From positions 1 through 30,587 of IMG/VR virus record IMGVR_UViG_3300045581_000797: 30,587 bases of DNA. One strand, given 5' to 3'. The position numbers and the translations under genes were made by a program. This DNA comes from a virus. Positions 1 through 30,587 of the stretch are shown here, one piece after another. The notes under the pieces were generated by a model. That model was given only the letters and a program-made list of their open reading frames with translations. It made no database searches and was not told where the DNA came from. The stretch's first letter is position 1, and each line of letters begins with the position of its first letter.

Positions 1-2388
1 GCCAGCAAGGATGGACCAGGACTCCTGAAGTTTCTTCTGCTCAGTATTCAGTGCGCCAAGTTCCTTCGCCGCCCCAGGGCCGAGACGCTTTTCGACCTCG
101 CGCAAGACGAGCGTTTGCGCATCGTATGCACGACCAACAGATTGCAGTTGCTGGACCTGGAACTTAATGCTATCGCCGACGTTAAACCCGTTCTTTTCGA
201 GTGCCTGGATGGCATCGTTGGGCGCTTTGAGCGAAGAAGCAAGTTCCTTGAGGTTGTTCGAGAAAGTGTCGAACTGCATCCCAATAGCGGAGCCCACCAG
301 GCCGCCGGCAAAACCGGCACCAGGGCCGAGCAGTGAGGCGGCGCCGCCAATAGCACCACCGATGGACGTTGCGGGCCCCTGCCCAAAGAGCAATGGGAAG
401 GCGCCACCGATGAGCGCTTCCGATGCTACGCCCCGAATTGCTCCAGAGCGTGCGCTGCGAAGACCGCGCAAGGCCCCGCGTCGCTGCGTAATAGGCAGCC
501 CCCCGTATAGCTCTTGCAGTCGACCGTAATTTCTGAAAATATCGATAGGCGCTCTCGATTCCTCCAGCGCCTGGATTTGATCGGCAAGCCGTCTTTGTCC
601 AATCGCAAAATCGGCGCGACGCTGACGCGTTATCCCGGATCGCGTTCCCCGAACCTGATCCGAAGTAAGAACCTGCGTCGCGCCGGCCTCAACGTAGGCC
701 CGCCTGGCCGACTGAATTGCTTGCGCCGTTCTCGCTATGTCAGCATTGAGAGATCGCTGGGCTTGTTCGCCGTCCACGACAGCCCTTGCATAGCCATCCA
801 GCACATCCGCAAACCGACCACGCCTTCTCGCGTCAACCGATGTCAGCGCAAGTCCTTCGTACAGGGTGGAGGAAGCAAACCGGGAATCGCTTACAGTCGC
901 GCTGTCCTGGCGGCGCCAGCGAGGAATGCCACCGGAAGCACCACCGCCACCACCACCGGAAGCACCGCCGCCGCCACCACCGCCACCACCGGAAGCACCG
1001 CCGCCGCCGGAAACAGACCGAGATATGCTCTGCATCGCGGAGACAGTTATATCCCGCACGCTGACCGGGAGTATCCGGTTGTAACCGCTTGCCGGCACCG
1101 GAGCGGCGCTTGTCCCCGAGAGCGCTATCGCACCACCCGCTCTGGCAGGTGGAAGCATCCTTTGGCCGCGCTGCGAGCGTGGCGTGTTCATCCATGGCTC
1201 CCAGGCCATGATCTCCTGCAGCGCGTAAGGCTTTGCCCCCGCCCCCGTCCACGGGCTGCCAGGATTCAAGGACTTAAAGTAACTACCAAATAGTCTCCTG
1301 ATCTCATCAAAAAGCCTGTCCTTGCCCTGGGGGATCAAAGAGGGCCACAAGTAGCTGGATGCTTGCTGGCTTGCCAGCCCAGCGAGATCGGTCGTTATCA
1401 TTCTGCTTGGCAGCATTCGCAACATCCGCCCGGCGTCTTCCGGGCGAGTCGTCTGCTCCGCCATTCTCGACAGCAGTTCGTCAAGGCCAGAGACCGCCCT
1501 CGTCCTTGGCCGCATGTTGCGCGGCATTCTAAGGGAAAGCCTTAGATCCTCGATTCGGCTTGTGATGCTTTCAATCACACTTTCGTCAACGGTGCGAAGC
1601 AGTCGCTCGACCTCGGCTCTCAGCTCCTGCGGCGAAGCGCCCGCCGGGACGGCGCCCCCAAGGGCCTGCAGGTAGCGCTGGGACAGTGCCTGGTTGATCC
1701 CGCCGGGCGACTGCGGGCGCTGCACGCGCTGTCTGAAGCGATCGATCAGCCCCTCTCTGGCCACGCTCGAACGAGCCCCAGCAACGGCATCGCTGTAGAG
1801 CCTGCCCGTCAAGCCGCTGGCCATCGCCTCGCCGGCCCTGCGAGCTATGTCCTCCGGCGAGGCTCCGCCCGGCCCTGCGGGGCCCCTGGGTGGTGCCGGA
1901 GGGCCCGGAGGGCGCCCGCCCGACCTGCCCCCGCTCGGGGGATTGCTGTATTTATACTCTACGTTAATCACGTATTTTTTTCTAGTAATTCCTTCCAGCT
2001 CTTCCCTGAGTTTCTCCGCTTGATTCCTTGCTGTCTTAACAGAAGTATCGGTGACATTCAATCGCCAATTTCTACGCTGAAACTGACGACTTACTAGGTC
2101 AAGCTCCTTGTTGAGTGATTGCCTGTCCAGCCTTGCGTTAAACCTGATCGTTGCAGCTTCTCCCCCTATCCTTGAGACAGCAGAAGCCAAGCTGGCCGCC
2201 CGCGTTTCAATCGCGGACATTTGACTTGCGAGTTTATTTAGGGCTTCCGCTCCCGTGGTCCGAATCTTTATCTTTGTGCCGGAAAGGCGATCGGCATTGT
2301 TAGCCGCATTCTGGAGAGATCCGTCAAGCGTTTGCAGCTTGTCAAGGCCCTGGAATCCAAGGCGAATCTGAGCCTGATAATCAGCCAC
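1..2388 (-). CDS. Tail tape measure protein, 3' part missing
   Basis: Partial gene running off the left edge; 796 residues are visible with no stop in frame. In siphoviruses this protein sets tail length and is threaded through the tail tube. It is long, alpha-helical in the first 150 residues, and its visible end has the sort of helix typical of tape measures (LGPGAAKELGALNTEQKKLQ). A Gly/Ala/Ser-only linker lies at about residues 458-486 (nucleotides 930-1015), and a Pro/Gly-rich stretch at about residues 150-175. I chose the GTG at 2388 (MADYQAQIRLGFQGLDKLQ) because AGGGAGGGG precedes it by about 2 bp and it follows the chaperone stop. Its place directly after the chaperone pair is the standard siphovirus order. 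The call rests on length, context and composition rather than on one motif. Confidence 0.85.
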   Translation of the reverse strand, partial: MADYQAQIRLGFQGLDKLQTLDGSLQNAANNADRLSGTKIKIRTTGAEALNKLASQMSAIETRAASLASAVSRIGGEAATIRFNARLDRQSLNKELDLVSRQFQRRNWRLNVTDTSVKTARNQAEKLREELEGITRKKYVINVEYKYSNPPSGGRSGGRPPGPPAPPRGPAGPGGASPEDIARRAGEAMASGLTGRLYSDAVAGARSSVAREGLIDRFRQRVQRPQSPGGINQALSQRYLQALGGAVPAGASPQELRAEVERLLRTVDESVIESITSRIEDLRLSLRMPRNMRPRTRAVSGLDELLSRMAEQTTRPEDAGRMLRMLPSRMITTDLAGLASQQASSYLWPSLIPQGKDRLFDEIRRLFGSYFKSLNPGSPWTGAGAKPYALQEIMAWEPWMNTPRSQRGQRMLPPARAGGAIALSGTSAAPVPASGYNRILPVSVRDITVSAMQSISRSVSGGGGASGGGGGGGGGASGGGGGGASGGIPRWRRQDSATVSDSRFASSTLYEGLALTSVDARRRGRFADVLDGYARAVVDGEQAQRSLNADIARTAQAIQSARRAYVEAGATQVLTSDQVRGTRSGITRQRRADFAIGQRRLADQIQALEESRAPIDIFRNYGRLQELYGGLPITQRRGALRGLRSARSGAIRGVASEALIGGAFPLLFGQGPATSIGGAIGGAASLLGPGAGFAGGLVGSAIGMQFDTFSNNLKELASSLKAPNDAIQALEKNGFNVGDSIKFQVQQLQSVGRAYDAQTLVLREVEKRLGPGAAKELGALNTEQKKLQESWSILAG

Positions 2389-2415
2389 GCCCCTCCCTGA
2401 TGCCGGTGCCCCACC

Positions 2416-2652
2416 TTAGCGCCTCCTGGATCGGCGGGCAGAAGGGGCTGAGGCGGGGTCGGGCATTTCGTCGGCGCGGATGTCGAAGTACGCCGCGAGC
2501 ATGATGATGTCGTCCCTGGTCGCATTGCGCCGAAGCTGGGATGGGGTCATCCCCAGCTCCTTGCACAACGCCAGACGCACTATCAAATTGGGATCACTCT
2601 TGATCGCCTCCTTGATCGCTTTTGGGATCGGCGCTGGCCAGGTCCCCTCCAT
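2416..2652 (-). CDS. Tail assembly chaperone, frameshift-extension (T) part
   Basis: A 78-residue frame (MEGTWPAPIPKAIKEAIKSD at its start) that overlaps the end of the preceding gene by 59 bp in the +1 frame. It lies between the major tail protein and the tape measure. That is where siphoviruses encode a G/GT-like chaperone pair, the second frame normally being reached by ribosomal frameshifting. The ATG at 2652 has no Shine-Dalgarno sequence, so the frame is more likely read as a fusion. A CCC-AAA-A run at 2626-2620 would allow a +1 slip, joining ...LASADP to KAIKEAIKSD, for a fusion of about 189 residues. The frame could instead be translated by re-initiation at its own ATG. I see no catalytic motif. 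Confidence 0.7.
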   Translation of the reverse strand: MEGTWPAPIPKAIKEAIKSDPNLIVRLALCKELGMTPSQLRRNATRDDIIMLAAYFDIRADEMPDPASAPSARRSRRR

Positions 2653-2986
2653 TTAACAGCAGAGCTTCCATCATCTTCGTCAGATCGGCTTTGGCGCATT
2701 CCTGACGCAGTTCGCCGAGATCGCCAGGGGCGAACATCTGACTGCCATCCTTGTTCTGGGCCTTGTTAATAAGCACCCTGAAGCCATAGGCATTGTTGCG
2801 CCTGTCGTTCTCGACAGCTTCACGAATCTTGTCGTCTTCAGCCTCGGTCAGTGGCTCGAAGTACATCTCGATCACCTCTCCTGTGCTCAGCACGATGTCG
2901 GCCCGGCGGCGCTGGCGCGTGCGCTTGAGCAGCTCCTTGACGTTGTTCTTGGCCATGAAGGGAAACTGGCGTAACTCGGGAATCAT
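2594..2986 (-). CDS. Tail assembly chaperone (G part)
   Basis: A 130-residue charged protein that in tailed phages binds the tape measure and helps tail tube assembly without staying in the virion. The N-terminal part is basic (KELLKRTRQRRR), followed by an acidic helix (EPLTEAEDDKIREAVEND). I recognise it from position and character: it directly follows the major tail protein and is overlapped by a second frame, as in lambda G/T. Neither start candidate has a good ribosome binding site. An internal ATG at 2956 (MAKNNVKELL) is at least as likely as the one at 2986. The last residues, KSDQGGDQE, would be replaced in the frameshifted product. Confidence 0.72.
   Translation of the reverse strand: MIPELRQFPFMAKNNVKELLKRTRQRRRADIVLSTGEVIEMYFEPLTEAEDDKIREAVENDRRNNAYGFRVLINKAQNKDGSQMFAPGDLGELRQECAKADLTKMMEALLLNGGDLASADPKSDQGGDQE
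2620..2626 (-). other. Candidate +1 (or -2) ribosomal frameshift site
   Basis: On the minus strand the chaperone frame reads GAT CCC AAA AGC. After a +1 slip of the CCC tRNA onto CCA the next codons are AAA GCG ATC AAG, which continue in the overlapping frame. The frame relation (2986 versus 2652 modulo 3) is +1, so the common -1 heptamer mechanism of lambda does not fit. Phages with +1 (SPP1-type) or -2 (Mu-type) shifts are known. The slip site itself is an inference. Confidence 0.45.
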
Positions 2987-3049
2987 AGCACCGAATCAGC
3001 GCATGAAAAAGCGGGGCCGAAGCCCCGCCGTGTCACTGCCCCGTGGTTG

Positions 3050-3856
3050 TCAGAAGTCCAGGCCGAACAGGTGGATGGGGGTGTCGCTGATCCTGAAGTT
3101 GATCGAGACCTCGGAGGGGGAGTCCTCGTTGTTGATGCCGCCGCTGAAGCCAAGCAGCGACACGGGGAACTCGGCGCGAAGAGATTTCGCGTTGTCCACG
3201 GTGCCGCCACTGCCGGACACGGCGCTGAAGTAGGCGGTCAGGATCGCGCCCGACTGATCGTTGAACAGCGATCCCTGGATCAGCCGGACATTGAAGGACG
3301 CAAGATCCTCAGTGAGCCGCAGGGTCAGCGTGCCACTACCATCCGCAAAGCCAGGCTGAGCGCGACGAAAGGCCGCCAACTTGCGCCCGCCAGGGGTTGC
3401 CGATGGCTTGCAGGGAATGGACGTGATGTCCACCTCCCCACGAGTCAGCTCCAGCGTCACGCTGGGCACCTCGCACAAAGCGGCGCCAGAGGCGTACTCC
3501 ATCTTGATGTGGTTGCCGGCTCCAGGGGTATCGGCCGTGCCACTGCCGCCGTTTGCGGTAAAACTGATAGCCGAGCCACCCTTGGTGGCGGAAACCGATA
3601 CGGCGGAAGTGTTGCGCTGCTTGATGTAGTAAGTGGTTCCCGGAGTCAACGTGGAGACCAGATTAGCGGTGCCAACTTCCGTGAAGGTCACGGGATCATC
3701 GACCCGGAAGTCGGAGTTCTCGGGAACGGTAATCAAAGAGCCGGCCGGGAAGTCAGTCCAATCCAGCAGACATGCCTGAGTACCAGGCGGCTTCATCGAA
3801 ATCATGCCGTCCTGACCAGTCAGGACGTAGGTTTGACCGCAGGTCGAAACGGGCAT
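3050..3856 (-). CDS. Major tail tube protein
   Basis: A 268-residue, beta-rich, Gly/Ser/Thr-rich protein with low Lys content, starting MPVSTCGQTYVLTGQDG. It would polymerise into the tail tube. Sequence support: short alternating hydrophobic strands, a middle segment rich in TAN-GGSGTAD-type loops that could be an inserted Ig-like domain, and a C-terminus VSINFRISDTPIHLFGLDF. Context is strong: tail terminator upstream and chaperone pair plus tape measure downstream. A possible promoter (TAGACT on the minus strand at 3905-3900) lies 44 bp before the ATG, which would fit high expression. No classical Shine-Dalgarno is visible. The fold is inferred from context and composition. Confidence 0.8.
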   Translation of the reverse strand: MPVSTCGQTYVLTGQDGMISMKPPGTQACLLDWTDFPAGSLITVPENSDFRVDDPVTFTEVGTANLVSTLTPGTTYYIKQRNTSAVSVSATKGGSAISFTANGGSGTADTPGAGNHIKMEYASGAALCEVPSVTLELTRGEVDITSIPCKPSATPGGRKLAAFRRAQPGFADGSGTLTLRLTEDLASFNVRLIQGSLFNDQSGAILTAYFSAVSGSGGTVDNAKSLRAEFPVSLLGFSGGINNEDSPSEVSINFRISDTPIHLFGLDF

Positions 3857-3902
3857 CGGACGTTCCGGCCCGTGGCCGGCGTAGAGAGCGTCAGGGCACA
3901 GT

Positions 3903-4361
3903 CTACGGTACGGGCGCGTGAGGCGCTATCACAGGCCGGCAGCGGGCGCGGATCGGGAACGAGAACCGGGTGAAGTGGTGGGGGCGCGGCGTGAGCTGGT
4001 CCTGGGTCGGCCCTGAGACCGCGCCGACGCGGGCGATGATCTCCTGGGTGTCCGTGGCCGGGAGGTCGTTCAGGGCAGTCAGGGCGCTCATGGCGGGGGC
4101 GGCAATCTGCATCCCACGACCGGGACCGATACCCTTGCGCGTGTATATCTCGCACACCAGCGAACCGCGAATATGCCACTGAGAGCGATAGCCAACTACG
4201 GGCGCTTGCACTTCCCCGAAGTTGATCCTGACCAGGCAGTATTCATCCAAGACATCAAAATCGACGGCGGCCTGATTCTCGACAAACACCGGCACGGGAG
4301 CCATGGCATCAATGACAATGCGCTCATAGACGCCACGAACAGGTTGCAGATCGAAGCTCAT
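3903..4361 (-). CDS. Probable tail terminator protein
   Basis: A 152-residue protein starting MSFDLQPVRGVYERIVIDAM. The pattern of an N-terminal helix, then a segment like VPVFVENQAAVDFDVLDEYCLVRI, then a central strand (GSLVCEIYTRKGIGPGRG), resembles the gpU / DUF4128 group of small phage proteins that cap the tail tube and fix its final length. Its ATG overlaps the stop of the upstream gene (ATGA at 4361-4358), so it is translationally coupled. It sits between the tail-completion protein and the major tail protein, where a terminator is expected. The basic, Pro-rich C-terminus (PIRARCRPVIAPHAPVP) is unusual. Confidence 0.6.
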   Translation of the reverse strand: MSFDLQPVRGVYERIVIDAMAPVPVFVENQAAVDFDVLDEYCLVRINFGEVQAPVVGYRSQWHIRGSLVCEIYTRKGIGPGRGMQIAAPAMSALTALNDLPATDTQEIIARVGAVSGPTQDQLTPRPHHFTRFSFPIRARCRPVIAPHAPVP

Positions 4362-4897
4362 CGCCGGCCTGGTTTGGTAACTGGGTTGATGAACCCAGTT
4401 TTAGCACCCTGCTTGAACGCCTTGTCGAACGCCCCGCCCTCCATGTAGGTCGAGTACCAGTCAAGCTGGGCAGTGGAGATCGCCTTACCCTTGCCAGGCT
4501 TGATGTCACCCCTGATGCCACTTTGCCGCTGGCCGATGGCCACGGGTGTTTTGTTTGGGGGCTCCTCCTGCCGCTCGAACCTGCCAGGGATCAAGTCCAT
4601 AGCTTCCTGTGCATAAGGCGATGTATTGCCGATCAAGATAGCAGGAGCGCCACGCTTGAGCTGCTGATCCGTGAAGCGAGGCACCCCGACACTAGCGAAA
4701 ACTTTATTGCTTCTGCCCTCAACTTGCGAGTACCAACGCCGCTTAAAGTCGCCGCTGTAGTCGGGGCCGATCTCTTGCAGGTCGGAAATAACTTGTCGCG
4801 TGGCTTCGCGCAGTGCTTCACCTGCCGCCTTGCGCAGATCGGGCGCCAGATTGCGCAGGTCGTTCTTAAACCCCCTGGCCGGTGGTCGGCGTGCCAT
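4358..4897 (-). CDS. Tail completion / HK97 gp10-like minor protein
   Basis: A 179-residue basic protein starting MARRPPARGFKNDLRNL. An N-terminal amphipathic helix (LRKAAGEALREATRQVISDL) is followed by IGPDYSGDFKRRWYS and a C-terminal YMEGGAFDKAF segment. This matches the usual layout of HK97 gp10-family proteins at the head-tail interface, which have an N-terminal helix and a small beta core. The ATG overlaps the upstream stop by 1 base (TAATG). Both neighbours are connector genes. Family assignment is from pattern and position, and the exact structural role is inferred. Confidence 0.6.
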   Translation of the reverse strand: MARRPPARGFKNDLRNLAPDLRKAAGEALREATRQVISDLQEIGPDYSGDFKRRWYSQVEGRSNKVFASVGVPRFTDQQLKRGAPAILIGNTSPYAQEAMDLIPGRFERQEEPPNKTPVAIGQRQSGIRGDIKPGKGKAISTAQLDWYSTYMEGGAFDKAFKQGAKTGFINPVTKPGRR

Positions 4898-5379
4898 TAC
4901 TCCGCCCTCGCTATGATCTTACTGGCGTACATATTGAAGCTCGTAATAGAACCCCCGGATCCTTTCACGGCAAGCGGAATACCGCTACGGGTTGTAAGAA
5001 CCCATCCGCTTTTTGTCGTAAGCAAGGTGGCGCCACCCGAGCTGCCCATGCCACTGCCGTAGCTCGGGCTTACCTCCGTGATCTTCCATTTCCGCCCCAG
5101 ATACTGAAGTCGATCCTTTGTCGTGACAGGCCATGGGACGGTTGCATGATCGATCCATGCAGTCAGCTCGTGTTCCTGTTGAGTCCCGTCCCTCTCGACT
5201 TGAGACGTTCTGACCACGGCACCGGCAGCAGCGATGGTGGTCTCGGTGACGGGGATCGTGCCGGTCGTCTCGTCGTAGGCTCCCGTTGAGACCCGGATGT
5301 AGGTCAGGTCGGTTGTGCGCCAGGCATCGACGAGATCCTTGGCAAGAGGGCCGGCCCAGGCGTCCTGTGGAGCGCTCAT
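4897..5379 (-). CDS. Head-tail joining protein (stopper/closure-like)
   Basis: A 160-residue protein starting MSAPQDAWAGPLAKDLVDAW. The core (TYIRVSTGAYDETTGTIPVT, then VERDGT and TTKDRLQYLGRKWKITEV) has the small beta-barrel pattern of SPP1 gp16 / HK97 gp9-like stoppers. In those, a phrase such as DRLQYLGRKWKI marks the last strands. The stop of the previous gene (TAG at 5382-5380) abuts the ATG, and GAGGG precedes it as ribosome binding site. It follows the adaptor gene and precedes the gp10-like gene, the canonical order. A Gly/Ser-rich stretch (SYGSGMGSSGGA) lies near residues 105-117. Confidence 0.65.
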   Translation of the reverse strand: MSAPQDAWAGPLAKDLVDAWRTTDLTYIRVSTGAYDETTGTIPVTETTIAAAGAVVRTSQVERDGTQQEHELTAWIDHATVPWPVTTKDRLQYLGRKWKITEVSPSYGSGMGSSGGATLLTTKSGWVLTTRSGIPLAVKGSGGSITSFNMYASKIIARAE

Positions 5380-5943
5380 CTACCCTCGAAGCAGCGGGAC
5401 CATCTGGCCGCCCTTGTGGGCGATCCAGCAGCCGATCAGATCGAGCAGCCACGGGTAGAGCCGGAGCACGGTCGGCGAGTATCGCCCCACCCGGCCATCG
5501 TTCGGGAGCACGGTGGGCCCGCGCAGCTCGGCCGGCGAAAAGAACTCGCGCTCCAGCCCATCCAGGTTTTCGCGCTTCACCACACGCGCCGGGAGCTGGT
5601 TGGGGGCACCGATGACCGCCGTGGCGTCGCCGAACAGCACCAGGGCCAGCTCAGAGGCCGCAGCGGTGTAGCTGGGGATCAGCTCGCGCCCGCAGCAGCT
5701 CGCCTCGTCCGTGCACCACCGGAGGGTGCGCAGGGCATCCTGGGCGGACTGGAGGGCCTGGGTCTTCTGGGCCTGGGTCAGCGCTCCCCAGGCGGTCGCC
5801 TTGAGGGTGGCCGCCATGTAGGCGTCGGCCTCTGCCACGCCGATCAGGGCGGGCGGCGTGCAGTTGCAGGTCGCCTCGCCGGTGATGGCGGGGTAGGGGT
5901 AGGGCTCCGCCAGGCGGTGCCACGGCGACCAGTAGCCGTTCAC
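5380..5943 (-). CDS. Head-tail adaptor (DnaT-like connector)
   Basis: A 187-residue helical protein. The segment GVAEADAYMAATLKATAWGA followed by LTQAQKTQALQSAQDALRTL closely matches the phage head-tail connector family annotated as putative DnaT-like domain. Its members have the phrase EADAYxAArl...aW...t...k..AL..A. It would bind beneath the portal and bridge to the stopper. The start is GTG at 5943 within TGATGTGAAC, overlapping the stop region of the upstream gene by coupling. An N-terminal CNC and internal WCTDEASCCG give clustered cysteines, which is unusual for this family. Confidence 0.68.
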   Translation of the reverse strand: MNGYWSPWHRLAEPYPYPAITGEATCNCTPPALIGVAEADAYMAATLKATAWGALTQAQKTQALQSAQDALRTLRWCTDEASCCGRELIPSYTAAASELALVLFGDATAVIGAPNQLPARVVKRENLDGLEREFFSPAELRGPTVLPNDGRVGRYSPTVLRLYPWLLDLIGCWIAHKGGQMVPLLRG

Positions 5944-5944
5944 A

Positions 5945-6154
5945 TCAGACCCCGATCACTTTCCAGCCGGTACCATTCCACAGCACGAGGGCCTTGGCAG
6001 AGCCGCCACCAGCAGGGGCTGAACCGACAGCGGGAGCGGTGGCATCAGTGACCATGCGCAAGGCGTAGGCCCAGCCTTTGGCGGCCAGGGTGGTCGAGGA
6101 GGGCAGGTTGGCGACGGTGACGCCGCTCTTGAAGTTCAGGTTGTGGAAGTCCAT
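5945..6154 (-). CDS. Small head fibre / decoration-like protein
   Basis: A 69-residue protein starting MDFHNLNFKSGVTVANLPSS. The pattern VANLPS...GWAYALRMVTDATAPAVGS...GGGSAKALVLWNGTGWKVIG is the short beta-repeat module seen at the ends of many phage fibres and capsid fibre proteins, whose last strand commonly reads nGTgWkv. I chose the ATG at 6154 over an upstream frame extension to 6262. The extension would run through the terminator hairpin and a promoter-like TATGCT (6186-6181) lies just before 6154. It sits between the capsid gene and the adaptor, suggesting decoration of the capsid, though it could also be a tail-associated piece. Confidence 0.6.
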   Translation of the reverse strand: MDFHNLNFKSGVTVANLPSSTTLAAKGWAYALRMVTDATAPAVGSAPAGGGSAKALVLWNGTGWKVIGV

Positions 6155-6180
6155 TCTCGGCGCAACGGGGCTCGATCCCC

Positions 6181-6190
6181 AGCATAGCCC
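6181..6190 (-). promoter_or_regulatory. Extended -10 promoter for the fibre/adaptor genes
   Basis: Minus-strand GGGCTATGCTGG with the -10 hexamer TATGCT at 6186-6181. Transcription would start near 6174, 20 bp before the ATG at 6154. It lies just downstream of the capsid terminator, so it can restart transcription of the connector and tail operon. Same core as the sites at 12292 and 13601. Confidence 0.5.
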
Positions 6191-6203
6191 AGACCGGCCC
6201 ATG

Positions 6204-6226
6204 AAAAAGGGGGGCTCGCGCCCCCC
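6204..6226 (-). terminator. Intrinsic terminator after the capsid gene
   Basis: Minus-strand hairpin with six G, loop CGCGAG, six C, followed by TTTTT (read from 6226 to 6204). It directly follows the major capsid gene (stop at 6287) and would attenuate read-through into the connector and tail genes, allowing capsid to be made in excess. Confidence 0.85.
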
Positions 6227-6260
6227 TCGCTCCTCCTTCTGACCAGGATCGGTCAATCGC

Positions 6261-6270
6261 ACTATAGCAG
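6261..6270 (-). promoter_or_regulatory. Promoter-like site just before the capsid terminator
   Basis: Minus-strand CTGCTATAGTG with TATAGT at 6266-6261. It shares the 11-base core CCACTGCTATA with the site at 13514-13519. Transcription from it would begin near 6254 and meet the terminator at 6204-6226, giving an RNA of about 50 nt or limited read-through. Confidence 0.35.
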
Positions 6271-6286
6271 TGGATCGCCCGTTCGA

Positions 6287-7339
6287 TCAGATGGTTCCGC
6301 CATAGGGGCTATTCACCACCAGGCGCACTGCCGGGATCAAACGGGGATCCTGATATGCCAGCGAGAAGTTCGAGCCCGTCGCAATTTGCGCGTTGGTGGG
6401 GTTGTCGAAGTTGGCATTCCAGGAGGTGCCGGGAACGTGCTGAACGTGGTGATAGTCCACCACGATGCCATCTTGCTTGGATGGGACGTTCCGCGTAGTC
6501 TCGATCTCCATGGGGATCTGATCGCCCTCGCGTACCACGCCAGGCCCGCACAGATAGCAGACAAACTGCCGCTGTTGACCAGACGTGCCGATAATAGGAA
6601 GCTGGTCATCGACGATGATGTTCAGGTTGTAGGCGCTCCCGATCATCATTCGCGTGTTCACGCCACGACGGTCACCGTCATAGGTCAGCATCCCAAGTTG
6701 CTCCAAGTAGGCAGAGACAGCGGAAGGGACAAAGGCCGTGGTGATGTCAGCCTGGCGTTCGCCCAGCTTGTATCTGGCCTCAATCACATTCTCGGCGGTG
6801 AACCAGTTGGAGATCGTCGAGCCGGTTGTGACCGACTTGTTGAGACTGTTGGTGGCATTCAAGGGGCCGCCAGTGCCAAGCAAGCCCTCCATGTGGGCAA
6901 TGAACTTGGCAGTTCGCAGCTTGTCCATTGCCGGCGCCAGTTGCCGAGCGAGCACGCCGAGCGGGTCTTCGCCAATGGCGAGCTTGGCCAGCTTATCCAC
7001 GGCCCATGCGAAGCCTCGGTGGGTGATCGTGGCGTACTGCGTGGAGGCGGTGACCTTCTGGAACGTGAAATGCCCCTCGCCAGACTGACCCCAGTTGCTA
7101 CTAGAGGCCATGATCTCCTCAACGGGGTCGAGGGGGCGGAAGAAGGGCGCCTCGATCCGGGTGCCGGTTGTGGAGGAGAGAAGTTCATCGCTCCGCATTG
7201 CGACCCCGGAGCGAATCATACGGGATTGCAGGAAGATTTCTTCCTGCAGGTAGGCACGGAACTCGCCAGAGGTAGCGAGCCGCGTCAGGCTCGTTACATC
7301 ACCGGCAAAGGTCCCGCCCAGGTTGCCAAGGTAGGCCAC
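6287..7339 (-). CDS. Major capsid protein
   Basis: A 350-residue protein starting with GTG (MAYLGNLGGTFAGDVTSLTR). Several phrases fit a phage coat protein: FLQSRMIRSGVAMRSDELL near the N-terminus, a middle DKLRTAKFIAHMEGLLG, then TAFVPSAVSAYLEQLGML, and a last strand AYQDPRLIPAVRLVVNSP. The length is right for an HK97-fold subunit with a separate scaffold. It follows a coiled-coil scaffold gene and is followed by a strong terminator, both typical of capsid operons. No protease signature or obvious N-terminal delta domain is visible. The start lacks a Shine-Dalgarno sequence and no other start fits better. Confidence 0.85.
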   Translation of the reverse strand: MAYLGNLGGTFAGDVTSLTRLATSGEFRAYLQEEIFLQSRMIRSGVAMRSDELLSSTTGTRIEAPFFRPLDPVEEIMASSSNWGQSGEGHFTFQKVTASTQYATITHRGFAWAVDKLAKLAIGEDPLGVLARQLAPAMDKLRTAKFIAHMEGLLGTGGPLNATNSLNKSVTTGSTISNWFTAENVIEARYKLGERQADITTAFVPSAVSAYLEQLGMLTYDGDRRGVNTRMMIGSAYNLNIIVDDQLPIIGTSGQQRQFVCYLCGPGVVREGDQIPMEIETTRNVPSKQDGIVVDYHHVQHVPGTSWNANFDNPTNAQIATGSNFSLAYQDPRLIPAVRLVVNSPYGGTI

Positions 7340-7411
7340 TGGAGAAAAAGCATGGTGTACGGGAACACAACCGCGCAGCAGTAGTGCTTTTGCTCAGGGC
7401 CTGGCGCAACC

Positions 7412-8104
7412 TCACCCCGCGCCGCGAGCAGCGCTCGCTTCGGCCTTCAGCTTATCAGCAAGATCGGGGTTTTCGGCCCTGATGGCGATTTGCTGGGTGA
7501 CGTTGTTGCTGATCCAGGGGTTCGATGACGCATTGACCACGCCGGTAGGGGAGGGGCGCAGGCCCATGCCGCCACGGGGCTTCTCCTGCGGGAAGTGAAA
7601 GTGGTACTCGGAATCGGCGGCGAGCATGGCCGGCAGATTGGCGACTGAGACCTTTTTGCCGTTGTAAGTCGCTACCGTGCGGCCGCCCTCATCCTGCACC
7701 GATTCACGCAGCGCCGTCCACAACTGCGCAGGAGCGTGGACTTTGCCAGCAAAGGCGGAGATAAAGTCGTTCCTGACCCGATCCGCAATCCGCTGCTTCT
7801 CGGCTTCCTCCCGCCCAGTCCGCTCGGTATTCAGTTCCTCGCGCAGGGTTTTGGTCTCCTGCCGCAGTTGCTCCAGTTCCTGGGCGAGCTTGTCACGCTC
7901 CTCCTTTGTACCCTTGCCGGATTCGCTCTTTGCCTGAAGCTCGGCGAGTTGTGCAAGTGTATCGTTGAGCTGTGCTTGCGTTTGCTTCTTCTCGTCGAGG
8001 ATCTCGGCTTTCTTGGCATCCACGGCGTTGAGTCGCTGTTCAAGCTCATCGACTCTGGCGGCCTTGGCTTGCAGTTCGGCGATCTGTTCGGGCGTGAGCG
8101 ACAT
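7412..8104 (-). CDS. Capsid scaffold protein
   Basis: A 230-residue protein starting MSLTPEQIAELQAKAARVDE. Residues 5-125 are a nearly uninterrupted coiled coil rich in Glu, Lys, Gln and Leu. The C-terminal half (VRNDFISAFAGKVHAPAQLW, then TVATYNGKKVSVANLPAMLA) matches the usual end of phage scaffold proteins that bind the coat protein. It would guide procapsid assembly and then leave. I chose the ATG at 8104 because the upstream extension to 8188 would cross the divergent promoter palindrome at 8122-8136. Its position directly upstream of the capsid gene supports the call. Confidence 0.8.
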   Translation of the reverse strand: MSLTPEQIAELQAKAARVDELEQRLNAVDAKKAEILDEKKQTQAQLNDTLAQLAELQAKSESGKGTKEERDKLAQELEQLRQETKTLREELNTERTGREEAEKQRIADRVRNDFISAFAGKVHAPAQLWTALRESVQDEGGRTVATYNGKKVSVANLPAMLAADSEYHFHFPQEKPRGGMGLRPSPTGVVNASSNPWISNNVTQQIAIRAENPDLADKLKAEASAARGAG

Positions 8105-8121
8105 GGTGCGTTTGATGGATG

Positions 8122-8136
8122 CGCTACAGTGTAGCG
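8122..8136. promoter_or_regulatory. Back-to-back promoter palindrome
   Basis: Perfect inverted repeat CGCTACA-G-TGTAGCG. On the minus strand it carries TACACT (8134-8129), 25 bp before the scaffold ATG at 8104. On the plus strand it carries TACAGT (8125-8130), 28 bp before the ATG at 8158. The two -10 hexamers overlap, so one site could serve both genes but hardly at the same moment. It could also bind a dimeric regulator. Confidence 0.5.
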
Positions 8137-8157
8137 TGTAGTGCTCCAGATGCACCC

Positions 8158-8436
8158 ATGGCAACCCCAACCCCGAAGCCCGCCGCACCCGCCGCTGCTT
8201 CTACCGCTCCCGCCCCGGCTCCCGCCCCGGCACAATCGCCGGCAGTGATGGAGGCAGACTCCGAAGAAGCCGTGGTTGTCGGCCCCGTCGTGGAGCACGT
8301 CAACATGAGCGGCCTCGTACTGGAGAAGACCGTACATCCCGATGGCGAATGCGAAGCCACCGTGATCCGCCAGCCGATGATTACCGAGGAGCTGGTTCGG
8401 GAGACCAGGGCTGCTCAGCGGCAGCAGGGCTTCTGA
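8158..8436 (+). CDS. Unknown protein with Pro/Ala N-terminus (moron-like)
   Basis: A 92-residue protein starting MATPTPKPAAPAAASTAPAP. The first 30 residues are an extended Pro/Ala tail. The rest (VVGPVVEHVNMSGLVLEKTV, then ECEATVIRQPMITEELVRET) is folded-looking and acidic. I do not recognise a family. It is the only plus-strand gene within the minus-strand head operon, between portal and scaffold, with its own promoter-like site (8125-8130) and its own terminator (8455-8494). Independently expressed insertions of this kind are called morons in other phages. The first in-frame ATG at 8119 overlaps the promoter palindrome, so I prefer 8158. The opposite-strand reading is low complexity and is rejected. 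Confidence 0.6.
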   Translation: MATPTPKPAAPAAASTAPAPAPAPAQSPAVMEADSEEAVVVGPVVEHVNMSGLVLEKTVHPDGECEATVIRQPMITEELVRETRAAQRQQGF

Positions 8437-8454
8437 TCGCACTGCCGGCAAATG

Positions 8455-8494
8455 AGCCCCTGGGTGGCCTGGCATGGCCGCTCAGGGGCTTTTT
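8455..8494 (+). terminator. Intrinsic terminator of the plus-strand insert gene
   Basis: Arms AGCCCCTG (8455-8462) and CAGGGGCT (8483-8490) enclose a smaller GGCC/GGCC stem and are followed by TTTTT on the plus strand. It lies 19 bp after the stop at 8436 and just before the portal stop on the other strand. There is no T-run on the minus side, so portal transcripts could read through. Confidence 0.75.
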
Positions 8495-8499
8495 CCATG

Positions 8500-9978
8500 T
8501 CAGCTCGTGCTAGGGCGGCGTGCCGCTCCACCAGCGCCAGCAGACGGGAGCGAGCGTCCTGGGGCGTTGGCATTGGCTTGCTGCTGCTGCTTCAGCATAT
8601 CACGCTTGGCCTCCTCCTTGAGCTTCTTGACTTCGACAAGGAGCTGTTTCATGTCGACATCCTCAGGGATCCATTCTCCGTGAAACAGGATCTTGTGGAA
8701 CAGCTCAGGCGTGATCTGCCCCTTCGTCTCAAGATCACTCAGAACACTCACGTCCTGACCGAGCAGGCGATAGAAGTCAAAGTCCTTGCTGATGATGACC
8801 TTGGGCGGTTCCTTGCCGTTGTAGTCCGAAGCGATACGGAATGCTTCGTTTAACGCATTCTCAAGCTCAAGCGCCGCCACTTGCAGCACGCAGTTCGCCT
8901 GCTGTTGATCGATGCGCTTGGCATCGGCAGATTCAGCCACAAACTTCTGTCCAAGCAGCCTCGTAACGCCAAGGTGTGAGATTTCGTTCTCCAGGCGATC
9001 AAGCAACTCGGCCTGCGCCACGAAGCTCCCCGCGTCACATGGCACCCAATACGCTTTCGAGCCGCTTATCATTCTGATGGCGTAGTTCAAGCCCGTGCCT
9101 GCTTCGTCGCCATCGTAGTCTTCCAGCACCAGTAATCCAATCGCCGCGATGTGCAGCGAGTGCAGCATGTCAGCGAGCCGGCGATAGTGAGCGATGTTCA
9201 GATGAGCGGCGTCTTCGAGGGGCGGGGAAGCGCACATGAAGCCCTCGCGCTCGGCATACATGGTGACGAGGGGGATGTAGTCGAGACCGTATTCGCCCAC
9301 CTTGCTCCCCTTTTTACCATGCACAAACTCCTCGTGTATGCCTGGCTCGATCACCCGTGCCACAAGTACATATTCCTCGCCGTATTCGCCCTTGGTGACC
9401 TTACGCTCCTCTTGATAGCGGAACATTGTCAGCTTGGCGCCGGGCCTGTCGTCCTCGCGTCTCGTGCCAAGATACTGCCACGGATCGATTGGGACGAAAT
9501 ATGGACGCGAACCATCATCCGGCGGGGCGTCAACGATCATCGAGGAGAGGCCATACGTCAGCGCAACTTCGAGCCGCTTCTTGGCGAACTGATCCAGAGA
9601 CGTGCCATCGCCGTCCACGTCCCTAATGAACTCCTTCTCCCACCACGGATCGCCACCTTCGAGCTTGATCTTGCGCCGCAGCACCATGCCGGCCGCATTA
9701 TGGATAATGCGCTTGACGAATGGGGCGAGAACTGACAGGTTGACGCGAGCTTGCCACGGATCGTAGGTTTCGTTTCTTTCTTTGATCTGCACCGGAAGCT
9801 CTCGCGGTTCACGCGGCAGATATGCTTCTTTGTGCTTGTGCAAGTATTGCGTGCCACTCGTGACAGCCCGCATGATCTCCCACTTACTCTGCATCTGGAC
9901 ATTCAGGCTGTCCATGAAGAAGGGGCTGTCTACATTCACATAATCGACGCCACTCAGCTTCACTCTCTGGATGCTCAT
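8500..9978 (-). CDS. Portal protein (DUF4055-type)
   Basis: A 492-residue protein starting MSIQRVKLSGVDYVNVDSPF. It forms the dodecameric channel at the capsid vertex through which DNA enters and leaves. Recognisable features: YLPREPRELPVQIKERNETY followed by a Trp/Ala/Arg segment near residues 55-80, then VKRIIHNAAGMVLRRKIKLE (about 85-105), and a helical wing including HLNIAHYRRLADMLHSLHIA. These match the DUF4055 portal group. The C-terminal 40 residues are Gln/Ala/Ser-rich and disordered. I chose the ATG at 9978 because the upstream frame to 10041 overlaps the promoter-like TAAGCT at 10004-9999. Its gene is divergent from terminase. Confidence 0.85.
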   Translation of the reverse strand: MSIQRVKLSGVDYVNVDSPFFMDSLNVQMQSKWEIMRAVTSGTQYLHKHKEAYLPREPRELPVQIKERNETYDPWQARVNLSVLAPFVKRIIHNAAGMVLRRKIKLEGGDPWWEKEFIRDVDGDGTSLDQFAKKRLEVALTYGLSSMIVDAPPDDGSRPYFVPIDPWQYLGTRREDDRPGAKLTMFRYQEERKVTKGEYGEEYVLVARVIEPGIHEEFVHGKKGSKVGEYGLDYIPLVTMYAEREGFMCASPPLEDAAHLNIAHYRRLADMLHSLHIAAIGLLVLEDYDGDEAGTGLNYAIRMISGSKAYWVPCDAGSFVAQAELLDRLENEISHLGVTRLLGQKFVAESADAKRIDQQQANCVLQVAALELENALNEAFRIASDYNGKEPPKVIISKDFDFYRLLGQDVSVLSDLETKGQITPELFHKILFHGEWIPEDVDMKQLLVEVKKLKEEAKRDMLKQQQQANANAPGRSLPSAGAGGAARRPSTS

Positions 9979-9998
9979 TGCCGCAATGCGTTTGCGCC

Positions 9999-10008
9999 AG
10001 CTTAGCCC
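9999..10008 (-). promoter_or_regulatory. Promoter-like -10 for the portal operon
   Basis: Minus-strand GGGCTAAGCTGG with hexamer TAAGCT at 10004-9999. Transcription would start near 9992, about 14 bp before the portal ATG at 9978. It belongs to the GCTANNCTG family seen elsewhere in the window. Confidence 0.4.
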
Positions 10009-10029
10009 ATTGAGGCGACGGCAGCACGG

Positions 10030-10038
10030 GCTACACTG
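10030..10038 (+). promoter_or_regulatory. Promoter-like -10 for large terminase
   Basis: Plus-strand GGGCTACACTGC with TACACT at 10032-10037, about 22 bp before the ATG at 10059. With the minus-strand site at 9999-10004 it forms a compact divergent promoter region of about 80 bp between portal and terminase. Confidence 0.4.
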
Positions 10039-10058
10039 CACGAATCAGAGTGATTTCG

Positions 10059-11390
10059 ATGCCGGCACAGACATTGCGGAGGAGTGGCGACTTCCTGCCC
10101 GGCAAGAATCAGGTGTCCCTCAGGCCCATGCAGGGGCTGATCTTTCAGGACCGGCGGCGCTTCCGGGTCGTGCTGGCGGGGCGGCGGGGCGGGAAGACCG
10201 TGCTCGGGGGCGTGGAGCTGCTGCGCGGGGCCGCTGAGCGCCCAGGGGTCTATTACTACGTCGCGCCGACCTACCGCATGGCGAAAGACATCGCCTGGGA
10301 GACGTACAAGCGTATTTTTCCGGCAGCATGGATACGGAAAAAGAACGAGTCCGAACTAAAGATCGAGCTGATTAACGGGTCGCTTATCTATCTCAAGGGC
10401 TCCGAAGACCCCGACGCACTACGCGGCCCCGCTCTCAACGGCTGTGTGCTTGACGAGTGCGCCTTCCAGCAGCAGTACACATGGGATTCCGTCATCAGCC
10501 CGGCGCTGTCTGACAGGAATGGTTGGGCGCTGTTCACCACCACACCATCGCCGGAAGGTACAGCGGGATGGTTCTATGAGCTTGTATTGCAGCTCACCAG
10601 CGCCGATCTCGCTGATCCAGGGCTTGAGAAGCTCGATCCGCAAGAATGGACGCTGTATGAGTACACGAGCCTGCAAGGCGGGAACATTCCGCCGGCAGAG
10701 ATCGAGCGGGCACGCAGAACACTCGCCCCGGAGGTGTTCGAGCGCGAATATGAGGCCAAGATTCTGTCGAACACGGGCCTTGTGGTGTCATGTTTCTCGA
10801 TGCTCAACATCGATTCGACGGTTGAAGACGACGAAACACTACCTTTGTACGTCGGAATCGACTTTAACAACGATCCCCTGACCGCAATTTGCGCCAATGT
10901 CGTCAGAGAGAACGGAAAACCCAAGGAATTGCGCGTTTTTGGCGAACTTAGCCTGCAAAGAGCGACGACCTGGGACCTTGCTGAGCAGCTTGTCGAGATT
11001 TATGGCCAAAGACGCCGCATTATTGCATGTCCCGACCCTACCGGCAAGCGAAAGCAGACCTCCGGCATCGGTGTGAGCGATCATCAGATCCTGCGCAAGG
11101 CCGGCATCGAGGTCTATGCCCCCGAATCGCCCTACAACACGGCTGATGGGATACGAGCCGTGAACGCAGCACTGCGCACGGCTGACGGGGAGGTGCATAC
11201 GAAGATCAACCCACGTTGCCGTGAGCTTATTAAGTCGTTCCGAACCCTTGGTTACGCCGAGGGGACGCGGATGCCGAATAAGAAACTAGGCGTCGATCAC
11301 TCGTTCGACGCCTTTAAGTATCTGTGCCTAGGTAAGTTTAATCTAGCTAGGGGAGAAAATGGGGTAATAACGTCACATCGAATCTACTAA
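10059..11390 (+). CDS. terL: Terminase large subunit
   Basis: A 443-residue packaging motor ATPase and nuclease. ATPase part: Walker A GRRGGKT at residues 41-47, Walker B CVLDEC at 129-134 with the catalytic Glu, and coupling motif FTTTPS at 159-164. Nuclease part with RNase H fold: YVGIDFNNDP (264-273; Asp268), ACPDPTGKRK (323-332; Asp326) and KLGVDHSFDAFKYL (409-422; Asp413, Asp417). The length is typical. The track-style GTG at 10050 is possible but the ATG at 10059 fits the -10 spacing. It is encoded alone on the plus strand, divergent from portal. No small subunit gene sits beside it, which is uncommon. Confidence 0.95.
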   Translation: MPAQTLRRSGDFLPGKNQVSLRPMQGLIFQDRRRFRVVLAGRRGGKTVLGGVELLRGAAERPGVYYYVAPTYRMAKDIAWETYKRIFPAAWIRKKNESELKIELINGSLIYLKGSEDPDALRGPALNGCVLDECAFQQQYTWDSVISPALSDRNGWALFTTTPSPEGTAGWFYELVLQLTSADLADPGLEKLDPQEWTLYEYTSLQGGNIPPAEIERARRTLAPEVFEREYEAKILSNTGLVVSCFSMLNIDSTVEDDETLPLYVGIDFNNDPLTAICANVVRENGKPKELRVFGELSLQRATTWDLAEQLVEIYGQRRRIIACPDPTGKRKQTSGIGVSDHQILRKAGIEVYAPESPYNTADGIRAVNAALRTADGEVHTKINPRCRELIKSFRTLGYAEGTRMPNKKLGVDHSFDAFKYLCLGKFNLARGENGVITSHRIY

Positions 11391-11394
11391 TTCG

Positions 11395-11676
11395 CTAATT
11401 TGCTACACTTTTCATTTTTCCGTCGATTTCGGGTGCATCGCGCAGCCCAGCCACCCTGCCGCCAGGCGCCTTGGACGATTCCCTTGCGGCCCAGATGATC
11501 TGCCAGCTCTCGATCAGCTCCTCGGGTGCCTGGCGCGTGTAGATCGACTTCCCGCAGCCCGTGCAGCGTCTCCGCCGCACCCACCTGCCGTCATCAAGCC
11601 TGGAGGTCTGGATCACACGGGAATCGGCGGTGCCGCAGCGCGGGCACGTCACGGCGGTTGTGGAGGTCTTCTTCAT
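11395..11676 (-). CDS. NrdR-like zinc-ribbon protein without ATP-cone
   Basis: A 93-residue protein starting MKKTSTTAVTCPRCGTADSR. The zinc ribbon has CPRC (residues 11-14) and CTGC (about 38-41) pairs around DSRVIQTSRLDDGRWVRRRR. This closely follows the N-terminal domain of NrdR, the repressor of ribonucleotide reductase genes. The ATP-cone domain that NrdR needs to sense dATP is missing; instead there is a short Arg/Lys-rich tail. It may be a DNA-binding regulator, or a generic transcription-factor-type zinc ribbon. GAGGG before the ATG serves as ribosome binding site. It is 3 bp from the upstream nucleotide-metabolism gene, so the two are co-transcribed. Confidence 0.6.
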   Translation of the reverse strand: MKKTSTTAVTCPRCGTADSRVIQTSRLDDGRWVRRRRCTGCGKSIYTRQAPEELIESWQIIWAARESSKAPGGRVAGLRDAPEIDGKMKSVAN

Positions 11677-11679
11677 CCC

Positions 11680-12267
11680 TCAACCCTCGGTAGGCGTATG
11701 CGTAAATGCCGGCGGGCATGTGGGACGAAGTGCGTTTCCGTTCACCCAGGGCTGGCCATCTTCTACCGCGTTGTAGTCAAACCTCCAGGGCTGATCGGGT
11801 TTGTAGTTCCACACCCAAACACCCCTATCCGGCCCGGCATCTTCTTTTGTTGGGAGCCTGTCGTTACGCCACTCGCTCAGCGATCTCACCCTCTGCGCCA
11901 CTCTGCTAATCACTTCACCCCTCTCATTGTTCTTGTAGGCCTCTGCCATCAACTCAAGCCTTGCCAGCGCATTCCAGGCCAGGTGTGCAGCATGTAACAG
12001 CTCGGTCTCTGGGTCATGCAATTCTCCCTTCACTTCCTTCAGCCAGTGCCGCAGCATCGCTTCAGTGTAGCGCTCAATGCCATTGGGGACAGTGCGCCAG
12101 CCGTTGTCCGTGTACTTCTTGGCCCCGTACGTCCCGACAGCGGTAACAGCGTCCAGTGCGTTTGCAAAGCCTCCCAGCACAAGCGCGGGGCGCCGCTTGC
12201 CAGCATCCAGCTTTGATCCCGGCTCATGGGCACTACGCCCTGTCGGGTCGTGTTCAGCTTGATCCAT
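11680..12267 (-). CDS. dATP/dGTP diphosphohydrolase-like (MazZ-type) protein
   Basis: A 195-residue protein starting MDQAEHDPTGRSAHEPGSKL. The N-terminal 110 residues carry the pattern of the phage dATP/dGTP diphosphohydrolase domain. This reads KLDAGKRRPALVL (19-31), TYGAKKYTDNGWR (46-58), RYTEAMLRHWLKE (66-78) and DPETELLHAAHLAWNALARL (85-104), with acidic and His residues of the all-alpha nucleotide pyrophosphatase fold. Members remove pyrophosphate from dNTPs. One, MazZ of cyanophage S-2L, supplies dGMP for diaminopurine DNA. The C-terminal 85 residues are unlike the family core and unknown. Start at 12267: AAGGAG lies 4 bp upstream and a -10 TATGCT at 12297-12292. No purZ is visible here, so a role in Z-DNA is not implied. 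Confidence 0.68.
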   Translation of the reverse strand: MDQAEHDPTGRSAHEPGSKLDAGKRRPALVLGGFANALDAVTAVGTYGAKKYTDNGWRTVPNGIERYTEAMLRHWLKEVKGELHDPETELLHAAHLAWNALARLELMAEAYKNNERGEVISRVAQRVRSLSEWRNDRLPTKEDAGPDRGVWVWNYKPDQPWRFDYNAVEDGQPWVNGNALRPTCPPAFTHTPTEG

Positions 12268-12291
12268 GAAGCTCCTTGATGGGTACACCTC

Positions 12292-12301
12292 AGCATAGCA
12301 C
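12292..12301 (-). promoter_or_regulatory. Extended -10 promoter of the diphosphohydrolase gene
   Basis: Minus-strand GTGCTATGCTGAGG with TG-C-TATGCT, hexamer at 12297-12292. Start of transcription near 12285, ATG at 12267, with AAGGAG between. The 12-base core GTGCTATGCTGA recurs exactly at 13612-13599. Confidence 0.6.
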
Positions 12302-12320
12302 GTCAGCACCTTACATAGTG

Positions 12321-12329
12321 TGCTAGGCT
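12321..12329 (+). promoter_or_regulatory. Extended -10 promoter of the RTX-like gene
   Basis: Plus-strand GTGCTAGGCTGT with TAGGCT at 12324-12329, 24 bp before the ATG at 12354. Divergent from the promoter at 12292-12297, with about 25 bp between the two hexamers. Confidence 0.5.
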
Positions 12330-12353
12330 GTTTTCGTTGCTCCTTCTAGCACC

Positions 12354-13118
12354 ATGACGGCTCTCTCAAGTTCTTTTCTTGGTCTCTCGGGACTCAGGCT
12401 TAACATCACGACATCCCCGCAATCCCTCGTGTTCACCCCCGTCGTCGCCATGGAGGGGCGAATCTCGTACATTTCCGGCGCTCATAACGCCAATGTCGCC
12501 CTCGGCAGCGACGTCGACACCATCCGCATCGGGGTCACGGCCGTCCCCAGTTTCAACCCCCCGCCCACCAGCTCCACTGTCGTCGGCACTTCCAATTCCG
12601 TATTCCGCACCCGGCAGGGTGATGACACACTGCGTTTCACCGTCAGCGCCGTGGATCCCATCACCGGCGTGGGTGTGGCAGTGCAGAACAGCCATGTCAG
12701 CGGCAATCGCGGCAATGACACCATCTATATGGAGGCTTCCGCCGGCAAGACGCGCCTCTGGGGCCGGCAGGCGGTGGTGTTCGGAGGGGCCGGCGATGAT
12801 GTGGTGACGGGGGTAGGGGCTGCTCAAAACTGCTTCGTGCAGATGGGGCTCGGTAACGATGACCTCTCGATCGGGCAGCACACCTACACGAACACCGCAC
12901 TGCGCTGGACGCGGGCGGATGGGACGCAGGCCGCCTATGGCGTTATCCGTGGTGGTGATGGCACTGATGTCATTCGCTTTCAGCATCTGTCGCTCAGTCA
13001 ATTCCAGGCCGCCTATCACCCCGTTGCTAATGGGTTCACGCTTGGGACCGATCCCACGAAGTACCTGGAGTTCGAGACCGTCGTATTGAACGATGGGCGA
13101 TCGGTGCCTCTCGTCTGA
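12354..13118 (+). CDS. RTX-like calcium-binding beta-roll protein
   Basis: A 254-residue protein with six short repeats of the G-x-G-x-D-x-hydrophobic type: GSDVDTIRI (51-59), RQGDDTLRF (88-95), GNRGNDTIYM (117-126), GGAGDDVVTG (144-153), GLGNDDLSIG (165-174) and GGDGTDVIRF (200-209). In haemolysin-type proteins tandem copies bind calcium and build a parallel beta-roll. Here they are spaced rather than strictly tandem, so calcium binding is an inference. No signal peptide or membrane helix is visible. Low Lys content and Thr/Val-rich strands suit a virion surface or secreted protein. It stands alone, with its own promoter and a convergent neighbour; arms AAGGGGAGG and CCTCCCCTT (13128-13136, 13164-13172) could form a shared terminator hairpin. 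Confidence 0.6.
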   Translation: MTALSSSFLGLSGLRLNITTSPQSLVFTPVVAMEGRISYISGAHNANVALGSDVDTIRIGVTAVPSFNPPPTSSTVVGTSNSVFRTRQGDDTLRFTVSAVDPITGVGVAVQNSHVSGNRGNDTIYMEASAGKTRLWGRQAVVFGGAGDDVVTGVGAAQNCFVQMGLGNDDLSIGQHTYTNTALRWTRADGTQAAYGVIRGGDGTDVIRFQHLSLSQFQAAYHPVANGFTLGTDPTKYLEFETVVLNDGRSVPLV

Positions 13119-13146
13119 GTTGCCGGCAAGGGGAGGGTCTGCGGTC

Positions 13147-13485
13147 CTATTTGGGCGCGGATTCCTCCCCTTCGCTTCCGTCTACCCTGTCCCGCTCGCG
13201 GGCTGCTTTCCGCGCCAGCTCGTCAGGCGCAAGCTCTTGCCGCTTCAGTTCGATCGCTTCACGCCTGGCCGCCGCGTCTTCCTTGAGTAGCTGGAGAGCT
13301 TCCACTGGCAACATGAGATTGATGCATTCGTCTCGACCAATGGCGGCCACGGCTTGGCATTGGTCGAGACGAATGCCCCGGCTTTCAGCGCAACTGACAG
13401 TGATATCCATTGGCTTGGACCACTCCTGCGCCAACAGCCAGTCGCACGCTTCAGGCGATGGCAGGCAGGGATCGCGCTGCTTGCC
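13147..13485 (-). CDS. Unknown protein with internal perfect inverted repeat
   Basis: A 112-residue protein starting MGKQRDPCLPSPEACDWLLA. I do not recognise a family. The N-terminal part has two Cys and Trp residues. Residues 30-55 contain RLDQCQAV and IGRDEC, encoded by the two arms of a 19-bp perfect inverted repeat. Residues 65-100 form a charged helix (LKEDAAARREAIELKRQELA) and the C-terminus is acidic. I chose the ATG at 13485, not the extension to 13512, because a strong -10 (TATACT, 13519-13514) is only 28 bp before it. It converges with the RTX-like gene. Confidence 0.6.
   Translation of the reverse strand, partial: GKQRDPCLPSPEACDWLLAQEWSKPMDITVSCAESRGIRLDQCQAVAAIGRDECINLMLPVEALQLLKEDAAARREAIELKRQELAPDELARKAARERDRVDGSEGEESAPK
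13324..13376. repeat. 19-bp perfect inverted repeat, 15-nt spacer, inside a gene
   Basis: Left arm GCATTCGTCTCGACCAATG (13324-13342) and right arm CATTGGTCGAGACGAATGC (13358-13376) are exact reverse complements. The spacer is 13343-13357. The hairpin would be very stable in RNA of either strand. There is no T-run next to it, so it is not a normal terminator. Confidence 0.9.
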
Positions 13486-13513
13486 CATGAACTTTTGGCG
13501 GCTGAACAGCAAC

Positions 13514-13523
13514 AGTATAGCAG
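13514..13523 (-). promoter_or_regulatory. Extended -10 promoter for the 13147-13485 gene
   Basis: Minus-strand CACTGCTATACTGTT with TG-C-TATACT, hexamer 13519-13514; transcription would start near 13507, 22 bp before the ATG. A second site with the core GTGCTATGCTGA lies upstream at 13612-13599 (hexamer 13606-13601) and could add a longer leader. Confidence 0.55.
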
Positions 13524-13643
13524 TGGCTCCCGCACCACCCTCCGCTGCTTAGCTTGGGCCCAGCTTTGCAACGGGTGCGCGTGGGTGGCGCGAGAACATC
13601 AGCATAGCACCCCGCTGCGCAAGTTGCTTGCCGGCAAGGGGGG

Positions 13644-13652
13644 TGTTATCAT
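13644..13652 (+). promoter_or_regulatory. Promoter of a possibly leaderless mRNA
   Basis: Plus-strand GTGTTATCATG with TG-T-TATCAT, hexamer 13647-13652. The expected transcription start, about 7 bp later, falls on the A of the ATG at 13659. A CTTGCCGGCAAG palindrome (13626-13637) lies in the position of the -35 region. Confidence 0.35.
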
Positions 13653-13658
13653 GTACGC

Positions 13659-13820
13659 ATGGAACGCCCTCTCTCCTACACTCACGTCAAGCACGAAGGT
13701 CGGCCTGGGTTTAAGCTGCCGTACCCCTACGCGCTACTCCCCTCCTCGGGACGTGTTATAGTGGTGGACCCCGAAGGGGTGTCACGCCTTGTTGATCGAA
13801 AGTCCCTTACGAAGCATTGA
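13659..13820 (+). CDS. Small unknown protein (53 residues)
   Basis: Starts MERPLSYTHVKHEGRPGFKL and ends RLVDRKSLTKH. Composition is that of a real small protein: a Tyr/Pro-rich segment PYPYALLPSS, then a strand-like GRVIVVDPEGVSRLV. I do not recognise a family. There is a promoter-like TATCAT just upstream and no Shine-Dalgarno sequence, so it may be translated from a leaderless transcript. Its stop is 2 bp before the next ATG at 13823, suggesting co-translation. A TTATAGT inside its 3' part resembles an additional promoter for the following gene. Confidence 0.5.
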   Translation: MERPLSYTHVKHEGRPGFKLPYPYALLPSSGRVIVVDPEGVSRLVDRKSLTKH

Positions 13821-13954
13821 GCATGTTTGACCAGAAAAAGCCCTGTTCCCATCTTGACGATTGCTGGACTTACGCTATGACTGGGCTGCGCCACGGTTCT
13901 GACGTGCAGCCAAAAGTGCCTGGCGACGAAGCGTTGAGCATGTCTGACCAGAAA
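13799..13954 (+). repeat. Imperfect direct repeat around two candidate starts
   Basis: GAAGCATTGAGCATGTTTGA (13811-13830) recurs as GAAGCGTTGAGCATGTCTGA (13928-13947), each followed by CCAGAAA and preceded by AAAGTNCCT. Copies are 117 bp apart, in the same reading frame. Both contain an ATG, so the duplication copied a translation start. Confidence 0.75.
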
Positions 13955-14236
13955 GACGATTTTCATTTTGTCACGGACCCCACGCTTGCGTTAAATCGCC
14001 GTATCCGGGAGCGGCAAGAAATGCAAAACAACGCTGACGAACGTGAAATTTTCTATCCTGATCGGGCCGGCAGGGTGGTAGACAGGGGGATTGTCGCTGC
14101 TGCGCGTCGGCCTGGGAAAAGCTGGGCCTCGATGGCTGAGTTTGTGAGAAAAATGAAGGAGGATGGTGCCAGTGCTGCGGAGATCCTGGCTGCTATTGAG
14201 ACGATCACACGCGCCTTACTTGGCGATATGGGGTGA
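13823..14236 (+). CDS. Unknown protein with duplicated start region
   Basis: A 137-residue protein starting MFDQKKPCSHLDDCWTYAMT. A stretch of about 40 bp around the start (13799-13838) is repeated at about 13913-13954, so a second, possibly original, start MSDQKDDFHFVTDPT lies at 13940. The C-terminal half (GIVAAARRPGKSWASMAEFV, then KMKEDGASAAEILAAIETIT) has a helical look similar to small regulatory or packaging proteins. I do not recognise a family. It ends just before a strong terminator. The upstream-start version could be a duplication that lengthened the gene. Confidence 0.55.
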   Translation: MFDQKKPCSHLDDCWTYAMTGLRHGSDVQPKVPGDEALSMSDQKDDFHFVTDPTLALNRRIRERQEMQNNADEREIFYPDRAGRVVDRGIVAAARRPGKSWASMAEFVRKMKEDGASAAEILAAIETITRALLGDMG

Positions 14237-14254
14237 AAATCTGGTAGAAAATAG

Positions 14255-14298
14255 AGGGGCGGGTTTGTGGAGAATTGACCACTGCCCCCCCTTTTTTT
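14255..14298 (+). terminator. Intrinsic terminator of the plus-strand small-gene pair
   Basis: Nested stems: a G-rich outer arm (14256-14263) against a C-rich arm (14284-14291), with inner GTGG/CCAC, followed by seven T (14292-14298). It ends the transcript of the 13659-14236 genes before the convergent minus-strand operon. Confidence 0.7.
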
Positions 14299-14303
14299 GT
14301 GGG

Positions 14304-14376
14304 TATATTGGAAAATCGTGAGTGCTGAGTGGGGGTATATTGCTGCGAATATATTGGAAAATAGTGGATATTGGAT
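14304..14376. repeat. AT-rich direct repeats in the convergent intergenic space
   Basis: TATATTGGAAAAT occurs at 14304-14316 and again at 14350-14362, with related GGTATATTG at 14334-14342 and GGATATTGGA at 14366-14375. This 70-bp AT-rich island contrasts with GC-rich flanks. A GGGGT...ACCCC stem (14381-14396) follows. It is compatible with a protein-binding or replication site, but no origin consensus is visible. Confidence 0.55.
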
Positions 14377-14504
14377 GGGAGGGGTAAGGGCACCCCCTCC
14401 CCCCACGTCAAAACTGCAACCCTACCCCGGTTCACATAAGGAAGCGAGGCAGGATTGCGTGGGGGACTGTATAGGCGCGGGAGCTTAACAGTTTGTAAGG
14501 TGGC

Positions 14505-14777
14505 TCAGTCTTCCGGCCACTCGAAACCATCCGGCACAAGCCACACATCCTGATCTTGATACAGAGTCTCGCCATCCTCTGATTTGTAGTTATTTAGCAC
14601 GCTCTCCCACGCCTCCCAATACAATTCATTATCGGTGTTCTCCAGTGCCGCAGCGTAGTCTAGGAGGATACCACAGCGCATACAATCCGCACCGGTAAGA
14701 TATCGTGTCGCAAATATCTGTGGAATGTAGATTCCGAAGTGTCCATCGATGATAAGGACGGGCTCAGTCTGTGCCAT
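14505..14777 (-). CDS. Conserved-looking phage protein of unknown function
   Basis: A 90-residue acidic protein starting MAQTEPVLIIDGHFGIYIPQ. The pattern LIIDGHFGIYIPQIFATRY, then NDELYWEAWESVLNNY and ETLYQDQDVWLVPDGFEW, is one I associate with small proteins of unknown function in phages and plasmids. The Trp/Tyr-rich acidic second half might mimic nucleic acid, but this is speculation. It is the last gene of the minus-strand early array, 34 bp after its upstream neighbour. No Shine-Dalgarno sequence is seen. Confidence 0.7.
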   Translation of the reverse strand: MAQTEPVLIIDGHFGIYIPQIFATRYLTGADCMRCGILLDYAAALENTDNELYWEAWESVLNNYKSEDGETLYQDQDVWLVPDGFEWPED

Positions 14778-14810
14778 GATAGAAAAGGGGATTGTGGGAT
14801 AAGGCGGGAG

Positions 14811-15173
14811 TCAGACGTAGCAAGTATTGCGCTCGACAATATCACCCCAAGAGGAGACACGGTAGCGCTTTCGGCTGTGATCGTAGACTATTGTTGGCGT
14901 ATAGGTCTCGCCTGTATTCAGGTACTCCAGACCATGGACTTCGTGGAAGGTATCATCTTTGTGCGCAATATACTCTACTCCACACGTTTCCGCGATAGAG
15001 TCGAGAACATGTAGTCTAAGGTCGTAAGTCTCGGGCGGATTGTGACAGGCTGAGAGTCTGGCCGCACCGGCAGGATGCTCTGACAACTGTGAGCGGTTCA
15101 TCTCCAGAACCTTGCGCAGTTCCTTGCCATGGCCAGGGAAGGCAGAATCTAGAGTCTTGACTGACGGGAGCAT
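14811..15173 (-). CDS. Unknown protein, early array
   Basis: A 120-residue protein starting MLPSVKTLDSAFPGHGKELR. N-terminal helix KELRKVLEMNRSQLSEHPAG; the C-terminal half (HEVHGLEYLNTGETYTPTIV, then RYRVSSWGDIVERN) resembles a small domain I have seen in unnamed phage and plasmid proteins with the phrase LNTGdTY...SWGD-VE. Function unknown. A promoter-like TAGTCT (minus strand, 15216-15211) lies 38 bp before the ATG. Gene order next to the two other small conserved-type genes suggests a co-inherited accessory cassette. Confidence 0.68.
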   Translation of the reverse strand: MLPSVKTLDSAFPGHGKELRKVLEMNRSQLSEHPAGAARLSACHNPPETYDLRLHVLDSIAETCGVEYIAHKDDTFHEVHGLEYLNTGETYTPTIVYDHSRKRYRVSSWGDIVERNTCYV

Positions 15174-15208
15174 GGGGAGAGAGGCGATGGGGACAAGGTG
15201 AGAGAGGA

Positions 15209-15454
15209 TCAGACTAGCCTGGCCTCGCCAGACGGCAGCATCTTATAATGTGTTCTCTTGTGCCCGTGCTTCTCCTCTAGGTTGTTGTAGATACGGCAAG
15301 CATTCTCAGTGGTTGGGCCATCGGAGCACATTCCGGGAGAGAAGTAGCGGCCGATTCTGCACAGTCGAGAATAAAGGTCGGAAAACTGTCCGCCGTGATA
15401 GTGTGTGGCGAACCAGTAATGGGCCTCCACAATGTCGAAACGATCAAACCACAT
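15209..15454 (-). CDS. Unknown small aromatic-rich protein, early array
   Basis: An 81-residue protein starting MWFDRFDIVEAHYWFATHYH, continuing GGQFSDLYSRLCRIGRYFSP. The DIVEAHYWFATHYHGGQ phrase, rich in His, Trp and Tyr, is found in small proteins of unknown function from phages and plasmids, as far as I recall. No catalytic signature is certain. The leader before the ATG (minus strand, about 15490-15455) has ACGTGC and CATTGT 20-25 bp before the start, a weak relative of the repeated leader element described below. Confidence 0.65.
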   Translation of the reverse strand: MWFDRFDIVEAHYWFATHYHGGQFSDLYSRLCRIGRYFSPGMCSDGPTTENACRIYNNLEEKHGHKRTHYKMLPSGEARLV

Positions 15455-15493
15455 AACGAGAAAAGCGGGGGGAACAATGGTAAGGCTAGCACG

Positions 15494-15769
15494 TTAGCGG
15501 ACGTGCCAAGGGTGGAAAATATAAACTCCTTCATCATTGCAGGAAAGGGCGCCCTTGACCGTTTTGCCTCCGATGCTTGCCTGTGCAGGCAAGGCGAAAG
15601 CGTGCAAAGGTTCGCCCGTTACTCTAGCGGCGCGGCGCTCTGTGGTGCCGCTGATAATGGCACCCTTAACGTTTGACAGGGTCGGGCCGCCGATCCAGTC
15701 ACAGTAGCCTAGTTGCTGATCCGGGTCCGCTGGGTTGGTTTCGTAGCGGTCAATGCGATAAAGGGGCAC
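15494..15769 (-). CDS. Unknown small protein, early array
   Basis: A 91-residue protein starting at GTG (MPLYRIDRYETNPADPDQQL). It contains GYCDWIGGPTLSNVKGAIIS and ends EGVYIFHPWHVR. I do not recognise a family. The GTG start is supported by AAAGAGG 6 bp upstream and by lying 84 bp from the beginning of leader element copy C, the same distance as in the neighbouring genes. Alternating charged and hydrophobic residues suggest a small beta-rich fold. Confidence 0.62.
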   Translation of the reverse strand: MPLYRIDRYETNPADPDQQLGYCDWIGGPTLSNVKGAIISGTTERRAARVTGEPLHAFALPAQASIGGKTVKGALSCNDEGVYIFHPWHVR

Positions 15770-15852
15770 GGGAAACCTCTTTGTGTGGTTTGCTCCCCCA
15801 CAATACCAACAAATGGCACGATGGGGGAATGGACGCGCAATATATTGTCACA
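15770..15852 (-). promoter_or_regulatory. Repeated leader element, copy C
   Basis: Minus strand: TGTGAC box at 15852-15847, then CATTCCCCCATCGTGCCATT, then a TATTGTGGG box whose hexamer TATTGT is at 15805-15800, and the GTG start 31 bp further on. The TGTGAC box contains the TGA stop of the upstream gene. Shares blocks and spacing with copies A and B. Confidence 0.65.
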
Positions 15853-16330
15853 CTACGGGGGCTGGCTTTTTCCCCCAGTAGGCTCCCGCGAAGTGTGCGG
15901 CGCCAGGGTGGAATTCTGGATAAAAGCGTCGGACGTAGCAGACTCCAGCGTGAGCGTGACAATTCGCCAATGGATTGCGCTTAGGGTCTACGATTAGCTG
16001 ATCAGCATTTGTGCCCTTGAATGGCGCAACGTAGCAGCTGCGAAAGTAGCCAAGAACATGGCAAATCCAGTCTTGAATGGCGGAATCGGAGATTGCCGGT
16101 TTTTCCTTTTCCCACTGGTTGAGCAGCCGGCGGGCTGAATGGCGAGCTTCGCGGTCGAGCCATTCGCAACTCGCAGCGGATGATAGGCTCATGCTGGCGC
16201 GATTCTCTTTTCTGAGGTGCAGATCAGTTTCAACCGAAAAAGTGTGTTCAGGGTGGCCGGGAGGATTAAGGAATCCCCCCATGCCATACGATACGATGCG
16301 GCCTTTTTCTCTAGTGACGGTTGCGGTCAT
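15848..16330 (-). CDS. Unknown protein, early array
   Basis: A 160-residue protein starting MTATVTREKGRIVSYGMGGF. Middle part is helical and charged (LDREARHSARRLLNQWEKEK), then IQDWICHVLGYFRSCYVAPF and a Cys/His-containing stretch NCHAHAGVCYVRRFYPEFHP that could bind a metal. I do not recognise a family. I chose the ATG at 16330 over a GTG at 16360. The GTG lies inside the TATTGTGGG box of leader element copy A, and CCCATTCATG before the chosen ATG matches the neighbouring gene. Confidence 0.62.
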   Translation of the reverse strand: MTATVTREKGRIVSYGMGGFLNPPGHPEHTFSVETDLHLRKENRASMSLSSAASCEWLDREARHSARRLLNQWEKEKPAISDSAIQDWICHVLGYFRSCYVAPFKGTNADQLIVDPKRNPLANCHAHAGVCYVRRFYPEFHPGAAHFAGAYWGKKPAPVV

Positions 16331-16411
16331 GAATGGGAGTGGAGTGATGGACTTGCCCACAATAGGGCATGAATGACACGGCGGGGAATGTGCGCGTTAC
16401 ATACTGTCACA
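16331..16411 (-). promoter_or_regulatory. Repeated leader element, copy A
   Basis: Minus strand: TGTGACAGTATGT at 16411-16399, CGTGTCATTCATG, TATTGTGGG with TATTGT at 16364-16359, then CCCATTCATG at the start codon. The TGA of the upstream gene lies within the TGTGAC box. TATTGT as -10 would place the transcription start about 22 bp before the ATG. Confidence 0.7.
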
Positions 16412-16598
16412 TATCAAGGAGCGGAGACTTCGACAGTTTTTCGCCAGCCTCCACGCGGCGGCATAGTTCCCCCAGGTCCAGAATTGTCTGCAAGCCGATC
16501 GGAAGCGCTACCTGAGCGTCTGCCGTAAGTATCAACATAGCAGCATCATAAAGTGCGGCTCTTGCCTTCTCTGGTGACGCGAAGCTGAAACCGGCCAT
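16407..16598 (-). CDS. Unknown small helical protein, early array
   Basis: A 63-residue protein starting MAGFSFASPEKARAALYDAA, then MLILTADAQVALPIGLQTIL and LGELCRRVEAGEKLSKSPLL. It looks all-helical. I do not recognise a family. The longer frame to 16655 would include leader element copy B, so I chose the ATG at 16598. The stop codon lies in the TGTGAC box of copy A, so this gene and the next are separated by the element alone. Confidence 0.58.
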   Translation of the reverse strand: MAGFSFASPEKARAALYDAAMLILTADAQVALPIGLQTILDLGELCRRVEAGEKLSKSPLLDM

Positions 16599-16678
16599 GA
16601 ATGGGCTCCGATGAATGCCCTCCCACAATACGCCATGAATGGCACGCTTGCCCATTGTGCCCTTAACATACAGTCACA
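16599..16678 (-). promoter_or_regulatory. Repeated leader element, copy B
   Basis: Minus strand: TGTGACTGTATGTTAAGGGC at 16678-16659, CGTGCCATTCATGG, TATTGTGGGAGG with TATTGT at 16630-16625, and CCCATTCATG at the start. Best preserved with copy A: box order, spacing and the last 10 bases before the start agree. B also matches the shortened copy E ahead of the primase. Confidence 0.7.
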
Positions 16679-16797
16679 GTCTCACTGACCCGTCCTGCCC
16701 TGTCTCACTGAGACTCACTGCGCCGCAACGGGTCTTACTGAGACTCGCTGTCTGTCTCACCCTCCGTCTCACTGCCTGTCTCGCCTGTCTCGCTTGA
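16677..16797. repeat. Cluster of GTCTC/GAGAC repeats
   Basis: About ten copies of GTCTC or GAGAC in 120 bp, several as GTCTCACTG, including the palindrome GTCTCACTGAGAC (16710-16722). It covers the last 20 codons of the 16735 gene, where it encodes the SETGETGSETEGETDSES tail, and continues 50 bp past its stop. Looks like slippage of a short unit. Confidence 0.6.
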
Positions 16798-17391
16798 ATG
16801 CGACAGCTCCGGGATCGGGTTCTCAATCGAGACCACCAGCCGCAGATCCTCCTCGCCCAAGCCAGCGCTCTCCCGCAGCTCCCCAGCGATCTCCCCAGCC
16901 CGATCAAGGCCCCTCAGGGCAGCGCTCCACTCACCATCCGCCAGAGCCCCCTGAATGGCCCTCTGGCGGGTCGCAGCCACCATCGCCCTGCGCAGCTCAG
17001 GCGGGGCCGTCTCGGCGGCGCACAAAGCCTTCTCTGCGGCCCGTTGAATGCGAGCCCGCTCCTTGGCCGGCAGGTGGGCGGCCTGTTGCGCCAGGCGCCA
17101 GCTCACTTGGACCGGCAGCAGGCCAGAGGCGTACCAGTTGAAGACTGCTTCGAGCAGGCCGTTGAATGCTGCTTCCTCCTCCTGCTGGGCCGTGGCATCC
17201 CAGCTCACGCGCCAAGTCCCGTGTGTCCGCAGGAGCCTCTCCGAGTCCGGCATGTGATGGACAGGGGCGGGCTGTCTGTAGCTGAGGCCCTTGGCCGGCT
17301 TGATGTTCACGTCTGGCCTGTTTGGTCCCTGAATAATACGCGGGGCGGCCGATTCCTCTGTTCCCGCTTCTTTGGCCGGCAGGAAAGGCAC
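16735..17391 (-). CDS. Unknown helical protein, possible small terminase
   Basis: A 218-residue protein with helical core: WRVSWDATAQQEEEAAFNGL (about 60-80), VQVSWRLAQQAAHLPAKERA, then LADGEWSAALRGLDRAGEIA and LGEEDLRLVVSIENPIPELS. The last 20 residues are acidic repeats. The arrangement of helices followed by a short strand and acidic tail recalls terminase small subunits, and no other candidate exists in the window. But it lies 5 kb from the large subunit, so this is a guess. The frame has no ATG before residue 47; GTG at 17391 is the only upstream start after an in-frame TAG. ATG at 17253 is the alternative. Confidence 0.5.
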   Translation of the reverse strand: MPFLPAKEAGTEESAAPRIIQGPNRPDVNIKPAKGLSYRQPAPVHHMPDSERLLRTHGTWRVSWDATAQQEEEAAFNGLLEAVFNWYASGLLPVQVSWRLAQQAAHLPAKERARIQRAAEKALCAAETAPPELRRAMVAATRQRAIQGALADGEWSAALRGLDRAGEIAGELRESAGLGEEDLRLVVSIENPIPELSHSSETGETGSETEGETDSESQ

Positions 17392-17605
17392 TGCACGGGC
17401 TGGAACAGGGTGTGAGAAGCCTCGCCACGGCTGGGCCGTCTACTGCCTGATTGGCCGGCATCAAGGCCGGTAGGGCTCGCTACCCTTTTGGCTTATCTGC
17501 CGGCGAAAGCGAGCTGCACAGGTTGTAAGAGGGGGTGAGAAGCCAGTAGGGGCCTAGTAAGTACATATAGAAGAAAATAACCACCCCCTATCCTGTCTTT
17601 TTTTT

Positions 17606-17626
17606 TGTACTAGTGACACTAGTACA
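17606..17626. promoter_or_regulatory. 21-bp perfect palindrome, operator-like
   Basis: Arms TGTACTAGTG and CACTAGTACA around one central A. It follows a run of nine T. Size and symmetry suit a dimeric repressor or an initiator protein. I found no second copy in the window. Confidence 0.55.
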
Positions 17627-17877
17627 GACTGGCACTTTCACCCCCCTCCAGCGTATCCGCCTGAACACTGCCAATTTTCCAACCGTCACAAGCCCTCAAA
17701 AAAAAATGTCTTAGGGAATGCACGTCTGAATTGGAGGCTCCAAAAAACGAGTGATACCAAGGCTTTTCACCCCCCATCATATCGTGTGCAGCTCGATCTA
17801 TTACAGCCGTTTACAAAGCCTCAATCCCTTGCCCTGCAAGGCTTCTAACCCCAACAGATAGCGGTGCAGTTAAAAAT

Positions 17878-17910
17878 TGCCATAAATAAGCCCGCCTTAT
17901 CGGGGCGGGC
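17878..17910 (-). terminator. Intrinsic terminator of the early operon
   Basis: Minus strand: GCCCGCC, loop CCGATAA, GGCGGGC, then TTATTTATGG. It lies 58 bp after the stop of the gene ending at 17969 and would end the minus-strand operon. Confidence 0.7.
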
Positions 17911-17968
17911 CAGGAGCGATCAGGTTGCAGCGGGGGATCAACCCCCCATCTCCCCTTCTACCTGCCGG

Positions 17969-18451
17969 CTACATATAGCGAAGCGTGCCATCAAACGGCG
18001 CGATCTCCCGCATATAATCTCTAATGCTTGCCTCTAGCTGCTTGATTCTGGCATAAACGTCAAAAACCTCCTCCGCATCATAGTCCGTACGCAAAGGCGT
18101 GAGATCCTTCGTAAACGGCCCCACCTTCCCACCATCAATACATGCCACGCACACGCCTCCTTCAACATAATGCGTGGTCTCATTCCACTGATACACCTTC
18201 CGGCAGCGGAAGTAGATGAAGTAGCTGCTAGGCTCAAACCAATGCGTGATCCCATCATCAGGCTTAAGAAAGAGCATTGCCATTTCCGCCCCATGCCGGA
18301 TCTTCTTAGAGATAGACCCGTCAGCGTTGATGACCTTGACTCCGAGTAGCTCACTGAAGTACGGTCGCAACATATCTGCCGCCTGATTCAGCGCAGCGTT
18401 GATAGCATTGCGTGTTTCGACTTCGAGTTGAAGTTTCTGAAAATGAGACAT
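17969..18451 (-). CDS. Unknown protein, last gene of its operon
   Basis: A 160-residue protein starting MSHFQKLQLEVETRNAINAA. N-terminal helix with ALNQAADMLRPYFSELLG; central strands around WFEPSSYFIYFRCRKVYQWN; C-terminal helix IKQLEASIRDYMREIAPFDG. I do not recognise a family. TACACC (promoter-like, weak) lies about 20 bp before the ATG in the 39-bp gap after the previous gene. It is followed by an intrinsic terminator. Confidence 0.65.
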   Translation of the reverse strand: MSHFQKLQLEVETRNAINAALNQAADMLRPYFSELLGVKVINADGSISKKIRHGAEMAMLFLKPDDGITHWFEPSSYFIYFRCRKVYQWNETTHYVEGGVCVACIDGGKVGPFTKDLTPLRTDYDAEEVFDVYARIKQLEASIRDYMREIAPFDGTLRYM

Positions 18452-18490
18452 GGTGATAAATGAGGTGTAGTGAGCAGGCGAGGATGAGGG

Positions 18491-19120
18491 TTAGTTGGCA
18501 AGCTCACCATCTTCAGTGAACAGATACTCGTTAGCCCTGACAGACTCCAATACCTGTTCCTCGCTTGTCTGATAGTCGTACTCACGCTCCAACATGCTGA
18601 AATAGTCTTGCAGGAGAGCTTTCCTGAAGTCTTCCTCGATGTCTTCGTATTCTTCGAGATTGTCAAAATTATTCAGCCAGTCACTAGGGGAATAGTCCTC
18701 GTGATCTTCAGGACAAGTCTCAAGTTCGCAAGCACGCCAAGCCTCAAGCGCCCTGGCGTACCCCTTCAGATACTGCCGGGCTGTCTTGAACGTGTCACAC
18801 TCCTTGCCGTGATGCTTGCGGATCAGTGCACAGCAGTCGCGCAGAGTCTCCGTCAGTCTGCCGGTGATATTCTTTCTGCTGCCAAGATCGAAGCCGGTGA
18901 TCTGTAGTCCGATAGTAGCAGCATCCTCATAAATATGCTCCCACCAGTCGTAGTCAACGTTAAGATCGTAAAGCCGCTCAAGAGCCTTCTCGCGTGCGCC
19001 GTCATTTAACTCGTCGATCGTATAAAGCGTGCGCTCAACAGTTTCCCTCTCCTTCATGCCGGCAGGGAGGGGGATGCCATCGGCGTGATTAAGCGTGGTG
19101 ATAGTTTGATGGATAGGCAT
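18491..19120 (-). CDS. Acidic protein of unknown function, widespread phage type
   Basis: A 209-residue, strongly acidic protein starting MPIHQTITTLNHADGIPLPA. The phrases TIDELNDGAREKALERL, DWWEHIYEDAATIGLQITGF and LRDCCALIRKHHGKECDTFK recur in unnamed proteins of many phages and plasmids, as I recall. The C-terminal 70 residues are rich in Glu, Asp and Tyr (EEYEDIEEDFRKALLQDYFS). Such DNA-like charge fits an anti-restriction or DNA-mimic role, which remains speculation. The start is uncertain: GTG at 19171 lies inside leader element copy D; ATG at 19120 is my choice; MKERETVERTLYTIDE further in is possible. Confidence 0.65.
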   Translation of the reverse strand: MPIHQTITTLNHADGIPLPAGMKERETVERTLYTIDELNDGAREKALERLYDLNVDYDWWEHIYEDAATIGLQITGFDLGSRKNITGRLTETLRDCCALIRKHHGKECDTFKTARQYLKGYARALEAWRACELETCPEDHEDYSPSDWLNNFDNLEEYEDIEEDFRKALLQDYFSMLEREYDYQTSEEQVLESVRANEYLFTEDGELAN

Positions 19121-19165
19121 TGTGTGACCCGGCTTGCTGCCGGTCGTTTCAACAATGCCAATATA

Positions 19166-19223
19166 CAGCACAAAGGGGCCAACGTGCCACGCCAGCCCCT
19201 GATACGCTTAACAGACTGTCACA
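19166..19223 (-). promoter_or_regulatory. Repeated leader element, diverged copy D
   Basis: Minus strand: TGTGACAGTCTGTTAAGCG at 19223-19205, then GGCGTGGCACGTTGG and TTTGTG in place of TATTGT. The TGA stop of the upstream gene again lies within TGTGAC. The start is about 20 bp farther than in copies A-C. Confidence 0.5.
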
Positions 19224-19488
19224 GAGAGGAGTCGTTGATAAACTGCTCGAATGTGAGGGGGGAGCGTGGCGTAGTATCCCGCATCGCCCAGACAAACGTA
19301 CCATCCTTGAACCTGGCGTAGTTTGATCTGTCGTGCTCCTCATCAGCGGGGGCAGCGGTGCGAGTAGTACGTTTCATCCACCACCGCTTCTTGTAGTAGA
19401 ATACCTGCCCCTTTAGCAACGACCTGAATCGAGTGCGTTTGGCATGAATGTGTTTAAGCTTTGTTTCGGGTTGAATGAGGAGAGGCAT
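19219..19488 (-). CDS. Small basic protein of unknown function
   Basis: An 89-residue protein starting MPLLIQPETKLKHIHAKRTR. Basic N-terminal half (FRSLLKGQVFYYKKRWWMKR) then NYARFKDGTFVWAMRDTTPR. FRSLLKGQVFYY...YARF-DGTF reads like a small beta-barrel in which a start such as F-DLKVGQxFxx is common in phage proteins; function unknown. The ATG overlaps the previous stop by 1 base, with GGGGAGGGGAA upstream as ribosome binding site, so the longer frame to 19545 is not needed. Confidence 0.7.
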   Translation of the reverse strand: MPLLIQPETKLKHIHAKRTRFRSLLKGQVFYYKKRWWMKRTTRTAAPADEEHDRSNYARFKDGTFVWAMRDTTPRSPLTFEQFINDSSL

Positions 19489-19655
19489 CAGTTCCCCTCC
19501 CCTTGAATGAGCTGTAGTAGCACCGTGCGCAGTTGCTGCCTGCATTCCGCCCAGCCAAGAAGGTATGCCATGTGAATGGCGTTGCTTGGGGGCTGGCGCA
19601 GGGGGGCCTGTTCGGGAATGACAGCGAGGATGAATGCGCGTTCTGCGGGGGTCAT
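19488..19655 (-). CDS. Small unknown protein between HNH and the next gene
   Basis: A 55-residue protein starting MTPAERAFILAVIPEQAPLR and ending RTVLLQLIQGEGN. Contains MAYLLGWAECRQQLRTVLLQ, a probable helix. Its ATG overlaps the stop of the HNH gene by 4 bp (ATGA) and its own stop overlaps the next ATG by 1 base. That double coupling is the main evidence that it is real. No family recognised. Confidence 0.7.
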   Translation of the reverse strand: MTPAERAFILAVIPEQAPLRQPPSNAIHMAYLLGWAECRQQLRTVLLQLIQGEGN

Positions 19656-20188
19656 GCCACCCCCTCCCCTTCCCCCTGCCGGCCCTGGGAGGCGTGCAGA
19701 GCGGCGTAGGCGCGGCGTGCGGCGAGGGCTTCGGCCCTGGACTCGAAGGAGCTGATGAGCGTTTGCTGCGTGGCCCCAGGGTGGCGGTAGAACGCGTCCC
19801 AGAGCCCCGTCAGGCGGTTGTAGCGGATCTGTGTCCGATGCCAGTAGACGCGGCGACAGCGGGCCCCGGGGCGCGGCTGCGGACGGGTGAAGGGTTCAGA
19901 GGTGAGGGTGAGGTTGGACAGGCGCAGATCGAGCGGGTTGCCGTTGACGGGGGAGACGTGCAGCGGGGTGGGGTCAGCGTCGTACTGCAATGCCCAGACG
20001 ACTGCTGCGGCTCTGTATCTCACGCCGGCAATGAGCACATACCATCGCCCCTTCTGCACATACCCCGCCGGCGCCCCGGCTGCACGAGACCCACGCTGCT
20101 GCGCATAGGTGAGCGCCCCCGTGAGCGGGTCGTAGTTGAATAGGTGGCGGAATGTGTGGAGCGGTGGGAGGGGGGAGGCGTCGGTCAT
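19652..20188 (-). CDS. HNH endonuclease-like protein, catalytic site degenerate
   Basis: A 178-residue basic protein. Residues 14-30 (LFNYDPLTGALTYAQQR) and 55-100 (AGVRYRAAAVVWALQYDADP, then VNGNPLDLRLSNLTL) follow the phage HNH pattern in which hR.aW.l..G..P is followed by iDHinGd..DnR.sNL. The usual DH catalytic pair is replaced by SP (HVSPVNGNPLDLRL), so nuclease activity is doubtful. The C-terminal part (ARCRRVYWHRTQIRYNRLTG) resembles an AP2-like DNA-binding module as in homing endonucleases. It overlaps the upstream membrane-protein gene by 4 bp, so it is embedded in the operon rather than free-standing. Confidence 0.7.
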   Translation of the reverse strand: MTDASPLPPLHTFRHLFNYDPLTGALTYAQQRGSRAAGAPAGYVQKGRWYVLIAGVRYRAAAVVWALQYDADPTPLHVSPVNGNPLDLRLSNLTLTSEPFTRPQPRPGARCRRVYWHRTQIRYNRLTGLWDAFYRHPGATQQTLISSFESRAEALAARRAYAALHASQGRQGEGEGVA

Positions 20189-20349
20189 GGCTCAGACATA
20201 ATAGCGATAACAGGAAGTACGGCTACCATTCCCGCAATGCACGCCGCTACCCTTGCTTCATCTGCGATGGTCGGAAAATATGCCGCCATCAAGAGAAACA
20301 AAAAAGAAGACGCAAGGCAGATGAGAACTACGAAAAACTTGTGAGGCAT
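20185..20349 (-). CDS. Tiny two-helix membrane protein
   Basis: A 54-residue protein starting MPHKFFVVLICLASSFLFLL. Two hydrophobic helices, about residues 5-24 and 34-51, separated by a short charged turn (PTIADEAR). Size and topology would suit a holin, or a small spanin- or superinfection-type membrane protein. No lysis gene is visible beside it, so this is a guess. Its stop overlaps the ATG of the HNH gene by 4 bp, and it starts 2 bp after the stop of another tiny membrane protein. Confidence 0.62.
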   Translation of the reverse strand: MPHKFFVVLICLASSFLFLLMAAYFPTIADEARVAACIAGMVAVLPVIAIMSEP

Positions 20350-20351
20350 GA

Positions 20352-20477
20352 TTAGATACGATCAGGGACAGACCAAACAATGAAGACGAACCCGACAATG
20401 ACGAGAATGACAGCCAGGGGCGGGTTTGTGATCGAGCCCGCGAAGACAAGGCAGGCTCCGGCGATGAGGGCAAGCAT
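20352..20477 (-). CDS. Tiny two-helix membrane protein
   Basis: A 41-residue protein starting MLALIAGACLVFAGSITNPP and continuing LAVILVIVGFVFIVWSVPDR. It is almost entirely two transmembrane helices with an Asn-Pro-Pro turn. The ATG overlaps the stop of the upstream gene by 1 base. With the following 54-residue gene it makes a pair of adjacent small membrane proteins, as in some holin/antiholin modules. Small size limits certainty. Confidence 0.55.
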   Translation of the reverse strand: MLALIAGACLVFAGSITNPPLAVILVIVGFVFIVWSVPDRI

Positions 20478-20743
20478 CAGTTCAGCCCGATACGGGAACG
20501 GTCAAAGCGGCCTACAGCAGTGCCGAGACGAATGTGAACGAGTCCCTCGATTGCGGCAAGGGAGCAGGCAATCTGCGTGATCGACACCCCGTTCGGGGCA
20601 ACGTGATCGTCCCCGCAAGTGAAGCGAACACGGTCGGGCATGATGCAGATAATGTCATCACCGACACGCGCGTAAAGATGCCCGTTAATGTAAATACTGC
20701 ACCCCTGAGGTGGTGCCTTACGCCGGCGAAAGAAAGAGAACAT
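20477..20743 (-). CDS. Unknown small protein
   Basis: An 88-residue protein starting MFSFFRRRKAPPQGCSIYIN. After a basic N-terminus come short strands (GHLYARVGDDIICIMPDRVR, then FTCGDDHVAPNGVSITQIAC). Three Cys residues are present. I do not recognise a family. It lies 30 bp after the previous gene's stop and overlaps the next start by 1 base. Confidence 0.6.
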   Translation of the reverse strand: MFSFFRRRKAPPQGCSIYINGHLYARVGDDIICIMPDRVRFTCGDDHVAPNGVSITQIACSLAAIEGLVHIRLGTAVGRFDRSRIGLN

Positions 20744-20773
20744 GAAATAGAAGCGAATGGATGAAGTGTGGGA

Positions 20774-20956
20774 TCAGTCGGTATTCGACTGAGGGGGATC
20801 GCCTGGTTCCTGCCCATCAGGCAGGACATAAACGTCCCCCTCGATGCCGGCAGTCAGGGCGATGCTATTGAGCGTGTTCTGATCGCCATAGCAGACAACG
20901 CTGCTGCCGTATGGGTATGTCACCCAGAGGTTGAAGCGTGGGACCGTCTTGGTCAT
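20774..20956 (-). CDS. Small unknown protein
   Basis: A 60-residue protein starting MTKTVPRFNLWVTYPYGSSV. Continues VCYGDQNTLNSIALTAGIEG and ends in an acidic, Pro-rich tail. I do not recognise a family. Its ATG overlaps the stop of the gene upstream by 4 bp (ATGA). Confidence 0.58.
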   Translation of the reverse strand: MTKTVPRFNLWVTYPYGSSVVCYGDQNTLNSIALTAGIEGDVYVLPDGQEPGDPPQSNTD

Positions 20957-21081
20957 TTGTCAAAGGAGCAGAGGGAAGGAGATTGTACGAGGGTCAGGCA
21001 CACATGCCTGTCGATCGTAGTATGGCCCACAAGTCGTGCAGATAGCAAGACCGTGAACAAGGGGAGCATAAAACGTATCAT
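20953..21081 (-). CDS. Small protein with hydrophobic N-terminus
   Basis: A 42-residue frame starting MIRFMLPLFTVLLSARLVGH. Residues 4-14 are hydrophobic, like a signal or membrane anchor. It starts 2 bp after the stop of the gene at 21084 and its stop overlaps the next ATG by 4 bp; without it there would be a 127-bp gap in an otherwise seamless operon. That spacing is the main support. Confidence 0.45.
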   Translation of the reverse strand: MIRFMLPLFTVLLSARLVGHTTIDRHVCLTLVQSPSLCSFDK

Positions 21082-21083
21082 GC

Positions 21084-21749
21084 TCAGACCTCGATGAGAC
21101 GCTCAAGCATCCCGATCACATCAAGCCCATCCGAGTCATCCCATACCCCATCCTCCCAGTCAGCGTCGACACAGTATGTGGTGTATGTAGCGGCATTGGC
21201 GATAGCGTTAAGCGTCAAAGGAAAGAGAAGGGGGGCCATGCCAAGACTCCACTGTACTAGCGCAACCTTTTTAAGGGATTTCAGGTTGACATCAATGTTA
21301 GCACCTTCGAGATACATAAGTGTTTCAACGCACTCGGGAGACAGCTCCTTCATGCCTCTAAGGGTTTTCCCCCATGCCTCTCTCGTGTCTGCCGGCCATT
21401 CATCAGTGGAAATACGCGGCAAAACCCGCTCCCACATCCAGTCAGCCAGCAGATTAAACCGCGCTTCCTCCTTTTCCCTGTCTCGCCCCGTGCCGGCAGC
21501 AAGGGGCAATAGCTCTTTCCACTGCCGGCAATTCCGTGTTCCGTGTGGCATCAGGTCTTGCACGGCAATGACCCACTTGCCGATAACCAGGCTCATGCAG
21601 TCGGGAATCTCGTCAGTCAACTCCCCGCTGAGCGCAATGTTGATTGCTGCAATGCTACAAGGCATGGAAGGACCGCCAAGGCCCTCGCCCAACTCGACGC
21701 AACTGAGTAGATCCGTGATGTCCTTGGACTGTTCTGCGGTAAGCGCCAT
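21084..21749 (-). CDS. Conserved-looking protein of unknown function
   Basis: A 221-residue protein starting MALTAEQSKDITDLLSCVEL. The part CSIAAINIALSGELTDEIPD, then CMSLVIGKWVIAVQDLMP and NCRQWKELLPLAAGTGRD, matches a pattern I associate with unnamed phage and actinobacterial proteins (AI-IALTGELTD-IPDCMS). The second half is helical, with YLEGANIDVNLKSLKKVALV, and the acidic C-terminus has DADWEDGVWDDSDG. Function unknown. It lies 70 bp downstream of the helicase gene. GTGs and ATG near 21749 agree on the start; no strong ribosome binding site is seen. Confidence 0.68.
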   Translation of the reverse strand: MALTAEQSKDITDLLSCVELGEGLGGPSMPCSIAAINIALSGELTDEIPDCMSLVIGKWVIAVQDLMPHGTRNCRQWKELLPLAAGTGRDREKEEARFNLLADWMWERVLPRISTDEWPADTREAWGKTLRGMKELSPECVETLMYLEGANIDVNLKSLKKVALVQWSLGMAPLLFPLTLNAIANAATYTTYCVDADWEDGVWDDSDGLDVIGMLERLIEV

Positions 21750-21819
21750 GGGTTCGTGGCTTGTTGAACACCGCTATCGTAGCCCCTAATGCGACGCTGC
21801 GCCATGGTACCCGCAACAT

Positions 21820-23259
21820 TTAGTAACGCACCCCCGCCGCCACGGCATCGCAGTATCGGTACGGCAGGCCCAGGGCACGCTCGATGCGGCGTTTCTGGTT
21901 GTCGTCAAGCCCCTCAGGGTTGTGCGCGTATGGCATCAGGATAGAAGGGGTAAAGTTCTTTTTCTCCACAAGGTACAGATTGCGCTTGGCACCCTTGATA
22001 CGCTTAGCAATTTCCTGGCCATGCACCTCATCGAGCGACAGCTTTCTCAACTCCCGCCCATTGCCACGCACCACCATCTGTCGCGCCTCTGCCGGCGCCT
22101 CCTTGACTCGACCATCTTCCGTTGCCGGCGCCTCCTTGACTCGACCATCTTCCGTTACCTCTAGGTTGCCAATGTCAACCTTAACCTTGCCCTCCAATGT
22201 CCAGTCAATCGGTTTATGAGGCAGTGGTAGCTTCTCCCAGCAGTTACCGTGATCGATGATGAGGGCTACTTTGTCCGGGTTGTTGTTGTCGATGCGCAAT
22301 ACGCGCCCGATCAGTTGCTTCCAGAGACGTAGGCTGCGGGTGGGGCGAACAAGCTGTAAACACGTTGCTGCCGGCAGATCAAGCCCCTCGTCGATCAGGG
22401 CGACCGAGACAATGACTTTCAGACTGCCGGCAGTGAAGCGAGCGAAAGCATCCTCGCGCTGCCGTTCAGGCGTGTCACCGATGATAACCTCGGCACTGAT
22501 CCCGCGAGCGTTGTATTCCTCTGCAAGCTGATGGGCATGGTTAATGCTAACCGTGACCGTGATTGTGGGTTCTAGCTTGGGGTTGAAGCGCAATAGATCG
22601 CGCACGAAGTCCCCATCAACCTCAAGAATCCGCTCCTCAAGGTCCTTCTGACTGAAGTCCCCGCCTACAGACTTAACCCCTTTCGTGTCAACAACGGCAT
22701 CGGCTACAAATATGTCGTATTTGCACAGCGATCCCTCGTCCATTAACTGCTTGGGCTGAGGGCCTAGAATGAGCTTTGTGATGCCATACTTGCCAAGTCC
22801 CGCACCCGTGGGGGTGATTGGGGTAGCAGAAAGCCCGATAAAGAACGCGGGCTGCATTTCACGAATGATCTCTTGATACGTCCGTGCTTGTATATGATGC
22901 GCCTCGTCAAGCAGTAGAACTCTACCGCGAAACGTCCTGATAGCTGACTTTCGCCGCGCCAGGGTGGGCATCATGGTGACCATAATGCCACGATCCTGAG
23001 TAGTGCGCTTGGCCGTGAAGTAGCCTACGGGTTCTCCGCAATGCTTCTGGCACGACGCTGCAAGCTGTTTGATAATTTCGTTGCGGTGCGCGGCGCAGAC
23101 GACCTCATACCCCCACTCCCTGAACTGCCGGACCATTTCCGCCCCCATGACCGTTTTACCGCTCCCGGTGGGGCTCACCAGGCATGGTGCGCCCCCTTTG
23201 ACAGCGTGCTCGATCGTCTCGCGCACAAGTTGAGATTGATAGTCTCGGAGCTTAAACAT
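21820..23259 (-). CDS. SF2 DEAH-box DNA helicase
   Basis: A 479-residue helicase starting MFKLRDYQSQLVRETIEHAV. Motif I SPTGSGKT (29-36), motif II DEAH (118-121), motif III LSATP (143-147), and motif VI QLIGRVLRID in the second RecA-like domain. The DxxQ/YQ start and overall length resemble RecG/UvsW/RadD-like phage helicases used in replication restart and recombination. A perfect 33-bp tandem repeat adds an 11-residue repeat (TEDGRVKEAPA twice) between core and C-terminus. I chose the ATG at 23259, which overlaps the upstream stop, rather than the longer frame to 23310. It shares an operon with RusA. Confidence 0.9.
   Translation of the reverse strand: MFKLRDYQSQLVRETIEHAVKGGAPCLVSPTGSGKTVMGAEMVRQFREWGYEVVCAAHRNEIIKQLAASCQKHCGEPVGYFTAKRTTQDRGIMVTMMPTLARRKSAIRTFRGRVLLLDEAHHIQARTYQEIIREMQPAFFIGLSATPITPTGAGLGKYGITKLILGPQPKQLMDEGSLCKYDIFVADAVVDTKGVKSVGGDFSQKDLEERILEVDGDFVRDLLRFNPKLEPTITVTVSINHAHQLAEEYNARGISAEVIIGDTPERQREDAFARFTAGSLKVIVSVALIDEGLDLPAATCLQLVRPTRSLRLWKQLIGRVLRIDNNNPDKVALIIDHGNCWEKLPLPHKPIDWTLEGKVKVDIGNLEVTEDGRVKEAPATEDGRVKEAPAEARQMVVRGNGRELRKLSLDEVHGQEIAKRIKGAKRNLYLVEKKNFTPSILMPYAHNPEGLDDNQKRRIERALGLPYRYCDAVAAGVRY
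22091..22156 (-). repeat. Perfect 33-bp tandem repeat in the helicase gene
   Basis: Two identical 33-bp units (22091-22123 and 22124-22156), each beginning with GCCGGCGCC on the plus strand. They keep the frame and encode two copies of TEDGRVKEAPA in a linker. Identity at every base suggests a recent duplication. Confidence 0.9.
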
Positions 23260-23639
23260 CAGGGTCGCTCTCCCTTGAACGGTGCCCAGAGTGCCTGCAT
23301 GTACTCCCATCTGGGCTTCAGGTACTCGATCACCTTGGGCTCGTCAGCCCTGCACACGTCTACCGTGACAGAACGAAACAGTCCTTTTCGCTGGCCCATA
23401 AAAAAGAGGGACAGCTTTCCGTTCCTGTAGTAGTCATCGCCTTTGTAATTGCACTCTCCGGTTTCCTCGTCTTCTTCTGTCCAGTCCCACCTAAATACCA
23501 GATTGTAGTCCATATCGGCATCACCTTCTTCAGCGAAAAAGTCGTCAAACGACTTGTGGCTGGTGGTCGTGTCGTTGTCGAAGTAATTTTCTTCGCTGCA
23601 ATAATACTGATGCTTGCACTCCCAGAGATGTCTTTCCAT
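23259..23639 (-). CDS. Acidic, aromatic-rich unknown protein
   Basis: A 126-residue protein starting MERHLWECKHQYYCSEENYF. Acidic throughout (WTEEDEETGECNYKGDDYYR), with Cys and His near the N-terminus (CKHQYYC). The second half (GKLSLFFMGQRKGLFRSVTV) is more structured. I do not recognise a family. It begins on the TGATG overlap with the previous gene and ends overlapping the helicase ATG, so it is strictly co-translated. Confidence 0.68.
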   Translation of the reverse strand: MERHLWECKHQYYCSEENYFDNDTTTSHKSFDDFFAEEGDADMDYNLVFRWDWTEEDEETGECNYKGDDYYRNGKLSLFFMGQRKGLFRSVTVDVCRADEPKVIEYLKPRWEYMQALWAPFKGERP

Positions 23640-23989
23640 CACTTCACCTCCTGCACTTTCCAGGTGCAGGCTTTCTCCGCCATCTCGGCCTTGCCGGCCT
23701 TGATGAACTCGCTATTGAGCTTGTCGGACTTCGTTTTGTACTCGCTCTTGTACTCGTCGGCTACCTTAAAGTAGCTCCCGGTCGAAACACGCTGCAAGCG
23801 AATGTTGCGCGTGGTGCCATCGGAGAACATTGCCTCGATGTCATCAGGCTTCGCCGGCATCAGATTGCCGGCATACAGCTCGTTGAGCTGCTTCTTGATC
23901 TGATCCTTCTCGGTCTTCAGGGCAGACTCTTGCTGCGTGAGATAAAGCAAGCGTGCTGCAAGCTGCTGGTAGTTGGCGGGTTGTGTCAT
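23639..23989 (-). CDS. Unknown helical protein, early operon
   Basis: A 116-residue protein starting MTQPANYQQLAARLLYLTQQ. Residues 8-42 form a coiled-coil-like helix (ESALKTEKDQIKKQLNELYA). The second half, FSDGTTRNIRLQRVSTGSYF followed by Lys-rich helix EYKSEYKTKSDKLNSEFIKA, resembles siphovirus proteins of unknown function near RusA or single-strand-annealing genes. It has the best ribosome binding site of the region: AGGAGG 6 bp before the ATG. A promoter-like TACACT (24023-24018) precedes it. Confidence 0.68.
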   Translation of the reverse strand: MTQPANYQQLAARLLYLTQQESALKTEKDQIKKQLNELYAGNLMPAKPDDIEAMFSDGTTRNIRLQRVSTGSYFKVADEYKSEYKTKSDKLNSEFIKAGKAEMAEKACTWKVQEVK

Positions 23990-23997
23990 GATGCCTC

Positions 23998-24318
23998 CTA
24001 GGGCTGGTGACTTGCTAAGTGTAGCACCTCATCGAGCTGTTCTAGCACTCCCTCCTTTGTGGGTGAGAAAAGTAACATGCGCCCGTCCATGGAGATAAAC
24101 TGATACACGGCCCCTCCCCAGACGTACTGGATACGCTGGAGCTGCCCGAACGGCTGCCCGTCCAGATAGACCGGCAAGTAGGCGAACGGTGGGGAGGGCG
24201 GATCTGCCTGCCCCAGGGCCAGGGCCATCTGAAGCCCCAGCTCGTCGGCCGGGTGAACCCCTCGGGCGAGTTCCCCGGTGGTGATGATCTCACCGAAGCT
24301 GAGGCGTGGATTGGTCAT
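23998..24318 (-). CDS. Unknown protein, early operon
   Basis: A 106-residue protein starting MTNPRLSFGEIITTGELARG. Contains LGLQMALALGQADPPSPPFA and short strands (YLPVYLDGQPFGQLQRIQYV, then GGAVYQFISMDGRMLLFSPT). I do not recognise a family. A promoter-like TACACT lies 33 bp before the ATG (24356-24351). Confidence 0.65.
   Translation of the reverse strand: MTNPRLSFGEIITTGELARGVHPADELGLQMALALGQADPPSPPFAYLPVYLDGQPFGQLQRIQYVWGGAVYQFISMDGRMLLFSPTKEGVLEQLDEVLHLASHQP
24018..24026 (-). promoter_or_regulatory. Promoter-like -10 before the 23989 gene
   Basis: Minus-strand GTGCTACACTTAGC with TACACT at 24023-24018. Transcription would start near 24011, with AGGAGG and the ATG at 23989 about 22 bp on. 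Overlaps the 3' end of the upstream gene. Confidence 0.4.
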
Positions 24319-24350
24319 GGGGTGCAGGCAGAATCGCGTCTAAATTGAAA

Positions 24351-24358
24351 AGTGTAGA
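24351..24358 (-). promoter_or_regulatory. Promoter-like -10 before the 24318 gene
   Basis: Minus-strand CTCTACACTTTTC with TACACT at 24356-24351, 33 bp before the ATG at 24318. Lies in the 47-bp gap after rusA. Confidence 0.4.
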
Positions 24359-24365
24359 GAATGGG

Positions 24366-24827
24366 TCAGTTTTTCTCCATGACCTTGAGAGCGTCGTCGT
24401 CAGTGAGCCGATAGACGCGAATGAACGCCCCACTTTGCTCACACGAATACAGCTTGAACGAGTACGTTCCCGCCACTCGTGCATCGTCAACCCAGATCAC
24501 CCCCGTAAGGGCATCGTTTGTTGAACGCTCCAGTTTGTCACGATCCGGCGCAGAAGAATAGAAGATTGGGGCGGTGGATTTAAGCCCCTTCTCCCTGTTG
24601 CCGGCGATGTAGTGAGACTTGGGACGTGGGAAGTAGAAGATCATCCGAGTAAAGATCGGACCATCGATCAATGCCTCCCCGCGTACTTTCTCAGCAGCAG
24701 CGCGAACATCATTGCGCCAGGCATCAAGGTACGGTGATTGTTCCTTGAACCGCCCTTTACCCAGGGAAGTCTTGCTCCCCTGAGGTGCGGGCCTGCCGGT
24801 GACGAAGAACCTGCACACCAGGATCAC
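24366..24827 (-). CDS. rusA: RusA-like Holliday junction resolvase
   Basis: A 153-residue endonuclease that cuts four-way DNA junctions during recombination and before packaging. RusA-family features: FFVTGRPAPQGSKTS (residues 7-21), SAPDRDKLERSTNDALTG (92-109, with Asp95, Asp97, Asp105), VDDARV (113-118, Asp114 and Asp115) and a Lys (125) after it. The length is slightly above E. coli RusA (120 residues). Start is GTG at 24827 overlapping the upstream stop by 4 bases (GTGA). Coupled to the two genes upstream and in one operon with the helicase. Confidence 0.92.
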   Translation of the reverse strand: MILVCRFFVTGRPAPQGSKTSLGKGRFKEQSPYLDAWRNDVRAAAEKVRGEALIDGPIFTRMIFYFPRPKSHYIAGNREKGLKSTAPIFYSSAPDRDKLERSTNDALTGVIWVDDARVAGTYSFKLYSCEQSGAFIRVYRLTDDDALKVMEKN

Positions 24828-25000
24828 TGCGCCGGCCTCCCCATTGTTTCATCCTGCGCTGCCCGCATGTGACCACGAGCGAGTGCGGAGCACTCTGCGG
24901 CCTCTCGGTGGCGACTACAGAATGTGAACCAGGCAGAGCGAAGGTTCTCCCAGCGTGCGGCGGCCAGGTGTTTTTCGCGGGGGGATTTGTGGTCAGCCAT
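24824..25000 (-). CDS. Small unknown protein upstream of rusA
   Basis: A 58-residue basic helical protein: MADHKSPREKHLAAARWENL, then SAWFTFCSRHREAAECSALA. Cys/His residues spread along it might bind a metal. Its stop overlaps the rusA start by 4 bases and its ATG overlaps the previous stop by 1 base, so it is a real operon member. No family recognised. Confidence 0.7.
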   Translation of the reverse strand: MADHKSPREKHLAAARWENLRSAWFTFCSRHREAAECSALARGHMRAAQDETMGRPAQ

Positions 25001-25476
25001 CAGTTTTTACGCGAAGGACGTTTGATCTGTTGCGGTGCCGGTGCTGCCGGCTTCACTTCTTCGATTGTGACTTTGACATCCTTGCCCACTACAAACCCCG
25101 CCCCCTCTGCTACGGCCTTGCGAAGTTGGCCCTCAAGCTGCTGTTGCTCCTGGATTTGCGGGGCATCGGGGAAGGTGGCGATGGGAAGGCTCTTGATGTG
25201 CTCGATTGCGAGGACAAGCTGACGAGCCTTCTCTCGCTTCTCATGCAGCGCTTCCATGCGCCTTGCGATCATTTCGATGCGGCACTCGTCGAACGTGTCA
25301 AAGAAGGGAAAAAGGTCAGCAGGGAACGACTCGTCGGGGTACGGGGGGAAACACTTGTCCCGCCGGTTGTAAAGCAAAAGCCTGCTTTCAACGTCAACCC
25401 TCTCCGTCACCAGCAGCGCCGGCAATGGTTCAAGGTCGGGAAAGTTAATGGCCCACACCTGCTTAATCTCACTCAT
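25000..25476 (-). CDS. Unknown protein, early operon
   Basis: A 158-residue protein starting MSEIKQVWAINFPDLEPLPA. Central region is helical (ECRIEMIARRMEALHEKREK), then LVLAIEHIKSLPIATFPDAP and a basic Pro/Lys-rich tail ending IKRPSRKN. I do not recognise a family. The ATG overlaps the stop of the previous gene by 4 bp (ATGA). Confidence 0.68.
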   Translation of the reverse strand: MSEIKQVWAINFPDLEPLPALLVTERVDVESRLLLYNRRDKCFPPYPDESFPADLFPFFDTFDECRIEMIARRMEALHEKREKARQLVLAIEHIKSLPIATFPDAPQIQEQQQLEGQLRKAVAEGAGFVVGKDVKVTIEEVKPAAPAPQQIKRPSRKN

Positions 25477-25652
25477 TTGGGTTTAGATCGTTTGGACTGC
25501 TTCGCCGGTTCTTGTTGAGCCGCCTTCTTGGCTGCGACCTTCTCTAGGGTTTTTCGTGCTGCTTCTTCCCGTCCTGGGGAGGGAGTGATAAGTCCACGTC
25601 GTTCAAGGTCTGTCCAGTCTATGGGGAAGCTCATCAAGCCCTGCGATGCCAT
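25473..25652 (-). CDS. Small basic protein, first gene of the early operon
   Basis: A 59-residue protein starting MASQGLMSFPIDWTDLERRG and ending in a Lys/Ala-rich tail (EKVAAKKAAQQEPAKQSKRS). It might bind DNA or RNA. I do not recognise a family. Its stop overlaps the next ATG by 4 bp. It lies just downstream of a palindromic operator-like sequence (25686-25708) containing a possible -10 (TATTAA on the minus strand, 25700-25695). Confidence 0.65.
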   Translation of the reverse strand: MASQGLMSFPIDWTDLERRGLITPSPGREEAARKTLEKVAAKKAAQQEPAKQSKRSKPK

Positions 25653-25684
25653 GTCATCCTACATACCGGCTGTCCGTACTGCCA

Positions 25685-25735
25685 TGTGACAGTTTAATAA
25701 ACTGGCACACTTGCGCTGATGTGCCATAGTGGGAG
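25685..25735 (+). promoter_or_regulatory. Leader element copy E with operator-like palindrome
   Basis: Plus strand: TGTGACAGTTTAA at 25685, GGCACA, then GTGCCATAGTGGGAG at 25721-25735. It resembles copy B but lacks about 11 bases including the TATTGT box. Inside it, GTG-A-CAGTTTA-A-TAAACTG-G-CAC (25686-25708) is a near-perfect 23-bp palindrome, 34 bp from the divergent start at 25652. CATAGT (25726-25731) could be a -10 for the primase operon. Confidence 0.5.
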
Positions 25736-25754
25736 TCGCCCGCCAGGGGCAGCG

Positions 25755-25792
25755 CAAGAAAAAGGGCCAGGCGTTACCACACGCCTGGCCCT
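25755..25792 (-). terminator. Minus-oriented terminator in front of the primase operon
   Basis: Perfect 13-bp arms AAGGGCCAGGCGT and ACGCCTGGCCCTT around TACCAC (25762-25793), followed on the minus strand by TTTTTCTT. It faces the early operon. It would stop transcripts arriving from the right before they reach the operon, or act as an attenuator for a promoter at about 25,800. As a leader hairpin on the plus strand it has no T-run. Confidence 0.75.
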
Positions 25793-25823
25793 TAACGAAT
25801 CATTCCACCGACAACTTTAACAC

Positions 25824-28259
25824 ATGGACCGATGGATACCATCCTCGCGGAACAATCCATGCCCGATCTGCGGTCGCACCAAGGACGGTGACTGCCGGGT
25901 GAAGGCCGATGGCCAGATGGTGTTCTGTCACAGGGGTAAGACCCTGGGCCCCCCGGAGCGGGTGCGCGTCGGAGAGGTGCTGACCGATCTGGAGGGCCGG
26001 CAGTGGGCCTATGCTGGGGAGCGCGACGGCAGCAGGGATGGGGCGTTATTCGTGATCCATCAGGCTGTCCCCGACCTGCCCCCCTGCTGGCCGCCGCCGG
26101 CCTCGACGCCCGAGCCGGCAACGCGGGACGGGATCGGCTGCAAGGCTACGACATATCAATATACAGAAAATCTGCGGGTCATTCGCTATGACTTCGAGGG
26201 CAAGAAAAAGCAGTTTCTACCTCAGCACTGCATCAATGGCGAATGGGTAGCAGGAGCGGGATCGGAGATATGGCCGTTCTATGGAGCCCTTCCCCATGAT
26301 GCGACAAAGTTTGTCATTGAAGTGGAGGGAGAGAAGTGCGTTGATATACTGCGGTCTTTAGGGATCGCGGCTATCACACACCCAGGACACCAGCGCGACG
26401 AGAATAGTTGCAGGGCTAGATATGCTGGGCTGCTGAGCGCCAAGATTGATAAAGTCTACTTCATATCTGACAACGACGTACCCGGCAGGAAGAAGGGCGC
26501 AGGGTTTGCTGTTGCCGGCAAGCTGGCGGGAGTCGAGGTCTGCGTCATCCCAGCAGAGACGATCTGCGACGTTCCCGATGGTGGGAGCGTTGACGACATC
26601 CCAAGGGAGCAGTTGGGCGAACTTATCGCCAAGGCGCTCAAGACATATTCATCGTCGAAGATCGCACCGCTCAACCGCACAAGCTACGCCTCAATCAAGA
26701 AGGCACTACAGGACTTCCTTGATTCATCCCCAAGTTCTGCTGCTGATATTCAGACTGGGATCTCGGACATTGCATCAGCGCATGATGTTTCTGTTTTCGA
26801 TGTCTCCAGGATCTGGGACTCACTGCAAGAAGACAAGCAGATCGAGGCGGAGGCCCTCAGCGCCACCGCTGCTGTCATTCGCCGGCAGGAACTGGAGGAG
26901 AGGAGGGCGGCTGTCGAGCTGCGCGACTACCTGCCGGAGGCGATCTGCGGAGCGATCGAGACGCTCTCGGGCAACCTGGCCTGTGATTCGCTGACCTCCA
27001 TCGCTGTGGCCCTGACCACCGCTGCCGGCGTGTTTCGTGCGGGGCATCGCATCGATGCAGGGGATGGGCTGTTTGTGAAACAGCCTGTCGTGTGGGTACT
27101 GCTTGCCGGCCCCTCGGGCAGTGGCAAGTCACCGATCATGCAACACCTGTGCCGTGATCGCCTGAGGCTTGTAGTCAATCACTACAATCAGCTCAGTATG
27201 GATTCTGAGTTGGAATGGGAAATGCGGTATGGCATGGTCCCTAAGAACCAGCGGCCGGAGAAACCCGAGGCTTTGCGCACTTGCGTTACCGACTTCACGA
27301 CAGAAAGCCTGAACGGCATTATAACGGACAATCACGACAGAGGACTTGCTACGTTCATCTACTCAGAGGAGATCAAGGAGATTCTGGGCAACTTTGACGA
27401 GTACAAGGCAAACGGAAAGGGCAGAGGTAAGGAGGCGTTTTTGTGCTTGTTTGACGGCAACGTGAACGCGCAACACCGCGTGGGACGTAGATCGAGGATG
27501 GTGACCGGCAAGGTGCAGAATGCACTACTCGGCGGTGTTCAGCCGGGAGTGTTTCGCAAGATGGTGGAGCACGGGGACGATGCCGGTCTGTTTGCACGCT
27601 GCTTGATACTGCCGCTGATCGGTGAGTACGTCGAGCCCAACTTCTTCCGCACGCCGGAGGAGATTCAGTCAGTACACATGGCTGAGCAGTGCATGGAAAA
27701 CTTTTATTTGCGCTGCATGAGCGTTGATCCGCTCGTGCTACGCCTTGAGAGAGAGGCGATTGATCTGTTTCTGGCGCTGCACAAGGACACCTACAACAAG
27801 ACTCATTCCGTCGCACTCGAGTCTCAACGTGCGGTGTACGGCAAGCGCCTGGGCTATGTATTGCAGGTAGCGTTGACGATGCACCTGTGCAGTGTTGCTG
27901 CCGGCGAGACTCCCATCGATGAACTGTACGTCTCAAAGGGAACACTTGCGCGAGCTGTTAAGTTTGTGGATCTGTTGCAGGCGTATGCGATTGTCGAGCA
28001 GCAGGAGTCGCAGATGCAACGACATGGATCGTTCGACCTGAACAGGCGTATTCACATCTACGCGAAGACCAACAACGGCTGTACTGTGGCAGACTTTGCA
28101 AATACCTGTGTCCCGATCAGGTATCGCAAAGAGATCAGGGCTACACACATTAAGGCGGCCATGGATCAGCTTGTCAGCATGAGGCTAGGGGAGTGGCGCG
28201 ATAGCAAGGTGGGGGCTAAGAGCTTAACTTTTGTGGCCCTTGACAAGTTCCCTGACTAA
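25824..28259 (+). CDS. Primase-helicase (CHC2 zinc finger, TOPRIM-like, DUF3987)
   Basis: An 811-residue replication protein starting MDRWIPSSRNNPCPICGRTK. Zinc finger with Cys13, Cys16, Cys24 and Cys35 (CPICGRTKDGDC ... FCHRG). TOPRIM-like segment: FVIEVEGEKCVDIL (about 160-175) with its Glu, and ISDNDVPGRKKG (about 211-222) with the DxD-type acids. C-terminal half belongs to the DUF3987 group, with Walker A LAGPSGSGKSPI (about 425-436) and later YSEEIKEILGNF. It would synthesise primers and unwind DNA at the phage fork. No Shine-Dalgarno sequence; the ATG at 25824 is the first possible. It opens the plus-strand operon at the right end. Confidence 0.88.
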   Translation: MDRWIPSSRNNPCPICGRTKDGDCRVKADGQMVFCHRGKTLGPPERVRVGEVLTDLEGRQWAYAGERDGSRDGALFVIHQAVPDLPPCWPPPASTPEPATRDGIGCKATTYQYTENLRVIRYDFEGKKKQFLPQHCINGEWVAGAGSEIWPFYGALPHDATKFVIEVEGEKCVDILRSLGIAAITHPGHQRDENSCRARYAGLLSAKIDKVYFISDNDVPGRKKGAGFAVAGKLAGVEVCVIPAETICDVPDGGSVDDIPREQLGELIAKALKTYSSSKIAPLNRTSYASIKKALQDFLDSSPSSAADIQTGISDIASAHDVSVFDVSRIWDSLQEDKQIEAEALSATAAVIRRQELEERRAAVELRDYLPEAICGAIETLSGNLACDSLTSIAVALTTAAGVFRAGHRIDAGDGLFVKQPVVWVLLAGPSGSGKSPIMQHLCRDRLRLVVNHYNQLSMDSELEWEMRYGMVPKNQRPEKPEALRTCVTDFTTESLNGIITDNHDRGLATFIYSEEIKEILGNFDEYKANGKGRGKEAFLCLFDGNVNAQHRVGRRSRMVTGKVQNALLGGVQPGVFRKMVEHGDDAGLFARCLILPLIGEYVEPNFFRTPEEIQSVHMAEQCMENFYLRCMSVDPLVLRLEREAIDLFLALHKDTYNKTHSVALESQRAVYGKRLGYVLQVALTMHLCSVAAGETPIDELYVSKGTLARAVKFVDLLQAYAIVEQQESQMQRHGSFDLNRRIHIYAKTNNGCTVADFANTCVPIRYRKEIRATHIKAAMDQLVSMRLGEWRDSKVGAKSLTFVALDKFPD

Positions 28260-28264
28260 AAAGC

Positions 28265-28293
28265 TTGACACAACGCCCCAAGTGTGTCATGCT
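28265..28293 (+). promoter_or_regulatory. Promoter with -35 and extended -10
   Basis: TTGACA at 28265-28270, a 17-bp spacer, then TGT-CATGCT with hexamer 28288-28293. Transcription would start near 28300; AAGGGAG and the ATG at 28316 follow. The best sigma70-type promoter in the window, in the gap after the primase gene. Confidence 0.65.
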
Positions 28294-28315
28294 TGAGCTT
28301 TCAAGGGAGATTCCC

Positions 28316-29197
28316 ATGAGTCAAGACCCCGAGCAGAAAGCTCGAATCATGTCCGAACACGCAAAACGCGACGGATTGCCACATTCGGAGGTCGAGGCTG
28401 CCTACCGCTACGTCGATAAGTTGCTGGATTGCGCCGAGAAGACTGGAGGCGGTTATCTTTGGTACGACTGGTCAATGCGGGAGGCATTTTTGGCTGGGTG
28501 CTCGCATGTTCGCGCACAAAAGCCCGAGCCCGAGCCTGCGCAAGAGCAGCGCTTTGTCGAGTTCACTCGCGCTTTTCCGCCGGCTCAACTCACGATCAAG
28601 GGTGACGGCAAAACACTCGACGCATTGATCGAGAAGGAGTGCATCAGCCTGTTTGATGTTGACAGGATCTTGCGCGATCAAGTGCCTGTCGAGGGGGTCG
28701 TTCATGGCGACACCGGTTTCCAGGTTCAGTGGAAGGAGGGCTCTGGTGCTACTGAGCCTGATCCCAACAGTTTTACCGGCAAAAGGGCCGGCCTGGCCCC
28801 GAGCTACGATTGGTGGGTGGTCGACAGTAGCGGCAAGTGGCCCGCTGAGGGTACTACTGACAGCCTTGATGATGCGGTATTTACGGGCCGCCTTGCCATG
28901 GCCAAAGTGTCGCCCATGCTTCACCCGTGCGTGCTGCGTGTCTGTGAGCGCAAGCTGGTAGTCGAGGAGTCCAGTGGTGGGATCGACAGAGCGTCGAAGG
29001 TTGAGTCCGATCTTGACACGGACTCCACCTATCACTGGGAGGTGCGCGACATGGAGGATCAGTTCCAGGCCGGCGGTCAAGCGAGTGCGCTTCACGAAGC
29101 GATGTCGAACGCCAGAAGCTACGCATATCAGTACGCGCTGTGCAAGGTGCGCGTGTGGACCGAGAGAACCATTCACGAGGCAACTTTCGATGGCTAA
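28316..29197 (+). CDS. Unknown protein, right-end operon
   Basis: A 293-residue acidic protein starting MSQDPEQKARIMSEHAKRDG. N-terminal helix; then SWY-type aromatic segment GGGYLWYDWSMREAFLAGCS; middle AQLTIKGDGKTLDALIEKEC; C-terminal half contains DSTYHWEVRDMEDQFQAGGQ and ALHEAMSNARSYAYQYALCK. I do not recognise a family. The ATG at 28316 has AAGGGAG 6 bp upstream and a promoter before that, so I reject the upstream frame to 28265. It overlaps the next gene by 8 bp. Confidence 0.68.
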   Translation: MSQDPEQKARIMSEHAKRDGLPHSEVEAAYRYVDKLLDCAEKTGGGYLWYDWSMREAFLAGCSHVRAQKPEPEPAQEQRFVEFTRAFPPAQLTIKGDGKTLDALIEKECISLFDVDRILRDQVPVEGVVHGDTGFQVQWKEGSGATEPDPNSFTGKRAGLAPSYDWWVVDSSGKWPAEGTTDSLDDAVFTGRLAMAKVSPMLHPCVLRVCERKLVVEESSGGIDRASKVESDLDTDSTYHWEVRDMEDQFQAGGQASALHEAMSNARSYAYQYALCKVRVWTERTIHEATFDG

Positions 29198-30335
29198 ACT
29201 GACCGATGAACGACTGTTGTCGATGGCGGCTAAAGCGCTCGGGTACGCTTCTATTGATCCTGAGCGCGGCGCAGAAGAAGGGCCAGGCTCTTTCAGGCAA
29301 GCACTGGAGGTATTTCCCGAGGAATTAATCGCCTTCGCCCGCGTCGCCTTAGCAGCGGAGCCCCCCGCGCCGGCCAAGCATGTAGCCACGCTGCATGTCT
29401 CGGACTTTCGTGGTTACGAAAACTATGATTTTCAGCATCTGGTAGATCTTCCACCAGGGCGCTACGAGCTATTCACGACTTGCACTGTCCAGCCCCCCGC
29501 TCCAGCCGTTCCCGATGAGGTGCGGGCAGCGTTTGCCGAGCTGGAACGGCGCCAGGAAAACCTCCACTACTTCCGCGATCTGCGGAAGGAACTGGCAGCG
29601 GAGCCCCCCGCGCCTGACCCCCGCGAGGCGCTCGCCGCCCGTCCGCTGTTGGAGGCGGTCGCCCGCCTGGGAGACCGGATCGGTCAGCACACCGTGGCCG
29701 AGATCACGACGATCAGCGACCGAGCTGCGGCCTGGTTGCGCGAGAACCCGCCAGGCCAGCCGGTGGCGATTGAGCCGCGTGGCTGTCCTACGCCTGGCGC
29801 GTGCTCGTGCGTGGAGGCCCCAGCGCCGGCCGATCCGTCCGACTTTCAGACACTTCAAGGCATTGCGCTGGACATGGTTGAGAGTCTGCGGCCGATCGTG
29901 CTTCCAGAGATCCTGGGCGTGCTGCGCCGGGCAATCAAGCAGGCCCCCGCGCCGGCCCCGGCGGCCGATGGCGAGCGGGAGGAGCTGATCCAGTGGCTGG
30001 ATTGCTTCCACGAGTACGCCTATGAACTGGGCCGCCCGGATTGGGGCCACATGACCACCCGCGCCGCCGCCCTGCTGCGCCAGCCTGCCCCCGCGCCGGT
30101 GCCCGTGGCCGAGCGCCCATGGGAGCGGCCGGGCTGGTGCGATGCAGAGGGCGAATGCTGGTGGCGAGGTCGCCGCGATCCCGCATGGTGGACAGCGGCC
30201 GATCCACGCATGGTTCACGACGGCTGGCTGCTCCCCCACTGGGCCATCCCCAGCCCCCAGCCGCCCCAGGGCGGGGAGGTGCTGCTCCCCCACTGGGCCA
30301 TCCCCCGGCCGCCCCAGGGCGGGGAGGTGGCGTGA
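29190..30335 (+). CDS. Multi-segment Pro/Ala-linker protein with a CWW..HWAIP C-terminus
   Basis: A 381-residue protein starting MAKLTDERLLSMAAKALGYA. It consists of 4-6 short helical or strand segments joined by linkers of the type AEPPAPAK, VQPPAPAV, AEPPAPDP, EAPAPADP, QAPAPAPA and QPAPAPVP. The C-terminal domain (EGECWWRGRRDPAWWTAADP, then DGWLLPHWAIPSP) is a Trp-rich module of the DUF551-like kind that I associate with cyanobacterial and cyanophage proteins. The last 35 residues are an imperfect repeat (LLPHWAIP twice). The ATG at 29190 overlaps the preceding stop and I reject the longer frame to 28974, which would be antisense-like to the real gene. Confidence 0.68.
   Translation: MAKLTDERLLSMAAKALGYASIDPERGAEEGPGSFRQALEVFPEELIAFARVALAAEPPAPAKHVATLHVSDFRGYENYDFQHLVDLPPGRYELFTTCTVQPPAPAVPDEVRAAFAELERRQENLHYFRDLRKELAAEPPAPDPREALAARPLLEAVARLGDRIGQHTVAEITTISDRAAAWLRENPPGQPVAIEPRGCPTPGACSCVEAPAPADPSDFQTLQGIALDMVESLRPIVLPEILGVLRRAIKQAPAPAPAADGEREELIQWLDCFHEYAYELGRPDWGHMTTRAAALLRQPAPAPVPVAERPWERPGWCDAEGECWWRGRRDPAWWTAADPRMVHDGWLLPHWAIPSPQPPQGGEVLLPHWAIPRPPQGGEVA
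30228..30329 (+). repeat. Imperfect tandem repeat at the 3' end of the linker-protein gene
   Basis: Two units, 30228-30281 (54 bp) and 30282-30329 (48 bp), both beginning CTGCTCCCCCACTGGGCCAT and ending CAGGGCGGGGAGGTG. The shorter unit has lost 6 bp, keeping frame. It doubles the LLPHWAIP phrase. Confidence 0.85.
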
Positions 30336-30568
30336 TGGCCACCACCACCCGCCGCAAGCCGCCGACCGAGGCCATGCGCCCCGGTGACATCTGGCGCCAC
30401 GACAACGGCATGGGCCTGCTTGCTGTGACCGGCGAGCCTGGTTGTACCCCGGGCTACCTGAAGTGCTACTGGATGATGACCGCCAACAAAAACGCGCCGT
30501 GGACCTGCATGGATCCGAGGCGGACTCAGCATTTCACCCTGGTCTCTCGTATGCGTCCCGATGCCTGA
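30335..30568 (+). CDS. Small unknown protein at the right edge
   Basis: A 77-residue basic protein starting MATTTRRKPPTEAMRPGDIW. The phrase MRPGDIWRHDNGMGLLAVTG suggests a small SH3-like or PemK-like beta-barrel fold start, but I cannot support a function. It contains Trp and Cys residues in WMMTANKNAPWTCMDP. The ATG overlaps the upstream stop by 1 base, so it is coupled to the linker-protein gene. It ends 19 bp before the window edge. Confidence 0.65.
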   Translation: MATTTRRKPPTEAMRPGDIWRHDNGMGLLAVTGEPGCTPGYLKCYWMMTANKNAPWTCMDPRRTQHFTLVSRMRPDA

Positions 30569-30587
30569 CCTCAGCCCACCCCCACCC

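Follow-up and report, generated by a model that had tools for sequence, protein, structure and literature searches.

The window spans a complete IMG/VR record (30,587 bp), and its genes (portal, capsid, terminase, and helicases) are siphovirus-like. It contains six copies of an intergenic element, all on the minus strand (box starts at 21828, 19223, 16678, 16411, 15852, and 14500). Sequence comparison makes it likely, in our assessment, that this element is a punctuation module comprising a translation stop, a hairpin, and a promoter, which doubles as a homology seam for gene shuffling; it would thus act as a composite signal between small accessory genes. The copies and their spacing, the stops in three frames, the excess of hairpins, and the gain and loss of cassettes with junctions inside elements can be read directly from the letters, to which this interpretation adds predicted promoter and terminator activities, a putative bound regulator, and a recombinase. 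Phage genomes are mosaics whose module joints can seldom be seen, and how modules are exchanged is debated; here, the joints bear a conserved and recognizable element, gain and loss can be followed at base level in near-identical relatives, and both ends of transcripts can be predicted from the element. Together, these features make module exchange directly testable. The element also offers an easy way to recognize accessory arrays in this uncultured phage group, in which most cassette genes have no known function.

Element Copies in the Window

The initial annotation had described a leader of about 80 bp before separate genes, with copies designated A, B, and C, a diverged copy D, and a shortened copy before the primase gene. 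The repeat is real but larger than that description: the copies at 21828 and 14500 had been missed, and neither the hairpin/terminator component nor the presence of a copy at the array end had been recognized. Copies A, B, and C carry the three words originally proposed in the same order, as read directly, with the start codon 83, 81, and 80 nt from the first box base, respectively. Element C (16599–16678, minus strand; box 16661–16678; −10-like TATTGT 16625–16630) is the first of the accessory array and precedes the ATG (16596–16598) of a small gene of 63 aa (16407–16598); it follows a gene in the terS position (16735–17391; homologs in 34 relative sequences), the stop codon of which lies 59 nt before the element. 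Next come element B (16331–16411, minus strand; box 16394–16411; −10-like TATTGT 16359–16364; start ATG 16328–16330) and element A (15770–15852, minus strand; box 15835–15852; −10-like TATTGT 15800–15805; start GTG 15767–15769). Copy D (19121–19223, minus strand; box 19206–19223; −10-like TATATT 19160–19165; start ATG 19118–19120) is a true copy with longer spacing, its start codon being at 103 nt, and belongs to a long-spacer class. The first of the two additional copies (21750–21828, minus strand; box 21811–21828; −10-like TACGAT 21776–21781; start ATG 21747–21749) precedes a 221-aa ORF (21084–21749). The second (14410–14507, minus strand; box 14483–14500) lies at the array end, with a TGA at 14505–14507 and a terminator-like hairpin (GCAATCCTGCC..GGTAGGGTTGC with TTTT, 14410–14458), and has no gene or promoter behind it.

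With a box profile trained on 163 elements, all from contigs other than the window, the six minus-strand boxes were the six top-scoring sites in the window (29.2 bits at 14500, 20.7 at 19223, 18.4 at 21828, 17.4 at 16678, 13.5 at 15852, and 8.1 at 16411). The best scores in 200 Markov shuffles of the window had a mean of 6.9, a 95th percentile of 12.7, and a maximum of 17.1; thus, the four best boxes exceed all 200 shuffles and A (13.5) exceeds the 95th percentile. The B box (8.1 bits) lies below that percentile, and B is recognized by its full anatomy (stop at +2, TATTGT at offset 47, start at 81), not by box score. The single words CGTGYCATT and TATTGTGGG (one mismatch allowed) are not enriched in the window; the evidence for the repeat lies in word order, spacing, and recurrence in relatives.

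The cassette gene behind element A (15494–15769, minus strand) has homologs in eight relatives, all eight of which have an upstream element of their own, not always of the same type. The three small genes that follow it (14505–15454, minus strand; 81, 120, and 90 aa; gaps of 33–39 nt) have no element, and homologs of the 81-aa and 120-aa genes have their own in some relatives. Since some array genes, including these three, lack an element, not every gene depends on having the module.

Occurrence in Related Contigs

Related loci were collected by terminase (72 loci) and primase (14 loci) searches; these relatives are metagenomic contigs, mostly incomplete, of which 13 were read whole, and ORFs were called by simple ORF rules. 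Further copies in relatives, on which the initial annotation had staked its claim, are plentiful: 118 box matches above 14 bits occur in 14 contigs, compared with 5.3 in Markov controls. The pooled relatives contain 184 unique box matches, roughly ten or more of which are profile matches without an element; some matches lacking a −10, such as G005 +24711, which falls in a conserved stretch of the opposite strand, were rejected as elements. After deduplication, 152 elements have a −10 at a fixed place. An expectation-maximization (EM) motif search ended in a mixture of motifs, and fixed-offset counting was used instead. When two long patterns were compared with 2.9 million viral contigs, matches were almost entirely confined to this clade; the matches listed from a 14-mer pattern scan of viral contigs are probably mostly due to chance. 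Megablast found no match among named phages for 21.6 kb of window sequence, and Rfam 15 gave nothing above the gathering score in the window and three relative loci.

Promoter-Like Part

The −10-like motif TAnnnT lies at offset 47 from the box start in 91 of the 184 matches, at offset 46 in 23, and at offset 57 in 24, compared with about 1.7 expected per offset, and the 46–47 spacing could in part reflect common descent of the copies. In the offset-47 class the flanking positions G45 (88%) and G59 (95%) are conserved. No −35 motif was found in the short class (offsets 46–47) in aligned columns from offset 28 on, nor by eye in the columns before them; in the offset-47 class the columns just before offset 31 lack conservation. 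Certain long-class copies have −35-like sequences by eye (TTGCAC or TTGGCA). In cyanobacteria, promoters of the TAnnnT type that lack a −35 are well known.

An ORF start lies behind 141 of the 152 deduplicated −10 elements, and if RNA synthesis is assumed to begin 11 nt after the first −10 base, the predicted leader is 20–23 nt long in 102 of these 141. The suggestion in the initial annotation that the repeat is a start-associated promoter module thus gains sequence support from the fixed box-to-TAnnnT distance and from this predicted leader. We infer that the element carries a promoter: the TAnnnT motif, at its fixed distance from the box, would start a transcript 20–23 nt before the next start codon, and most array genes would thereby have their own transcript. 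An activator or repressor probably contacts the box itself, given that the spacings of 46–47 and about 57 lie one helical turn apart and that the short class has no −35. No regulator or sigma factor was recognized among 37 conserved or array proteins. The small basic protein encoded just upstream of element D (19219–19545) belongs to an unknown family and has homologs in 13 relatives; by position and conservation only, it is a candidate box-binding protein.

Stop Codons in the Box

The box is ~18 nt long, with the consensus TGTKACWAAnTGTTAAGC. Among the 142 elements preceded by an ORF of at least 50 aa, the stop codon of that ORF falls at −10 to +13 of the box in 105, mostly at discrete positions: the TGA of TGTGAC (+2), the TAA of CTAA (+6), the TAA of GTTAAGC (+13), and the TGA of TGAGCCA (−7). 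These stops are distributed over the three frames (40/36/29), and as the discrete positions fall in all of them, TGTGACTAAnTGTTAAGC holds stops in all three frames in many copies. Judging from these positions, the box supplies the stop codon of the upstream gene in any frame, and would end its translation whatever frame arrives. In the window, the stop of the upstream gene lies in the boxes of B (TGA 16407–16409) and A (TGA 15848–15850), D has a TGA at 19219–19221, and the helicase gene ends in the 21828 box (TAA 21820–21822), all on the minus strand. It had been proposed that the stop lies inside TGTGAC in A, C, and D; this holds for A and D, and also for B, but not for C, where only a shadow ORF of 77 aa stops there. 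Elements without a stop in the box mostly follow the gene that precedes the array (stop at −46 to −65), and element C belongs to these.

Hairpin Part

Between the box and the −10, or around the −10, the elements fold more strongly than shuffled sequence, with mean folding z values of −3.05 in class 46 (n = 20), −1.96 in class 47 (n = 86), and −2.33 in class 57 (n = 24), compared with −0.09 in 300 random windows (p about 1e-25 for the excess). In class 46, positions 21 and 40 form a Watson–Crick pair in 70% of copies compared with 36% expected from composition. The hairpin sequences vary while pairing is kept, with some covarying pairs in class-46 and class-57 copies. In class 47, 36 of 86 copies have z below −2, about half of the short class is no stronger than shuffled sequence, and no clear signal of one shared hairpin register was found across class-47 copies, the registers of which differ. 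Within the window, element A has a hairpin around the −10 (TTCCCCCA..TGGGGGAG, z −5.3), element D has GGGGCTGGCGTGGCACGTTGGCCCC followed by TTT, and the hairpins of B and C are weak.

A stem followed by a T-run is present in 17 of the 32 copies of classes 57/58 (e.g., AGCCGGACCTAGCAAGTCCGGCTTTTTT) and, despite the hairpin excess, in none of the 106 copies of classes 46/47, which means that termination is well supported for the long class only. In about half of long-class copies the hairpin is predicted to be a canonical intrinsic terminator; the short-class hairpin, which has no T-run, might serve, for example, in 3′-end protection or weak termination. Located after the box, the hairpin would end or insulate the upstream transcript.

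We regard it as unlikely that only a regulated promoter (an operator plus −10) has been duplicated, with stops and hairpins incidental and exchange amounting to ordinary recombination between repeats. The box-to-(−10) spacing is the tightest constraint on the element, a significant hairpin is missing from about half of the short class, and some array genes have no element, all of which would fit a duplicated promoter. Against it stand the upstream stops, which occupy particular places in the box and use every frame (the 105 of 142 above), a strong excess of hairpins that differ in sequence and in classes 46 and 57 include covarying pairs, the textbook terminators in 17 of 32 long-class copies, and the one box that stands at an array end without a promoter.

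Cassette Gain, Loss, and Exchange

Nucleotide alignments between relatives end inside elements in 277 of 469 cases compared with 89 expected, a figure that is raised by the faster divergence of intergenic DNA relative to genes. Clean insertions (>150 nt) are less exposed to this effect, but form a small sample: 12 of the 22 inside arrays are bounded by two different elements, compared with 0.88 expected (P 7e-12), and several of the 12 may represent one event seen in different pairs. The near-identical contigs L071 and L037 (98.5–99.9% identity) differ by a 384-bp cassette (one element plus a gene) that is missing from L037, in which the single remaining element is a hybrid, its left side matching the upstream L071 element and its right side the downstream one. 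Two cassettes present in G009 are absent from L043, where the switch falls within the box or beside it. The overlap at junctions varies from 10 to 90 nt and tracks the similarity of the two elements, as expected of homologous rather than site-specific exchange.

The variable overlap also argues against the box being a site-specific recombination site analogous to integron attC, with arrays moved by a recombinase. This is highly improbable for further reasons: TGTTAAGC fits the core GTTRRRY in 118 of 167 cases, but there is no RYYYAAC partner at a conserved place (7/167 upstream, 49/167 downstream), and no integrase was recognized among the array and conserved proteins scanned. Consistent with such a site are the boxes that bound cassettes and end arrays, the adjacent hairpin, and the junctions that in some cases fall in the box itself.

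In the punctuation module that we favor, homologous recombination between diverged copies in the same orientation would remove, add, or replace cassettes precisely. At the helicase locus an element is present in nearly all contigs, and the gene behind it comes from at least seven families. The earlier idea that the repeat spreads with its gene is only part of the picture: gene and element are gained and lost as a unit, but elements are also swapped between unrelated genes. The window A gene has 80% protein identity to its G005 ortholog, and their elements differ in type (59% identity). For the window C element, identity is 87% with G002_46181, an element that precedes an unrelated gene (by way of close F4 relatives), compared with 78% with the elements of orthologs of its own gene. 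On these comparisons, element and gene are separable.

Among the relatives, G009 has genes for an Erf-like annealing protein, an exonuclease, and a RuvC-like resolvase, homologs of which occur in 7–9 other contigs, and RusA is encoded in the window. Erf is usually placed within the wider Rad52-like group of phage recombinases. A link between recombinases of that group and the recombination of diverged sequences has been reported (PMC3945230). The Erf-like protein and the exonuclease of the phage probably carry out the cassette exchange. An HNH endonuclease (phrog_99) is encoded in the window (19652–20188) and in L112 (8591–9091), and beside arrays in 11 of the other contigs; it could promote exchange by cutting.

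Comparison With Known Elements

The closest functional match is the PeSL of T4-like myoviruses, a composite promoter–terminator motif that mediates modular shuffling (Arbiol et al., 2010; Comeau et al.; cited in PMC4503421). Both are intergenic composites present in many copies among small non-essential genes that are shuffled by recombination between copies. PeSLs unite a promoter and a stem-loop terminator; the present elements have a −10-like site at a fixed place (152 deduplicated copies) and a hairpin that forms a stem plus T-run in 17 of 32 copies of classes 57/58 and in none of the 106 of classes 46/47. Shuffling or deletion of neighboring genes through recombination between copies is matched here by the two-element insertions and the hybrid junction elements. 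The present element is set apart from PeSLs: PeSLs have a strong sigma70-like early promoter with −35 and −10, whereas the main class here has no conserved −35; the genomes are not of the T4 myovirus type, but have siphovirus-like genes, those for head and terminase showing a distant relationship to cyanophage S-2L; and the 18-nt all-frame stop box at a fixed distance from the −10, the hairpin variants without a T-run, and the 20–23-nt leader are further differences. More tentatively, and with rather more doubt than confidence, we propose that one element of ~80 nt forms a complete cassette joint that unites the all-frame translation stop, the end or insulation of a transcript, a new transcript controlled through an activator box, and the recombination seam. 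If so, any small gene inserted between two copies would at once be properly expressed, and the element, its promoter being regulator-controlled and helically phased, would have evolved independently as a counterpart of PeSLs, found clade-wide in freshwater-type phages (“freshwater” being based on kinship with S-2L and on a reading of the sample numbers of the contigs).

The precedent suggested in the initial annotation, the start-associated sequences (SAS) of mycobacteriophages, was a fair lead, but their consensus is absent and PeSLs are closer in function. In cluster K mycobacteriophages, SAS/ESAS are repeats located immediately upstream of the starts of many small genes; SAS itself spans 13 nt at the start codon, and an inverted repeat is added in ESAS (Pope et al., 2011; PMC3203893). 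The likeness is in position only, both being mostly one-way repeats before the starts of partly unrelated small genes; unlike SAS, the box lies ~80 nt upstream, holds the stop of the preceding gene, and is part of an element often exchanged between genes. The SAS consensus GGGATAGGAGCCC (up to two mismatches) has one match in the window, with two mismatches (0.9 expected), and six matches in 14 contigs compared with five for the reversed control.

Cluster A stoperators occur in large numbers as short asymmetric sites that share one orientation and lie close to gene ends. The boxes share these properties, and one of them stands without a promoter at an array end; there is also a superficial likeness between TGTTAAG and TGTCAAG. 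A repressor bound to one-way copies could then block transcription of the accessory region in the repressed state, but we attach very little probability to this, since the sites are tied to a −10 and a hairpin at a fixed distance, and the tight box-to-(−10) spacing is not expected of stoperators. The 13-bp stoperator consensus GGTGGMTGTCAAG shows no clear excess in the window (three matches, with two mismatches, compared with 1.6 expected, and none at an element); across 14 contigs it has 28 matches compared with 11 for the reversed pattern. No repressor was recognized among the 37 conserved or array proteins, and no such prophage was found in the bacterial and archaeal genomes searched. The literature, as far as could be found, contains no report of an element like the punctuation module for this phage group.

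Kinship With Cyanophage S-2L

The terminase, portal, capsid, and major tail proteins have S-2L homologs with 32–44% identity, and PHROG and tblastn matches likewise include S-2L-like portal, terminase, capsid, and tail genes. In two S-2L (MW334946) copies, situated 92 and 103 nt ahead of annotated genes, box, hairpin, and −10 follow one another as they do here. Most S-2L copies differ in having no box, a −35-like TTGCGC, and an extended TGCTTTAAT; promoter-like repeats precede about five other small genes. On the minus strand of S-2L (L241, 2063–7271), several small genes are preceded by copies of a promoter-like repeat (attgcgcgg..ccgtgctttaatagg; attgcgcgg..gccgtgctttaatagg) accompanied by local hairpins, and two of them also have the box; a brief literature search found no description of these small-gene repeats. 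This kinship with S-2L hints at a cyanobacterial host but is no proof of one; a terminase search of bacterial and archaeal genomes found neither host nor prophage. A link to the 2-aminoadenine (Z) genome of S-2L was rejected, there being no DatZ, MazZ, or PurZ homolog in these contigs by tblastn.

Site Upstream of the Primase Gene

The supposed shortened copy at 25685, on the other strand, is not an element: it has no score with the independent profile, and its sequence is a palindrome, TGTGACAGTTTAATAAACTGGCACA, in the primase promoter region. This operator-like site (25685–25709) is followed by GTGCCATAGT and lies upstream of the primase/helicase gene (25824–28259). In relatives, TGTGACAGTTTAATAAACTGGCACA is partly conserved upstream of the primase gene; the L086 version, TGTGCCAGTTGCACAAACTGGCACA, is symmetric except at the center, and several other relatives keep recognizable palindrome halves, while others do not. 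Nearly all relatives keep GCCATAAT or GCCATAGT after the palindrome. In the window (25685–25735) and the corresponding upstream regions of L074–L087, the arrangement is a palindrome, TGTGNCAGTT..AACTGNCACA, plus GCCATA(A/G)T, kept in several relatives. The palindrome and the motif after it look like the operator and −10 of a primase promoter. The half-site TGTGACAG is common to the palindrome and the B and D boxes of the window, and a common protein could possibly bind all of them. The primase leader also has a strong hairpin with an A-run on its 5′ side (25767–25799; AGGGCCAGGCGTTACCACACGCCTGGCCCT), present at the same place in the relatives read, which may be an intrinsic terminator for leftward transcripts on the other strand, or an attenuator.

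Other Features of the Window

Clustered GAGACT/GTCTCA repeats lie between the gene in the terS position and the first array element (16680–16790), and are partly kept in G009 (TTGCGGCGCA with GTCTCA-like words); this cluster is possibly a packaging site. The helicase gene contains an exact 33-bp tandem duplication (22090–22155), and a perfect 19-bp inverted repeat with a 15-nt loop is present at 13324–13376. The large terminase gene (10050–11390) is on the plus strand, in contrast to its portal, capsid, and tail neighbors, which occupy the minus strand.
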